64,000 nucleotides of DNA, taken from positions 1 through 64,000 of the forward strand of contig NVUL01000045.1 in assembly GCA_002401885.1 (NCBI GenBank), read 5' to 3'. The stretch is from SAR86 cluster bacterium. GTDB taxonomy: Bacteria; Pseudomonadota; Gammaproteobacteria; Pseudomonadales; Pseudohongiellaceae. The position numbers were made by a program, and so were the translations under genes. Below, piece by piece: positions 1-64,000 of this stretch (positions are counted from its first letter, which is position 1; every line of letters begins with the position of its first letter). The notes beneath the pieces are model-generated. The model saw only the letters and a program-made list of their open reading frames with translations. It did not search any database and was not told the DNA's origin.

Positions 1-1248
1 CGTGGTTCACTTAATACCCTGCTCGGCAATCACAAAGACCACCCAGAGTTTAGTCTGATTCAAGAGAGCAGCTACGGTTGCTGCCGCTGGTACTTCGCCT
101 TGGAGTCCTTACTCGGACAGCTGCTCAACAAGCCACTCAAGAAGCAGGATTTGGACATTAAATGTCTAATGATTTGTGCGCTCTATCAATTGAGAGAACT
201 GGAGGTTGCTGAATATGCCGTTATTAACGAGACTGTTTCAGCGGCCCTGATCTTCAAGAAGCCATGGGCGAAAGGTTTGGTGAATGCTGTCTTGCGCGGC
301 TATCAGCGCAAGAAAGACCAGCTAGAGCAAACGTTGACTGCCAGCCAACCAAATGGATATCTGGCATTTCCGAGTTGGTTAGAGTCAGAAATCAGCGGGC
401 AATGGCCAGAGCAGGCGTTATCTGTATTCCAGAACAGCAACCAGCGCCCGCCTATGACCTTGCGGGTTAACCTAGCGAGAAATTCCCGTGAGCAATATCT
501 TGAATCGCTGGCGGAGGCCGGCTTCGGTGCTACTGCCGGTGGCTTAGCTGATTCGGCTCTGTATCTAGATAATCCTGCCCCTGTCACAGACTTACCAGGA
601 TTCGCTGAGGGCAGAGTAAGCGTACAGGATGAGGCTTCGCAGCTTGTCCCTAGCCTGCTCCAACTCGAGCCAGCTCAGCACGTCCTAGATGCCTGTGCCG
701 CCCCCGGGGGTAAGAGCTGCCACATACTTGAAAGTGAGCACTTACTTACTAATTTGACCTCTATAGATATGAGCCAGTCAAAGCTCGACCGAATACGAGA
801 GAATTTTGAGAGGCTCGGGCTCAAGTCGAACTTGGTGGCTGCAGATGCCAGTGAATTAGAGACATGGTGGGACGGCAATCATTTCGACCGCATTCTTCTC
901 GATGCCCCCTGCTCAGCAACTGGCGTCATTCGTCGGCACCCGGATATCAAATTGCTGAGGAAGCCCGAACAGATTAAATCCTTGGGAGAAATTCAATCCA
1001 GCCTGCTGACTAAATTGTGGACTTGCCTCAAACCTGGAGGCCTGTTGCTCTATACCACTTGTTCTCTGCTACGGCAGGAGAACGAAGAGACTATTCGACG
1101 TTTTCTCGATTCTACTGATAGCGCTAAATATGAAGCCATAGCAGCCGATTGGGGAGTAGAATGTGCTCTCGGTAGGCAACTCCTGCCAGGGTCAAGTTCA
1201 GGCCCTGATGGTTTCTTCTACGCGGTGTTACGAAAAGAGTCTGCGTAG
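1..1248 (+). CDS. rsmB: 16S rRNA (cytosine-967-C5)-methyltransferase RsmB, 5' end outside window
   Basis: SAM-dependent enzyme that methylates C967 of 16S rRNA. The reading frame is open from base 1, so the true start lies upstream; about 415 residues are visible. The N-terminal part is the NusB-like RNA-binding domain, followed by a Rossmann methyltransferase with the SAM loop DACAAPGGKS. Both family cysteines are present: DAPCSATG (motif IV) and TTCS (motif VI), the latter being the nucleophile position in this family. It lies 42 bp before trkA on the same strand; the rsmB-trkA order is common in gammaproteobacteria. Internal candidate starts such as the TTG at base 100 are not real, because the preceding in-frame residues also match the NusB-like domain. 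Confidence 0.95.
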   Translation, partial: RGSLNTLLGNHKDHPEFSLIQESSYGCCRWYFALESLLGQLLNKPLKKQDLDIKCLMICALYQLRELEVAEYAVINETVSAALIFKKPWAKGLVNAVLRGYQRKKDQLEQTLTASQPNGYLAFPSWLESEISGQWPEQALSVFQNSNQRPPMTLRVNLARNSREQYLESLAEAGFGATAGGLADSALYLDNPAPVTDLPGFAEGRVSVQDEASQLVPSLLQLEPAQHVLDACAAPGGKSCHILESEHLLTNLTSIDMSQSKLDRIRENFERLGLKSNLVAADASELETWWDGNHFDRILLDAPCSATGVIRRHPDIKLLRKPEQIKSLGEIQSSLLTKLWTCLKPGGLLLYTTCSLLRQENEETIRRFLDSTDSAKYEAIAADWGVECALGRQLLPGSSSGPDGFFYAVLRKESA

Positions 1249-1290
1249 AATTTCTAGATTCAAACGTTCGATCAATAATGTAAGGCCAGC

Positions 1291-2664
1291 ATGAAAATAA
1301 TTATCCTCGGCGCCAACCAGGTTGGCAGCGCTCTAGCCGAAACCCTAGCGAATGAGGCCAACGACATTACGGTTGTCGATGCAGACACCGAGAAACTCCG
1401 CGAACTCAAAGACCATATCGATATCAGCACCGTTGCTGGACATCCCTCACTGCCAGATGTACTAGAGAGGGCTGGAGGTCAGGATGCGGATATGATTATC
1501 GCTGTCACTGAGAGCGATGAGATTAATATGGTCGCCTGTCGCGTAGCCTACTCACTTTTTCAAACACCAAAGAAGATCTGCCGCATTCGTGCCTCCTCCT
1601 ACCTGGTTACAGATAAGTTGTTTGGCCAACACGGTATCGCCGTGGACACAGTTATTAGTCCTGAGCTAATTGTCTCTAGCGACATCGAGCGCTTGCTAGA
1701 CCTGCCTGGCTCATTACAGGTACTAGATTTTGCTGATGGTAAAGTGCAACTCGTCGCGGTGAAGGCATACTACGGCGGCCCGCTCGTTGGCCAAGAGATT
1801 CGTTTACTACGCCAGCACATGCCATCGGTGGACACTCGTGTGGCCGCGATCTTTCGCAAGGACCGCCCGATTATTCCCGAAGGCTCTACAGTTATCGAGG
1901 CAGATGATGAGGTTTTTTTTGTGGCAGCACAGAAAGACATTCGCGCCTGCATGAGCGAACTGCGACGCATGGACAGACCCTATAAAAGATTAATGATTGC
2001 TGGCGGAGGCAATATCGGCATGCGCCTAGCTGAGAGTGTTGAAGATCGCTATCAGGTTAAGATTATTGAGAGAAATCTAGAGCGGTGTTCATTAATTTCG
2101 GAAACACTAAATCACGCTATCGTGCTAAACGGCGAAGCATCCCAGCGCGACCTGCTGATTGAAGAGAATATTTCTGATACCGATGTGTTTCTCGCGCTTA
2201 CTAACGACGACGAAGCGAATATCATGTCCTCCCTTTTGGCAAAAAGGCTAGGCGCGAAGAAAGTTATGACGCTTATAAACAATCCCGCCTACGTCGACCT
2301 CGTCCAAGGCGGCGAGATCGACATTGCCATTTCTCCACAGCAGGCAACGATTGGAAAGCTGCTCGCGCACGTTCGGCGCGGCGATGTCGTAAATGTACAT
2401 TCCCTGCGCAGGGGGGCCGCCGAGGCAATGGAAGCAATCGCTCATGGTGATGAAGCTTCATCGAAAGTTGTAGGCCGGGCTATCGAAGATATCGACCTGC
2501 CGGCGGGTACAACAATTGGAGCGATAGTCCGCAAAGATGAAGTCCTCATCGCTCATGACAAGACTGTAGTCGAACCTGACGATCACGTGATTTTGTTTCT
2601 TGTGGATCGCAAACGTATTCCTGAAGTGGAACGGCTGTTCCAAGTTGGTTTCAGCTTTTTCTAA
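1291..2664 (+). CDS. trkA: Trk system potassium uptake protein TrkA
   Basis: Peripheral NAD(H)-binding regulatory subunit of the Trk potassium transporter, acting on the cytoplasmic face of TrkH. The 457 residues fit the family length. Two RCK modules are visible: Rossmann loops [13 protein letters not shown] near residue 4 and [13 protein letters not shown] near residue 234, each followed by a TrkA-C domain. trkH follows 13 bp downstream, so the two are almost certainly co-transcribed. No defects seen. Confidence 0.96.
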
Positions 2665-2677
2665 CAGCTAAAAAACT

Positions 2678-4132
2678 ATGCACGCTTCTATCATCGTAAA
2701 AATATTAGGTATATTGCTAATGCTCTTTAGTGCGTTAGGCAATTTGCCGCCATTACTCGTCTCATATATTTATGCTGATGGTATGGCCAGCGTTTTTACA
2801 AATTCTCTACTTATTATTTTTAGTATTGGTTTCTTGATGTGGCTGGCGACTGTTAGATCACGCGCAGAACTGGGTACGCGAGACGGATTTTTAGTCGTGA
2901 CTCTATTTTGGGCAGTACTAGGTGTCGCTGGCTCCTTGCCATTTATTTTCTCCTCTGCAGTAGAATTGTCCATAACCGATGCGGTGTTTGAATCGCTTTC
3001 CGGGCTTACCACCACCGGCGCTACAGTGATTTCCGGTCTCGATGATTTGCCCAAGTCGATTCTATTCTATAGACAACAGCTTCAGTGGTTGGGCGGAATG
3101 GGCATCATCGTGCTAGCCATGGCATTGCTGCCAATGCTTGGTATTGGTGGGATGCAGCTCTACCGAGCTGAAAGTCCGGGGCCAGTGAAAGACAATAAGT
3201 TAGTGCCTCGACTTGCAGAAACGGCCAAGGCGCTTTGGTATATCTATCTCACGCTGACGGTTGTTTGCGCTCTCGCATACTGGATTGTTGGCATGGATCT
3301 ATTCGATGCGATTAGCCATAGCTTCACCACTGTTGCCATTGGCGGCTTCTCTACTCATGATCTTAGCCTCGGTTATTTTGACAACCCTGCTGTAGAGATC
3401 ATTGCCATCATATTCATGTTTATTGCGGGCGTGAATTTTGCACTACACTTTACTGCTTGGCAGAGAAGGAAGGTAGGTCACTACCTCTACGATCCGGAAT
3501 TTAAATTCTACGCATTTATTCTCGGATCCGTCTCGGTTGTTACTGTTGCAGTGCTGTATTTTTCGGATATTTATTCGAGCCTATTCGAGTCCACGATAAA
3601 GGGCGTTTTTCAAGTCGTGTCTATGGCAACGACTACCGGGTTCGCAACGGCCGATTTTAATTCATGGCCTCTGTTTTTACCCTATGTCCTCCTCTATGCG
3701 GCCATCATAGGCGCCTGCGCCGGCTCTACCGGCGGCGGCATGAAAGTCATTCGCATCCTGTTGATCTTCAAACAAGGTTTTCGAGAGGTGCAACGATTGA
3801 TTCATCCCCACGCCGTTATACCCATCAAGCTTGGAGGGCAACGGGTCTCGGATCGGATAGTGGAATCTGTCTGGGGTTTCTTCGCGGTCTATGTAATGGT
3901 GTTTATGGTTATGCTGCTAGCATTGCTTGCTACAGGCCTCGATATTGTTACAGCCTTCAGTGCAGTAGGCGCATGCATAAACAATCTAGGTCCGGGCCTC
4001 GCCGAAGTTTCTGTAACTTACGGCCAACTTCCTGCTGCGGCAAAATGGATATTGTGTTTTGCAATGTTATTGGGGCGGCTGGAGATTTTTACATTGTTGG
4101 TGCTGTTTACTCCAATGTTTTGGAAAAGATAA
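2678..4132 (+). CDS. trkH: Trk system potassium transporter TrkH
   Basis: Integral membrane potassium-translocating subunit, 484 residues with repeated membrane-pore-membrane units. Selectivity-filter-like stretches include LTTTGATV near residue 112, TVAIGGFST near 220, ATTTGFAT near 317 and INNLGPGL near 435. Together with TrkA just upstream it forms the Trk uptake system. The last six codons (MFWKR and stop) are also the start of a tandem repeat that continues downstream, so the 3' end of the gene has been partly duplicated outside the reading frame. Confidence 0.95.
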   Translation: MHASIIVKILGILLMLFSALGNLPPLLVSYIYADGMASVFTNSLLIIFSIGFLMWLATVRSRAELGTRDGFLVVTLFWAVLGVAGSLPFIFSSAVELSITDAVFESLSGLTTTGATVISGLDDLPKSILFYRQQLQWLGGMGIIVLAMALLPMLGIGGMQLYRAESPGPVKDNKLVPRLAETAKALWYIYLTLTVVCALAYWIVGMDLFDAISHSFTTVAIGGFSTHDLSLGYFDNPAVEIIAIIFMFIAGVNFALHFTAWQRRKVGHYLYDPEFKFYAFILGSVSVVTVAVLYFSDIYSSLFESTIKGVFQVVSMATTTGFATADFNSWPLFLPYVLLYAAIIGACAGSTGGGMKVIRILLIFKQGFREVQRLIHPHAVIPIKLGGQRVSDRIVESVWGFFAVYVMVFMVMLLALLATGLDIVTAFSAVGACINNLGPGLAEVSVTYGQLPAAAKWILCFAMLLGRLEIFTLLVLFTPMFWKR

Positions 4133-4320
4133 GCTATTCTCACTCCTATATCATTTACGTATAAACGGCTTAGCTGAGGCGCATCTCTCAGTTTGAGTAT
4201 CCCCAATGTTTTGGAAAAGATAAGCTATTTTCAGTTCTCTATCATCTACGTGCAAACGACTTAGCTGAAACACATCTCTCGAGTTGAGTATCCCGATGTT
4301 TTGGGAACGTTAAGAAATTA
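4112..4320. repeat. Tandem repeat, about 2.3 copies of a 90-91 bp unit at the trkH 3' end
   Basis: Copy 1 starts at 4112 inside the trkH C-terminus (ccaatgttttggaaaagata), copy 2 at 4203 and a partial, diverged copy 3 at 4293. Copies 1 and 2 are similar along their whole length. The third ends at the stop codon of the convergent acyltransferase gene. It looks like a segmental duplication of the trkH tail and its downstream spacer. Function unknown. Confidence 0.85.
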
Positions 4321-5142
4321 GTAAAACTTTTTCCCATCCGGCTGCCTTCGAAATCGTTTATATTCCCACTGATACTGCTCTACTGCCATGAGGACACAGC
4401 CTTCTACTGATTTATTGAGTCCACGAACAGATGTGAGCAGATCTTCGTCGTAGATCGATTGATCCGCTTCTCGAATAGTTAGCTTAAACCCTCCACCTTT
4501 CGGTAGGCGTACCACAAAGCCACAGAACACCCTGGCCTTCGAGCGCGCTACAAGCTTGCTCACCAACGTCATCGTTAACGCCTGTTCACCGAAAAATTTG
4601 GCGAACTCTCCTCCTTCGTCATTCGGCACTTGATCAGGCAAGACACCCACCATCTCCCCTCTCTGCAGCGCCTTGAGCACTAAAGAGACTCCCTTTCGGT
4701 CCGTCGGTGCCAATTTTATTCCGCCCCGAGATCGGGTGCGTTGTAGCAGGCGATCTAGTGCAGGCAGCTTAGGTGGCTGATACATAAAGGTCGATACAAT
4801 GTCTTGGCACACATACATGCCGAATATTTCCCAATTACTTAGATGGGGCGCCAATAGGATGATGCCCTGGCTCCCGTTCGCGGCTTGCCTGAATTCTTCG
4901 AGGCCTTCGGTCTGGGTAACGAGAGAATAGGTCTTATCTATCGGTAACATCCACGACTTGCCCATCTCCATTGCTGTGCTCGCTGTGCTAGTCAGGCTCT
5001 CTTTCGCAAGGCGAGATATTTTCTCGTTAGACAAATCAGGAAAACAGACTCTTAAATTCTTTAAAGTCGTATTTCGCGCTCTATTGGGAAGGTAATAGAG
5101 CATTGCTCCCCAGATCGAGGCCAGCCCATGGATAATCCCCAT
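4318..5142 (-). CDS. Lysophospholipid/lipid A-type acyltransferase (LpxL/HtrB family)
   Basis: Membrane-associated acyltransferase of the LPLAT superfamily, likely acting in lipid A or phospholipid acylation. At 274 residues it is shorter than typical LpxL (about 300). The catalytic HX4E motif is HLSNWE near residue 100, and an LPDQVPND block near residue 170 matches the second conserved block. The N-terminus (YYLPNRARNTTLKNL) matches the conserved start of LpxL-like proteins, though the usual N-terminal membrane helix is short or missing; an upstream start cannot be excluded. It is convergent with trkH, and the substrate cannot be assigned. Confidence 0.85.
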   Translation of the reverse strand: MGIIHGLASIWGAMLYYLPNRARNTTLKNLRVCFPDLSNEKISRLAKESLTSTASTAMEMGKSWMLPIDKTYSLVTQTEGLEEFRQAANGSQGIILLAPHLSNWEIFGMYVCQDIVSTFMYQPPKLPALDRLLQRTRSRGGIKLAPTDRKGVSLVLKALQRGEMVGVLPDQVPNDEGGEFAKFFGEQALTMTLVSKLVARSKARVFCGFVVRLPKGGGFKLTIREADQSIYDEDLLTSVRGLNKSVEGCVLMAVEQYQWEYKRFRRQPDGKKFY

Positions 5143-5415
5143 TGGTAGCCTCGCCGTTATGAGTAGGAATGAGAGTAAGAAATAGTATTTAAGTGTAGCG
5201 ATAATGATTTCTCATTTAGATAGGTCGATTAAATTGGTTGGAAATAGAAGCATAATTCTCATGTAGAAACAATCGACTGAATCCTGCCCGCTATCCCCTT
5301 ATCTGGCCTGCTGGTGGATTAGTTCGGGATAATCGAGGATAATTGCAAGCCTTTGACTTCATAGTCATTTAACGAGACAAACCATCCAAATCCATCCAAG
5401 CAAATCGGCCAGCGC
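5143..5415. other. Intergenic region between divergent acyltransferase and glyQ genes
   Basis: 273 bp, AT-rich, and expected to hold the promoters of both genes. The only structure seen is a short inverted repeat tgact/agtca near 5355. No convincing sigma-70 promoter, T-box or small gene was recognised. Confidence 0.5.
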
Positions 5416-6345
5416 GTGAACAAGAATTTAGACAGTAGCACCTTTCAAGGACTCATTTTTGCCTTGCAACAGTTTTGGGCTGATCAAGGGTGCGTCATCA
5501 TGCAGCCTCTCGATATGGAAGTCGGTGCGGGGACGTTCCATCCGGCTACTTTTTTGCGAGCCATCGGACCCGAGTCTTGGAATACCGCTTACGTTCAACC
5601 CTGTCGTCGACCTACTGACGGTCGTTATGGCGAAAATCCCAACAGGTTGCAGCATTATTACCAATTTCAAGTGCTCCTGAAGCCCTCTCCAAAGAACATC
5701 CAAGAACTCTATCTTGATTCATTACGCTCTCTCGGTATCGATATGTCGATACACGATATTCGATTCGTCGAAGACAATTGGGAATCTCCAACTCTTGGCG
5801 CCTGGGGATTAGGTTGGGAAGTATGGCTGAATGGAATGGAGGTAACACAGTTCACTTACTTCCAGCAGGTTGGTGGATTGGAGTGTTACCCCGTGAGTGG
5901 CGAAATCACCTACGGCATCGAGCGAATCGCTATGTACCTACAAGGCGTCGACAGCATCTATGACATTGTATGGACTGATGGCCCCGATGGCGTAGTTACC
6001 TATGGTGATGTTTTTAAACAGAACGAAGTAGAAATGTCCGCCTTTAATTTTGAGCATGTCGATGTCGATACTCTTTTCCGTAATTTTGATGATTGCGAGC
6101 GACAATGTGAGGCTCTGATAGACAAGCAGCTGGCACTACCAGCCTATGAACAAGTATTGAAGGCCTCGCACTATTTCAATTTACTTGATGCAAGAAATGC
6201 CATCTCGGTGACAGAGCGACAGCGCTTCATCCTTCGTGTGAGGACGCTCGCGCGCGCAGTTGCGGAAGCCTATTACGAGAGCCGCAAACAGCTCGGTTTC
6301 CCGCTGGCGAGCGAAGCGCTCCGTAAGGAATTTTTGGAAAAATAG
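5416..6345 (+). CDS. glyQ: Glycyl-tRNA synthetase alpha subunit
   Basis: Catalytic class II aminoacyl-tRNA synthetase subunit that, with GlyS, charges tRNA-Gly in the alpha2-beta2 bacterial enzyme. The 309 residues match the family. The N-terminal block [17 protein letters not shown] and the block [18 protein letters not shown] near residue 60 are diagnostic. The start is GTG at 5416; the in-frame residues NLDSSTFQ fit the family N-terminus. glyS begins 3 bases after the glyQ stop codon, so the subunits are co-translated. Confidence 0.97.
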
Positions 6346-6347
6346 TC

Positions 6348-8426
6348 ATGTCGAAACAAGATTTTCTAGTCGAATTGGGCACAGAGGAATTGCCTCCAAA
6401 GGCACTACTCAAGCTGTCAAAATCATTTCAGGCCGGAGTAGTAGAGGGCCTCAAGAAGGAGTCCCTCGCTCACGGTGATGTGAAGTCCTTCGCTACACCT
6501 CGCCGATTAGCCATCTTGGTCTCCGCGTTGGATACGAAACAGGCTGACAGACTAACCGAAAAATTTGGCCCAGCTGTGAAGGCCGCATTCGATGCCGATG
6601 GTAAACCCACACGCGCGGCGGATGGATTCGCCAAGTCTTGTGGTGTGATCGTTGCCGACCTAGGCCGTGCTTCGAAAGACGGCGTGGAGAAACTTAGCTT
6701 TTCGTCCACGCTGCCTGGCAAGTCGACAAATGAACTATTGCCTGCAATCGTCAATACGGCTCTCGCCAAGCTTCCTATACCAAAAAGAATGCGGTGGGGT
6801 GCATCGAGAGATGAATTCGTGCGACCGGTCCATTGGCTAGTAATGTTATTCGGTGAAGAAGTCGTTCCATCTAATATTATGGGAGTGGAGTCAGGCGCCG
6901 ACAGTTTTGGACATCGCTTCCACCACCCTGACAAGATCCACATCAGCAAGGCAAGTGAGTACGAAGCACTTATGCTAGAACCCGGCAACGTTATCGCCGA
7001 TTTTGCTAAGCGTAGAGAACTGATTCGAAATGCGATCCTCGCCGAGGGTGAGAAGCTCAATGCTAATACCGTGGTTGATGAATCACTTCTGGACGAGGTG
7101 ACAGGCCTCGTTGAATATCCCGTCGCCTTAACAGGTAAATTCGATGAATTATTTTTGCAGGTTCCATCGGAGGCGCTGATCCTAGCGATGAAATCTCATC
7201 AGAAATGCTTCTATCTATTGAACAAGGAAGAAGAGCTACTGCCGTATTTCGTGACCGTAAGCAATATCCGTAGCAATGACCCTTCACAGGTTATAAAGGG
7301 CAATGAGAGAGTAATTCGCCCTCGCCTAGCAGATGCGAAGTTTTTCTACGAGACCGATAAACAAGCAACATTGGAAAGTCGTTTAGATCAGCTTAAAAAA
7401 GTCGTGTTTCAAGAGAAGCTAGGTACCGTCTACGATCGCAGTTTAAGGGTCGCAAATCTGGTCAAATTTATTGCGTCAAATACAGGCGAGAACGAAGTAC
7501 AAAGCGAGAGAGCTGCCATGCTCTCTAAATGTGACTTGGTCACGAAAATGGTTGGCGAATTTGCTGACCTGCAGGGCCTAATGGGTTCTTATTATGCTGC
7601 CAATGATGGTGAGCCAGAGCCAGTAACCACGGCTATTAGCGAGCAGTATATGCCTAAATATGCGGGTGACGATCTCCCGTCTACTGCCATAGGTAGCATA
7701 TTGGCGGTTGCCGATAAGCTCGATTCGATTGTAGGATTATTTGCCATCGGCCAACCTCCAACTGGTTCTAAAGACCCTTTCGCACTTCGACGTTCTGCCA
7801 TCGGCGTATTACGCATTATGGTTGAAAACAAATTGGATCTAGACCTCCTGGCCTGCATAGAGGCATCTCTGAAGGGGTTCGAGTCATTAGAGATAGATGC
7901 CGATACTGCCGAGAACGTTTTTGAATTCATGCTGGAAAGATTTCGTAGCTGGTATTCAGACGAAGGTATTCCTAGCAATGTTTTCCAGTCTGTTATGCAG
8001 ATCAAACCACGCAAGCCGTATGATTTCGCGAAACGAATACAGGCTGTATCTAGTTTCGTACAGCTCCAGGAATCTGCAGCATTGGCCGCTGCAAATAAGC
8101 GAGTCTCAAACCTGTTAGACAAGGTCGATGCCGCTTCCCTATCGACCGAGGTTAGCGAGGCACTATTAGAAGATGACGCTGAAAAAATACTCTTTCAACA
8201 GCTGCGTGATAAGGAACTGAATACGATGCCTTTGTTCGAAGCTGGCGACTATACATCGGGGCTTGCGGAGCTTGCTCAACTAAAAGATTCCGTAGATGGA
8301 TTTTTCGATGACGTACTTGTTATGTGCGATGACATTTCTGTGCAGAATAATCGCATTGCACTGTTGCAGCGTCTGCGTAATATTTTCCTTAAAGTAGCGG
8401 ATATCTCTTTCTTGCACACCTCTTAG
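6348..8426 (+). CDS. glyS: Glycyl-tRNA synthetase beta subunit
   Basis: Beta subunit of the tetrameric glycyl-tRNA synthetase, 692 residues (family about 690). The N-terminus FLVELGTEELPPKAL and the central MKSHQKCFYL and FEADKQ-like (FYETDKQ) blocks are characteristic. The C-terminal part carries the anticodon-binding-like helical domain. It sits two bases after glyQ and just before gmhB. Confidence 0.97.
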   Translation: MSKQDFLVELGTEELPPKALLKLSKSFQAGVVEGLKKESLAHGDVKSFATPRRLAILVSALDTKQADRLTEKFGPAVKAAFDADGKPTRAADGFAKSCGVIVADLGRASKDGVEKLSFSSTLPGKSTNELLPAIVNTALAKLPIPKRMRWGASRDEFVRPVHWLVMLFGEEVVPSNIMGVESGADSFGHRFHHPDKIHISKASEYEALMLEPGNVIADFAKRRELIRNAILAEGEKLNANTVVDESLLDEVTGLVEYPVALTGKFDELFLQVPSEALILAMKSHQKCFYLLNKEEELLPYFVTVSNIRSNDPSQVIKGNERVIRPRLADAKFFYETDKQATLESRLDQLKKVVFQEKLGTVYDRSLRVANLVKFIASNTGENEVQSERAAMLSKCDLVTKMVGEFADLQGLMGSYYAANDGEPEPVTTAISEQYMPKYAGDDLPSTAIGSILAVADKLDSIVGLFAIGQPPTGSKDPFALRRSAIGVLRIMVENKLDLDLLACIEASLKGFESLEIDADTAENVFEFMLERFRSWYSDEGIPSNVFQSVMQIKPRKPYDFAKRIQAVSSFVQLQESAALAAANKRVSNLLDKVDAASLSTEVSEALLEDDAEKILFQQLRDKELNTMPLFEAGDYTSGLAELAQLKDSVDGFFDDVLVMCDDISVQNNRIALLQRLRNIFLKVADISFLHTS

Positions 8427-8451
8427 TTCTGTTTAGTCAATGCGAGCGGCC

Positions 8452-9006
8452 ATGAAGATTATAGTGCTAGATCGAGATGGTGTTATCAATCAAGACTCGG
8501 ACGACTATATAAAGTCAGCAGAAGAGTTCATTCCCATCGAAGGTAGCATCTCTGCTATAGCACGATTGTGTGCGGCTGGATTCAAAGTCGTGGTTGCAAC
8601 TAACCAGTCGGGGCTTTCTCGTAAGTTTTTTGATGAAGACCAATTATCCGAAATTCATCATTTGTTGTGCTCTCTGGTTGAGGAGGCGGGCGGCATAATC
8701 GATGGCATCTTCTATTGCCCTCATCACCCCGAAGAAGATTGCTCTTGTAGGAAACCAAAAACTGGCCTCCTTGAACAAATTGAGAACGAGTTTGCTTGTG
8801 AACTTCAGGGCTGCTATTTCGTAGGTGATAGCCTGAAGGATATTGAGGCTGCTCGTGCATTTGACTGTAAACCCATCTTGGTCCTCACCGGCAAGGGCTT
8901 GATTACCGAACAGAGCCTTTGTGAAATGAATGACGTGTCTGTACCCACTTACGACGATTTGGCTATAGCTGTTTCCCACATTCTTGGGTCATTGGATGAT
9001 GACTAG
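8452..9006 (+). CDS. gmhB: D-glycero-beta-D-manno-heptose-1,7-bisphosphate 7-phosphatase
   Basis: HAD-family phosphatase that removes the 7-phosphate of heptose bisphosphate in ADP-heptose synthesis for the LPS core. From ATG 8452 it has 184 residues. HAD motif I is LDRDGVIN, motif II is VATNQSG, and the zinc-binding loop CPHHPEEDCSCRKP near residue 90 is typical of GmhB. Motif IV is GDSLKDIEAA. An ATG at 8440 would add four residues, but the family starts at MKIIVLDRDG. The end overlaps the next gene. Confidence 0.93.
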   Translation: MKIIVLDRDGVINQDSDDYIKSAEEFIPIEGSISAIARLCAAGFKVVVATNQSGLSRKFFDEDQLSEIHHLLCSLVEEAGGIIDGIFYCPHHPEEDCSCRKPKTGLLEQIENEFACELQGCYFVGDSLKDIEAARAFDCKPILVLTGKGLITEQSLCEMNDVSVPTYDDLAIAVSHILGSLDDD

Positions 9007-9718
9007 ATTATTTCTGGGCATGCGATCCTTTGTTTTTTATATTGGCTACTATTCAGTCACCGTTTTTCTATCCATTTTTTTCATACTTTTATTCTCAATC
9101 CTACCACCTAAGGGACGACATATTTTTGCCAGCACCTGGTGTGGCTTTGTTTTGGGATGGTTGCGACTCTGTTGCGGTGTTAGGTATGTAGTTCACGGCC
9201 TTGAAAACTTACCAAAGACGCCAGCTATTATATTGGCCAATCATCAAAGTAGTTGGGAGACGATTCTATTCTATAAACTCGTTTTCCCTGTCTCTCCGAT
9301 ATTAAAGAAAGAGCTAACTGAAATACCTTTTTGGGGCTGGTCTATGCGACTTCTTAAACCCATAGCAATCGATAGGAGTAAACCTCGAGAAGCTGGTCGT
9401 TCATTGCTAATACAAGGTGTCGATCGAATTCAGAATGGAAACTCGGTTATCGTTTTCCCCGAGGGCAGCCGTTCCAAGTACGGCAGCGTCAAACGTTTTT
9501 CTCGTGGCGGCGCGAAGCTTGCCATTGCCGCAAACACAGCCATCATCCCGATAGCTCACAATGCGGGGTATTGCTGGCCAGCTCATGAATTTATCAAAAG
9601 ACCCGGGATAGTTACCGTGGTTATTGGGGAGAGAATGGAACTCGGTGAACGTGACGCCAGCGAACTTACTGCCGATGTCGAGGACTGGATACGCAAAAAG
9701 GTAGCTGAACTTAGCTAG
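8996..9718 (+). CDS. 1-acyl-sn-glycerol-3-phosphate acyltransferase (PlsC family)
   Basis: Membrane acyltransferase likely making phosphatidic acid from lysophosphatidic acid. About 240 residues with an N-terminal hydrophobic segment (residues about 10-38), then the catalytic NHQSSWE motif (HX4E form of HX4D), and the FPEGSRSKYG block near residue 155. The preferred ATG at 8996 or 8999 overlaps the gmhB stop codon, implying translational coupling. The gmhB-plsC order after glyS is common in gammaproteobacteria. Confidence 0.9.
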   Translation: MMTRLFLGMRSFVFYIGYYSVTVFLSIFFILLFSILPPKGRHIFASTWCGFVLGWLRLCCGVRYVVHGLENLPKTPAIILANHQSSWETILFYKLVFPVSPILKKELTEIPFWGWSMRLLKPIAIDRSKPREAGRSLLIQGVDRIQNGNSVIVFPEGSRSKYGSVKRFSRGGAKLAIAANTAIIPIAHNAGYCWPAHEFIKRPGIVTVVIGERMELGERDASELTADVEDWIRKKVAELS

Positions 9719-9774
9719 TACTCTTACTGGGTACTAACTAAATTCGATTTGTGTGTTTACTAGGTTAGCAGGCT

Positions 9775-12234
<2,460 letters not shown>

Positions 12235-12278
12235 CTATCGGCTACCTTCCCCTTAATATCGGATAATTTGGCTAAAAA

Positions 12279-13361
12279 TCAAGCTGTTATTGTACCACGT
12301 TCCACGTGGAACGTTGCCAGTTTGGGCTGGCCAGAGAGGCTATCCAGGATGCCGCCAATCTCTACACAGGTAACGAATATTTGGCCTCCCATGCTCACAA
12401 GTTGCGAAAGAATGGCGACCCTATTGTCACGGTCAAGCTCTGACGGTAGGTCGTCAACCAGAAAAATGCACTTTCTGCCAAGTGCCTGGCTCAGAAGCAA
12501 GCCCTGAGCAATCTTCATAGTACTGACCAGCATCTTTTGTTGCCCTCTAGACAGTATGTCCACGGCCCGGTTACGCCCAATTCTAAAAGTGAGATCAGCC
12601 CGATGTGGCCCGTTCTGAGTCGCACCGTAGCGGATATCAATATCCCGGTTCTCCACCAAGATATCTTCAAGATCTCTATCGACATCCCATCCACTCTCAT
12701 AATCAATCCTAAGCGTGTCAACGTCGACGCCATTCATTTTTCGATACAGCTCTAGGAACAAGGGGAGGAAAACTTTGAAATATTCCTCTCTGGCTCTATG
12801 TACTTCTCCTGCCGCCAAACAGAGTTCAGAATCCCAAGCTGCGAGTTGTCTAAGATCTAGGGGACGTTGTTTCAATAGAAGGTTTCGATTTGCAATGGAT
12901 TTCTTACTGCGTCGCCAATTCTCTACAAACCCATGTTCCACGTGAAACACACCCCAATCGAGAAACTGCCTTCTTGATTTAGGACCGCCTTCCAGCAAGA
13001 GAAAAGAGTTCGAGTCGAGAATCTGGCAGGGCAATTCGCGAGCAACGTTCTCCCAGTTAGCCTGTTTCTCCGATCGAAACTTCAAATGCCGTTTTTGCCT
13101 ACGAGACTTACTAAGACCTATCTCTTTGCCATCGCTGAGCCTGGCAAAAACTATTGCCGTATCTTGGTCACTATTAATTAGCGGTTCTAGTTTATTAGTA
13201 CGGAAAGACCTCCCACTGGCGAGTAGATGAATAGACTCGAGGATGCTTGTTTTTCCCGAGCCATTCTCGCCGTGAAGAATGTTAACAGTAGGGATAGGCT
13301 CAATATCGAGGTCATGGATATTGCGAACAGCAGTAACGGAAAGCTTCTCTATAATACTCAT
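12279..13361 (-). CDS. recF: DNA replication and repair protein RecF
   Basis: SMC-like ATPase that helps load RecA at gapped DNA. 360 residues with Walker A GENGSGKTS near residue 31, signature ILSRGQQK near residue 271 and Walker B IFLVDDLPSELD near 300. It lies between dnaN and gyrB in the usual order. Its coding sequence contains both parS-like ParB sites of this window, at 12298 and 12934, the latter encoding the FHVEHG stretch. Confidence 0.96.
   Translation of the reverse strand: MSIIEKLSVTAVRNIHDLDIEPIPTVNILHGENGSGKTSILESIHLLASGRSFRTNKLEPLINSDQDTAIVFARLSDGKEIGLSKSRRQKRHLKFRSEKQANWENVARELPCQILDSNSFLLLEGGPKSRRQFLDWGVFHVEHGFVENWRRSKKSIANRNLLLKQRPLDLRQLAAWDSELCLAAGEVHRAREEYFKVFLPLFLELYRKMNGVDVDTLRIDYESGWDVDRDLEDILVENRDIDIRYGATQNGPHRADLTFRIGRNRAVDILSRGQQKMLVSTMKIAQGLLLSQALGRKCIFLVDDLPSELDRDNRVAILSQLVSMGGQIFVTCVEIGGILDSLSGQPKLATFHVERGTITA
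12298..12313. promoter_or_regulatory. parS-like ParB binding site, symmetric variant
   Basis: The 16-mer cgttccacgtggaacg is a perfect palindrome sharing the GTTCCACGTG core with the bacterial parS consensus TGTTNCACGTGAAACA. It differs at the outermost bases and one inner position. It lies within the 3' end of recF. As it is weaker than the site at 12934, ParB affinity is uncertain. Confidence 0.6.
12934..12949. promoter_or_regulatory. parS site (ParB binding)
   Basis: The 16-mer tgttccacgtgaaaca matches the parS consensus TGTTNCACGTGAAACA at every position. It lies inside recF, about 3.1 kb from the dnaA-rpmH gap; parA and parB are encoded 11 kb away. ParB is expected to nucleate here to segregate the origin. 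Confidence 0.92.
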
Positions 13362-13404
13362 AAGTAGTCAAGCCGAAATTGCGCCCTCAATATGCCATAA
13401 GACT

Positions 13405-14508
13405 CTATAAGCGCATGGGCATTACAACGTACAAAGCATCACTACCTTCTTCAGCTTCGAGCAACGCACTGCTATTGGGGTCCGAAAGCGTAATTCGTGC
13501 CCGCTTACTCTTCAGTGTAGAGAGAACATCGATTAGGTAGCTAACATTGAAGCCGATCTCTAGAGAGTCGCCTTCATACTCGACAGACACAATCTCCTCC
13601 GCTTCCTCTTGCTCGGGATTATTAGCAAGAATCTTCAATTCACCGTTAGATAGCAGTACGCGTACACCGCGATATTTCTCATTGGATAGTATCGATGCTC
13701 GAGAAAATGCTTGCCTCAATTCCTGGCAGTTTCCAAGAATAACCTTGTTTCCACCCTTTGGTAGAACACGGTTGTAATCGGGGAATTTCCCGTCTACCAA
13801 TTTCGAAGTGAAGGTGAATGCCGTCACACTGGCACGAATATGATTCTGACCAAAGGTAAGCGATATTTCCCCAGCGTCATCTGTTAACAAACGAGCCATT
13901 TCTATGATTCCCTTTCGCGGCAATATGAGTTGCTGCGGCTCGGATATGGGATTGCTCATATTAAGTGTTTCCATGGCCAGGCGGTGGCCATCAGTGGCAA
14001 CTACCCGCAGATAGTCACTCGCCACTTCGAACAACATACCATTGAGATAATAACGCACGTCTTGCTGTGCCATCGCGAAACTCGTACTGTCTAACAATTC
14101 CCGCAACTTACTCTGGGCCATGCTGATAGAAAACGTATCTGGCTCCTCGTCCACTCCCGGAAACTCCGAGGCTGGCAGGGTAGTAAGTGTAAACCTACTG
14201 CGCCCAGACTTAAGGGTCACCTTATTCTCAGTGAGTGACAGCTCAATAATGGCATCGTCTGAAAGAGACTTACAAATATCCAATAGTTTACGGGCCGGAA
14301 CAGTCACGGCGCCTGCCGTATGCGCCTTATCTACAGTGACTCGACCAACTAATTCAACCTCGAGGTCAGTTCCCGTGAGTGATAGCTCACTGTCTTTAAG
14401 ATCCAACAGCACATTGGAGAGAACCGGCAGTGTCTGCCGTCTCTCGACAACACCACTAACTAATTGTAGGGGCTTCAAAAAAGCCTCTCGTGAAATAACA
14501 AAATGCAT
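13405..14508 (-). CDS. dnaN: DNA polymerase III beta subunit (sliding clamp)
   Basis: Ring-shaped processivity clamp of DNA polymerase III. 367 residues, the normal length, made of three similar clamp domains. The N-terminus MHFVISREAFLKPLQ and the C-terminus ALYVVMPMRL (the M-P-M-R-L clamp ending) are characteristic. It lies between dnaA and recF, with about 60 bp to dnaA. Confidence 0.97.
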   Translation of the reverse strand: MHFVISREAFLKPLQLVSGVVERRQTLPVLSNVLLDLKDSELSLTGTDLEVELVGRVTVDKAHTAGAVTVPARKLLDICKSLSDDAIIELSLTENKVTLKSGRSRFTLTTLPASEFPGVDEEPDTFSISMAQSKLRELLDSTSFAMAQQDVRYYLNGMLFEVASDYLRVVATDGHRLAMETLNMSNPISEPQQLILPRKGIIEMARLLTDDAGEISLTFGQNHIRASVTAFTFTSKLVDGKFPDYNRVLPKGGNKVILGNCQELRQAFSRASILSNEKYRGVRVLLSNGELKILANNPEQEEAEEIVSVEYEGDSLEIGFNVSYLIDVLSTLKSKRARITLSDPNSSALLEAEEGSDALYVVMPMRL

Positions 14509-14571
14509 TTCTTTGCTTTCCTTATCTATCTAAGCTGAGGTCTTCTAAACCCAGACACTACCGCTCGAGCG

Positions 14572-16047
14572 TTAACTCGATAGTGATCTGAGCAAATTAT
14601 TATAGTCTTCTTGTATGTCTATAGAGCTACCGCGGAGCTTCTTAACCTGCTTGCAGGCATGCATCACGGTAGTATGGTCCCTACCACCAAACGCATCGCC
14701 GATTTCCGGCAAGCTATGATTAGTTAATTCTTTAGAAAGGCACATAGCAACCTGGCGAGGCCTCGCCACTGATCGATTACGGCGTTTCGAGAGCATGTCT
14801 GCCATCTTAATCTTGTAGTACTCGGCAACGGAGCGCTGAATATTGTCGATCGTCACTAACTTATCTTGCAACGCAAAAAGATCGCGAAGTGCTTCCTTGA
14901 TAAGGTCCAGATCAATTTTCTGTCCGGTGAAATTAGAATGCGCTATAACGCGCTTCAATGCCCCTTCCAACTCTCGAACATTGGACCGAAGGCGTTGCGC
15001 GATGAACATCGCAACATCATTCGGTAGTTCAATGTTAGATAATGCCGCTTTGTTCATGAGAATTGCAGCTCTCGTTTCCAACTCTGGCGGCTCGACAGCA
15101 ACCGTGAGACCCCAGCCAAATCTAGATTTTAATCGTTCTTCTAGACCATTGATCTCTTTGTGATAGCGATCGCAGGTCAATATGATCTGCTGCCCACCTT
15201 CGAGCAAGGCATTGAAGGTATGAAAGAATTCTTCCTGGGATCGCTCCTTCCCCGCGAAGAACTGAATATCATCGATCAACAGGGCATCTACGGAACGATA
15301 GAAGCGCTTAAATTCATTAATTGCATTTAATTGCAGTGCCGTCACCATAGTGGCAACGAAGGTCTCAGAGTGTAGATAAACGACCTTGGCATCCGGCTTT
15401 TTAGCCACCAAATAATTACCGATCGCATGCATTAAGTGAGTCTTTCCTAACCCTACACCCCCATAAATAAATAGGGGGTTATAGGCATAACCGGGATTTT
15501 CGGCTACTTGTATCGCTGCTGCTCTGGCGAGCTGATTGGACTTGCCTTCCACAAAATTATCGAAAGTATTTTCAATATTCAAGGCGCCCCTATGCCTTAG
15601 CTTGCCCTCGATAACGATGTCGACATTGCGTCTTGACGATTCCACCGGCCGACTCGAATTTAGGGCTATGGCTGGCGCTGTGTTCGCCTGTGTCTTTATC
15701 TGATCATTGGCATTGCCCACTCTCTCGCTTGCTCTAGGCTCGCTGTACTTTGCTGATTGGGGAGCCGTTGCAGCAACTCGCTGGGATGCATCGCCACTAA
15801 ATACCTCCAGTTGAATCTCCAGTGAAGACTCATCCGACTCGGCTACAATTTCTGCAATTCGCGGTAAAAACTTTCCTTTTACCCAATCTAGAATAAATCG
15901 ATTGGGAGCAAAGATGCGCAGAACTGACGAATCTAGTTCCACGTGCAGTGGTCTTATCCACGTATTGAATTGCTGAGAGGGTAATTCTGCTTTCAAGCAG
16001 TCGATACATTGTTGCCAGATCGTTACAGCCACGTTTTTCTTGCCCAC
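14572..16047 (-). CDS. dnaA: Chromosomal replication initiator protein DnaA
   Basis: AAA+ ATPase that opens the origin. 491 residues with domain I (residues 1-85, helicase-loader contact), a variable linker (86-155), the AAA+ domain with Walker [10 protein letters not shown] at 196-204 and Walker B LLIDDIQF near 255, and the C-terminal DNA-binding domain with signature [13 protein letters not shown] near 460. It is the first gene of a minus-strand cluster that starts next to the oriC candidate, so autoregulation by DnaA boxes upstream is likely. Confidence 0.98.
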
Positions 16048-16468
16048 ATGAATTATTATTTTTTACAAAACAAGCGGCAATTCTATCGATTCAAGCAAGA
16101 GTTATCCACTGCCAACCAAATTAAATACCAGCTTCTTCAATACATTTATTTCTCATATTAATCAGTAGGTTATATGGTTTTTCCTGATAAAAGCAGAGTG
16201 GAAAACCACTTCTATTCACAGCAATTCTTACTAGCTGTTGATAACAAAGCTGTGGATAACTTGTTATTAAATTCTGGATGAAGTTGTACGCGACCGTTCT
16301 AGTGAATATTCCGCAGGCTAGAGTTCTAACTTTCTCCTTGATCATCTTTGTCGATCCTTTATTCATGCAGGTATTACGTTGCATGTTGGCATTAAAACCT
16401 CTAGAATTCGCGGTCCTATTTTCGAACCGTTTTGTTCGGTTTGTGATTGAAGAATCGGATGAATTGAT
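16048..16468. other. oriC: Origin of replication candidate (oriC) between dnaA and rpmH
   Basis: 421 bp gap between divergent dnaA and rpmH, the oriC position in Pseudomonas. A perfect DnaA box lies on the minus strand at 16251-16259 (tgtggataa). One-mismatch boxes lie at 16102-16110 (ttatccact), 16212-16220 (ctattcaca) and 16236-16244 (tgttgataa). An AT-rich stretch at about 16121-16180 could be the unwinding element. The promoters of dnaA and rpmH must also lie here. Confidence 0.75.
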
Positions 16469-16603
16469 ATGAAAAGAACATTCCAACCAAGTGTATTGAA
16501 GCGAGCTCGAACTCACGGTTTTAGAGCACGTATGGCAACAAAAGGCGGCCGTCTCGTTATTAAGAGGCGCCGTGCTAGAGGACGCACCAAACTATCAGCA
16601 TAA
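16469..16603 (+). CDS. rpmH: 50S ribosomal protein L34
   Basis: 44-residue basic ribosomal protein. The start MKRTFQPS and the tail [12 protein letters not shown] are diagnostic of L34, and the length matches the family exactly. It is the first gene of the rpmH-rnpA-yidD-yidC-mnmE run, divergent from dnaA. Confidence 0.97.
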
Positions 16604-16661
16604 GTTCTGTTTTCTCTGCTGTTCGATGATTAACTAATCAAATGAGAAGAGAGCAAGACGT

Positions 16662-17048
16662 GTGGCTGAGTTCGGCTTTCCCAAAACATCTCGGCTGTTA
16701 AACGCCGCAGACTATAAAGCTGTATTCAGCAACGCTCAGTTCAAAGTCTCCTGCCGCCATTTCCTAGTGCTAGCTAATTGCAATAGTAGATCCAGCGCCA
16801 GGTTGGGACTGGTTATCGCGAAGAAGAACGTCGCATTAGCTGTGCAGCGAAATCGGATAAAGCGTCAGCTACGAAGCACGTTTCGGCACAATAGAGAACT
16901 ATTGGACAAGCTAGACTTAGTCGTGTTGGCTCGAAAAGATGCCCATACGCTGGACAATAAAGAGTTAAAAGAAACAATCGATTCTTTATGGCAGGACCTA
17001 CACGGCAAGATGAAAAGGGCTGCAGCGGAAAGCCAGGGCGACAGGTAA
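16662..17048 (+). CDS. rnpA: Ribonuclease P protein component
   Basis: Protein subunit of RNase P, which matures tRNA 5' ends with the RNA subunit (not in this window). 128 residues. The signature block with ALAVQRNRIKRQLRSTFR near residue 60 is the RNR motif of the family, and FPKTSRLLNAADYKAVF is the typical N-terminus. A GTG at 16662 is used as start. yidD follows 9 bp downstream. Confidence 0.94.
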   Translation: MAEFGFPKTSRLLNAADYKAVFSNAQFKVSCRHFLVLANCNSRSSARLGLVIAKKNVALAVQRNRIKRQLRSTFRHNRELLDKLDLVVLARKDAHTLDNKELKETIDSLWQDLHGKMKRAAAESQGDR

Positions 17049-17057
17049 CGAACTATC

Positions 17058-17306
17058 ATGTTGGACAAACTACTAATTCGCCTTATTCACGCCTATCAGT
17101 CTAGTTTGAGCTTGCTCATTGGCAATCAGTGCCGCTTTTACCCCACCTGCTCCCAATACACCATCGATGCAATTAAAATTCACGGCTCTCTGCGAGGATC
17201 CTGGTTAGGCGTTCGTCGCATCTGCAGCTGCCACCCTTTTCATGAAGGGGGTCATGACCCCGTTCCCGAGAGTTCGGACCGCAGGGTCAATGAACTGAGT
17301 AAGTAG
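17058..17306 (+). CDS. yidD: Membrane protein insertion efficiency factor YidD
   Basis: Small inner-membrane-associated protein that assists YidC-dependent insertion. 82 residues with the conserved CRFYPTCSQYTIDAI block (residues 26-40) and the CHPFHEGGHDPVP block near residue 57. It begins 9 bp after rnpA and ends 5 bp before yidC, the standard order. Confidence 0.95.
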   Translation: MLDKLLIRLIHAYQSSLSLLIGNQCRFYPTCSQYTIDAIKIHGSLRGSWLGVRRICSCHPFHEGGHDPVPESSDRRVNELSK

Positions 17307-17311
17307 ACACT

Positions 17312-19030
17312 ATGGATTTAACTAAATTCGCCCTCTATACGGCTTTGGCCATTGTTACCTATTTAATGCTGTTGCAGTGGCAGGAAGACTATCCTCCAAC
17401 TATCGATGACGGCAGTTCATCTCGCGTTGAAATTCCACAGATACCCAATGCTCAAAATGGTTCTGCGACAGGCAATGACCTGCCTAGTGATATTCCAGCG
17501 GGTCTGCCTCCTGTAGCTACAAGTAATCCATCTGATACACCTACAGCGGCTGTCAGCAGCCCAAGCGCTGCCGGCACAACGAGCACTGAAGACCTAATCT
17601 CTATTCGCACCGATACTTTGGATATTCGCATAGACCCCATCGGTGGAGACATCGTCTATCTCGCATTGCCCCTTTATCTAAAACAAATAGATGTCGCAGA
17701 CGACCCCTTTGTTCTTCTCGACAACCAGCCAGGCCGCGAATATATAGCACAGAGTGGCCTCATCGGAGCGAATGGCGTCGACAGCGATGGCCGTGCCATC
17801 TACAGAGCAACGTCTACTAGCTATAGCATGAGCGAGTCTTCTGATAGCCTGAATGTAGACCTAGTAACCACCACTGCCGATGGGATTGAAGTAATAAAAC
17901 GTTATGGTTTTAATCGTAACAGTTACCTTATTGATATTAGCTTCATCGTCAATAACCGCTCTTCTGAAAACTGGCAGGCCAACGCGTTTGGCCAAATCAA
18001 ACGAGATGCCTTCGATGACCCCAGTGATGCCGGCGGTTTCGGTAGAACCTATCTTGGCTTCGTCACTACTATGGCCGATGACCCCTATATTGAAATCGAG
18101 TTCGATGACATCGATGACATCGGTAGCTCAACACTGGAGACAACAGGCGGCTGGGTAGCATTTAGCCAGCACTACTTTATTACCGCGTGGGTGCCTGATG
18201 CAGACTCGCTAAACCGTGTCACCACGAGAAAGAACGGTAGCAATCAGTATTATGCGGAATTTACCAGCAGCGCATTTCAGGTGGCAGCGGGCGAGAGCGG
18301 TAACCACACGATTCAATACTATGCCGGTCCGAAAGACCAGTACGTACTAAGAGACATCTCCCCTGGGCTGGACAAGACTATCGACTATAGTTTTCTCTGG
18401 TTCATTGCTAAACCTATTTATTGGCTGCTCTCTAGAATCAATTCAATAATTGGTAACTATGGTATCTCGATTATTCTGTTAACCCTCGTGGTTAAATCAG
18501 CGTTCTATAAGTTGTCAGAGACACAGTATCGCTCCATGGCTGGCATGCGAAGACTGATGCCTAAGATGCAGCAACTCAAAGAGAGTTATGGCGACGACAA
18601 GATGAAACTGCAAAAGGCCACCATGGACCTTTATAAGAAGGAGAAGATAAATCCCTTCGGCGGCTGCTTGCCAATGCTCGTGCAAATGCCCGTGTTTATC
18701 TCTCTCTACTGGGTACTTCTCGAGAGTGTAGAACTGCGGCATGCCCCTTTCATGCTTTGGTTGACCGACCTTTCTGTTCGTGACCCCTTCTTTGTTTTAC
18801 CTCTACTTATGGGTGCGACGATGTATTTCCAGACCACCCTCAGCCCCGCTCCTGCCGATCCTATGCAGGCCAAGGTGATGAAGATGATGCCTGTAATGAT
18901 GACCTTATTGTTTCTCTGGTTCCCGGCTGGGTTGGTACTGTATTGGTTAACAAACGGTGGATTGGGCATACTGCAGCAGTGGTACATCACAAGAAAGATC
19001 GACGCGGCCTACGCAGCGAAAAAAGCTTAG
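17312..19030 (+). CDS. yidC: Membrane protein insertase YidC
   Basis: Inner-membrane insertase, alone or with SecYEG. 572 residues: an N-terminal membrane helix, a Ser/Thr/Pro-rich linker (about 35-95), the large periplasmic beta domain (about 95-345), then the conserved core of membrane helices from about residue 350. The core motifs QYRSMAGMRRLMPKMQQLKE near 408 and INPFGGCLPMLVQMPVF near 445 are clear. No defects seen. Confidence 0.96.
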   Translation: MDLTKFALYTALAIVTYLMLLQWQEDYPPTIDDGSSSRVEIPQIPNAQNGSATGNDLPSDIPAGLPPVATSNPSDTPTAAVSSPSAAGTTSTEDLISIRTDTLDIRIDPIGGDIVYLALPLYLKQIDVADDPFVLLDNQPGREYIAQSGLIGANGVDSDGRAIYRATSTSYSMSESSDSLNVDLVTTTADGIEVIKRYGFNRNSYLIDISFIVNNRSSENWQANAFGQIKRDAFDDPSDAGGFGRTYLGFVTTMADDPYIEIEFDDIDDIGSSTLETTGGWVAFSQHYFITAWVPDADSLNRVTTRKNGSNQYYAEFTSSAFQVAAGESGNHTIQYYAGPKDQYVLRDISPGLDKTIDYSFLWFIAKPIYWLLSRINSIIGNYGISIILLTLVVKSAFYKLSETQYRSMAGMRRLMPKMQQLKESYGDDKMKLQKATMDLYKKEKINPFGGCLPMLVQMPVFISLYWVLLESVELRHAPFMLWLTDLSVRDPFFVLPLLMGATMYFQTTLSPAPADPMQAKVMKMMPVMMTLLFLWFPAGLVLYWLTNGGLGILQQWYITRKIDAAYAAKKA

Positions 19031-19041
19031 CTCAATCACGG

Positions 19042-19068
19042 TGATTGCTTCAATGATTGAAGCAATCA
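19042..19068. repeat. 27 bp perfect inverted repeat between yidC and mnmE
   Basis: Two 13-base arms, tgattgcttcaat and attgaagcaatca, flank one central G. It starts 11 bp after the yidC stop and lies about 50 bp before mnmE. No T-run follows, so it is not a classical intrinsic terminator. It may be an RNA hairpin (mRNA end or attenuation) or a dimeric regulator site. Confidence 0.8.
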
Positions 19069-19118
19069 ATGGCAGGTCCTCCCAATTTGTAGAGCTTCTG
19101 CTATGAACATGTTTACCG

Positions 19119-20525
19119 ATGCCTATGTCCACAGTAGAAACTGATACTGTCTGCGCTATCGCGACCGCTCCCGGGCGTGCGGGTGTCGGTATCGTCAGGA
19201 TATCTGGCCCTCTTTCTCTTTCTATAAGTGAACAGATCCTCGGTTTTTCACCTACCGCTAGATATGCGCATTTCTGCAATTTCCTCGACGCAACCGAACA
19301 GACTATTGATCAGGGTATTGCCCTATTCTTCAGCGCTCCAAATTCCTTCACAGGGGAAGATGTATTGGAGCTACAAGGCCATGGTGGTATCTACGTATTA
19401 AGAGAGTTGCTCGATCGAGCCGTACAACTAGGTGCAAGACTCGCTAATCCAGGCGAGTTCTCGGAACGCGCTTTTCTGAACAACAAAATAGACTTACTCC
19501 AAGCAGAGGCTATAGCCGACTTGATTGAGTCAAATTCCAAACAAGCCGCAAAGTCAGCGCTCCGAACACTGCAGGGTGAGTTTTCCAATAAGATACTAGA
19601 TCTCCAGCGACTACTGACAGAAGCTAGAGTACACATAGAGGCCACAATTGATTTCTCCGACGAAGACATAGATTTCGTCAGTGACAATAAAGTTGAAGAG
19701 TCGCTAAACGCTATTCTCGAGTCGATAAAGGCAACCCTAGCCCAGGCTAAACAGGGTGCGCTATTAAAAGAAGGGATTAATGTCGTTATTGCTGGGAAGC
19801 CGAACGCGGGCAAGTCTAGTCTTTTAAACTCACTCTCAGGATTGGATAGTGCGATAGTCACCGATATTCCAGGCACCACAAGAGACCTACTATCCGAAGA
19901 GATCAATATAGATGGGCTGCCAGTACACATCATAGATACTGCCGGCATTAGGATTAGTGACGATGTAGTGGAACAAGAAGGGCTGAGACGCGCTCAGCTG
20001 GCTATGGAACAAGCGGATCTGTTATTACTAATAGTAGATAAATCTCAACCTGAGCAAGATGTGGAAAAGCTGTTAGCACCTCTTGTATTATTAACTGATA
20101 AGTCAATTAAAGAATTAGACTACCTGCAGAACACCGCTATTATCTATAATAAGATTGATCTGCTAAGCAGTGAAGTACCGTGTCTATCTACGATCAACTA
20201 TCTCGATTGTTCCATACCGACCATAGGCCTCTCTGCGAAAAAAAATATCGGTATCGAATTACTTAGAAGCTATATAAAAGAGGCTATCGGTTTTAACACT
20301 ACTGAGGAAGGGGTTTTCATAGCCCGAGAGAGACACCTAACTGCTTTACGTAATGCGCAACAGCTCGTTGAATCTGCATTAGAGCTATTAGCAACGCATA
20401 CTTCGTTGGAGCTAATCGCTGAAGATCTACGTTTCGCTCAAGTGCAGCTTGGGGCGATAACCGGCGAATTCACCAGCGATGATTTGTTAGGAGAAATATT
20501 CTCCAATTTTTGCGTTGGAAAATGA
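19119..20525 (+). CDS. mnmE: tRNA uridine-5-carboxymethylaminomethyl(34) synthesis GTPase MnmE
   Basis: GTPase that with MnmG modifies the wobble uridine (cmnm5U34). 468 residues: N-terminal tetrahydrofolate-binding domain (GRAGVGIVRISGP near residue 19), a helical domain, an inserted G domain with Walker A GKPNAGKSS near 226 and switch IPGTTRD near 250, and the C-terminal catalytic Cys motif FCVGK at the very end. Start ATG 19119. Confidence 0.96.
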   Translation: MPMSTVETDTVCAIATAPGRAGVGIVRISGPLSLSISEQILGFSPTARYAHFCNFLDATEQTIDQGIALFFSAPNSFTGEDVLELQGHGGIYVLRELLDRAVQLGARLANPGEFSERAFLNNKIDLLQAEAIADLIESNSKQAAKSALRTLQGEFSNKILDLQRLLTEARVHIEATIDFSDEDIDFVSDNKVEESLNAILESIKATLAQAKQGALLKEGINVVIAGKPNAGKSSLLNSLSGLDSAIVTDIPGTTRDLLSEEINIDGLPVHIIDTAGIRISDDVVEQEGLRRAQLAMEQADLLLLIVDKSQPEQDVEKLLAPLVLLTDKSIKELDYLQNTAIIYNKIDLLSSEVPCLSTINYLDCSIPTIGLSAKKNIGIELLRSYIKEAIGFNTTEEGVFIARERHLTALRNAQQLVESALELLATHTSLELIAEDLRFAQVQLGAITGEFTSDDLLGEIFSNFCVGK

Positions 20526-20926
20526 TTAGCAAAACCTATTGAGCAGTGATTATGCACCGTTTTAAAAGTGTGTATAAGCAGAAGTATTTTCGGGATAACA
20601 GATGAATTGTTTTGTACTAAATTGATTCGTTTGCCAAGCAGCCCAAACGATACACAAAGGCTAATAGGCTATTGTTGCTCTATTCAGTGCTTATCTACCA
20701 AGTTTTCATTGCTTTAAGTGATTGAAAATTATAAATTTAGTTTAGATATCAACAGAAACCCCTGTAGCTATTAACATCAACATTAATACTCTATATATAC
20801 ATATAACTAATAAATACATATTAAGATTTCAGTTAAATTTTAATTAACTATAACTATCAGTTTAAGAATTAGGCTTTATACTGCCAGCCCGTTTAAATAG
20901 GCTAGTTAGATAGAATCTGGAACATC
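20526..20926. other. AT-rich gap between mnmE and mnmG with DnaA boxes
   Basis: 401 bp without a gene, strongly AT-rich at about 20720-20880. It has one perfect DnaA box on the minus strand at 20569-20577 (tgtgtataa) and a one-mismatch box at 20550-20558 (ttatgcacc). In Escherichia coli oriC lies upstream of mnmG, so this is a second, weaker origin-like region. It probably also holds the mnmG promoter. Confidence 0.5.
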
Positions 20927-22852
20927 GTGGAATACAGCAAAGCATTTGACGTGATCATTGTAGGTGGAGGGCATGCCGGTACTGAGGCTGCCCTGGCTTC
21001 TGCTCGCCAGGGTGTTGCTACCTTGTTAGTTACTCACAGCATAGAAACCCTAGGTCAGATGTCCTGCAACCCGGCGATTGGCGGCATTGGTAAGAGCCAT
21101 CTAGTTAAAGAGATTGACGCTCTTGGCGGAGCCATGGCGAAAGCTGTGGATCTGGCCGGCATACAATTCCGAGTCTTAAATGCGAGCAAAGGGCCTGCAG
21201 TCAGGGCTACTCGTGCACAGGCTGATAGAGTTCTGTACAGGGCGGCGATTCGCGGAATGTTGGAACAACAAGAGAACCTTTCCTTGTTTCAACAGGGTGT
21301 CGACGATCTCCTTATCGAAGACGGCGCAATCTGTGGCGTCATTACACAGATGGGAATGCTCATCAGAGCGCCGAGAGTAGTGCTAACCACCGGCACGTTC
21401 TTGGGCGGGAAAATACACATCGGTCTGGAAAATAGTTCGGGTGGTAGAGCTGGAGATCCGCCGGCAATAGCACTCGCTAATCGATTGCGTGAATTGCCTT
21501 TTAGGGTCAATCGCCTTAAGACAGGAACGCCGCCGCGTATCGATGCAGACTCTGTCGACTTTTCGGTGATGCAAGTGCAGGAAGGCGACACACCAGTACC
21601 AGTAATGTCTTATCTCGGGAAAGAGTCAGATCACCCCGCGCAAATTAATTGTTACATCACTAGCACTAACGAAAGATGTCACGAAGTAATTCGCGGTGGG
21701 TTGGATCGGTCGCCTATGTACACGGGAGTGATAGAGGGAACGGGGCCGCGTTATTGCCCATCGATTGAAGACAAGGTGATGCGCTTTGCCGACAAATCGT
21801 CTCATCAAATCTTCGTCGAGCCGGAAGGCTTGAACACGAAAGAGCTTTATCCAAACGGTATCTCGACAAGCTTGCCGTTCGATGTGCAATTGGAAATGGT
21901 TCGAGAAATTAAGGGTTTTGAGAACGCACACATAACACGCCCAGGATACGCGATCGAATATGATTTCTTCGATCCGAGGGACTTGCATTATTCACTAGAA
22001 ACTAAATTCGTCAAAGGGCTCTACTTTGCTGGCCAGATCAATGGCACAACTGGATACGAAGAAGCTGGCGCACAGGGACTCATGGCTGGATTGAATGCAG
22101 GTCTGGATGCACGAGGTCTTGAGTCTTGGTGTCCACGAAGAGACGAGGCCTACATCGGTGTGTTGATCGATGATTTAATTACTCTTGGTACGAACGAACC
22201 CTATCGTATGTTTACGAGTCGAGCGGAATACAGGCTAACCCTGCGAGAAGACAACGCGGACCTGCGTCTTACTGAACACGGGAGAAAGCTGGGTTTAGTT
22301 GATGATGAACGCTGGGCATTTTACAGCGAGAAGAAAATTCGAATAGAAGAAGAACTAAAATTTTTACGGAGTACTTGGGTACAGCCCAACACAGAAAGAG
22401 CGGAACGCATAAACCACTTGTTAGAAAAACCACTAACCCGGGAATACAGCCTAGCCGACCTACTGGCAAGGCCTAGAGTAGAGCACGGTCCCCTGCTAGC
22501 GGCGTATAACGGTGACCTGGTATCACCGAACCATGCGGCAGAGAAAGTACAGACAGCCATTGAAGCTCAATCGACCCAACAGGCGGAAATACAAATCAAG
22601 TATCAGGGCTATATAGATCGACAGGAAGAAGACATCGAGCGCCTGAAGAAGCAAGAGAACACTAAGCTGCCTGCTGATTTCAACTACCAGCAGATGCAGG
22701 GACTTTCAAATGAGTTGAAGCAGAAATTAATCGAAGCCAAACCAGAAAATATTGGTAGGGCCTCCCGCATTCCCGGCATTACTCCAGCAGCAATATCACT
22801 TTTGCTAATCTATCTGAAGAAACACCGGTCGGTAAATCGCAAGACTGGTTAG
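20927..22852 (+). CDS. mnmG: tRNA uridine-5-carboxymethylaminomethyl(34) synthesis enzyme MnmG
   Basis: FAD-dependent partner of MnmE. 641 residues. The N-terminal FAD-binding loop is [15 protein letters not shown] near residue 10. The family blocks [16 protein letters not shown] near residue 45, [11 protein letters not shown] near 200 and [16 protein letters not shown]-like ([16 protein letters not shown]) near 368 are present. The start is GTG 20927. rsmG follows 15 bp downstream. Confidence 0.96.
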
Positions 22853-22867
22853 CCCCACGGTGAACTG

Positions 22868-23500
22868 ATGACAGATTCAATCCGAGAGGAGTTGCAGCGT
22901 GGGATTTCATCGTTGTCACTAAATTGTAACGAGGAAATGCTTTCTTCTTTACTGGCCTATATCGACTTACTCAAGAAATGGAATTCGGCATATAACTTGC
23001 TCGGTGGCAATGAATTGGCTTCGCTGGTTTCGAGGCATATTCTGGACAGCCTCTCTGTGGACCCATACTTGGAAGGAAACCTAATAGTGGATATTGGCGC
23101 CGGAGCGGGACTGCCAGGTATTCCTCTAGCGATCTTGAATCCCGAAAAAAACTTTGTATTGATTGACTCCAATGGCAAGAAAACGAGGTTTATGTTCCAG
23201 GCAAAAGTCCAGCTGGGCTTGAACAATATCTCTATCGAAAATTGTCGAATAGAGCACTATCAAAGTATCCAGCAAATTGATATGGTGATGTGTCGAGCGT
23301 TCTCTACACTAGCGGATGCATTGACGATGCTGCAGCCAATATTCTCCAGCGAGTGCAAATTATTGGCGATGAAGGGGCATTATCCTGAGGACGAAATTAG
23401 CCGATTGCCAGATGGTTTTGAGCTATCGAAAAGCATCAAAATAGATGTGCCTGGCAGCGAATCGCAGCGTCATCTAATCGAGGTAATGCGAAAAAGATAG
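22868..23500 (+). CDS. rsmG: 16S rRNA (guanine-527-N7)-methyltransferase RsmG
   Basis: SAM-dependent methyltransferase modifying G527 of 16S rRNA. 210 residues, normal length. Motifs WNSAYNLLGG near residue 38, the SAM loop VDIGAGAGLPGIPLAI near residue 74 and CRAFSTLADAL near 141 are visible. It is co-directional with mnmG (15 bp gap) and precedes parA, as in most gammaproteobacteria. Confidence 0.95.
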   Translation: MTDSIREELQRGISSLSLNCNEEMLSSLLAYIDLLKKWNSAYNLLGGNELASLVSRHILDSLSVDPYLEGNLIVDIGAGAGLPGIPLAILNPEKNFVLIDSNGKKTRFMFQAKVQLGLNNISIENCRIEHYQSIQQIDMVMCRAFSTLADALTMLQPIFSSECKLLAMKGHYPEDEISRLPDGFELSKSIKIDVPGSESQRHLIEVMRKR

Positions 23501-23632
23501 GGTAGCCTCAATTTCAATACTTCTGCATAGTCGACCGAATTATCCGTAGAATTTTGATACAATGTTCAAGAGCAGTAGCTAAGCAAATATAGCTTAGGTT
23601 AAAAGTTAAGATTAAAAGTTAGGAAGAAACCA

Positions 23633-24421
23633 GTGGCCAGAGTTCTCGCAATAGCAAATCAGAAAGGCGGTGTAGGCAAGACTACGACTTCTGTAAATCT
23701 TGCTGCGTCGTTAAAATTTACTCGAAAAAATGTGCTGCTGATCGATCTGGACCCACAAGGCAATGCCACAATGGGTAGCGGAATTGACAAGTCCTCACTA
23801 GAAACATCAATTTATGATGTGCTAATGCAGCAAGCGGAATTTGATGAGGTCGTCCAGCGACCCGAAGTGTCTGGATACGATTTGCTGCCGGCAAATGGCG
23901 ATCTAGTCGCGGCCGAAGTGGAGCTGATAAGCGAAGATAACCGTGAACTCCGACTCCGCCAAATTATAGAACAAGTTCGCCACCGTTATGACTATGTAGT
24001 TATCGACTGTCCTCCTTCATTAAATATGTTGACGATTAACGCGATGGTCGCTGCCGACGGTGTGGTTATACCGATGCAGTGTGAATATTATGCGCTTGAA
24101 GGCTTGTCGGCGCTGATGGATACGATTAATGCGATACGGGATAGTCTGAATCCGGACCTAAAGATCGAAGGAATCGTACGTACCATGTATGATCCGCGAA
24201 ACAAACTGACCTCAGAGGTTAATGGCCAGTTAATTAGCTATTTTGGGGATGCTGTCTATCGCACGGTCGTGCCGAGAAATATTCGTCTAGCCGAGGCCCC
24301 TAGCCACGGCAAGCCAGTTCTAAATTATGACAAGCAGTCCCGGGGAGCAATCGCCTATCTCGCGCTGGCGGGCGAAGTTTTGAGACGCAACGATGAAGCA
24401 ATCGCCAGAGCCGCTGTTTAA
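23633..24421 (+). CDS. parA: Chromosome partitioning ATPase ParA (Soj family)
   Basis: Walker-type ATPase that moves ParB-parS complexes along the nucleoid. 262 residues. The deviant Walker A KGGVGKTT is at residues 11-18 and Walker A' is LLIDLDPQGNAT near 37. Walker B is YVVIDCPPSLNML near 124. The start is GTG 23633, preceded by a good ribosome site (gttaggaagaaacca). parB follows after 65 bp, and the cognate parS sites lie in recF. Confidence 0.96.
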   Translation: MARVLAIANQKGGVGKTTTSVNLAASLKFTRKNVLLIDLDPQGNATMGSGIDKSSLETSIYDVLMQQAEFDEVVQRPEVSGYDLLPANGDLVAAEVELISEDNRELRLRQIIEQVRHRYDYVVIDCPPSLNMLTINAMVAADGVVIPMQCEYYALEGLSALMDTINAIRDSLNPDLKIEGIVRTMYDPRNKLTSEVNGQLISYFGDAVYRTVVPRNIRLAEAPSHGKPVLNYDKQSRGAIAYLALAGEVLRRNDEAIARAAV

Positions 24422-24435
24422 GCTGTAATTACACC

Positions 24436-24459
24436 TTTTGTTCAACCTAGGGAACAAAA
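24436..24459. other. Stem-loop in the parA-parB gap
   Basis: Perfect 8-base arms ttttgttc (24436-24443) and gaacaaaa (24452-24459) around an 8-base loop. It resembles a short bidirectional hairpin between parA and parB. The stem is AT-rich, so a terminator role is uncertain; it could tune ParA:ParB expression. Confidence 0.5.
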
Positions 24460-24486
24460 ACCCGTTTACCTGAGCCCGAATGTAAG

Positions 24487-25395
24487 ATGACTAACAAGAG
24501 AAAACTCGGCAAAGGCTTAGACGTGCTGCTCTCCAGGGGCAGTACAGAAACCATGGCAAGCCTCCTTGGCAAGCCCAAAGACCGCACAACACCCCCTCAA
24601 GTCGCTGAAAAAGACGGCGACCTCAAGAATATCCCTATCGATTTAATTCAGCGCGGCAAATACCAGCCGCGAACCGATATGCACGAAGAGGCTCTGGAAG
24701 AGCTAGCCGCCTCCATTCGAGCCCAAGGCGTGATGCAGCCAATTGTTGTGCGCCCCATATCATCAGACAAATACGAGATTATAGCCGGCGAGCGACGCTG
24801 GAGAGCCACACAGATAGTGGGTTTGGACTCTATCCCGGCCATTATTAAGCCAGTCGGCGATGAGGCGGCAATCGCCATGTCACTGATCGAGAATATTCAG
24901 CGTGAAAACCTGAATCCTATTGAAGAGGCGATGGCGCTTAAGCGCCTACAGGACGAATTTGAGCTGACCCAACAAGAGGTGGCTGATGCAGTAGGTAAAT
25001 CCAGGGCTACTGTGACCAACCTCATGCGCTTGATTGGCTTAACACTCGATGTTCGGCGAATGTTGGAGCATGGGGATCTGGAAATGGGCCATGCCAGGGC
25101 CCTGCTGTCACTGCCGGATATTCAACAATCCGAAGCCGCTAGATCAGTTGTTGGCAAAGGACTCTCTGTACGCCAGACAGAGTCCCTCGTCCGTAGACTG
25201 ATTGCCGAGGCAGGCTCAAACCCTAGCGCGAGCACCAAGATGGTGGATCCCGACATCAAGAATCTCGAAGAGAACCTAGCCGATAAGCTCGGCGCCAAGG
25301 TAATGATCCAGCACACCGCCAAAGGTAAAGGTCGACTCGTATTGAAATACAATTCATTAGACGAATTAGACGGCATTCTCTCTCACATCAATTGA
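24487..25395 (+). CDS. parB: Chromosome partitioning protein ParB (Spo0J family)
   Basis: DNA-binding CTP-dependent clamp that loads at parS. 302 residues. The N-terminus RKLGKGLDVLLSR is the ParA-interacting region. The ParB domain shows YQPRTDMHEEALEELAASI near residue 60 and the CTPase motif GERRWRA near 100. The helix-turn-helix TQQEVADAVGKSRATVTNLM lies near 160 and is followed by a C-terminal dimerisation domain. Confidence 0.96.
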   Translation: MTNKRKLGKGLDVLLSRGSTETMASLLGKPKDRTTPPQVAEKDGDLKNIPIDLIQRGKYQPRTDMHEEALEELAASIRAQGVMQPIVVRPISSDKYEIIAGERRWRATQIVGLDSIPAIIKPVGDEAAIAMSLIENIQRENLNPIEEAMALKRLQDEFELTQQEVADAVGKSRATVTNLMRLIGLTLDVRRMLEHGDLEMGHARALLSLPDIQQSEAARSVVGKGLSVRQTESLVRRLIAEAGSNPSASTKMVDPDIKNLEENLADKLGAKVMIQHTAKGKGRLVLKYNSLDELDGILSHIN

Positions 25396-25408
25396 TAATC
25401 CTGCGTAG

Positions 25409-25437
25409 TTGATTAGGCACTATAAAGCCCCTATAAT
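25409..25437 (+). promoter_or_regulatory. Sigma-70 promoter of the ATP synthase operon
   Basis: A -35 box ttgatt (25409-25414), a 17-base spacer and a perfect -10 box tataat (25432-25437) lie about 87 bp before atpI. The position and match suggest a strong housekeeping promoter for the whole atp operon. Confidence 0.75.
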
Positions 25438-25523
25438 GCGCGTGCTTTGGTGATCACCGCTGCGATTTTTAGGTGTTTGTGACAAGTGCCGATGGAGTGC
25501 GAAGCTGAAAAAGCTAAGCTAAA

Positions 25524-25916
25524 ATGTCTAATTTAAAGACCCCGCCGGTATATAAAGTAATCATTGCGCAACTGACAGTGTCTGTCTTTATAGCAGTAAT
25601 TTCTCTGTTAATTTCAGGTACCGTTTTGGCCTACTCCGTACTATTGGGTGGCCTGATAAGCGCTTTGCCAAACAGCTATTTTGCGTTACACGCCTACCGC
25701 TATCAGGGGGCGAGAAATGCGCAGAACGTTGTTAGGGGCTTTGTTCGCGGGGAGCTTGGCAAGATCATCATGACAGTCGTGCTGTTTGCGCTTAGCTTCA
25801 CACTGATTACCAGCTTAAACGAATTAGCCTTAATACTTGGGTTCACACTGATCCATTTTGTAGGCGTAGTAATGTCGGGGTTCATTAGTTATAGCCCTTC
25901 ACAGAACAAAACATAA
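25524..25916 (+). CDS. atpI: ATP synthase assembly protein AtpI
   Basis: Small membrane protein encoded first in atp operons; it assists c-ring assembly and is not part of the final complex. 130 residues with four predicted membrane segments. The block LLGGLISALPNSYFALHAYRYQGARNAQ near residue 35 is typical. It lies 25 bp before atpB. Confidence 0.88.
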   Translation: MSNLKTPPVYKVIIAQLTVSVFIAVISLLISGTVLAYSVLLGGLISALPNSYFALHAYRYQGARNAQNVVRGFVRGELGKIIMTVVLFALSFTLITSLNELALILGFTLIHFVGVVMSGFISYSPSQNKT

Positions 25917-25941
25917 GCTTTAATAAGCTTAGAGAATATAA

Positions 25942-26832
<891 letters not shown>

Positions 26833-26863
26833 ATAACATTACATTTTATTAAGATTTATCTGA

Positions 26864-27145
<282 letters not shown>

Positions 27146-27173
27146 GACAGACATCTAATAGCGGGAGATCGCG

Positions 27174-27644
27174 GTGGATATTACATTAACTATTATCGGG
27201 CAATCGGTAGCGTTCTTCGTTTTCTGGTGGTTCTGTGCGAAATATGTCTGGCCTCTATTCATGGATATCATGGAAGAGCGTCGGCAGAAAATTGCAGACG
27301 GCCTAGAAGCAGCAGCTCGAGCTGAGAAGGATCTGGAACTGGCGCAGGCTAAGTCTACAGATCAGCTGAAAGTAGCGAAGGTTGAGGCAGCTGGCATTAT
27401 CGACCTTGCTAACAAGCGCGGCTCACAGATTGTTGACGAAGCAAAAGAGAAAGCCAAAGAAGAGGCCAAGCGAATTATTGCTGGCGCTCAGGCTGATATC
27501 GAACAGGAAGTAAATAGAGCTAAAGAAGCTCTACGCGCTCAGGTATCCGCGATAGCAATTGCTGGTGCCGAGAAGATCCTGGAAGGCTCGATCAATCAGG
27601 CCGCCAACGAAGACATGTTGAACAAATTAGCTTCCGAGCTTTGA
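27174..27644 (+). CDS. atpF: ATP synthase F0 subunit b
   Basis: Peripheral stalk subunit of 156 residues: one N-terminal membrane helix (about 5-27), then a long charged, Ala-rich coiled coil (about 35-135). The stretch [18 protein letters not shown] is typical. The start is GTG 27174, preceded by gcgggagatcgcg. It lies 28 bp after atpE and 11 bp before atpH. Confidence 0.95.
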
Positions 27645-27655
27645 GAAACTAGACA

Positions 27656-28192
27656 GTGGCAGAACTAATCACACTAGCAAGACCCTATGCCAAGGCGGCG
27701 TTCGAAACAGCCCTGCAGGATAGCGCGTTGGACAAATGGTCCAGCATGATCGCTCTATCTGCAGCCGTGGCCGGCGAATCTGAGGTGAGCAGCATACTGA
27801 ATTCTCCTTCGTTGTCGTCGGACCAAATTGCCGACGCCTTCATTGGCGTATGCGGCGATGAGCTCGATGAGAAGGGCAAGAACTTTGTAGGCCTACTTGC
27901 CGAGAACAAGCGGCTAGTTTTGTTGCCAGAAATTTCTTCACTGTTTGAAGCACTGAAAGCACAGCAGGAAATGTCGGTCGATGTTGAGATCACAACAGCT
28001 TTTGAAATTAGTTCAGATGTTTCAAACAAGCTAGCGCAAGCTCTCAAAGATCGCCTAAAGCGTGAAATCATATTGGCAACCAATGTCGACCAAAGCTTGA
28101 TCGGCGGCGCAGTCATTAGAGCGGGTGACAATGTCATCGACAGCTCGGTGCGCGGTAAGTTAGCTAAATTAGCTGAATCAATGAATTCCTGA
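27656..28192 (+). CDS. atpH: ATP synthase F1 subunit delta
   Basis: Stator subunit linking the b-stalk to F1. 178 residues. The N-terminus [17 protein letters not shown] and the C-terminal block [23 protein letters not shown] are diagnostic. The start is GTG 27656. It sits in the usual place between atpF and atpA. Confidence 0.95.
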
Positions 28193-28217
28193 GCAGGTCA
28201 GGAACAAGGAAATAAGC

Positions 28218-29762
28218 ATGCAACAACTGAATCCATCCGAAATCAGTGACATTATTAAGCAGCGGATCGACAAGCTCGATGTGTCTGTTGAGTCAAAAAA
28301 CGAAGGCACTATCGTCAGCGTATCTGACGGCATTATTCGTATCCACGGCCTAGCCGATGTGATGTACGGTGAAATGATCGAGTTCGAAGGTGGCGTATAC
28401 GGAATGGCGCTTAACCTGGAGCGAGACTCTGTAGGCGCCATTGTTTTAGGCGACTATCTCTCGCTGCGCGAAGGTCAAACTTGTCGCTGTACGAAGCGAA
28501 TTTTGGAAGTACCGGTTGGCCCCGAATTAGAAGGACGTGTAGTTGATGCACTAGGCAAGCCTATCGATGGTAAGGGTCCGGTTGAAACAACCATGACCGA
28601 CGCGGTTGAAAAAATAGCGCCGGGCGTAATCGAAAGAAAGTCGGTTGATGAGCCTGTACAGACAGGATTGAAATCAATCGATTCCATGGTCCCAATCGGA
28701 AGGGGCCAGCGTGAACTTATTATTGGTGACCGTGAAGTAGGAAAGACAGCGGTAGCGATCGACACGATCATCAACCAGAAAGGCAAGAATGTTAAGTGTG
28801 TCTACGTAGCGATAGGCCAGAAGGCCTCATCTGTAGCTAACGTGGTAAATCGCTTGGAAGAGCACGGCGCCATGGAATACACCATCGTCGTAGCGGCGAC
28901 GGCATCTGATCCGGCATCTATGCAATTCATCGCGCCTTACTCAGGCTGCACGATGGGCGAGTACTACCGTGACCGCGGCCAAGATGCATTGATCGTCTAT
29001 GATGACCTGACTAAGCAGGCCTGGGCCTATAGACAGATCTCCCTGTTACTGCGAAGACCGCCAGGCCGTGAAGCCTATCCTGGTGATGTTTTCTACTTAC
29101 ACTCCCGTCTTTTGGAGCGCTCATCGAAAGTGAACGTTAACTACGTAGAGAAGTTCACCAACGGCGAAGTGAAAGGCAAGACAGGTTCTTTGACGGCATT
29201 GCCAATAATCGAGACTCAGGCTGGTGACGTTTCGGCGTTTGTACCAACCAACGTAATTTCGATTACAGATGGCCAGATATTCCTGGAAACAGACCTATTT
29301 AACGCAGGTATTCGTCCTGCGATGAACCCGGGTGTCTCGGTGTCGCGTGTGGGCGGTGCTGCGCAAACTAAGATTATTAAGAAGCTGGGCGGCGGTGTAC
29401 GTATCGCACTAGCCCAATATCGTGAATTGGCCGCCTTCGCAGCGTTCGCCTCCGACCTCGATGATGCGACTCGAGCACAGCTAGAGCACGGTCAGCGAGT
29501 GACAGAATTGATGAAGCAGAAGCAGTACTCGCCAATGTCGATCGCGGAGATGGGCATCTCCATTTACGCGGCGAACGAAGGCTATCTGATAGACATCGAG
29601 CTGAACAAGGTATTGGACTTCGAGGCAGCGCTGCTGTCTTACATGAACAGCGAGCACGCTGATCTGATCAAACAGATCAACGATACCGGCGACTACAACG
29701 ACGACATCGGCGCTCAGTTCAAAGCGGCAATCGAAAAGTTCAAGTCCACACAGACTTGGTAG
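28218..29762 (+). CDS. atpA: ATP synthase F1 subunit alpha
   Basis: Non-catalytic nucleotide-binding subunit of the F1 hexamer. 514 residues. N-terminus [15 protein letters not shown], Walker [10 protein letters not shown] near residue 170 and the F1 signature [14 protein letters not shown] near 365. Complete, with a ribosome site ggaacaaggaaa upstream of ATG 28218. Confidence 0.98.
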
Positions 29763-29796
29763 TCGGCAAGGCAACATAATACAGAGGCTGTAAGCA

Positions 29797-30657
29797 ATGG
29801 CTGGCGGAAAAGAAATACGCACCAAGATTTCGAGTATTAAGAGTACTCAGAGTCTCACCGGCGCGATGGAAATGGTAGCGGCAAGTAAAATGCGTAAAGC
29901 TCAAGAGCGCATGACACTTGGTAAGCCCTATGCTCATCGCATCCGCTCGGTGATCGGCCACATCGCCAATGCAACGCCGGAATACAGACACGCCTATTTC
30001 GATACACGGGATATAAAGCGCGTTGGCTACATTATTGTCTCTTCAGACCGTGGCCTTTGCGGTGGTTTGAATATCAATGTTTTCAAAGCAGCCGTTGCAT
30101 CAATGAAAGAGTTCAACGACAGCGGTGTCGAGATCGACTTTTGTGTGATTGGTAAGAAGGCCGCACGTTTCTTTAACAACTACGGCGGCAATGTAGTTGC
30201 TGCGGTTGATAGCATCGGCGATGCACCGGAAGTAGCCGATGTAATCGGTTCTGTTCGGGTGATGCTGGAGAAATTCGACAATAACGAAATTGATCAGTTG
30301 ATGGTTGTTAGTAATACCTTCATCAACACCATGACGCAGCAGCCGACTATCGAACAGCTTTTACCATTGCTTCCTTCAGAAGATGAAGACATGCAACATC
30401 ATTGGGATTACTTGTATGAGCCTGATGCGAAAGAGTTGCTTGATGGCTTGTTACTAAGATATATCGAATCACAAGTTTTTCAGGCGGTAGTTGAGAACAA
30501 TGCCTGTGAGCAAGCCGCGCGAATGGTTGCTATGAAGAGCGCAACCGATAACGCAGGCGATATTATTGATGACTTAGAGTTGGTTTATAACAAGGCTCGA
30601 CAAGCGGCAATTACCCAAGAGCTGTCTGAGATAGCTGGCGGAGCTGCGGCAGTATAG
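29797..30657 (+). CDS. atpG: ATP synthase F1 subunit gamma
   Basis: Central rotor shaft of F1. 286 residues. The N-terminal block [31 protein letters not shown] and the C-terminal block [16 protein letters not shown] form the antiparallel coiled coil and are family-diagnostic. It lies between atpA and atpD as expected. Confidence 0.97.
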
Positions 30658-30720
30658 GTAACAGGAATTAGCGGCGCTGACATTCTGCGTCATTAACAAG
30701 AAGTTTAGATAAAAAATTAA

Positions 30721-32133
<1,413 letters not shown>

Positions 32134-32180
32134 CTGTCCCTTTGTCCTTCATCCCTAAGGGCAATACTGAGTAATTAGAT

Positions 32181-32594
32181 ATGGCTATGACAATGCATTG
32201 TGACATCGTAAGCGCGGAGAAGAGTATCTTCTCTGGTCTTGTTGAGATGGTTGTTGCTGCAGGATCTCTTGGAGATCTTGGTATTGCTCCTGGGCACGCA
32301 CCCTTGCTGACTGCGTTAATTCCAGGCCCGGTTAAGCTAGTCCTTCAGGGCGGTGAAGAAGAAGTCTTCTACGTGTCTGGCGGATTTCTGGAAGTGCAAC
32401 GTGGTGTGGTTACTCTGCTGAGCGATACGGCACTTAGAGCCGACGATCTAGATGAGGCGGCGGCGCTGCAAGCAATGGAAGATGCCGAGAAGGCTATAGC
32501 GAATCAGAATGCGGAATTCGAATATTCGATTGCCGCCGCTCAACTAGCCGAGGCAGCAGCCCAGTTACGGGCTCTGCGTAAGATCAGGAAGTAA
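32181..32594 (+). CDS. atpC: ATP synthase F1 subunit epsilon
   Basis: Regulatory rotor subunit, 137 residues. The N-terminal beta-barrel blocks [13 protein letters not shown] and [14 protein letters not shown] are typical, followed by a C-terminal Ala-rich helical hairpin that inhibits ATP hydrolysis in this family. It is the last gene of the operon and is followed by a strong terminator. Confidence 0.96.
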
Positions 32595-32639
32595 CAGCTG
32601 AGCTTTCGGTTATACAGTCACACAGCGTGACAAGAACTT

Positions 32640-32669
32640 AAAAAGGTAGCGAGAGCTGCCTTTTTTTTT
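32640..32669 (+). terminator. Rho-independent terminator of the atp operon
   Basis: Stem ggtagc/gctgcc (one G-U pair) with a GAGA loop, extended by A-rich/T-rich flanks and followed by nine T residues. It lies 46 bp after atpC and ends about 90 bp before glmU. Confidence 0.92.
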
Positions 32670-32760
32670 GGTATTCTTTTGGTCTGGGCTCAAAGTCTCT
32701 ATCAAAAAGACTCATCCAAACTGGTTTTCACCTAATGTGGTTCCTATAAACGGATTAAAA

Positions 32761-34137
32761 ATGAATTTAGATATTGTCATTCTTGCAGCGGGCCGTGGCA
32801 CAAGAATGAATTCACACATTCCCAAAGTATTACATCAGATTGGCGGCGATTCCATGCTCGGCCACGTGCTCAACGCTGCGAGCAAGTTAGACGCCGAGCA
32901 GATCCATATTGTTGTGGGATATGGGGTGGATCAGATCAAAAAGGAGTTCAGCAAAGATAAGGAATTACAGTGGGCGCTACAGGATCGGCAGCTCGGTACT
33001 GGCCATGCTGTCATGCAGGCAATGCCGAGTATCGACACTACAAGGTCAGAAAAGCAGGTGCTTGTGCTGTATGGCGATGTACCGCTTACCAACTCTTCCA
33101 CGCTGAGTAAGTTAGTGCAACAAGCGAACGAAAATACTCTTTGCATACTTACCCTTGTCACTGAAAACCCAACTGGTCTTGGTCGAATTGTCCGTGACAA
33201 CTCGGGTGAAATAACAGCAATCGTCGAAGAAAAAGATGCCAGCGAGGAACAAAAGCAGATAAAGGAGATTAATACTGGCATCATGGTTATTCCTGCGACG
33301 AAGTTGAATACATGGCTGAACTCTCTGGGAAATGACAATGCGCAAGGTGAATACTATTTGACCGATGTCGTGGCGATGGCGGCAGCTGATGATGACTGCG
33401 CCATCTCCGCAATGATTATTGATGATGAGAATGAAGTACAGGGTGTAAACGATAAGGCACAATTAGCCGGCCTAGAGAGACAATTTCAAATGAACAATGC
33501 CGAGCAACTTCTTAAAGCGGGAGTTCTATTACGTGATCCATCACGCATCGATATTCGTGGTGATATCGAAACGGGTAGTGATGTGGAGATCGATATTAAC
33601 GCCATATTTGAAGGCAGCGTGAGTCTCGGTAATGGCGTTAAGATTGGCGCCAACGTTGTAATCAAAGACAGTAAAATAGCCGATAACGTCAACATACTAA
33701 CAGGCACGAATATCGACGGGGCGGAAATCGGAGCAGGTTCCAGTGTTGGTCCCTACGCTAGAATTAGACCTGGCACTATACTGAAAGAGAATACAAAGAT
33801 TGGAAACTTTGTTGAAATAAAGAATGCAATTATCGGCAAAGGATCGAAGGCTAGCCATCTGGCCTACATCGGCGACGCCGAACTTGGTGAGAACGTAAAT
33901 ATTGGGGCAGGCACGATTTTCTGTAATTACGACGGCGTTAATAAACACAAAACAATTATTGGCGATAATGTCTTCGTAGGGTCGAATAGCGTATTGGTTG
34001 CACCAGTCACCCTAGCCGATAATACTTTTGTCGCGGCGGGTTCTTCGGTGAACTGCGATGTACCCGCCGACAGCCTAGCTGTTGCGAGAGCGAAACAAAG
34101 AAACATTCCAGGCTGGAAGCGGCCAACTAAGCAATAG
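32761..34137 (+). CDS. glmU: Bifunctional UDP-N-acetylglucosamine pyrophosphorylase / glucosamine-1-phosphate N-acetyltransferase
   Basis: Makes UDP-GlcNAc for peptidoglycan and LPS. From ATG 32761 it has 458 residues. The N-terminal uridyltransferase carries LAAGRGTRMNSHIPKVL (residues 8-24). The C-terminal left-handed beta-helix acetyltransferase domain contains the NYDGVNKHKTIIGD block near residue 385. A longer frame opens at 32668, but it would start within the atp terminator and lacks family similarity. glmS follows 44 bp downstream, so both likely form one unit. Confidence 0.96.
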   Translation: MNLDIVILAAGRGTRMNSHIPKVLHQIGGDSMLGHVLNAASKLDAEQIHIVVGYGVDQIKKEFSKDKELQWALQDRQLGTGHAVMQAMPSIDTTRSEKQVLVLYGDVPLTNSSTLSKLVQQANENTLCILTLVTENPTGLGRIVRDNSGEITAIVEEKDASEEQKQIKEINTGIMVIPATKLNTWLNSLGNDNAQGEYYLTDVVAMAAADDDCAISAMIIDDENEVQGVNDKAQLAGLERQFQMNNAEQLLKAGVLLRDPSRIDIRGDIETGSDVEIDINAIFEGSVSLGNGVKIGANVVIKDSKIADNVNILTGTNIDGAEIGAGSSVGPYARIRPGTILKENTKIGNFVEIKNAIIGKGSKASHLAYIGDAELGENVNIGAGTIFCNYDGVNKHKTIIGDNVFVGSNSVLVAPVTLADNTFVAAGSSVNCDVPADSLAVARAKQRNIPGWKRPTKQ

Positions 34138-34181
34138 AATTGGTCTAGTACTTAAGAAGTCAATAAAAGAGAATTTGAACC

Positions 34182-36017
34182 ATGTGTGGAATCGTTGGAG
34201 CAATAGCGGAAAGAAATGTCTCGGGAATATTGCTCGAAGGGCTTAAGCGATTAGAGTATCGCGGTTATGATTCAGCGGGCTTGGCGATCATAGGTGAGTC
34301 GGCCAATAAGATTATCAACGTCAAAGCAGTTGGTAAGGTGAACAAACTTGTGGCGGCTGCGGGCAAGGCCAAAATTAAGGGTCAGCTCGGTATCGCACAC
34401 ACACGTTGGGCGACCCATGGTAAGACTACGGTAGCTAACGCCCACCCACATACATCCGGTAGTGATATCGCGATCGTTCACAATGGCATCATCGAGAACT
34501 ACGAACCGTTGCGTGCTAAGTTAATCAAAGCCGGCTATGTATTCAAGACCCAGACAGACACTGAAACGATCGTACATCTGATTCATCAAGGGCGAAAGAA
34601 AGGCAAAGTAAGCCTTCTTGATGCGGTAAAGAATACAATTAAGAAACTTCATGGTGCCTACGGGCTCTGCGTCATCGACCGAAATCTGCCTGATCAGATC
34701 GTAGTTGCCAGGTCTGGAAGCCCTCTGGTAATAGGAATTGGAATCGGTGAGAACTTCGTAGCATCTGATCCGCTCGCACTGGGCCAGGTAACCGACAGGT
34801 TCGTGTATCTCGAAGAGGGTGATATTGCTCTAGTGGGTCGAGAGTCCTATGAGATCTGGCATGATGGCAAGAAGGTAAGACGCAAGGTAACCACCATACG
34901 AAGCAAGGCAGCGGACGCGGAGAAGGGCGAGTACAAGCATTTCATGCTCAAGGAAATACATGAGCAACCCAGAGTTTTACAAGACACTCTCGATGGCAGA
35001 ATCAGCAAGGGAAAAGTACTCGAAGAAGCGTTCGGGCTAAAAGCGAAAGCCATTTTCGATAAAGTGAAGAACGTACAGATAGTCGCCTGCGGTACAAGCT
35101 TTCATGCCGGTCAGGTGGCGAAGTACTGGCTGGAGACGGTAGCCAAACTACCTTGTCAGATCGATATCGCCAGCGATTACCGCTATAGAGACATCATCGT
35201 TCAGCCGGGCACGCTGTTCGTTACGGTATCTCAGTCAGGCGAGACGGCGGACACCTTAGCCGCGTTACGGTTTGCGAAGACAAAATCCTATATCTCTAGC
35301 TTGGCGATTTGCAATGTAGCGACAAGCTCACTCGTACGGGAGTCCGACCTTTGTCTATTGACCATGGCGGGTCAGGAAATTGGCGTCGCCTCAACCAAGG
35401 CCTTCACGACACAACTAGCCGTGTTACTAGTCCTTTCGATCGTGCTCGGCCGAAGAACTGGCTTGAGCGTAAAACAAGAAACTAAACTCGTTAAAGACTT
35501 AGCAAGATTGCCCGGTCTGATCGAAGAAACATTGGGCCTAAGCAAAGAAATAAAGAAGGTTTCTAAACAGTTTTCAGACAAGAATCACAGCCTATTTTTG
35601 GGGCGCGGCATTCAGTACCCCATCGCCAAGGAAGGGGCACTGAAACTAAAAGAGATTTCTTATATCCATGCCGAAGCGTATCCTGCCGGTGAGCTGAAGC
35701 ATGGCCCGCTCGCATTGGTTGATGATCAGATGCCAGTCGTTGCCGTTGCGCCTAACAATGATCTTCTGGGAAAACTGCAGGCAAACTTATCCACTGTTAG
35801 TGCGCGTGGCGGTAAGCTCTATGTTTTTGCGGATGAGAGTATCGGTTATAAGAGCGAGCAGAGCTGTAAGGTAATTCACGTACCCAACTGCCCCGACATT
35901 CTCGCGCCAATTGTATTTACGATTCCTCTGCAGCTGTTGTCTTATCATGTCGCAATCACCAAGGGTACCGATGTCGATCACCCTCGCAACCTAGCTAAAT
36001 CGGTAACCGTCGAGTAA
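34182..36017 (+). CDS. glmS: Glutamine-fructose-6-phosphate aminotransferase (isomerizing)
   Basis: Makes glucosamine-6-phosphate, the first step toward UDP-GlcNAc. 611 residues: N-terminal glutaminase with nucleophile Cys2 (MCGIVGA), then two SIS sugar-isomerase domains (CGTSFHAG near residue 306; SQSGETADT near 352) and the C-terminal DVDHPRNLAKSVTVE. The gene pairs functionally with glmU just upstream. Confidence 0.97.
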   Translation: MCGIVGAIAERNVSGILLEGLKRLEYRGYDSAGLAIIGESANKIINVKAVGKVNKLVAAAGKAKIKGQLGIAHTRWATHGKTTVANAHPHTSGSDIAIVHNGIIENYEPLRAKLIKAGYVFKTQTDTETIVHLIHQGRKKGKVSLLDAVKNTIKKLHGAYGLCVIDRNLPDQIVVARSGSPLVIGIGIGENFVASDPLALGQVTDRFVYLEEGDIALVGRESYEIWHDGKKVRRKVTTIRSKAADAEKGEYKHFMLKEIHEQPRVLQDTLDGRISKGKVLEEAFGLKAKAIFDKVKNVQIVACGTSFHAGQVAKYWLETVAKLPCQIDIASDYRYRDIIVQPGTLFVTVSQSGETADTLAALRFAKTKSYISSLAICNVATSSLVRESDLCLLTMAGQEIGVASTKAFTTQLAVLLVLSIVLGRRTGLSVKQETKLVKDLARLPGLIEETLGLSKEIKKVSKQFSDKNHSLFLGRGIQYPIAKEGALKLKEISYIHAEAYPAGELKHGPLALVDDQMPVVAVAPNNDLLGKLQANLSTVSARGGKLYVFADESIGYKSEQSCKVIHVPNCPDILAPIVFTIPLQLLSYHVAITKGTDVDHPRNLAKSVTVE

Positions 36018-36087
36018 GCGCATAAAGAAAACGTAGAACGCTAAAACAGCGAGGCCTGTTCGAGCTGGATCATAAAGAAGAGTAATT

Positions 36088-36945
36088 CTAATCTGAATCG
36101 ATATCGCGAAGAGCTCTTTGGCTCTTTTGCAATTTCTTCAGATGATCCTTCAACAGGGGTTTGCGATGCCGAGCAACACCCGTAGCTAATACATCGATAA
36201 CCACCAGATGCGCGATGCGTGAAGACACCGGTGCGAAGGCCTGGTGTTCCTCCTCCATGTTCACATAGATAGGAAGGCTGCATTGTTCACTCAAGGGCGT
36301 GTTCTCTGGTGCCACACCAATAACTGTCGCGCCTGCTTCTCGGGCTAGGCTCACACTCTGCAACAAGGCGCGGGTCTGACCAGATTGAGATATGGCTACT
36401 ACCACATCGTCTGCGCCTAGCGATATCGCAGACATATGCTGAATGTGTGGGTCCGTATAAGCTGCCGATGATAGCTGCAGACGGAAGAATTTGTGCTGCG
36501 CGTCGGCTGCGACGGAGCCAGAAGCGCCAAAGCCATAGAATTCAACACGATTCGCGTTGCTGATGGTATTGATGGCTGTTTCCAACACCTCAGGATCCAG
36601 CTGGTCCCTAACCGTCAACAGAGAACCGACGGTGGTGTCGAATACCTTATTGCGGAGGTCTTCTACAGTATCCTTGTCATCTACTGCGAATTGCGTATAG
36701 ACACCGCCTAGGCCCAACTGCTGGGCAAGTTGCAGCTTGAAGGAGAGGAAGCCGTCGAAGCCAATGGCTCGGCAGAACCGAATCACGGTGGGCTCGCTTA
36801 CACCGGAATTGGCAGCGAGGTCGACAATGCGCATCTTGATCACGTCATTGGCATGCTGCAGCACGTAGCTGCCTACTTTAGCCTCGGATTTGCGCATTGC
36901 AGAACCGCTTTCGGCGATGCGTCGTATTAGATTAGGTGAATCCAC
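36088..36945 (-). CDS. MurR/RpiR-family transcriptional regulator, HexR-like
   Basis: DNA-binding regulator with an N-terminal helix-turn-helix (residues about 1-80, VSEPTVIRFCRAIGFDGFLSFK) and a C-terminal SIS sugar-phosphate-binding domain (about 120-250, FYGFGASGSVAADAQHKF and SQSGQTRALL). 285 residues. In overall sequence it resembles HexR, the regulator of central carbohydrate genes that senses 2-keto-3-deoxy-6-phosphogluconate. Its operators are not visible here. It is convergent with glmS, and the assignment to HexR rather than another RpiR member is an inference. Confidence 0.85.
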   Translation of the reverse strand: MDSPNLIRRIAESGSAMRKSEAKVGSYVLQHANDVIKMRIVDLAANSGVSEPTVIRFCRAIGFDGFLSFKLQLAQQLGLGGVYTQFAVDDKDTVEDLRNKVFDTTVGSLLTVRDQLDPEVLETAINTISNANRVEFYGFGASGSVAADAQHKFFRLQLSSAAYTDPHIQHMSAISLGADDVVVAISQSGQTRALLQSVSLAREAGATVIGVAPENTPLSEQCSLPIYVNMEEEHQAFAPVSSRIAHLVVIDVLATGVARHRKPLLKDHLKKLQKSQRALRDIDSD

Positions 36946-37154
36946 TCGCTACCTGCTAAATTTACCGACGACGATTGTCGGTGCGGGAATAGGCTTTCTA
37001 TGCTACTCAATTTGCCAAGCTATCGCACCCGTTTGTGGCGCTACTTCTTACAGGGCCTGTGACAGGACTTGTGGCAAGAAGACAACAATGAACGATCGAT
37101 GCGGGATAAATATTAGAACCCCGTCATAACAGTATTCGAAGTGGCTATCCGTAC

Positions 37155-38327
37155 ATGCAGCAATTAGACAACCTTGATCTCAAATTCGTAGATTCCATTG
37201 CTGCAATTGGTGAGAAGCAGTGGAACGGTCTCGCCGGCACGGAAAACCCCTTCACGCGATATGAGTTCTTGTGGGCACTAGAGAAGACTGGTTGCACCAC
37301 TCAAGAAACAGGCTGGTCGCCACATCATGTAGCAGTATTTAGTGGATTGGAAGGCGACAAGAAGCGAAAGCTGATTGCTATCATGCCACTGTATAGAAAA
37401 ACAAACTCTTACGGGGAATATGTTTTCGATTGGTCATGGGCGAGTGCCTACCAGAATTACGGTCTAGACTACTATCCCAAGTTTGTCAGCGCGATCCCTT
37501 TCACCCCCAGTCACGGTGCGCGAATATTCACTGATGCATCGGTAAGTCGGCAAGACATAGTCCAATTGATCTACGAGAAGCTAAAGGCGAAGGCGGAATC
37601 TATTAGTGCGTCTTCTTGGCATATACTTTTTCCAACCGAGGAAGAAAACAAACTATTTGAGGCAGCCGGTATTCCCGCTAGAACCGCCTGTCAGTTTCAC
37701 TGGTTCAATAGAGGTTATATAAGCTTCGACGATTTCCTAGCGACGCTAAATTCACGCAAGAGAAAGAATATTAGAAGGGAACGACAGAAGGTCGCCGAGC
37801 AAGGCGCGAGCTTTGAAACAATCGCCGGGATCGATATTACCTCCAAGCATTGGGATACATTCTATCGTTTCTATCAAAGCACCTACATGATGCGTGGAAT
37901 GCAAGGCTATCTGAGCCAGGAGTTCTTCGCTGAGATCGGACGGCATATGCCAGAGCAGCTCTTCATGGTTGCGGCTCTCGATGGAGAGGAGATGATCGCA
38001 GCAGCGCTTTTCTTCAAGAATTCCGAGAAGATTTTCGGAAGATACTGGGGTAGCGCGCGAGACTATCAGTTCCTGCATTTTGAGACCTGTTACTACCAAG
38101 GCCAAGAATATTGTATCCAGCACAAGCTGAAGAGTTTCGATTCGGGTGCCCAGGGCGAGCATAAGATTCAACGCGGCTTCGAACCGATAATAACCTATTC
38201 AAATCACTGGATTGCCAACGAGGGATTTGCTCAAGCGATAAACAACTTTTTGGATGAAGAGCGGGCGCACATCGAGAAATACAAGGCAGAAGCCTCGTCT
38301 TTACTCCCGTTCAAAAAGGGAAATTGA
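37155..38327 (+). CDS. FemAB/GNAT-like protein (COG3146, DUF482 family)
   Basis: 390 residues resembling the peptidogalycan-biosynthesis/GNAT family annotated as DUF482. Blocks seen: NPFTRYEFLWALE near residue 27, the central RKRKNIRRERQKV near 205, and RYWGSARDYQFLHFETCYYQGQEYCI near 295, typical of the family. No signal or membrane segment is visible. The function is not established; an aminoacyl- or acetyl-transfer role is inferred from fold relatives only. It ends 6 bp from the convergent integron integrase stop, so it marks the left edge of the integron. Confidence 0.8.
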   Translation: MQQLDNLDLKFVDSIAAIGEKQWNGLAGTENPFTRYEFLWALEKTGCTTQETGWSPHHVAVFSGLEGDKKRKLIAIMPLYRKTNSYGEYVFDWSWASAYQNYGLDYYPKFVSAIPFTPSHGARIFTDASVSRQDIVQLIYEKLKAKAESISASSWHILFPTEEENKLFEAAGIPARTACQFHWFNRGYISFDDFLATLNSRKRKNIRRERQKVAEQGASFETIAGIDITSKHWDTFYRFYQSTYMMRGMQGYLSQEFFAEIGRHMPEQLFMVAALDGEEMIAAALFFKNSEKIFGRYWGSARDYQFLHFETCYYQGQEYCIQHKLKSFDSGAQGEHKIQRGFEPIITYSNHWIANEGFAQAINNFLDEERAHIEKYKAEASSLLPFKKGN

Positions 38328-38332
38328 TGCAG

Positions 38333-39304
38333 TCAATTAAGGTCATCCAGAGGGCTTGATGCCCCCGAGTAGTGTCTTCCGAGCACGTGTGTGTAAATCT
38401 GCGTTGTCTTTACATCATTGTGACCCAGCAATTCCTGAACAGTCCTGATATCGGACTCGGCGGCCAACATGTGTGTAGCAAATGAGTGATGAAAAGTATG
38501 ACAGGTCACCCGTTTGGTAGTAATGCCAGCTGCTATTGTCGCAATACCTAAAAACTTCCGCACTAGCGAAGGATGTAGATGGTACCTACAAAGTTCGCCA
38601 GTGTACGGATGTGCACAATGTCTCGGTGAAGGAAACAGAAACGCCCACGCTGGTAGACTGTAGGCGCTAGGGTACTTTCTTTGTAATGCTGGGCTCATAG
38701 CAGCTGAAATACCAAGAGCGGCATCTTTTTTGTGGATAGCCATAGCATATTGCATCTGTATCTCAAGCCCAGCGATAGAAGATAAGCCAAGAAGTGTTTG
38801 CCTATCTTTACGCCCCTTGCCATTGCGTACTACAATTGAAGCACGATCGAAGTTTATGTCTTGTAACCTGATACTCAAACATTCTTCCACCCGTAGTCCA
38901 CTCCCATATAGCAGCTCAATGACTAATTTGTTTCTATCAGCAAACTGACGCAGAATAAGTTGTATCTCCGTCTTAGATAAGACTGTTGGTAGATGCCGCT
39001 GCTTACTAGCAAGTTTAAAACCCAGATTACCCACCTTGCGTTTTAGATATTTCTCAAAAAGGTAAACGAGTGAGTTAAGGACTACCTTCTGAGTATTGAC
39101 ACTCACATACCGTTCGGTGGCTAGATAGGTCAGATACTCTTCTATCTTACTAACGTCAACAGTCTCGGGATGCTGCAAATCGCAGAAGTGAATAAACCGC
39201 TTGATCCATAGTAGATAGGTTTTCTCCGTCGCTAAACTATATCCCCGCAATCTCATATTGCCCCGGATCGACTCAATAAATGCGCTCACAATAAACCCCT
39301 CCAA
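38333..39304 (-). CDS. intI: Integron integrase (IntI family) with catalytic Arg to His change
   Basis: Tyrosine recombinase that inserts and excises cassettes at attI and attC. 323 residues. The IntI-specific extra region is present (LQRKYPSAYSLPAWAFLFPS, residues 208-227). Catalytic residues seen: Arg138 (YGSGLRVEE), the box Lys in GKGRKDR near 163-168, His269 (TCHTF), His295 (LLGHND) and nucleophile Tyr304 (IYTHVL). The conserved HxxR motif reads H-T-F-H: residue 272 is His (codon CAT, plus-strand bases 38489-38491) instead of Arg. The ORF is otherwise intact, so this is likely a recent loss of activity or a sequencing error. Confidence 0.93.
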   Translation of the reverse strand: MEGFIVSAFIESIRGNMRLRGYSLATEKTYLLWIKRFIHFCDLQHPETVDVSKIEEYLTYLATERYVSVNTQKVVLNSLVYLFEKYLKRKVGNLGFKLASKQRHLPTVLSKTEIQLILRQFADRNKLVIELLYGSGLRVEECLSIRLQDINFDRASIVVRNGKGRKDRQTLLGLSSIAGLEIQMQYAMAIHKKDAALGISAAMSPALQRKYPSAYSLPAWAFLFPSPRHCAHPYTGELCRYHLHPSLVRKFLGIATIAAGITTKRVTCHTFHHSFATHMLAAESDIRTVQELLGHNDVKTTQIYTHVLGRHYSGASSPLDDLN

Positions 39305-39596
39305 ATTTGGTTAGATGAACCAATTTGTAGTGGAAAAACGCACAAAAAGCACAATTATTCTCGTTTATTCCTGACGGAGTCTCACATGTGAATTTAGGAA
39401 TACCTAAAATAACGAATTATCAAAGGCCTAATAGCACGGATCAAAAGAAACCGAGTGGCGAGAAGCGTGAAACGAGCATACCCATATCAGATTCGGTAAA
39501 GCGAGAACCCTTCTGGAATACCTGTTTTAATTCAGTTAATTACGAGCTAGACTCGGGGGAATGAAAAGGCGAAACGCGCATGCTCCATATACAAAT
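39305..39596. other. Integrase promoter and attI region
   Basis: Non-coding stretch between the divergent integrase and the first cassette; it should hold the integrase promoter, the cassette promoter and the left part of attI. An inverted repeat tttagg/cctaaa lies at 39393-39408. No LexA box of the form CTGT-N8-ACAG was found by eye, and no promoter can be called with confidence. Confidence 0.55.
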
Positions 39597-39603
39597 GTTA
39601 TGT
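39597..39603 (+). other. attI: attI core recombination site
   Basis: The 7-mer gttatgt is the same core that ends the attC sites of this array. It lies at the junction between the integrase-side leader and the first cassette, where attI is expected. The left binding sites of attI could not be delimited by eye. Confidence 0.75.
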
Positions 39604-39654
39604 TCCTCAATACTTTCAGCGTCGTGTGTAAATCTATAAATTGAGAGATTAAGA

Positions 39655-40161
39655 ATGAATTGGGAAGCTATCGGAGCTGTCGGGGAGATACTTGGAGCAA
39701 TTGCCGTTGTTTTGTCTTTAGCGTATCTAGCTATTCAAATCAGGCAATCGAATAGACTAGCCGTGAGAGAAGCTCGAACCAGTCTTTCCGAAATCAACAC
39801 CGCTATACATCAGTCACATCTTGAGACACCCCATATCGCAGAGTTAAAGCTTAAGTTACGTGACAGGCACTGCGAATTATCTGATGTAGAAAACGAGCAA
39901 GCTGAAAGCCTCGCAGCTACATTACAACTTAGTTGGGGTGTAACGGGTTCAGCGCACGACTCAGGTTTACTGCCAGATCATGTGATGGAGATCTATTTGA
40001 ACGCTGTCACATACTGGTTCAGAACTTACCCCGGCCTGGCACCATTTTCAAAAAGAATACTAGAATCTTCAGGAATACGACCAGGTCAGTGGCCTATTTA
40101 TACTCGCGCATGGGAAGAAATTGACAAGCTTGAAACAAATGATGATTCGTCCGGAACATAA
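39655..40161 (+). CDS. Cassette 1: membrane-anchored helical protein of unknown function
   Basis: 168 residues, no family name recognised. An N-terminal hydrophobic helix at residues 5-27 (IGAVGEILGAIAVVLSLAYLA) is followed by QIRQSN and a soluble, helix-rich region. The layout matches four other cassette products here (starting at 40261, 43495, 44960 and 48586): W or E-rich start, membrane helix, Q/E-x-x-Q-x-N turn, LS-x-E-like acidic stretch and aromatic residues near the middle. It is closest to the 48586 protein in the first 35 residues. A ribosome site gagagatta precedes ATG 39655. The stop lies inside the left arm of attC 1. Confidence 0.8.
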   Translation: MNWEAIGAVGEILGAIAVVLSLAYLAIQIRQSNRLAVREARTSLSEINTAIHQSHLETPHIAELKLKLRDRHCELSDVENEQAESLAATLQLSWGVTGSAHDSGLLPDHVMEIYLNAVTYWFRTYPGLAPFSKRILESSGIRPGQWPIYTRAWEEIDKLETNDDSSGT

Positions 40162-40213
40162 CAATAAAATCAAGGAGATTCGCTGCGCGAACTCTTTATT
40201 AAAAGCGTTATGT
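40156..40213 (+). repeat. attC site 1
   Basis: Left core acataac (40156-40162) pairs with right core gttatgt (40207-40213); 58 bp with an internal stem-loop containing cgctgcgcg. Ends cassette 1. Confidence 0.9.
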
Positions 40214-40260
40214 GTCTCGTAGGACTATAGAGAAACTGTAAAGGTAGATAAGATTACTAA

Positions 40261-40707
40261 ATGGATATTGAAAAATTCACACATTGGCTTACTTTGGTGG
40301 CGAATTTCGGCGTAATAGCTGGAGTAGTTTTCTTAGCATATGAACTTCAACAGAATAATGAATTATTAGTTCAAGAGTCTCGATACTCAATGCTTCAGAA
40401 TCAAAAAGATTGGACTCAGTTCATTAACGGAAGCGAAGAAGTTTCAAATCTACTGTATGTTAAAGGCAACCAAGACCTCAGTGATATAGAAAAAGATCGA
40501 AGATTCGGTATCCTTTTAGGCAATATCTTCACATGGCAGTGGGAATGGGAGCAATCGAAGACAGAAATGTTAGGCGGGACAGAATTACCTGTTGAAGCAT
40601 TCCGTGCGCTTTGGCGAAATTTCGACCTTGAACGAGACTGGCCTGAGTTGAGGCTTACATTAAGGTCGGACTTTGTAACGTTTATGGAAAACGAAGTCTC
40701 AAATTAG
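40261..40707 (+). CDS. Cassette 2: membrane-anchored helical protein of unknown function
   Basis: 148 residues. Membrane helix at about residues 9-28 (WLTLVANFGVIAGVVFLAYE), then ELQQNNELL and a helical, Trp-rich region (FTWQWEWEQ near 93) and an F-x-x-F-type ending (FVTFMENEV). It most resembles the cassette 7 product: shared IEKF/TEKIGHW start, ANFGV/ANLGV, W-x-W-E-W/W-x-W-S-W and the FVTFME/FVKFME ending. Function unknown; an N-in anchor with a cytoplasmic or periplasmic sensor-like domain is possible. Confidence 0.8.
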   Translation: MDIEKFTHWLTLVANFGVIAGVVFLAYELQQNNELLVQESRYSMLQNQKDWTQFINGSEEVSNLLYVKGNQDLSDIEKDRRFGILLGNIFTWQWEWEQSKTEMLGGTELPVEAFRALWRNFDLERDWPELRLTLRSDFVTFMENEVSN

Positions 40708-40732
40708 AAGCTGCGGCATATGTGCATCCGAC

Positions 40733-40791
40733 ACATAACAATCAAATCAACAAGGAGGCGCTACGCGCCCCTATTATTCAGGGCGTTATGT
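40733..40791 (+). repeat. attC site 2
   Basis: 59 bp, cores acataac (40733-40739) and gttatgt (40785-40791), with the stem loop ggcgctacgcgcc and the cttattattcaggg-type right arm shared by the array. Confidence 0.9.
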
Positions 40792-40849
40792 GCTTTGTAG
40801 CATTGGACTCCAGAAAAAGAATAAGAATACATATTCATAAGGATCCATC

Positions 40850-41563
40850 ATGAATACTTCTGCAGGAAAACCGATAGATTCCAAAAAAGCTACTTTTTAT
40901 GCCGCCACATGCGCCTTAGTAGTACTAATAGTTTCAGCTGGATTCGGACCGGCATACATCGGCGCAATGATTGAAGGACTCGTAACTCCTTTTATTCTCC
41001 ATTTTCATGCAACAGTTTTTGTTGGCTGGTTAGCCCTGTTTACTGTACAAGCACTATTGCCTGCATTTGGTCGCGTTGACTTACACCGTAAATTGGGAAA
41101 ATTCGGAATAGGTTACGCAATATTTTTGATAATAGTTGGCTTAGCAACTACAGTAAATCGGGTTGCTTTCCATTTCAATGATGGTCAGGAAGAGTTTGCG
41201 AGAGCATTCCTGATTGCCCCATTGTCTGACATGATAGTCTTTCCAATCTTTTTTGCCGCCGCAATCGCATACAGACATAAACCAGAAATCCATAAACGAC
41301 TGATGTTGGTAGCCACTGTGATGCTAACGATAGCCGCTGTAGCTAGAATGTCATTTATACCTTCAAACTATATAGGGCTTGTATCTGTTTGGTTATCTCC
41401 GATCTATCTAGCAATGATTTATGACTATTATCGGAAAAAAGAAGTACATCCAGCGTATGTAATCGGGCTGGTGACCCTAGCAATAGTGCCTTTTCGAGAC
41501 AGCGTCGCCACTACTGATGGATGGCAAGGTTTCGCATCATGGTTTATAACTCTAATTACTTAG
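40850..41563 (+). CDS. Cassette 3: multi-pass membrane protein
   Basis: 237 residues with about six hydrophobic helices (residues about 15-40, 45-68, 82-105, 122-142, 153-172, 177-193, 198-215). The block LHFHATVFVGWLALFTVQALLPAFGRVDLHRKLGKFG (His-rich, near residue 45-85) is reminiscent of heme- or quinone-linked membrane families such as DUF2306-like proteins, but I cannot assign it. A ribosome site ataaggat precedes ATG 40850. Cassette-borne; the promoter is presumably upstream in the array. Confidence 0.75.
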   Translation: MNTSAGKPIDSKKATFYAATCALVVLIVSAGFGPAYIGAMIEGLVTPFILHFHATVFVGWLALFTVQALLPAFGRVDLHRKLGKFGIGYAIFLIIVGLATTVNRVAFHFNDGQEEFARAFLIAPLSDMIVFPIFFAAAIAYRHKPEIHKRLMLVATVMLTIAAVARMSFIPSNYIGLVSVWLSPIYLAMIYDYYRKKEVHPAYVIGLVTLAIVPFRDSVATTDGWQGFASWFITLIT

Positions 41564-41606
41564 TGAATTACGACAAGCTGGAAAGCAAATTTATGAGCCG
41601 GCCAGA

Positions 41607-41665
41607 ACATAACAATTAAATCAACAAGGAGGCGCTACGTGCCCCTATTATTCAAAGCGTTATGT
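41607..41665 (+). repeat. attC site 3
   Basis: 59 bp, cores acataac (41607-41613) and gttatgt (41659-41665). Right arm cttattattcaaagc differs slightly from site 2. Confidence 0.9.
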
Positions 41666-41709
41666 GTTTCGAACACTGAAGGTATTGTAGATGAGAGCTC
41701 TTTAGTCAA

Positions 41710-42384
41710 ATGGACTTATTGAAAAATATCGAAGAATCCATGTTAGCTATACCTAAAGGCTCCATTCATCTTAGAGACGACAGGATCAATAAGGAATGGG
41801 CAGCATCAATTGCCTCATTTTCAGTGTGTAAATATCTAGTCACACAAGACATATATCAATATGCTGCGAAAGCACAACCATCGATCTTTAAAGGAAACAG
41901 GAAACCAGTTGAGAGTGTTTCATGGCATGAAGCTGTGCATTTTTGCAATCAGCTTTCTCACTTGGCCGGTTACACTAGCTATTACTTAGTAACTGAGGAT
42001 ACTGCTGTTGTGGAATGTGACCCAACTGCAAACGGATATAGGCTTCTCACAGACGCTGAGTGGGAATATGCATGCAAAGCAGGCGACAACAAACCACGCT
42101 ATGGAGAAATTGAAAATATCGCCTGGTATGAAGACAATTCAGGTGGTGAAACACATGATGTAGGTGGTAAGTTTCCTAACAAATGGGGCATTTACGATAT
42201 GCTGGGCAACGTTTGGGAATGGTGCTGGGATGTATATGATGCAGAAACCTATGGCCCGTATAGGATTTTTCGTGGCGGCGGATGGTGTGATGCAAAGCGT
42301 GGTTGCCTCGCTACTAACCGTCGTCGAAGTCACCCAACTTTCCAAATTGAAGATTTGGGATTCCGGGTGGCGAGGTCAATATGA
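41710..42384 (+). CDS. Cassette 4: SUMF1/FGE-sulfatase-domain protein
   Basis: 224 residues with the formylglycine-generating-enzyme-like (SUMF1, C-type lectin) fold: VSWHEAVHFCNQLS near residue 75, YRLLTDAEWEYACKAGD near 113, GIYDMLGNVWEWCWD near 161, and the C-terminal FRGGGWCDAKRGC...DLGFRVAR. True aerobic FGEs have two active Cys spaced C-x4-C in a GGSxLC context. Here the pattern is GGGWC-x5-C, so formylglycine synthesis is doubtful and another SUMF1 activity is more likely. No signal peptide is seen. Stop at 42384, just before attC 4. Confidence 0.85.
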   Translation: MDLLKNIEESMLAIPKGSIHLRDDRINKEWAASIASFSVCKYLVTQDIYQYAAKAQPSIFKGNRKPVESVSWHEAVHFCNQLSHLAGYTSYYLVTEDTAVVECDPTANGYRLLTDAEWEYACKAGDNKPRYGEIENIAWYEDNSGGETHDVGGKFPNKWGIYDMLGNVWEWCWDVYDAETYGPYRIFRGGGWCDAKRGCLATNRRRSHPTFQIEDLGFRVARSI

Positions 42385-42400
42385 TTCTAGATATGCCAAC

Positions 42401-42459
42401 ACATAGCCATCAAATCAAAAAGGAAGCGCTACGCGCTCCTATTATTAAGGGCGTTATGT
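42401..42459 (+). repeat. attC site 4
   Basis: 59 bp, right core gttatgt (42453-42459). The left core reads acatagc, one base off the usual acataac. Confidence 0.85.
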
Positions 42460-42475
42460 GCATAGGTGAATTCTA

Positions 42476-42895
42476 ATGAAATGGTATTGGCAGCTATATT
42501 CCCTACTTTTGTTGCTTTTAGGGTTTGGTCAAATGATTAGGAAACTAATTAGTGACACTGGAGGCTTCTCATCAAGGTACGCCGCGGCTCTGGTTGCAGT
42601 CATAATAGTCCTGGCGTTGGTTGCCAAATCGAAAGAGTTGCATCTCGGGAAAGTTTGGATGTGGAAATCGCTATTTCTTATTCTGGGAATTGGTAGCGTA
42701 GCTATGGCACTGTTTGGTTTCTATCTTGGGTTTACCGGCGTATATTTTCCAGCCAGTTTATTATGCGGTGCAGCTATAGTTCTAATGCCTGCTCTTCAGG
42801 AACTCTATGTGTATTCTTACGAATCTCCTGACATTTGGGCTTTAGCACATAACAATCAAATCAAAAGCGATGCCGCAAGCGGCACGCCTTATTAA
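42476..42895 (+). CDS. Cassette 5: four-helix membrane protein whose end is encoded by attC
   Basis: 139 residues with about four hydrophobic stretches (residues about 4-21, 32-50, 60-80 and 88-105). No family recognised. The last residues HNNQIKSDAASGTPY are translated from the left and middle of attC 5, ending 11 bp before its right core. Such read-through C-termini occur for cassette ORFs and argue for recent capture of the site. Ribosome site aggtga upstream of ATG 42476. Confidence 0.72.
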   Translation: MKWYWQLYSLLLLLLGFGQMIRKLISDTGGFSSRYAAALVAVIIVLALVAKSKELHLGKVWMWKSLFLILGIGSVAMALFGFYLGFTGVYFPASLLCGAAIVLMPALQELYVYSYESPDIWALAHNNQIKSDAASGTPY

Positions 42896-42906
42896 GGGCG
42901 TTATGC
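42847..42906 (+). repeat. attC site 5
   Basis: 60 bp, left core acataac (42847-42853), right core gttatgc (42900-42906), so the outer pair is imperfect. Central loop with gccgcaagcggc hairpin. The preceding ORF reads into it. Confidence 0.88.
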
Positions 42907-42966
42907 GCACAATGAATTTGGATAGAACAGTCTAAGTAAAGCTTAGCGATGTTACTGGAAGGTAAA

Positions 42967-43347
42967 ATGAGCAAAACTAGAAACTATATTACCTGGGCAT
43001 TGACCATCTTGTTGGCAATTGCATTTTTAGGTGCCGGATATGCAAAAGCTACAGGCCAAGAAGCCATGGTCCAATCATTTTATGCATTTGGTCTTCCCGA
43101 TTGGTTTCGCATTACAATTGGAGTCATAGAAATCATTGGAGGCGCTCTACTAGTAATTCCTGCGCTAACCGGAATGTCTAGCTTTGGCCTTTCAATTATT
43201 ATGATTGGCGCTATTTTATCTCATACTCTGCATGATCCTATTACTGCGGCAATTCCAGCATTTGTATTCTTTATCATCCTTACATATATTTATTTGACTC
43301 GTAGAGATGTTATACCTAAAGCGCTTCAAAAATATCTAATGGGTTAA
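42967..43347 (+). CDS. Cassette 6: DoxX-like membrane protein
   Basis: 126 residues from ATG 42967, chosen because a strong ribosome site ggaagg lies seven bases upstream; an upstream frame start at 42949 adds six residues. About four membrane helices. The pattern LAIAFLGAGYAKATG near residue 14 and GVIEIIGGALLVIPALTG near residue 50 matches DoxX/DoxX-like proteins (small quinone-linked or redox membrane proteins). Its exact role is unknown. Confidence 0.82.
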   Translation: MSKTRNYITWALTILLAIAFLGAGYAKATGQEAMVQSFYAFGLPDWFRITIGVIEIIGGALLVIPALTGMSSFGLSIIMIGAILSHTLHDPITAAIPAFVFFIILTYIYLTRRDVIPKALQKYLMG

Positions 43348-43381
43348 TTTAAAAGAACCGTGGGCTCATTGTGCTGCAGGC

Positions 43382-43442
43382 ACATAACAATCAAATCAAA
43401 AAGGACGCGCGCGCTGCTCGCCTATTATTAAGGGCGTTATGT
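43382..43442 (+). repeat. attC site 6
   Basis: 61 bp, cores acataac (43382-43388) and gttatgt (43436-43442), loop with gcgcgcgctgctcgc. Confidence 0.9.
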
Positions 43443-43494
43443 GTTTAGCTTCTTTTTAAGATCGCATTAGAGGTCTAGGAATTATTTATCTAAA

Positions 43495-43932
43495 ATGAAT
43501 ACAGAAAAAATTGGTCACTGGATTTCAGTAATAGCCAATCTAGGAGTCCTAGTTGGGATTATCTTCTTGATAGTTGAAATCAACCAGACAAATTCTTTGA
43601 TGCAATCTGAGGAAAGATACAATCGTGTTTTGCTTGCCCTTGCTGGGCCTGATTTAGTAGTTGAAAATCTGCATCTAGCAACCGCGCTGAGAAAGAGAAA
43701 TTCTGAAGAAGAACTATCCGCAGATGAATCACAAATACTAGACGCCTACTGGACGGGCAACTTCATATCATGGCAATGGTCATGGGAGGAACTTGATTCA
43801 AGCGACTTACCTGTTGCGTTATTTAGCAACTCATTAAGGAAAGGCGATGTGCGGGCGAGCTGGGAAAGACAAAGGGCGTTTCTTAAACCAGGTTTTGTGA
43901 AGTTTATGGAAGACAGGCTAGTCGAACAGTAA
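43495..43932 (+). CDS. Cassette 7: membrane-anchored helical protein of unknown function
   Basis: 145 residues, same apparent family as cassette 2: membrane helix at residues 8-27 (WISVIANLGVLVGIIFLIVE), then INQTNSL, an acidic LS-ADE stretch near residue 74, FISWQWSWEEL near 90 and FVKFMEDRL at the end. The two products align over most of their length without large gaps. Function unknown. The stop lies 8 bp before attC 7. Confidence 0.82.
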   Translation: MNTEKIGHWISVIANLGVLVGIIFLIVEINQTNSLMQSEERYNRVLLALAGPDLVVENLHLATALRKRNSEEELSADESQILDAYWTGNFISWQWSWEELDSSDLPVALFSNSLRKGDVRASWERQRAFLKPGFVKFMEDRLVEQ

Positions 43933-43939
43933 TGCCGAT

Positions 43940-43998
43940 ACATAACAATCAAATCTAAAAGGAGGCACTACGTGCCCCTGTTATTCAGGGCGTTATGT
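43940..43998 (+). repeat. attC site 7
   Basis: 59 bp, cores acataac (43940-43946) and gttatgt (43992-43998), loop ggcactacgtgcc. Confidence 0.9.
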
Positions 43999-44137
43999 AG
44001 ACAACACCTTTCTAGCACTGTCCAAAAGAACATGGTCTTGATGATCAATAATTAGGAGAAACACTATTTAGTTCGTATTCAAACACAGGCAGAATGGTCA
44101 TACCTAAATTTTCACAGAAACTTTGGGGCTAATAATA

Positions 44138-44311
44138 ATGAAAAACAAAGATCTCGTGTTTTATGCTATTTCAGCATTTTCTCTAATTCTATTAGTGCTC
44201 CTCCCAATTGCTATTTCTAACGGGTTCTCACCAGGAGAGTACTTTCCTGGAATGTCGCTCCTTCAAGAATGGATAAAGTCTGGAGAACAGTTTGCCTATA
44301 GTAAAAATTAG
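44138..44311 (+). CDS. Cassette 8: small single-pass membrane protein
   Basis: 57 residues from ATG 44138 (MKNKDLVFYAISAF). One hydrophobic helix at about residues 6-26, then a short hydrophilic tail (EWIKSGEQFAYSKN). No family recognised. The gene fits the cassette between attC 7 and 8 but fills little of it; about 140 bp upstream is non-coding. A weaker TTG start at 44123 is possible. Confidence 0.55.
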   Translation: MKNKDLVFYAISAFSLILLVLLPIAISNGFSPGEYFPGMSLLQEWIKSGEQFAYSKN

Positions 44312-44374
44312 GGCAACGCCAATTAACTATTTGAGCAGGCACGCTCCAAATCGAAAAACTGGTAGCCTCAGGGC

Positions 44375-44433
44375 ACATAACAATCAAATCAAATAGGAGG
44401 CGCTACACACCCCTATTATTCAAAGCGTTATGT
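44375..44433 (+). repeat. attC site 8
   Basis: 59 bp, cores acataac (44375-44381) and gttatgt (44427-44433). The central loop ggcgctacacaccc is less symmetric than in its neighbours. Confidence 0.88.
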
Positions 44434-44458
44434 GCTAACGCGATAAACGGAGAATTTC

Positions 44459-44908
44459 GTGGTAATTGTCTGGCTAGCTCTGGGAGCGATTCTCACATTG
44501 CCGCTTCTGCTTATTGCGAAGCGAATCAATAAAACATTATGGCCTCACATATTTGGGGTGAGCTTGCTTGTCGCCGCTCTGATTTATATCGGTTTTGCTC
44601 TCGCTTGGGGCACCACTGAGTGGCTTTTCGTCGAGATACTTGGCGTGGCTATTTATGGCTTGTTTTACATGTTGGCCGTCAGACACACAATCGTTTGGCT
44701 TTCCGCTGGGTGGCTTTTACATCCTATATGGGATGTGGCTCTGCATTTATTGGGGCCGGGAACTCATATAGTCCCTTTTTGGTATGCAGTCGCTTGTGTG
44801 TCATTTGATTTAGTTATCGCATCTTTTCTCGTAATTGAAGCGAGACATATCAAAAACGCACATAACAATAAATTCAATAGAGGACTCGGCTTGCGCCGAG
44901 CCCATTAA
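44459..44908 (+). CDS. Cassette 9: multi-pass membrane protein, DUF6010-like
   Basis: 149 residues with about five membrane segments. The blocks FALAWGTTEWLFVEILGVAIYG near residue 43 and SAGWLLHPIWDVALHLLGPGT near residue 80 resemble the DUF6010 family; the assignment is by memory of the pattern and is tentative. GTG start at 44459 with ribosome site ggagaa. The last 15 residues are translated from attC 9, as in cassette 5. Confidence 0.72.
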   Translation: MVIVWLALGAILTLPLLLIAKRINKTLWPHIFGVSLLVAALIYIGFALAWGTTEWLFVEILGVAIYGLFYMLAVRHTIVWLSAGWLLHPIWDVALHLLGPGTHIVPFWYAVACVSFDLVIASFLVIEARHIKNAHNNKFNRGLGLRRAH

Positions 44909-44922
44909 TAGGGGCGTTATGT
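44860..44922 (+). repeat. attC site 9
   Basis: 63 bp, cores acataac (44860-44866) and gttatgt (44916-44922), with a distinct loop stem ctcggcttgcgccgag. Confidence 0.9.
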
Positions 44923-44959
44923 GTCTAATCAATGCAAGTGAGAACCAAAAGTTACTAAT

Positions 44960-45469
44960 ATGAAATCAAGTTGGAAAGATTGGCTAACAATTGCATCGAA
45001 TTTGGCTATTCTTATGGGAATATTACTGGTCTTTTGGGAGCTACAACAAAATCAGACACTAGCTCGCTTGCAACTTACAAGTGAAGGATTTGCTTTACGT
45101 ACTGAATTGACAAGCAATCTTATAGGTGAATCTCCAGAATTGGTTTTGGCAAAGGCGTGCCTTAAACCGGATGAGCTAACAACTGAAGACAGGATTGTGC
45201 TCGCTCAAATATTTCAAAGTCGACTAAGTGCTGCCTTGATGTACAGAGATATTGAAAGTGTGTCCGGCCTAGGGTTCGATATTGAGAATAGTTTCGTGCC
45301 GGTGTTTCAAACAATGTTTAACTACGAATATGGCCGAGAATTCTATCAGCGGATGAAAGACTACAGTAACGGACGCTCCGCAGACCTGTTTGCTATCGGA
45401 GATTCAGTACTGGAAAGCGGTCGGGTATCAGACTGTGCGTTAGGAAGTGCTGTACCCGGAGGATTTTGA
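44960..45469 (+). CDS. Cassette 10: membrane-anchored helical protein of unknown function
   Basis: 169 residues of the same apparent family: Trp-rich start (SSWKDWLTIASNLAI), membrane helix at about 10-27, ELQQNQTLARL, an LTTEDRI stretch near residue 74 matching the acidic stretch of the others, and aromatic helices afterwards. Ribosome-site match is weak. The stop lies 10 bp before attC 10. Confidence 0.8.
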   Translation: MKSSWKDWLTIASNLAILMGILLVFWELQQNQTLARLQLTSEGFALRTELTSNLIGESPELVLAKACLKPDELTTEDRIVLAQIFQSRLSAALMYRDIESVSGLGFDIENSFVPVFQTMFNYEYGREFYQRMKDYSNGRSADLFAIGDSVLESGRVSDCALGSAVPGGF

Positions 45470-45478
45470 GATGACGAT

Positions 45479-45537
45479 ACATAACAATCAAACCAAGGAG
45501 ATGCGCGTAGCGCATCTCCTTGATTTGATTGTTATGT
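45479..45537 (+). repeat. attC site 10, almost perfectly palindromic
   Basis: 59 bp with cores acataac (45479-45485) and gttatgt (45531-45537). Unlike all the others, the two 28-base arms pair at 27 of 28 positions around a 3-base loop (gta); the single mismatch is at 45493. The right arm is therefore the reverse complement of a typical left attC arm, not a usual right arm. The extrahelical bases that give attC its polarity are missing. Confidence 0.88.
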
Positions 45538-45782
45538 TCCTAAATGAACATTAGTGAAAATACACGTTCAACTACAATTTTTTTTGGCAGTGTTCATCGC
45601 CCCGCCGGTTCTCTTTGGGCTACCAATCACCTGAAAGCTATGAAAAGCTGCGTGCATAGAGTGTCCACGAAAGTGGTACAAGATCAGTCGGTAAGTAATG
45701 GACGGATTTCAGTTGTAGTTGAAAAGAAGCAATGAAAATCATATGGTAATTCTACTAATTTGACTACAGACAGGAAGTTACA
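45538..45782. other. Segment between attC 10 and the enolase-family gene
   Basis: 245 bp. It contains a weak 63-codon ORF (45544-45735) without recognisable features or ribosome site. No attC-like left half follows. It forms the left part of a segment that does not look like a normal cassette. Confidence 0.4.
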
Positions 45783-46997
45783 ATGCTGAGACGAGATTTC
45801 TTAACCAAATTGCCCGGCCTTGTGACGATGCCATTGATGCTGCCGCAGGCTGCGAAGGCGGCGCAGGCGGCGCGCCTAAAGATCACTGATGTCCGTTTGA
45901 TCAAGATCAGGCTGATCGAAGACAAGGGCATCCTTGCCCGACGCGTCGATACCCCCCGTGGAGGGCTACACGTTCAGATTGGCAATTTCACCGTGACTGA
46001 AGTGCACACGGATCAAGGTCTAGTGGGCATCGGCCCCGGGATCCCTCCAGAGAACATCGAGTATGTGAAACAACTGCTCGTTGGCAAAGACCCTTTCGAG
46101 ATCAATCAGCATGCAGCGGCGCTGTACCGCCCGCAGCGCAGATGGGGCGCCTCGGTAGAGATCGCGCTTTGGGATCTGCTGGGTAAAGCAACGGATTTAC
46201 CGCTCTACAAACTCTGGGGCGGTTCGCGCGACCGAGTCCTGCCATATGCGGCCATGTGGGGCATCGGCACTGTAGAAGACCGGGTAGAAATCGCCATCGG
46301 GCTCAAAGAGGACGGCTGGCGCGCTATCAAACTGCGCTCGGGGTTCAGGACTCTAGAGGAAGACGTGCGCGTCGTGGAGTTGGTTCGGGAAGCAGTGGGC
46401 GATGATTTCCACATCCTTTGCGACGGTAACAAAGCGCCCGGCAACGCAGACGCCTTGGGCGAGGATCCGACGCTCTGGAACTTTAAGCGTGCCTATGACA
46501 CGGCGATGGAGTACCAGCGACTCAATGTATATTGGTTCGAGGAGCCGCTGCCCCGCTACGACTACGAGCGGTTGGCGGAGCTCAACCGGCTCGTCGCTAT
46601 GCCGATGGCAGGCGGCGAGTCAAACTGGGGCATCCATGAGTTCAGATGGCTTCTTGAGCAGGGATGTTTCGACGTCCTCATGCCGGAGATAGGCGATATA
46701 GGGCCCCTAATGTCCCGTACTGTCGGGACCCTCGCGGCGGCGTACAACAGACAAGTCTCGCCGCACTCGGCGCCGTTTGAACGGCGATTAGTCAATATCT
46801 GCGGAATCCACCTTATCGCATCCATGCCAAACGCCCCGATAACAGAGTTCATCCACGAACCGCCGCACGCGGATATCTTCGAGGGCTGGCAGGTATTCGA
46901 GAACCCGCCCGTCTTAGAAAAGGACGGCTCCATTAAAGTGCCTCAGGGCCCGGGCCTCGGGGTTACGTTCAGGGCGGATCTGATCGAAGAATTCTGA
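45783..46997 (+). CDS. Mandelate racemase/muconate lactonizing-type enolase-superfamily enzyme with Tat signal
   Basis: 404 residues. The N-terminus LRRDFLTKLPGL with a following hydrophobic stretch looks like a Tat signal, so the mature protein is probably periplasmic. The barrel carries the expected residues: Lys183 (AIKLRS), Asp214 (CDGNK), Glu253/254 (WFEEPL), Glu279 (GGES) and His328 (SPHS). These are the metal ligands and acid/base residues of the superfamily, and a sugar-acid dehydratase-type reaction is likely, but the substrate is unknown. Its sequence is clearly GC-richer than the neighbouring cassettes, and no full attC follows, suggesting a separate insertion into the array. Confidence 0.88.
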   Translation: MLRRDFLTKLPGLVTMPLMLPQAAKAAQAARLKITDVRLIKIRLIEDKGILARRVDTPRGGLHVQIGNFTVTEVHTDQGLVGIGPGIPPENIEYVKQLLVGKDPFEINQHAAALYRPQRRWGASVEIALWDLLGKATDLPLYKLWGGSRDRVLPYAAMWGIGTVEDRVEIAIGLKEDGWRAIKLRSGFRTLEEDVRVVELVREAVGDDFHILCDGNKAPGNADALGEDPTLWNFKRAYDTAMEYQRLNVYWFEEPLPRYDYERLAELNRLVAMPMAGGESNWGIHEFRWLLEQGCFDVLMPEIGDIGPLMSRTVGTLAAAYNRQVSPHSAPFERRLVNICGIHLIASMPNAPITEFIHEPPHADIFEGWQVFENPPVLEKDGSIKVPQGPGLGVTFRADLIEEF

Positions 46998-47320
46998 GCG
47001 AATGACAGGACACCGCAGGACCGGCGCAGCGAGTGTACTGTCCTTACTGCGACTCAAAGTTAGCGTGGAAGCAGAAAATAAGTCGCCGGATATTGAGCAG
47101 ACAGTGGTGAAAAAAGGGAAAAGCCTAATAAGAAATTGTAACCAAATTTTGCGGTCGTTATACATGGAAAATCTACTTACGAGTAGATTGCCCAATTAAT
47201 TGATATTGAGGGTACTGTTAAGTTAACTCGGCTCAGGCGATAGCTGCGCCATGAAACCAACAAAATCAATATACAAACGCCATCGATTTCCTCCTAAAAT
47301 TATTCTAGCGGAATTCAGGC
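46998..47320. other. Non-coding gap after the enolase-family gene
   Basis: 323 bp. An 8-base perfect hairpin aatctact/agtagatt lies at 47170-47189 without a T-run. A 65-codon frame at 47002-47199 has no supporting features. This gap leads into a truncated attC. Confidence 0.45.
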
Positions 47321-47346
47321 TGCGTCTATTATTAAGGGCGTTATGT
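47321..47346 (+). repeat. attC remnant 11 (right half only)
   Basis: The stretch ending ctattattaagggc plus core gttatgt (47340-47346) equals the right arm of sites 4 and 6. The left arm (acataac...caaatc) is absent upstream. The enolase-bearing segment therefore lacks a functional attC. Confidence 0.8.
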
Positions 47347-47404
47347 GTTTCGAAGCGTCGGCTTTTGACCGAAAGCGGATTCATCAATAATTGGAGGCCT
47401 TCCA

Positions 47405-48352
47405 ATGTATGTGCGTAACCTATCGATCTGCCTGTTTATAATTTCATGCAATGCTCCTCTTCTTGCACAGCAAGAATCACCGTATGAAGCTCCTCGAACG
47501 CCACATGGACAACCCGATTTAGAAGGGGTTTGGGCCACTCATTTCGCCACGATGATGGAAAGACCGGATGGTGTCGAGAGTTTGGCTGTAACTGAAAGCG
47601 AGGCGCATACTATTGCTGCCGATTTGCTCGCTGTTATACCCCACAATGAAGACCCCCAGTTTGAATATGATGGCGTCAACCAGCTAGCCCTGGTGGCAGG
47701 GGAGTATCGTACTTCCATTATTGTCAATCCTGAACATGGCAAGCTACCCTATAAAGATTCAGCGTTGCAGCAGGTTGGATACACAGCAACTCGCTATTTG
47801 ACAGAGTTTGATCACCCGGAACAACGAGGATTGATGGAACGTTGTCTCCAATCATTTGGATTCCCTCCCATCCAGGTTATACCGATAATTAATCCTTATC
47901 AGATTGTACAAACCAGAGATCAATTGTTTTTGTACACCGAGGGCCCGGTAGGCATTCGAATCATTCATCTTAATAGCCAAAGAAACCAACAAGCACCAGC
48001 TTCTCACGAAGGTTACTCAACGGGATATTGGGAGGGTGATACTCTGGTGGTGGAAACTTCAAATTTTCGTGAAGACCACCCCATTCGATCGGGCTTTGGC
48101 ACACCAATGCTGATCACTCCAAATACCGAAATTGAAGAAAGGTTCACTCGCCTGTCCGATACTGAGCTCAACTACTTTTTTACCGTGACAGACGATGAGC
48201 TTTACACTCAACCATGGTCCGGCGAATTTTCACTGTACGCGAATGAAGGCCCTATATACGAATATGCCTGTCACGAAGGGAATTACAGTTTGCCTAGTAT
48301 TTTGCGAGGAGGTCAGATGCAGGCAGAAGAGCAAGCAGACAGGTTGAATTGA
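47405..48352 (+). CDS. Cassette 12: secreted protein, paralogue of the chromosomal protein at 50751
   Basis: 315 residues with an N-terminal signal peptide (LSICLFIISCNAPLLA, cut about residue 20). Conserved blocks: GQPDLEGVW, GEYRTSIIVNPEHGKLP near residue 98, NPYQIVQTRDQ, YWEGDTLVVETSNF near 208 and YEYACHEGNYSL near 287. The same blocks recur in the gene at 50751-51794. The family is widespread in environmental bacteria; I know no function for it. ATG 47405 follows a strong ribosome site ttggaggcc. Confidence 0.82.
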   Translation: MYVRNLSICLFIISCNAPLLAQQESPYEAPRTPHGQPDLEGVWATHFATMMERPDGVESLAVTESEAHTIAADLLAVIPHNEDPQFEYDGVNQLALVAGEYRTSIIVNPEHGKLPYKDSALQQVGYTATRYLTEFDHPEQRGLMERCLQSFGFPPIQVIPIINPYQIVQTRDQLFLYTEGPVGIRIIHLNSQRNQQAPASHEGYSTGYWEGDTLVVETSNFREDHPIRSGFGTPMLITPNTEIEERFTRLSDTELNYFFTVTDDELYTQPWSGEFSLYANEGPIYEYACHEGNYSLPSILRGGQMQAEEQADRLN

Positions 48353-48412
48353 TAGCAAAGTCGCCAAGGAAGGTCCGCTATTGGCAAGGAGTAATTTTGA
48401 AGTACGACCAAC

Positions 48413-48470
48413 ACATAACAATCAAATCAAAAGGGAGGCGCGAGCCCCCCTATATATTCAAGCGTTATGT
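48413..48470 (+). repeat. attC site 12
   Basis: 58 bp, cores acataac (48413-48419) and gttatgt (48464-48470); the loop ggaggcgcgagccccc is altered. Confidence 0.88.
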
Positions 48471-48585
48471 GTTTTTAGTGTCAGCTTCCGGTTAAACACG
48501 GGCGCATAGTTTTAGGCAGGATGGGAAATCGAGACCCGTCACATTCTCGAGAAGAATTCTAAGTAAATTTGGGAAACAGAAGTAT

Positions 48586-49071
48586 ATGACTATTGCCGAG
48601 TTGGGTTCGTTAGGAGAGCTTATTGGTTCTATTGCGGTAATTTTTACACTAATCTATTTGGCGTCACAAGTCCGACAAGGAAATGTGGCCAGCCTTGTGG
48701 AAAGTAATCAGGCAATTAACAAAAAGTACTCTGATTTCCTAAAAGCCCTATATACAAACGAAGTGGCTTTTGATGTTTGGTCACGGGGTAAGAAATCATA
48801 CGAGGCGCTTACAGTTGAGGAAGCTACAAAGTTTCAATTAATTATGTATGATGCCTTTGGTAACTGGCATGAACAATGGTATCAAGTTGAATGTGGTGTG
48901 GCGGATGATACGCAGTTCTATCGTTTACTGGCTGGAATTCGAACCGAACTAAGAAGTCTAGGCGTTCAAGAAGTCTGGAATATTTTTGAGAAATACAAAA
49001 TGTTTGACGATAAGTATATTGAATTTGTGCGAGAACAAATTGAGTGGATAAACGCTGATCGCGAAACGTAA
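48586..49071 (+). CDS. Cassette 13: membrane-anchored helical protein of unknown function
   Basis: 161 residues, same apparent family. The start IAELGSLGELIGSIAVIFTLIYLASQVRQGN closely matches the cassette 1 product (GAVGEILGAIAVVLSLAYLAIQIRQSN), so these two form a subgroup. A long acidic, aromatic region with NWHEQWYQVE near residue 92 and an EKYKMFDDKYIEFV stretch near 144 follows. Weak ribosome site ggaaacagaag. Confidence 0.8.
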   Translation: MTIAELGSLGELIGSIAVIFTLIYLASQVRQGNVASLVESNQAINKKYSDFLKALYTNEVAFDVWSRGKKSYEALTVEEATKFQLIMYDAFGNWHEQWYQVECGVADDTQFYRLLAGIRTELRSLGVQEVWNIFEKYKMFDDKYIEFVREQIEWINADRET

Positions 49072-49129
49072 AATTCCAGTTATTGGCCGAAATTGTCCTA
49101 TAGCACAGAGTTACTCGATTGCAGCCAAC

Positions 49130-49187
49130 ACATAACAATCAAACCAAGGAGATGCGCTACGCGCACTCTTTATTAGAAGCGTTATCT
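49130..49187 (+). repeat. attC site 13
   Basis: 58 bp, left core acataac (49130-49136), right core gttatct (49181-49187; one base off). Its left arm is identical to that of site 10. Confidence 0.85.
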
Positions 49188-49212
49188 GCACTTTGTACGG
49201 GCGTATTAGGAA

Positions 49213-49611
49213 ATGATAGAAATTACAAGAATTAATCACGTAGGACTGCGAGTCACAAATTTAGAAATTACGAGATCATTCTATGAAAGTCTTGGGTTTG
49301 AGTTCTTGGTTGGTCCAGTTGGGCCAGAACCCGTAGCAATAATGGAACATCCGTCAGGGGTCAATATTAACTTCATTCTGAACGCAAATGATCCGGAAAA
49401 ACTCAATTGGCTGATGGATGTACCAGAAAAGCATACGGGATACACCCACATTGCACTAGAGGTCGTTAACCTGGATCATGTGCATTCTCAATTAATTGAC
49501 CTTGGATACGAGATAACCGGAGGGCCTATGACTTTGCCTAATGGAGCTTCATTCCTATTTGTCAGAGATCCAGATGACAATGTAATCGAATTTCATAGGC
49601 CCGCGTCTTGA
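49213..49611 (+). CDS. Cassette 14: VOC/glyoxalase-superfamily protein
   Basis: 132 residues with the paired beta-alpha-beta-beta-beta units of the vicinal-oxygen-chelate fold: NHVGLRVTNLEITRSFYESLGF (residues 8-29), YTHIALEVVNLDHV near 77 and the end FVRDPDDNVIEFHRP. Likely metal ligands are His9, His79 and Glu127 of these blocks. Substrate unknown. Ribosome site taggaa upstream of ATG 49213. Confidence 0.85.
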   Translation: MIEITRINHVGLRVTNLEITRSFYESLGFEFLVGPVGPEPVAIMEHPSGVNINFILNANDPEKLNWLMDVPEKHTGYTHIALEVVNLDHVHSQLIDLGYEITGGPMTLPNGASFLFVRDPDDNVIEFHRPAS

Positions 49612-49617
49612 ACCGGC

Positions 49618-49682
49618 AGATAACGATCAAATCAACAAAGCTAAACCGCGGCGTGGTTTAGCTATTATTCACAGCGATCTGT
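49618..49682 (+). repeat. attC site 14, degenerate right core
   Basis: Left core agataac (49618-49624), strong inner stem gctaaacc/ggtttagc, right core gatctgt (49676-49682), where the essential GTT triplet is lost. Recombination here should be impaired. Confidence 0.75.
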
Positions 49683-49725
49683 GCATTTTGTTACTGGAAA
49701 ACTTAGAGAAAATGGGTTCGATTAC

Positions 49726-50040
49726 ATGCGAATAGACAGATTTCACAAGATCGTCATCCTCATTTTTTGCTTAGCATTAGCGGGGCCTGAACTTGGAATT
49801 GGGCTTGAATTGATAGTTCTGGTTGATGCATTTGGCATCGAGCTCTTGTTAATCTCTCTTACTGCGTCACTTTGGAGCTATTGGTATTTTGTCAAAGCTA
49901 AGCTCGAAGAATTTGATTCGTACTTTTTCACATCACCATTAAGAGATATATTGAAGTGCCCTGCATTGCTTGCACATGCAATTCCAGGCTCCATGGGTTT
50001 GTTCATGTTTGTGTTAGGCCTTACAGTAATTTCCATTTAG
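49726..50040 (+). CDS. Cassette 15: small membrane protein
   Basis: 104 residues from ATG 49726; a GTG at 49681 would start inside attC 14 and seems less likely. Three hydrophobic segments (residues about 8-25, 30-53 and 77-102). No family recognised. The stop codon lies about 20 bp before a degenerate attC. Confidence 0.6.
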   Translation: MRIDRFHKIVILIFCLALAGPELGIGLELIVLVDAFGIELLLISLTASLWSYWYFVKAKLEEFDSYFFTSPLRDILKCPALLAHAIPGSMGLFMFVLGLTVISI

Positions 50041-50062
50041 GAGTGCATCCGAATTATTGTGG

Positions 50063-50112
50063 CGCGTAATAATCAAATCAATAAGGAAGCGCTACGGGCT
50101 CCTATAATTGCT
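50063..50112 (+). repeat. attC remnant 15, right end of the array
   Basis: The left arm (taataatcaaatcaataagg) and the loop gcgctacgggct are recognisable, but the left core is altered and the right core gttatgt is gone. It marks the eroded right end of the integron. Confidence 0.65.
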
Positions 50113-50140
50113 CTACCAATAAAACAAGAAGCAACCTAAG

Positions 50141-50665
50141 ATGACCGATACATTCGATTTCAAACCCTTCCTAAAAGGCCCCCGTGTAATTGTGCGCCCC
50201 ATTCAAGAAGATGATTGGGAAGGCCTGTTTGCGGCGGCAGCAAATCCAAAAGTTTGGGAACATCACCCCGTGACCGATCGTTATAAAGAGGAGGTATTTC
50301 ATGCCTTTTTCGATGATGCGATCGCTAGCGGCAGCGCGTTTACGTTTGTTGATAGCGAGACAGGCAGAATAATCGGGTCTAGCCGCTTCAACGGCCTGGA
50401 TGAAGAGTTGAGCGAGATTGAAATAGGCTGGACGTTTCTAGATCATGATTTCTGGGGCGGTAGCTACAATGCGGAGATCAAGAAGCTCATGTTGGACCAT
50501 GCTTTCAAGTTCGTAAACACGGTCGTATTTTGGGTAGGTGATACGAATATTGTTTCACTGCGCGCGATGGAGAAGATTGGCGGCGTGAAGCGCGACGAGG
50601 TGATAGGGAGGGTTCTAAATGGCATTAACTATCCGCATATTATTTACGAGATTCGAAAGGCCTAG
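50141..50665 (+). CDS. GNAT-family N-acetyltransferase (RimJ/RimL-like)
   Basis: 174 residues. Start RVIVRPIQEDDWEGLFAAAANPKVWEHHP, then SGSAFTFVDSETGRIIGSSRF near residue 65 and the acetyl-CoA region TFLDHDFWGGSYNAEIKKLMLDHAF near 108, ending in DTNIVSLRAMEKIGG near 140, typical of RimL-like acetyltransferases. The acceptor is unknown. The codon and base make-up is like the chromosome, and no attC follows, so it is probably not a cassette. Confidence 0.87.
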   Translation: MTDTFDFKPFLKGPRVIVRPIQEDDWEGLFAAAANPKVWEHHPVTDRYKEEVFHAFFDDAIASGSAFTFVDSETGRIIGSSRFNGLDEELSEIEIGWTFLDHDFWGGSYNAEIKKLMLDHAFKFVNTVVFWVGDTNIVSLRAMEKIGGVKRDEVIGRVLNGINYPHIIYEIRKA

Positions 50666-50688
50666 GTCTTCCTAGATTCAAGGCAATA

Positions 50689-50727
50689 AAAAAGGCTTCT
50701 TACTCAGCTCGAGTATGAAGCCTTTTC
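50689..50727. terminator. Bidirectional terminator
   Basis: Ten-base arms aaaaggcttc (50690-50699) and gaagcctttt (50717-50726) enclose a second stem tactc/gagta. A-runs before and T-runs after allow termination from both strands, fitting the convergent genes on either side. Confidence 0.9.
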
Positions 50728-50750
50728 AGTTTTGGGCTACTGCTAACTTA

Positions 50751-51794
50751 CTATTGCTTCGCTGCCTCTTCCGCTTCCTGGCGTCTAGCACCGGCCAAGA
50801 TACCCGGCATCGCATAATTGCCCTCATGACAGGCATACTCGTAAAGAGGGCCTTCGGTTTCGTGATAGCTCATCTCTGCAGTCCATGGTTGGCTGTAAAG
50901 GTTGGAGTCGTCCACTGTAAACTGATAGACAATCTCGGTATCGGAATAACGGCTAAATCGTTCTGTAAATTTTCCTTCAGGAGAAATTGGAATAGAGCTC
51001 TGCGACATCTGCAATGGTTTGATATTTACCGTTTCCACGATCAAGGTATCGCCCTCGTACCAGCCGCGAGAATCACCAAACCAAGGTGAGTGTACTTCAG
51101 GGCGAGTGTTTGCTCTGGCCTCCTCGGCAGAATCGTAAAGCGGTATGATGCGCGCATCGTGCGCCATCTCAACGCTAATCATTATGTAGTCATCGGTCTG
51201 CACGAATTGATAGGTGCTGTTGTATAACGTACCCAACATGCCGGGGCCCGCAGTATTTCCAAAGCCAATCAGGCAGCGTTCGGCAATAGGTATTGCCTCA
51301 GGCCCAGATGTATCACCCACTCCTGTGAGATAGCGTGCGCCGAAATTCGTCCGCTTCAAATCATACGTTGGATTTTCCAGTCGGGGGATTTGACCGTTCT
51401 CTGGATTTACAATAAGAGAGGTTCTAAATTCTCCCTTCACTAACGCCAGGGTGGAGCCTGGGTCGGTCCAAAACAGGTTGTAACCGCGCAATCCGAAATC
51501 CTGACCGCCAACCGGTGGTGCGCCGGTTTCCGGGTCAATGGATGGCCCAGATTCAACATTTTCTGCCGAGATGCCAGCGATGCTCATGTTCGCCACAATT
51601 TGTTCTGCTTCTTCGCCTGGCACGACGAGAGTTTCAATCCCGCGCGGACGCGTGAGGCTAGTTCTAGAGGCGTTGGTCCAAATACCGCTGAGTTGCGGTA
51701 TATCCTGATCCTGAGCCACGCTAAGGGGCGCAAGCAAGGACATGGAGATGCCCGCAATCATTGAGCTGAGGACAAGTTTTGTAAATTTTGGCAT
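50751..51794 (-). CDS. Secreted protein, paralogue of cassette 12 product
   Basis: 347 residues from ATG 51794, chosen because it gives a signal peptide (MPKFTKLVLSSMIAGISMSL...VAQ) and follows a ribosome site gggagaa; a longer frame to 51923 lacks one. Conserved blocks: IPQLSGIWTNAS, GEFRTSLIVNPENGQIP, YQFVQTDDYIMISVE, WYEGDTLIVETVNI and YEYACHEGNYAMPGILAGAR. No known function. Confidence 0.82.
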   Translation of the reverse strand: MPKFTKLVLSSMIAGISMSLLAPLSVAQDQDIPQLSGIWTNASRTSLTRPRGIETLVVPGEEAEQIVANMSIAGISAENVESGPSIDPETGAPPVGGQDFGLRGYNLFWTDPGSTLALVKGEFRTSLIVNPENGQIPRLENPTYDLKRTNFGARYLTGVGDTSGPEAIPIAERCLIGFGNTAGPGMLGTLYNSTYQFVQTDDYIMISVEMAHDARIIPLYDSAEEARANTRPEVHSPWFGDSRGWYEGDTLIVETVNIKPLQMSQSSIPISPEGKFTERFSRYSDTEIVYQFTVDDSNLYSQPWTAEMSYHETEGPLYEYACHEGNYAMPGILAGARRQEAEEAAKQ

Positions 51795-51967
51795 GGTTGT
51801 TCTCCCAATTTTTTGCCAATAGTCTTGGCAACGTTCGAATTCATCTCTATGGCCCCATGATAATGGAATTAGCAGCAAATTACGGCATAAACAGGCTGTT
51901 TTGCTGCTGGCGAATAGATTCATATCAAAGCTGGAGCGGGTTCGGTGATGCCTAAAGGCGGAGGCGG

Positions 51968-53317
51968 CTAGATCGCATCACTAACACTAGAAAGATTAAA
52001 ACTGCTTACCTTCAGTGTTGGTACAACGATTGGCGTGCTGACCGAGCTATTCTCTGACGCAGCAACACGCACGGAAGAACCGATCATTTCGATATTCTGT
52101 AGCATCTCAACTAATGACTGGTTGAAGCGAAAGTTTGTCACTGGCCGTGTGATCTTTCCATCTTCAATCAGGAATGTGCCATCGCGAGTTAGGCCGGTGT
52201 AGGACATGATTCTGGGGTTGAGGCCGCGTATGTACCAGAAGCGAGTGAGCAGAACGCCGCGCTTGGTAGAGGCAATCATTTCCTCTAGCGAGTCGTTGCC
52301 GCCCTGCATGATTAAATTGGAAGGAGCGGGAAGTGGCTCTTGATCGAGTTGACCTGCCCAGAATCGTGATCGGGCAAGATCTTCCACGGTGCCAGATCGT
52401 ATCCAGTCCTGTCGAATAATGGGCTGGCCGCTACTGTTGAATGGACTGGTCTCGGCATCAGGGTAGGCTGGATCACTATAGATGTTAATCCGATCGTCAA
52501 ATAACTTTTCGCCGATTCGATTGCCGCCGCCAGCCTTAGAGAAATAGGAACGCCCTTCGTCTGCTGTGCGTTGATTGAACGAATTCATCATGCGTAGCAT
52601 CAACATGCCAACGGCGGTAGGTTCGAGAATTACCGTGTACTCCCCTGGATCAAGAGCGGTCTTACGCCAATCGCGACACTTAACCACCGCATCGTCGGCG
52701 ATACGTTGGCTCTCTATATTGTTCCAGTCATTTGCCTCGTCACCTGCCCAGCCTGATTGCAGTCCGTCTCTCGTACGCGAAGTGAGTGTATAGGCAACGC
52801 CAGTGCTTGAGTGGGAGCCGTACACACCCTTTGAAGTCGCCACTGAGCGTGTGCCCGCCCGCACATCCATATAGGATGCGGCAATTTGACCTGCAGCCTC
52901 GGCTTGTCGTATCGCTATAGCCGCAGCTTCTGCACGCGTGATGGCTTCTAGAGTGCCGGTAGATTCGTAATAGGCTTGATTGTCTTGATAGCTCTGCAGA
53001 TTGAGTTCGTCAACGTATTCCGGGCTTTCCGGTGCGAGTCTGGCCATTGCCTCTGAGCGCCGAACGGCGGCCAGCAGCGCGTCATCTTCGAAGCTATTCG
53101 TACGAACGGAAGCAACGCGTTTACCAAACACGCTAGTAATATTGATGTAGGTTGCATCTGCACCGCCGGCGCTAGTAATTCGATTGGTGGCAACGCGTGT
53201 ATAGCCTCGCCAACCGGAGTTTATATTTACGCGACACTGATCGGCATTCGATAGCCGAAAGATTCGATCGCTAATTGCTTTTAAGTCGTCCGAAGATAGA
53301 CCCTTCTCTTCTGCCAT
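51968..53317 (-). CDS. TldE/PmbA-like metallopeptidase partner protein
   Basis: 449 residues from ATG 53317. The TldE/PmbA family forms a heterodimer with TldD for peptide maturation and degradation; the TldE partner lacks the zinc motif, as here. Blocks seen: YINITSVFGKRVASVRTN near residue 47, EYTVILEPTAVGMLMLRMMNSFNQRTADEGRSYF near 215 and VLLTRFWYIRGLNPRIMSYTGLTRDGTF near 355. A TTG at 53356 would add 13 residues, but it lies in a duplicated copy of the start region, so 53317 is preferred. Confidence 0.87.
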   Translation of the reverse strand: MAEEKGLSSDDLKAISDRIFRLSNADQCRVNINSGWRGYTRVATNRITSAGGADATYINITSVFGKRVASVRTNSFEDDALLAAVRRSEAMARLAPESPEYVDELNLQSYQDNQAYYESTGTLEAITRAEAAAIAIRQAEAAGQIAASYMDVRAGTRSVATSKGVYGSHSSTGVAYTLTSRTRDGLQSGWAGDEANDWNNIESQRIADDAVVKCRDWRKTALDPGEYTVILEPTAVGMLMLRMMNSFNQRTADEGRSYFSKAGGGNRIGEKLFDDRINIYSDPAYPDAETSPFNSSGQPIIRQDWIRSGTVEDLARSRFWAGQLDQEPLPAPSNLIMQGGNDSLEEMIASTKRGVLLTRFWYIRGLNPRIMSYTGLTRDGTFLIEDGKITRPVTNFRFNQSLVEMLQNIEMIGSSVRVAASENSSVSTPIVVPTLKVSSFNLSSVSDAI

Positions 53318-53375
53318 CAATAAACCTATCAGTAGAACTCTCAGTAACCCTATCAATGAACCAATCAGTAGAACT
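53313..53375. repeat. Imperfect 27 bp direct repeat at the tldD-tldE junction
   Basis: Copies at 53313-53339 and 53349-53375 match at 23 of 27 bases with a period of 36 bp. The first covers the tldE-like start codon and its upstream site; the second covers the tldD stop codon. The duplication creates a second apparent start 39 bp upstream of ATG 53317. Confidence 0.75.
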
Positions 53376-55062
53376 ATGCCGTGTTGATAATATCGATGTC
53401 TCTAAACAAGGATATGGGGCAGCCATGTGATACTGCATTTACCTGAATGGGCTGTCCCTTTGCATCTCCAAACGAGGCGCCCAGATAATAAGTGCTAGGA
53501 CCGCCAATTGTATCCAGTGCATTCCAGAATTCCGGCGTTCGGCCAACATAAGCCACATCTCTTAGCATGCGGTACTTGCGTCCATTACGTATTTCCCAAA
53601 ACACCTGTCCTGCGAACTGGATGTTGTAGCGTTGCTGATCGATAGAATAGGAGCCGCGTCCTTCAACTAAGATGCCGCGGTCGGTGTTCGCGATAACGTC
53701 GTCTTCACTTAGGTCATTCTCTCCCGGTAGCATGCTGACATTGGGCATGCGCTGAAAAGGCATGCTTTCCCAATTCTGGCCATAGGAACAACCGTGACTG
53801 CGGGTTATGCCGGTGTATTGCGAGATCCAATCCGCCTGTTCTCGCGTGGTCTGGTAGTCGACGAATAGGCCGTCTTCTATGATCGGCCAGATTTCGGCCG
53901 GCACGCCTTCATCGTCCCACCCGGTTGTGGCGCAGCCACCGAACTCGGTTCTATTTCCAACGAATTGCAAAAAGTCTGGACCCAACCGAAGCTTGTTGAT
54001 TACATCGATCGGAGGATAGATGAATGAAGTGCCTGCGTAGTTGGCCTCGAAGCCGAGCGCGCGGTCGAGTTCGGTAGGATGTCCGATCGATTCGTGGATC
54101 GTCAGCCATAGATTCGAAGGATGTAAAACTAGGTCCCACTTGCCAGGCTCTACCGATGGGGCTTCGAGTTTCATCGCTGCCTCTTCGGCCCAGCCCTCAG
54201 CACTGGAGGCGAGCTCTAGCCCCCTAATATATTCGTAGCCACGACCAGCAGGCTCTACGACAGCGCCGCGCGTTTGGAAGTCGCTACCATCTGGAGAAAT
54301 AGCGGTGATGTTTATCGAAGGGTTGATGCGCATTAGAGTCTGTCGAATTACGGAGCCTTCGGATGTGGCCAGCAATCGCTCCTCTTTAACCGAGAGGATG
54401 CTGCTATTAGAGAAGCGAATATTATTGACGCGTAGCGCCTCTTCGTTGATTCGTAGTAACAGCGCAGCTTTGTCTTCAAGGGAGACATCGAATGGATCGA
54501 CAGTGTGGGGTGTTATCCAATCCGCATCGGGAAAGACATCTACCTGGGCGAGCACGGTATCGGAAGGAGCTACTTCGTTATTCGCAGTAGCAATAGCAAC
54601 GGCCTCTCTGGCCATGGCGGCGACGGCATCACGCGTTAAGACCTGAGTAGCGGAGAAGCCCCAAGAGCCGCCGACTAAGGCGCGCACATTGATGCCGAAG
54701 GAATCGGTACTCTGCACCTGGGTTATCATCTGTTCTCTAGCGCCAATGGCCTCGAACTGTGTACGGATTATTCTCCCGTCGGCATATTGGGCGCCGGTGC
54801 TTCTCGCGACATCGATAGCATGGAGCAGCAGTTCGCGCTCGCTCGAGGTCATGCTCTGGGCTGCGACAGGCTTGGTACTTGGCAACAGGATTCCAGCCGC
54901 GACAACGGCGGCGGAGAGCCTCAGGAAATCGCGCCTGGGAATATCGTGCGGCAATTGCAGAGGGGCTCCGGTCATCGAAGTGGAGCCACGGTGGTTCTGA
55001 GGTACCGGTAGATGCATCACTTTGCTTGCTGATCCCACGTTAGCCGATTTGAACTTGCGCAA
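53374..55062 (-). CDS. TldD-like zinc metallopeptidase with Tat signal
   Basis: 562 residues. A Tat motif RRDFLRLSAAV lies at about residue 44, followed by a hydrophobic stretch and AAQ cleavage; an ATG at residue 30 (54975) would place the signal near the start. The catalytic HExxxH motif is HESIGHPTELD near residue 318, with a further zinc-ligand region GCSYGQ near 425. Typical TldD proteins are cytoplasmic, so an exported form is a variant. It precedes the tldE-like gene by 56 bp (to ATG 53317). Confidence 0.88.
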   Translation of the reverse strand: MRKFKSANVGSASKVMHLPVPQNHRGSTSMTGAPLQLPHDIPRRDFLRLSAAVVAAGILLPSTKPVAAQSMTSSERELLLHAIDVARSTGAQYADGRIIRTQFEAIGAREQMITQVQSTDSFGINVRALVGGSWGFSATQVLTRDAVAAMAREAVAIATANNEVAPSDTVLAQVDVFPDADWITPHTVDPFDVSLEDKAALLLRINEEALRVNNIRFSNSSILSVKEERLLATSEGSVIRQTLMRINPSINITAISPDGSDFQTRGAVVEPAGRGYEYIRGLELASSAEGWAEEAAMKLEAPSVEPGKWDLVLHPSNLWLTIHESIGHPTELDRALGFEANYAGTSFIYPPIDVINKLRLGPDFLQFVGNRTEFGGCATTGWDDEGVPAEIWPIIEDGLFVDYQTTREQADWISQYTGITRSHGCSYGQNWESMPFQRMPNVSMLPGENDLSEDDVIANTDRGILVEGRGSYSIDQQRYNIQFAGQVFWEIRNGRKYRMLRDVAYVGRTPEFWNALDTIGGPSTYYLGASFGDAKGQPIQVNAVSHGCPISLFRDIDIINTA

Positions 55063-55143
55063 AACAGCATAATTTACGGTGGCGTTTAAGCCAATGCGGG
55101 GGAACTATACCCCACCGTGATTCGAGCTGAGCAGATTTTAACT

Positions 55144-55743
55144 CTACTTGGATTTCTTCCAGACGAGGAGCTGATTGTTGGCCGGCATAGAATTGTCTTC
55201 GATAATGGATAAGTTGGCTCCAGCTGCTAATTCACTTACCCACTCGAAATCCCGTATGCCACTCACCGGGTCTCTATCTTTCAGCCAGCGATCGAAGCCT
55301 TCGTTACTTGGCGTCGTGAACTCACCAGCGTACTTAAAAGGGCCGTATACGATCAGTGTGCCATCGGCTTGCAGAATTTTACCAATTCCCTTGAAGAAAT
55401 TTTCAACCGAATCGGCAGACATAATGTGCAAGCTGTTAGCGCTGAAAATAGCGGTAGGCCTGTCGCTAGTCCAAGGCGAGTTATTCACATCGATGGCTAT
55501 GGCCGCAGGAAGGTTTGCGCGTTTCGCTCTAGCAAGGCGTAGGTTGAGATTATCCACATTGCTTGGAATGTCAGAGGATTGCCAATGAAGGTTTGGTAGG
55601 TTCGCGGCGAAATGAACGGCGTGCTGACCGGTGCCGCCTGCCAGCTCCAGCACTTGGTCGCCATCTTTAAGGTGCCGTTCAAGTATTTCCAGAATGACCT
55701 GCTTATTATTCTCGCTGGCCTGACTGAACGGAAGCTCCTGCAC
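55144..55743 (-). CDS. DUF938 SAM-dependent methyltransferase
   Basis: 199 residues. The family blocks LPFSQASENNKQVILEIL at the start, VLELAGGTGQHAVHFA near residue 35, WQSSDIPSN near 54, AIFSANSLHIMS near 97 and LIVYGPFKYAGEFTTPSNEGFD near 134 are all present. The substrate is not known. It starts 5 bp after the upstream yaaA gene on the same strand. Confidence 0.9.
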   Translation of the reverse strand: MQELPFSQASENNKQVILEILERHLKDGDQVLELAGGTGQHAVHFAANLPNLHWQSSDIPSNVDNLNLRLARAKRANLPAAIAIDVNNSPWTSDRPTAIFSANSLHIMSADSVENFFKGIGKILQADGTLIVYGPFKYAGEFTTPSNEGFDRWLKDRDPVSGIRDFEWVSELAAGANLSIIEDNSMPANNQLLVWKKSK

Positions 55744-55748
55744 AGTAA

Positions 55749-56522
55749 CTATTGCGGGTCGCGCAGAAAGACTGGCTGCATCGGGCTTGAGTCTTCTGCA
55801 CTGTACCGGTAGCCGTCTACGTCAAACTCCTTGAGCTTCTCGGGGTTCTTGATTCTGTTCTGGATAATGTAGGCGGTCATGTAGCCGCGGGCTTTCTTTG
55901 CGAAGAAGCTTACAATCTTGTATTTCCCATTCGAGAAGTCTTTGAACACAGGCGAAATGATTTCTGCGTTAAGAGATTTTGGTTTGATTGCGCTGAAATA
56001 TTCTTTTGAAGCGAGATTAATCAATACTGGCTTTTTGTCTTGTTCAAATAATTCGTTGAGGTTTTCGGTGAGCTGGCCATCCCAAAATTCGTAGAGGTTC
56101 CTGCCTTTCTTGTTCTTGAATTTGGATCCCATCTCAAGCCTATAAGGCTGCATCAAATCCAGAGGTCGAAGCAGGCCATATAGCCCAGACAAAATTCGTA
56201 AATGATTCTGCGCGAAATTTAGATCTGCCCTAGAGAAATTTCCCGCTTCTAGGCCGATATAGACATCACCCTTGAATGCGAAAATGGCCTGTTTGGAATT
56301 CTTCAAATCGAAAGGCGTATGCCAGTTTGCGTAGCGCTTATGGTTGAGTTCACCCAAGTCGCTGCTGATATGCATAAGCTCGGAAAAATCTTCCGGGCTT
56401 AGCTTCTGCAATTGACCTACTAGTTGTGTGGACTCTTCGAGATATTGTGGTTCGGTAAATTTTCGCGTGGGAGCTTTGGTGTCGAAATCGAGAGACTTAG
56501 CGGGCGATACTACAATTAGCAT
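55749..56522 (-). CDS. yaaA: Peroxide stress protein YaaA (DUF328)
   Basis: 257 residues, the normal length. YaaA lowers intracellular free iron and DNA damage under peroxide stress in Escherichia coli. Blocks seen: IVVSPAKSLDF at the start, AIFAFKGDVYIGLEA near residue 78, GLYGLLRPLDLMQPYRLEMG near 113 and INLASKEYF near 165. It is followed by the DUF938 gene on the same strand. Confidence 0.94.
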   Translation of the reverse strand: MLIVVSPAKSLDFDTKAPTRKFTEPQYLEESTQLVGQLQKLSPEDFSELMHISSDLGELNHKRYANWHTPFDLKNSKQAIFAFKGDVYIGLEAGNFSRADLNFAQNHLRILSGLYGLLRPLDLMQPYRLEMGSKFKNKKGRNLYEFWDGQLTENLNELFEQDKKPVLINLASKEYFSAIKPKSLNAEIISPVFKDFSNGKYKIVSFFAKKARGYMTAYIIQNRIKNPEKLKEFDVDGYRYSAEDSSPMQPVFLRDPQ

Positions 56523-56571
56523 GGTCTGATTACTCGTCTATTTAGTCGAATGCTAGTTAAATGAATAAGGA

Positions 56572-57123
56572 TTATTCCTGATCTTCGAATTCCAGCCACC
56601 ATTCCAGCGGAGTCGTGCCGTCTTCGGGGTCGTAAACGTTTCCATAATACCAAACTGTGTCAGGATAATCTTTGCAGACAGCGCCCAGTAGTTCCTCGAT
56701 AACTTGGAAGCCGATGGAAAAATGTATGCTGTAAACCAATGCACGATCGGTTTGCTTGTCTAAGCTGCCTCCTAACTTTTCAATCTTCGCTGTAAGATTT
56801 TCTGCCAACACATCTAGCTGATGCACGCGGAAGACGCGAATGGAAAGATTGCCGCTGCGACGCAGCAACTCATACTCGGCCGAAGAAGGGTTGACGACCT
56901 TGAGCTTATCTCCGGCGGCCAGATTGCGAGCCAGGAGCGGGGAGCGCACGAGACGCACCTCGTCTTCGGTATCCTCGACCATTTCAACTTCGAGACTCTC
57001 AAAGACTGGGTCGCCGTCGGGGTTGAGGCCTGCTAGGAATGGGAGTTCGAAACTTTCGGTTGCCATGGGATCAGTAGGAGAACGCAATGCTTGTACCTTG
57101 GTTAGCCCTGTAGATGAATGCAT
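56572..57123 (-). CDS. DUF4265-like protein
   Basis: About 183 residues from ATG 57123; an alternative ATG at 57066 gives 164. The pattern SFELPFLAGLNPDGDPVFESLEVEMVED, SPLLARNLAAGDKLKVVN and the Phe/Ser-rich RVFRVHQL block resemble DUF4265 proteins; the assignment is tentative. No signal or membrane segment is seen. It is divergent from the small membrane gene at 57179. Confidence 0.68.
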   Translation of the reverse strand: MHSSTGLTKVQALRSPTDPMATESFELPFLAGLNPDGDPVFESLEVEMVEDTEDEVRLVRSPLLARNLAAGDKLKVVNPSSAEYELLRRSGNLSIRVFRVHQLDVLAENLTAKIEKLGGSLDKQTDRALVYSIHFSIGFQVIEELLGAVCKDYPDTVWYYGNVYDPEDGTTPLEWWLEFEDQE

Positions 57124-57178
57124 GTTTAGTAGGTAAGCTTGCTGGCGAGAAGGCTCGCCTAGGCGGCTACGGACGACA

Positions 57179-57535
57179 ATGATAGAGCGACTACAGCGAA
57201 TTGCCACCATTTTAGCTAGGTTTCGGCTATCGATATTTGTCTTGGCCGGCTTTTCTCTGGTGGTGCTTGTTCTCAGTGTGCTGGAGAACCCACTGCTCGA
57301 TAGCGATACACTCTTGATGCCTGCAATCCTTGGGTTTTGTTGGGCGCTGATGCTCTATAGCACGGCTGAGCTCTTCCAGGTCATACCGGGTAAGGCCAGT
57401 AGTGAGGCGACCTTTCGCAGGAGAATGGCGGTGCGTGTGAGAAGGGGGATATTGTGGGTCCTGGGCACCCTGACGATAGCGAGTGCGGCGGCTCTCTTTA
57501 TTCTAAGCTATCAACTGATGCGTGTGTGGCTATGA
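57179..57535 (+). CDS. Small membrane protein of unknown function
   Basis: 118 residues with three hydrophobic segments (residues about 15-38, 45-65 and 92-112) and a basic RRRMAVRVRRG loop. No family recognised. It lies directly upstream of the TRAP genes but is separated from them by 129 bp. Confidence 0.72.
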   Translation: MIERLQRIATILARFRLSIFVLAGFSLVVLVLSVLENPLLDSDTLLMPAILGFCWALMLYSTAELFQVIPGKASSEATFRRRMAVRVRRGILWVLGTLTIASAAALFILSYQLMRVWL

Positions 57536-57664
57536 GTCCTGGCACTGGCACCCTCATAGAATCCTGCTTTGTATGCAATAATGAGCGGCCCTGTTATGTA
57601 GATAGGGCCACGCAATTGAATAGATACGAATAAGAACAACGGCGTACTAGCGCACATAAACTCC

Positions 57665-58168
57665 ATGGAAAAGCTTTCTCTTCTCATCGACGGGCTGTCG
57701 AATCGTCTAGGCCGAATTTTCTCCTGGCTAACGTTGACTATGGTGATTGTTATGGCAACCATCGTTGTGCTCCGCTACCTATTTCAAATTGGCTCGATCG
57801 CGTTGCAGGAGTCGGTAATATATATCAATGCGCTTATATTTACTTTCGGTGTTGCCTATACGCTTAAGGAGCAGGGCCATGTTCGGGTCGATATCTTCTA
57901 TAGTCGACTTAACGAAAAGAAGCGCGCTTGGATAGATTTATTCGGCTCGCTACTTTTCCTCGTTCCTTCTACCTGTTTCATTATCTGGATTAGTTGGGAC
58001 TACGTTGCCGTTTCCTGGCGAATACGGGAAGGGTCGGCAGAATCCAGCGGCCTTCCCTTTGTCTTTCTGCTTAAGGCGGCTATTTTAGTCTTGCCTAGTT
58101 TACTATTGCTGCAGGGAATTTCAGAGATAGCGAAATCAGTTTCTGTGATCAAGCGGCGAGACTCCTAG
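57665..58168 (+). CDS. TRAP transporter small permease (DctQ type)
   Basis: 167 residues, four membrane helices, with the DctQ pattern VVLRYLFQIGSIALQESVIYINALIFTFGVAYTLKEQGHVRVDIFY (residues 35-80). Together with DctM it forms the membrane part of a tripartite periplasmic transporter. Its stop overlaps the GTG start of dctM by one base (tagtg). Confidence 0.93.
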   Translation: MEKLSLLIDGLSNRLGRIFSWLTLTMVIVMATIVVLRYLFQIGSIALQESVIYINALIFTFGVAYTLKEQGHVRVDIFYSRLNEKKRAWIDLFGSLLFLVPSTCFIIWISWDYVAVSWRIREGSAESSGLPFVFLLKAAILVLPSLLLLQGISEIAKSVSVIKRRDS

Positions 58169-59541
58169 TGATCGAATTCATTCCGCTTCTCTTTTTTCTG
58201 GTTGTGTGCCTCGTGCTGATGGCAGGCTATCCGGTTGCCCTATCACTTACCGGTGTGTCATTGGGATTCGCCGCGATAGGAACGATGGGTGGTGTTTTCG
58301 ATACGGCTTATATCTCACTTATTCCAAATCGTATCTACGGTCTATTGGTTAATCAAAACTTGTTTGCCGTGCCGCTGTTTGTATTCATGGGAACGATGTT
58401 GGAGCGAAGCCGCATTGCAGAAGACTTGCTCAAGAACATGGCTATCGTGTTTGGTAAATTTCCTGGTGGTCTCGGAATTTCAGTCATCATCGTTGGCATG
58501 TTACTGGCTGCGAGCACGGGGATCGTAGGCGCTACGGTCGTCACTATGGGCATACTATCGCTGCCGACGATGATGAAGGCGGGATACAAACCCTCTCTGG
58601 CCTGCGGCACGCTTTGTGCGACGGGAACACTTGGGCAGATCATTCCGCCGTCTATCTGCTTGGTGCTGCTAGGGGAAGTTATCTCGAACGCGTACCAACA
58701 GTCTCAATTGAATGCAGGTGTCTTCGCACCCGACTTTGTCTCGATAGGTGACCTGTTCGCTGGCGCTATTATACCGGGCCTGTTGCTAGTCATTGCTTAT
58801 GCGACCTATATGTTCGTCATCGCTCTGCTGAAACCCTCGCATGCCCCACCGATGGCAATCGATGAATTGGATGAGGGAACTAATGTCTTAGCGGCGTTAT
58901 TCAAGGGATTGCTTCCTCCCGTGTTGCTCATGGTGGCTGTGCTGGGTTCCATCCTTCTGGGAATAGCGACGCCAACCGAGGCAGCTAGTGTTGGCGCAGT
59001 GGGTGCGATGATTCTGGCTTTGATTAAAAGAGCCTTAAACATCTCGGTGCTGCAGTCAGTGAGCATTGAGACCATGCGCGTTACCTCGATGGTCTATCTG
59101 ATTCTCGTTGGTGCGACGATTTTTTCGTCGGTGTTTAGGGGCTTTGGTGGCGACGAACTGATTGAAGAGCTGTTACTGAATCTACCCGGCGGCGTCGTTT
59201 CGGCGACTCTCGTCGTCATGCTGCTGATCTTCTTTTTGGGCTTTATTCTAGACTTTATCGAGATCACGTTCATGGTCGTGCCGCTTGTGGGACCTATACT
59301 GCTGGCTATGGGCGTCGATCCGATTTGGCTGGGCGTGATGATAGCAGTGAATCTGCAGACCTCGTTTCTAACCCCACCGTTTGGCTTTTCTCTTTTCTAT
59401 TTGCGAAGCGTCGCTCCAGCTGAAATCAAGACCAGTGAAATTTATCGGGGCGTTATACCTTTTGTTATTATGCAGCTCGCACTGTTACTGTTGCTTGCGC
59501 TGCAACCCGCATTGGCGACTTGGTTGCCTTCGGTACTTTGA
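58168..59541 (+). CDS. TRAP transporter large permease (DctM type)
   Basis: 457 residues with about 12 membrane helices. The family blocks GYPVALSLTGVSLGFAAIG near residue 18, ALLLAASTGIVGATVVTMG-like (MLLAASTGIVGATVVTMGILSLPTMMKAGY) near 108 and the C-terminal NLQTSFLTPPFGFSLFYLR near 402 are clear. GTG start. Carrier of the sodium-driven import. Confidence 0.95.
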   Translation: MIEFIPLLFFLVVCLVLMAGYPVALSLTGVSLGFAAIGTMGGVFDTAYISLIPNRIYGLLVNQNLFAVPLFVFMGTMLERSRIAEDLLKNMAIVFGKFPGGLGISVIIVGMLLAASTGIVGATVVTMGILSLPTMMKAGYKPSLACGTLCATGTLGQIIPPSICLVLLGEVISNAYQQSQLNAGVFAPDFVSIGDLFAGAIIPGLLLVIAYATYMFVIALLKPSHAPPMAIDELDEGTNVLAALFKGLLPPVLLMVAVLGSILLGIATPTEAASVGAVGAMILALIKRALNISVLQSVSIETMRVTSMVYLILVGATIFSSVFRGFGGDELIEELLLNLPGGVVSATLVVMLLIFFLGFILDFIEITFMVVPLVGPILLAMGVDPIWLGVMIAVNLQTSFLTPPFGFSLFYLRSVAPAEIKTSEIYRGVIPFVIMQLALLLLLALQPALATWLPSVL

Positions 59542-59586
59542 TCGAGACAACCACACTATTGTTTTCACCTTACTTGGGGAATTACT

Positions 59587-59976
59587 ATGAGCAGCAATGA
59601 AGCCGGGCCTATCGGCGAATTGGCACTACAAACTCTTGCCATGCCGAAGGATACGAATGCGAACGGCGATATCTTCGGTGGTTGGTTGGTGTCGCAGATG
59701 GATCTGGCGGCAGGTATAGCGAGCAAGATGGCTACGCGAGGTCGTTCGGTGACGGTCGCCATTCAGAACGTGCACTTTATCAGTCCGGTGAAAGTGGGCG
59801 CTACCGTAAGCTGTTACACAGAAGTTGTTAAAACAGGCAAGACTTCTGTGCAAATTAAGGTAGAGGTTTGGACTTCCAACATCAGTATCGATGATAAGCC
59901 TACAAAGATGGCGGATGGGCTCTTCGTATTTGTTGCGATCGATGAAGAGGGCAAGCCGAGACCTATTCTAGGATAG
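59587..59976 (+). CDS. Acyl-CoA thioesterase (YciA-like hotdog protein)
   Basis: 129 residues. The hotdog-fold block MPKDTNANGDIFGGWLVSQMDLAAGI (residues 19-44) contains the catalytic Asp of YciA, and GRSVTVAIQNVHFISPVKVG follows near residue 56. YciA hydrolyses acyl-CoA esters in Escherichia coli. It lies between dctM and the convergent dctP gene. Confidence 0.92.
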   Translation: MSSNEAGPIGELALQTLAMPKDTNANGDIFGGWLVSQMDLAAGIASKMATRGRSVTVAIQNVHFISPVKVGATVSCYTEVVKTGKTSVQIKVEVWTSNISIDDKPTKMADGLFVFVAIDEEGKPRPILG

Positions 59977-59997
59977 GCCCCATTCTTCTGCCTGTAT

Positions 59998-61131
59998 TTA
60001 ATTTTTCGGTAGCTTGCGCGCTTCGACATAGGCGTCTTCGGCAATGCTGTGATAATTTTCTACGCCTTCCTGAAAACTCTTATACGATTCATAGATGCGG
60101 CGCGTGACCTCATCGATATCCGCAAGCTCGGCAACGACCTGGTCGGAAATATCCCGTAGCTCGACGAGCACGTCATCGGGTAGCTTTCTTAATTCTACGC
60201 CATGCTCTTCAACCAGAACACGTAGCGCTTCATTATTCTTCGCCGTGAGTTCGTCCATCAAGAGTTGGTTCATTACCTCGGTGCCTGCCTTAAGAATCTC
60301 CTGAAGGTCTTCGGGGAGGGCCTCGAACGCGGACTTGTTGAAGATGGTTTCTAGAGTTGAACCGGGCTCGTGCCAGCCGGGGTAGTAATAGTAGTCGGCA
60401 ACGGTATGGTATCCAGCCGCCATGTCATTATACGGGCTTACGAATTCTGTCGCATCGAGCGCACCGGTCTGCATGGCTGTGAACACTTCGCTCACCTGCA
60501 TGGTGACCGGAGTGCCTCCGGCGCGACTAAACACTTCGCCACCGAGGCCGGGAATTCTCATCTTCAGTCCCTGCAAATCGTCGAGAGAGTTAATCTCCTT
60601 ATTGAACCAGCCAAACATCTGTGTGCCAGAATTACCGCCGCGCATCGGAATTAGATTGAAGGGAGCGTAGATCTCCTGCCATAGCTCATTACCGCCACCA
60701 TAGCTAAGCCAGGCGTCCATTTCCGTGCCAGTTAGGCCGAAGGGAATAGTGGAAAAGAAAGGCGTGCTGGGAATCTTGCCCTGCCAATAATAGGCTCCGG
60801 TATGACCTATCTCGGCCACGCCTTGGGATACGGCATCGAATACTTCGAGACCACCGACTAGTTCATTCGCGCCGTAGACGCGGATGCGCATGCGGCCATT
60901 GCTCATCTTCTCGACGATATCGGCGAAGTGCTCAGGGGATGTTCCGAGGGCCGGCAGGTTCTTGGGCCAGGATGTAATCATCTTCCATTCATAGACCGTT
61001 TGTTCTAGCCCACTGCTCTGTGCACTAGAACCTATTGACTGAGATTCTCCGCCGCAGGCAGTTAAGATCGAAAGGAACGCGGCTGTGCACAGTTTCTTAA
61101 CAGTCGAGCTCAATGAATTCGTAAATAACAT
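59998..61131 (-). CDS. TRAP transporter substrate-binding lipoprotein (DctP/TakP type)
   Basis: 377 residues. Lipobox LTAC at residues 23-26 with a hydrophobic signal before it, so the protein is likely a lipoprotein. Blocks MRIPGLGGEVFSRAGGTPVTMQ near residue 175 and MQTGALDATEFVSPYND near 202 are like TakP-type proteins that bind 2-oxo or hydroxy acids. It is the only substrate-binding protein near dctQM but is encoded convergently, so it probably serves that transporter. Confidence 0.92.
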   Translation of the reverse strand: MLFTNSLSSTVKKLCTAAFLSILTACGGESQSIGSSAQSSGLEQTVYEWKMITSWPKNLPALGTSPEHFADIVEKMSNGRMRIRVYGANELVGGLEVFDAVSQGVAEIGHTGAYYWQGKIPSTPFFSTIPFGLTGTEMDAWLSYGGGNELWQEIYAPFNLIPMRGGNSGTQMFGWFNKEINSLDDLQGLKMRIPGLGGEVFSRAGGTPVTMQVSEVFTAMQTGALDATEFVSPYNDMAAGYHTVADYYYYPGWHEPGSTLETIFNKSAFEALPEDLQEILKAGTEVMNQLLMDELTAKNNEALRVLVEEHGVELRKLPDDVLVELRDISDQVVAELADIDEVTRRIYESYKSFQEGVENYHSIAEDAYVEARKLPKN

Positions 61132-61167
61132 AATTGTTTCCCTGCTTGCCTAGCGTCAATTTGTGAG

Positions 61168-63375
61168 TTACGCCAATACTTCCAGTTTGGCATAGGACAG
61201 CACCAACCACTTACTCCCTACCGCATCGAAGCTCACCTGAACTCGAGCATTAGGTCCTTGCCCTTCGTAATTTAGAATGACACCTTCGCCGAATTTCCCG
61301 TGGAGGACGCGCTGCCCTAATGACAAATCGGTTTCCGGCACCTCTACATTGCCATTAAGCTTGCTGCTAGCCCTACTGCCGATTCGGGTATGGCCGAACG
61401 ATGGCCTGCTGACGCTAGATTTCATTCGAATCTCATCTAGCAGCTCGTTCGGTATCTCGTTGATAAAGCGCGATGGACGACAGAGATTCACATCACCGTG
61501 TAGTCTTCTGGATTCTGCATGGCTCAAATACAACTTGGTTCTGGCGCGTGTGATGCCGACATAGCAGAGCCTTCTCTCTTCTTCGAGACCAGCTATATTG
61601 TCCATAGACATCTTGTGAGGAAATAGACCTTCTTCCATTCCCGCGAGAAATACGAGGTGAAATTCCAATCCCTTTGCCGAGTGCAGGGTCATTAGTTGAA
61701 CAGCGTCGTCGGATTCATCGGCCTGCGTCTCTCCGGCATCTAAGGCTGCTTGATCGAGAAATGCAGACAGGAAGGCGTTAGATTTCAGGTCAAAGCCTTC
61801 ATCGATATCCGGGTCGTCGAAATTGTTTGCGGCTGTTACTAGCTCCTCAAGGTTCTCAATTCGCGCGCGAGCTTTCTCACCACCTTCCTTTTCGTGATGT
61901 TGAATCAGTCCGGTGTGATTAACAATATGCTCCGCCTTTTCTGCTAATTCTAATTCACTGCAGGCAAGGCTTAGCTCATCTATTAGTTCCAGAAAGCCTA
62001 GCACGGCATTGGAAGCCCTCGATGTCATGAGAGACTCATTCACACACTTGGCACAGGCCTGCCAGAGGGAACAGTTTTCTTCTCTCGCTACGCTTCTAAC
62101 TTGTTCGACAGTTCGGCCACCGATACCACGCGTTGGCACATTGATCACTCGCTCCACGGCGGTATCGTCATCTCTGTTGATTACTAGGCGCAGATAGGCC
62201 AGCGCATTCTTAATTTCGAGTCGTTCATAGAAGCGGTGGCCGCCGTAGATGCGATAAGGCATGCCCATACGTAGGAGAGCATCTTCCAGTTCGCGCGACT
62301 GTGCGTTGGAGCGATAGAGTATCGCCGCGTCGGAACGGCGGTTGCCGTTGTTAAACCAGTCCTGCAAGCGATCGACGATGAAGCGCGCCTCATCCTGTTC
62401 GTTGAATGCTGCGTATATACTGATCTGCTCGCCATCGGCACCCTCGGTCCAGAGATTCTTACCGAGGCGGCTTTGGTTATTTGAGATCAGCTTGTTGGCA
62501 GCCTTGAGAATCGTGGAGGTGGAGCGATAGTTCTGTTCCAGGCGCACGGTGTCGGCATCGCTGAAATCTACATTGAACTGTTGAATATTCTCGATCTTCG
62601 CGCCACGCCAACCGTAGATCGATTGATCGTCATCTCCAACCACCATCAGTTGGTTCTGCGTTCCCGCCAGCACCCGCAACCAGGCATATTGAATAGAGTT
62701 GGTGTCTTGGAACTCATCAACCAGGATATGTTTAAAGCGTCGCTGGTAGTGCTCCAGCACTTGAGGATTCTTCAGCCATAGCTCATGAGCTCTGAGCAAA
62801 ATCTCCCCGAAATCGATCATGCCGCCGCGATCGCATGCTTCCTCGTAGGCCTTATAGACCTCGAGCATGGTCTTCGTGTAGTCGTCTTCAAAATGATCGA
62901 TATTGTCTGCGCGCTGTCCCTCATCCTTCTGCGAATTGATATACCACTGGCACTGTTTCGCAGGCCACTTGTCCTCATCGATCTTCAATGAGCGATTGAT
63001 ACGCTTGACCAAACGCAGCTGATCGTCGCCATCGAGAATCTGGAAGTCTTGGACTAGGCCGGCCTCTTGCCAATGGGAGCGCAGCAGCCGATGGGCAAGG
63101 CCATGAAACGTGCCAACCCACATGCCTGCAAAGGAACTCCCCATCAGAGTTTCGATACGGCCGCGCATTTCCCGTGCGGCCTTATTGGTAAAGGTCACGG
63201 CGAGTAGTGAGTAAGGAGAAGCCTGCTCGGCTTCCAATAGCCAGGCAATCCTATGCACGAGTACGCGTGTCTTGCCGCTGCCGGCACCGGCAAGCACCAA
63301 CAGGTGCTGCGACGGATTCGCTACGGCGTTTCTTTGTTCATCGTTGAGTGAATCTAATATGTGGGATACATCCAT
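61168..63375 (-). CDS. uvrD: ATP-dependent DNA helicase II (UvrD)
   Basis: 735 residues of the SF1A helicase family, close in length to UvrD. Motif I GAGSGKTRVL near residue 31, Q-motif LNDEQRNAV, motif II VDEFQDTN near 220 and the C-terminal SAKGLEFHLVFLAGMEEGLFPH near 570. The C-terminal domain with GEGVILNYEGQG is typical of UvrD rather than Rep. Acts in nucleotide-excision and mismatch repair. Confidence 0.95.
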   Translation of the reverse strand: MDVSHILDSLNDEQRNAVANPSQHLLVLAGAGSGKTRVLVHRIAWLLEAEQASPYSLLAVTFTNKAAREMRGRIETLMGSSFAGMWVGTFHGLAHRLLRSHWQEAGLVQDFQILDGDDQLRLVKRINRSLKIDEDKWPAKQCQWYINSQKDEGQRADNIDHFEDDYTKTMLEVYKAYEEACDRGGMIDFGEILLRAHELWLKNPQVLEHYQRRFKHILVDEFQDTNSIQYAWLRVLAGTQNQLMVVGDDDQSIYGWRGAKIENIQQFNVDFSDADTVRLEQNYRSTSTILKAANKLISNNQSRLGKNLWTEGADGEQISIYAAFNEQDEARFIVDRLQDWFNNGNRRSDAAILYRSNAQSRELEDALLRMGMPYRIYGGHRFYERLEIKNALAYLRLVINRDDDTAVERVINVPTRGIGGRTVEQVRSVAREENCSLWQACAKCVNESLMTSRASNAVLGFLELIDELSLACSELELAEKAEHIVNHTGLIQHHEKEGGEKARARIENLEELVTAANNFDDPDIDEGFDLKSNAFLSAFLDQAALDAGETQADESDDAVQLMTLHSAKGLEFHLVFLAGMEEGLFPHKMSMDNIAGLEEERRLCYVGITRARTKLYLSHAESRRLHGDVNLCRPSRFINEIPNELLDEIRMKSSVSRPSFGHTRIGSRASSKLNGNVEVPETDLSLGQRVLHGKFGEGVILNYEGQGPNARVQVSFDAVGSKWLVLSYAKLEVLA

Positions 63376-63614
63376 GGCGCGCTATTCTATCAAAATGTCG
63401 CCGAGATTCTCCGCTTTATATGAGTATTATCGCTAACTAGGCGAGTTGCAGCTCTCTTAGAGAAAAGCTGCGAAGTTTGATAGACTACCGCGCCTGCGTC
63501 CGGCTAAGAGCGGCCACGTCCCCACTGATTAGTTTCTGCTTTGATCAAGCCGAGCGCACAGGAATTTAGGAGCTTACCCTCAGTAGGGTAGCTTGAGCTA
63601 ACTAGGAGAAAACT
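63376..63614. other. Divergent promoter region between uvrD and the acyl-CoA dehydrogenase gene
   Basis: 239 bp. Apart from the hairpin at 63571 and a ribosome site at 63602, I see no convincing promoter or operator. Confidence 0.45.
63571..63593 (+). other. Hairpin in the leader of the acyl-CoA dehydrogenase gene
   Basis: Arms agcttaccct and agggtagct pair with one bulged base around a cagt loop, 22 bp before ATG 63615. Its role is unknown; it could be part of an mRNA leader structure. Confidence 0.5.
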
Positions 63615-64000
63615 ATGTCTGTCAGATCGGACAATGTGCCATTCAATTGGGCAGATCCATTTTCGATGGAAGAACAACTTTCGGAAGAAGAGCGTCTGGT
63701 TCGAGATACGGCGAAGCAATACTCACAAGAGAAGTTGCTACCCCGCGTCCGCGAAGCCTATCAAAAAGAGGAAACCGATCCGGAGATATTTCGTGAAATG
63801 GGTGCGTTAGGCCTGCTCGGTTCTACGATTGAAGGCTATGGCTGCGCCGGCGTGAACTATGTCTGTTATGGACTGATGGCGCGCGAAATTGAGGCAGTGG
63901 ATTCTGGCTATCGATCAATGATGAGCGTGCAATCTAGCTTGGTTATGCACCCGATCAATACATTTGGCACCGAAGAGCAGAAACAAAAGTATTTGCCGAA
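63615..64000 (+). CDS. Glutaryl-CoA dehydrogenase-like acyl-CoA dehydrogenase, 3' end outside window
   Basis: The first 128 residues are visible and the frame is still open at base 64000. The N-terminus ([35 protein letters not shown]) and [49 protein letters not shown] are very like glutaryl-CoA dehydrogenase, which acts in lysine and tryptophan breakdown. An excellent ribosome site taggagaaaa precedes ATG 63615. Confidence 0.9.

Follow-up and report, generated by a model that had tools for sequence, protein, structure and literature searches.

Can an integron integrase that carries a replacement in its catalytic site still move cassettes and, if it cannot, how recently was that ability lost? 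This question is raised by intI, an integrase gene in the window (the whole stretch of DNA analysed, 64,000 nucleotides of a SAR86 cluster bacterium contig). A sequence-only reading of the same DNA had proposed that the enzyme carries His in place of its second catalytic arginine (Arg-II), that the gene was inactivated recently, and that the array is therefore frozen or dependent on another integrase in trans. The features of the locus are collected in Table 1.

Table 1. Features of the integron locus in the window (residues numbered from the GTG start; "others" are the 69 other aligned frames)
Feature	Position	Strand	Remark
FemAB-like gene, left flank	37155..38327	+	PF04339; beside intI in five other genomes
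intI, integron integrase gene	38333..39289	-	318 codons from GTG; 323 from TTG at 39304
Tyr299, catalytic nucleophile	38393..38395	-	present; Tyr in 69/69 others
Codon 278, Glu replacing a nearly invariant Gly	38456..38458	-	Gly in 67/69 others
Codon 267 (272 in the earlier count), His replacing catalytic Arg-II	38489..38491	-	CAT on the coding strand
His264, first residue of HxxR	38498..38500	-	present; His in 67/69 others
Arg133 (Arg-I)	38891..38893	-	present; Arg in 69/69 others
Intergenic region with attI	39290..39604	+	four genus genomes aligned
attI core, CATATACAAATGTTATGTT	39586-39604	+	almost invariant across four genus genomes
Cassette genes	39655..50040	+	ORFs between attC sites; 5 of 8 scanned without Pfam match
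Ten attC sites	40148..45545	+	starts 40148, 40725, 41599, 42393, 42839, 43374, 43932, 44367, 44852, 45471
Five further attC-like sites	47248..50124	+	starts 47248, 48405, 49122, 49610, 50056
GNAT acetyltransferase gene, right flank	50141..50665	+	PF13302; array border

The integrase and its altered active site

The protein scores 344.3 bits with TIGR02249 (cut-off 265) and has Pfam matches to Phage_integrase and to the SAM-like N-terminal domain. Its best solved relative is 2a3v (molecule name IntI4; phmmer E 4.7e-70), to which it aligns in one stretch over residues 2-315. That alignment runs unbroken through the IntI-specific additional domain (ALQRKYP versus ALKEKYP in 2a3v; PMC9229058 names an ALER-type motif for this domain), and Arg235 of the CRYH stretch is present, as in all 69 other aligned frames. 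Structure prediction gave an integron integrase fold, with 2a3v as the top PDB match (TM 0.65; structure alignment over 13 rows). Mean pLDDT is 84 and pTM 0.66, so that no exact geometry of the active site can be read from the model. The GTG at 39289 is likelier than the TTG to be the start, because the closest relative, the enzyme of genome G441 from the same genus (80% identity), begins with the identical VSAFIES. Residue 267 from this GTG is 272 from the TTG five codons upstream, which the earlier count had used. Around the gene, promoter-like sites were as frequent as expected (3 versus 3.3), terminator-like sites numbered 3, located within the gene, versus 1.3 expected, and no LexA-type box (pattern CTG-N10-CAG) was found between 38200 and 40300.

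Direct reading of the codon confirmed the substitution: the motif is H-T-F-H-H-S-F-A where 2a3v has H-T-L-R-H-S-F-A at the aligned position. The other catalytic residues that the sequence-only reading had given as intact (Arg138, His269, His295 and Tyr304, here 133, 264, 290 and 299) are indeed in place. His290, the last catalytic histidine, is conserved in 69 of 69 other aligned frames, and the catalytic lysine, kept here as Lys158, in 67 of 69. Within the set Arg-I, Lys, His, Arg-II, His, Tyr, Arg-II alone is thus replaced. A further change, absent from the earlier account, lies 11 residues downstream of His267, where Gly278 has become Glu. Among the sequences compared, Glu at this position recurs in one other, L010, whose frame is interrupted upstream. 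The single-base route from CGT to CAT suggested earlier is possible, but among 10 relatives CGT is carried only by a distant row from the same order; the remaining relatives have CGA (six, G441 included), AGG or AGA (two) or CGC (G439).

The departure at this position exceeds chance: Arg-II is Arg in all 69 other related open frames, among them the 80%-identical enzyme of G441 at the same chromosomal locus. The set comprises distinct open frames from the loci analysed that are 250 residues or longer and match the window protein at phmmer E 1e-40 or better. It leaves out interrupted copies (L010 and L012, for example) and is biased towards intact genes because its 30 class-level loci are the best-scoring ones from 138 genomes past the cut-off (138 of the 369 class-level genomes). 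At the genus level, some integrase match occurs in 35 of 84 genomes searched; 12 copies, the window's included, are open and full-length or nearly so, and the other 11 all read HxxR. A clade of integrases sharing the His is therefore ruled out by both comparisons. A less strict count covering 154 loci gives Arg in 83 of 86 distinct motif stretches; His stands in the other three, which are the window and two non-recombinase frames. In Shewanella, the corresponding arginine (R280) was reported to be conserved throughout a set of 182 integrases (PMC9229058); according to PMC4499138, conservation is weaker at Arg-II than at Arg-I.

The pattern HxxHHxFAT was matched in 8 of 390 order-level, 2 of 369 class-level and 11 of 398 phylum-level genomes, the window being counted in each of these overlapping sets. 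Inspected by eye, only one other match with HxxH is recombinase-like. This is L060, from genome G368: a separate gene that resembles tyrosine recombinases, carries in-frame stops and reads HSLHH in place of HxxR; it is an independent instance of His at the Arg-II place, in a dead gene. L061-L065, L067 and L138-L146 were judged, also by eye, to be other proteins or chance frames. A degenerate HTFHHSFAT pattern gave no match in viral contigs, and no natural integron integrase with Arg-II changed to His was found among titles and abstract openings of the open-access literature, which is a weak negative.

The locus and the age of the change

intI lies at a fixed chromosomal locus inherited within the genus, as in a sedentary chromosomal integron. 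The order regulator gene, FemAB-like gene, intI is common to G441, G439, G437, G459 and G452, with the G452 regulator matched in pieces. Beyond the regulator, G441, G439 and G437 have a gene that we take from its sequence to be glmS; the stretches of G459 and G452 give no view of this position. The GNAT gene at 50141, which also stands to the right of the locus in G459 and G452, is probably no cassette.

These genomes differ in the state of the integrase. G441, G439 and G437 have open frames with HxxR at the locus, and the window has the missense integrase with a full array. In G459 the integrase is interrupted by stops and frame breaks, still reads HTFR and lies next to three attC matches. 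G452 retains a remnant reading HTCR, with no attC match beside it at E 0.1 or below. Some twenty integrase copies of the genus, G459 and G452 included, are partial or interrupted; some of them stop at contig edges, and therefore not all are proven pseudogenes. Integrase decay is an ordinary process, into which the window fits as an early, missense stage. Such a same-site series within one genus (open, missense, stops, remnant without array) offers material for a study of integron decay.

attI adjoins intI, between that gene and the first cassette, and the cassettes run divergently from intI. Crossover is likely to occur at the GTT at 39597-39599 of the attI core. At least 15 attC-like sites lie on the plus strand of the contig at this locus, at least 14 of them with E 0.012 or better under a covariance model built from 11 of the window's own sites, which are therefore among the matches. 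The weaker ones are the degenerate site at 47248-47354 (E 6) and those at 49610 (E 0.009) and 50056 (E 0.012). The 11 aligned sites are homogeneous (mean column identity 75%), and most attC sites of the array appear intact, as does the attI core.

To judge the age of the change, branch lengths and conserved columns were considered. In a protein tree of 11 sequences the window branch (0.158) equals that of its sister (0.158). Across 10 relatives (309 ungapped of 357 columns), 98 columns are invariant, and the window departs from them at three, Val123, His267 and Glu278. For other members of the genus the corresponding number is 0 to 5, and for the same-order row it is 21. Three departures are thus an ordinary number, and what is striking is only that the catalytic site is among the places changed. 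Since the frame has neither stop nor frameshift and the branch is not longer than its sister's, any loss of constraint must be recent. In simulations of neutral drift, the probability of having no stop and at most three invariant residues changed was 0.066 after 25 substitutions and 0.027 after 30, and the window's nucleotide branch spans about 298 (0.321 x 927). If release from constraint amounts to neutral drift, the released span would therefore, as a rough bound, not exceed some 10% of the branch. A codon model was also tried and set aside: dN/dS on the window branch was 0.034 or 0.057 depending on the model, but fixing omega at 1 lowers the log likelihood by just 0.52 units, and with saturated synonymous sites the estimate carries no information.

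Probable loss of activity and its alternatives

Arg-II makes contact with the scissile phosphate through a non-bridging oxygen (PMC4499138). Replacing it can be severe in related enzymes: IntI1 R280E is described as inactive in vivo and in vitro (PMC2117344), and Cre R292A as virtually nonreactive on normal DNA (PMC2747268). Milder outcomes are described in PMC4499138, where Cre R292K is reasonably well tolerated and the R173H mutant, altered at Arg-I instead, still recombines to a limited extent; another basic residue can therefore sometimes serve. Loss of activity in the window enzyme is thus likely rather than proven, since Glu or Ala at Arg-II leaves a dead or nearly dead enzyme but Lys in Cre is tolerated.

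We consider it probable that the window holds a sedentary chromosomal integron whose integrase lost catalysis very recently through the change of Arg-II to His, probably together with or after the change of Gly278 to Glu. The earlier suggestion of recent inactivation gains support from the unshared catalytic loss, the open frame, the ordinary branch, an attI core that is intact and attC sites that mostly are, and the broken relatives at the same locus. Without Arg-II the scissile phosphate would be improperly activated, and strand cleavage by Tyr299 would fail or nearly fail. Cassettes at this locus would no longer be excised or captured by the window integrase, and the array, which we infer to be frozen, would now be passively inherited and bound to decay like those of the relatives.

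It is unlikely that His267 keeps partial phosphate activation, leaving a slow integrase and an array nearly but not fully frozen. The two Cre mutants with milder effects, the conservation of the frame and of most of the protein, and the description of eighteen Cre mutants, R292H among them, as every one reduced in recombination (PMC4457865) agree with such a weakened enzyme; on the other hand, none of the 69 other frames carries His at Arg-II, the second change at Gly278 points to relaxed constraint, and among the 309 ungapped columns the window has no basic residue that is unique to it relative to the 10 relatives. That a natural integrase should work slowly or under special conditions with His for Arg-II, as a built-in brake on shuffling that leaves the array usable, seems to us improbable. 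About equally doubtful is a consensus error or minority allele, with most cells carrying Arg. The window sequence is a single consensus from a draft genome of 134 contigs, and two near-invariant positions are changed within 33 bases, as a local error might produce; against this, frameshift and stop are both absent, the site is interior to a contig 64 kb or more in length, and integrases of this genus have often decayed.

A catalytically dead protein might also be retained for binding attI or folded attC, as a repressor or brake on the array. The otherwise conserved sequence and a predicted fold closest to 2a3v would suit this role, which is nevertheless very improbable: recent loss accounts for the conservation equally well, His occurs here in no other genome examined, and IntI1 R280E is reported to bind neither attI nor attC (PMC2117344).

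Recent loss through a missense change thus remains the preferred reading, and it can be set beside known cases. The window integrase resembles the IntI family (TIGR02249; 2a3v) in its full-length model match, predicted fold, additional-domain region, attI and attC sites and divergent gene order, and differs from it in having His for Arg-II and Glu for Gly278. In Xanthomonas, integrase activity was lost at an ancestral fixed locus, the integrase being lost in most strains while arrays remain (PMC12444791); the lesions described for that case are truncation, frameshift, stop, deletion or absence, whereas the window has an active-site missense change. The class 2 gene intI2 (PMC2426708) is likewise a natural integrase inactivated by one small change in an otherwise whole system. 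Its lesion is an internal stop codon, unlike the catalytic missense of the window, whose integron is chromosomal and not class 2. Active class 1 integrases impose a fitness cost in Acinetobacter baylyi and are lost by frameshift (PMC3510236).

The unusual part is the missense route, which is invisible to surveys of stops and frameshifts. When intI genes were surveyed for stops, frameshifts and size, close to a third proved to be pseudogenes (PMC2426708). The criteria given there (stop, frameshift, 20% size change) do not apply to intI of the window, whose frame is open over 318-323 codons; they would score it as functional despite its probable silencing by one catalytic substitution. Because a missense change escapes such criteria, integrase inactivation may be undercounted.

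Other integrons of the genome and the cassettes

As for dependence on another integrase in trans, a second integrase does exist in the same genome (G000), but it is broken. It belongs to a second, degenerating integron on contig 39 (L059 1-6100) with its own attC sites, keeps HTFR, and is a clear pseudogene interrupted by frame changes and stops; it is the only other integrase above the cut-off in an assembly that is 84% complete. Runs of attC were also observed on contigs 86, 89 and 19, which have no integrase match; 150 of 1058 candidates were scored in this whole-genome search, so that the counts are lower bounds.

PADLOC gave no match for 10 cassette proteins. Five cassettes of the window (39655, 40261, 43495, 44960, 48586) and three of L059 (1471, 2658, 3852) encode short, weakly similar proteins, the similarity being mostly N-terminal (E-values for a 14-protein set); the five window members have no NCBIfam match, and the three scanned have no Pfam match. 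The last of the ten attC sites (start 45471) is peculiar in that its part at 45479-45537 consists of two left arms in inverted order. It forms a near-perfect palindrome, with 54 of 59 positions self-reverse-complementary, compared with 22-40 of 58-63 in 11 other attC sites, and the attC model matches it on both strands. It is followed by an enolase-superfamily gene at 45783-46997 (PF13378, PF02746) and then by the degenerate attC at 47248-47354. The G+C content of this gene is 58%, versus 38-47% in 13 other cassette genes.
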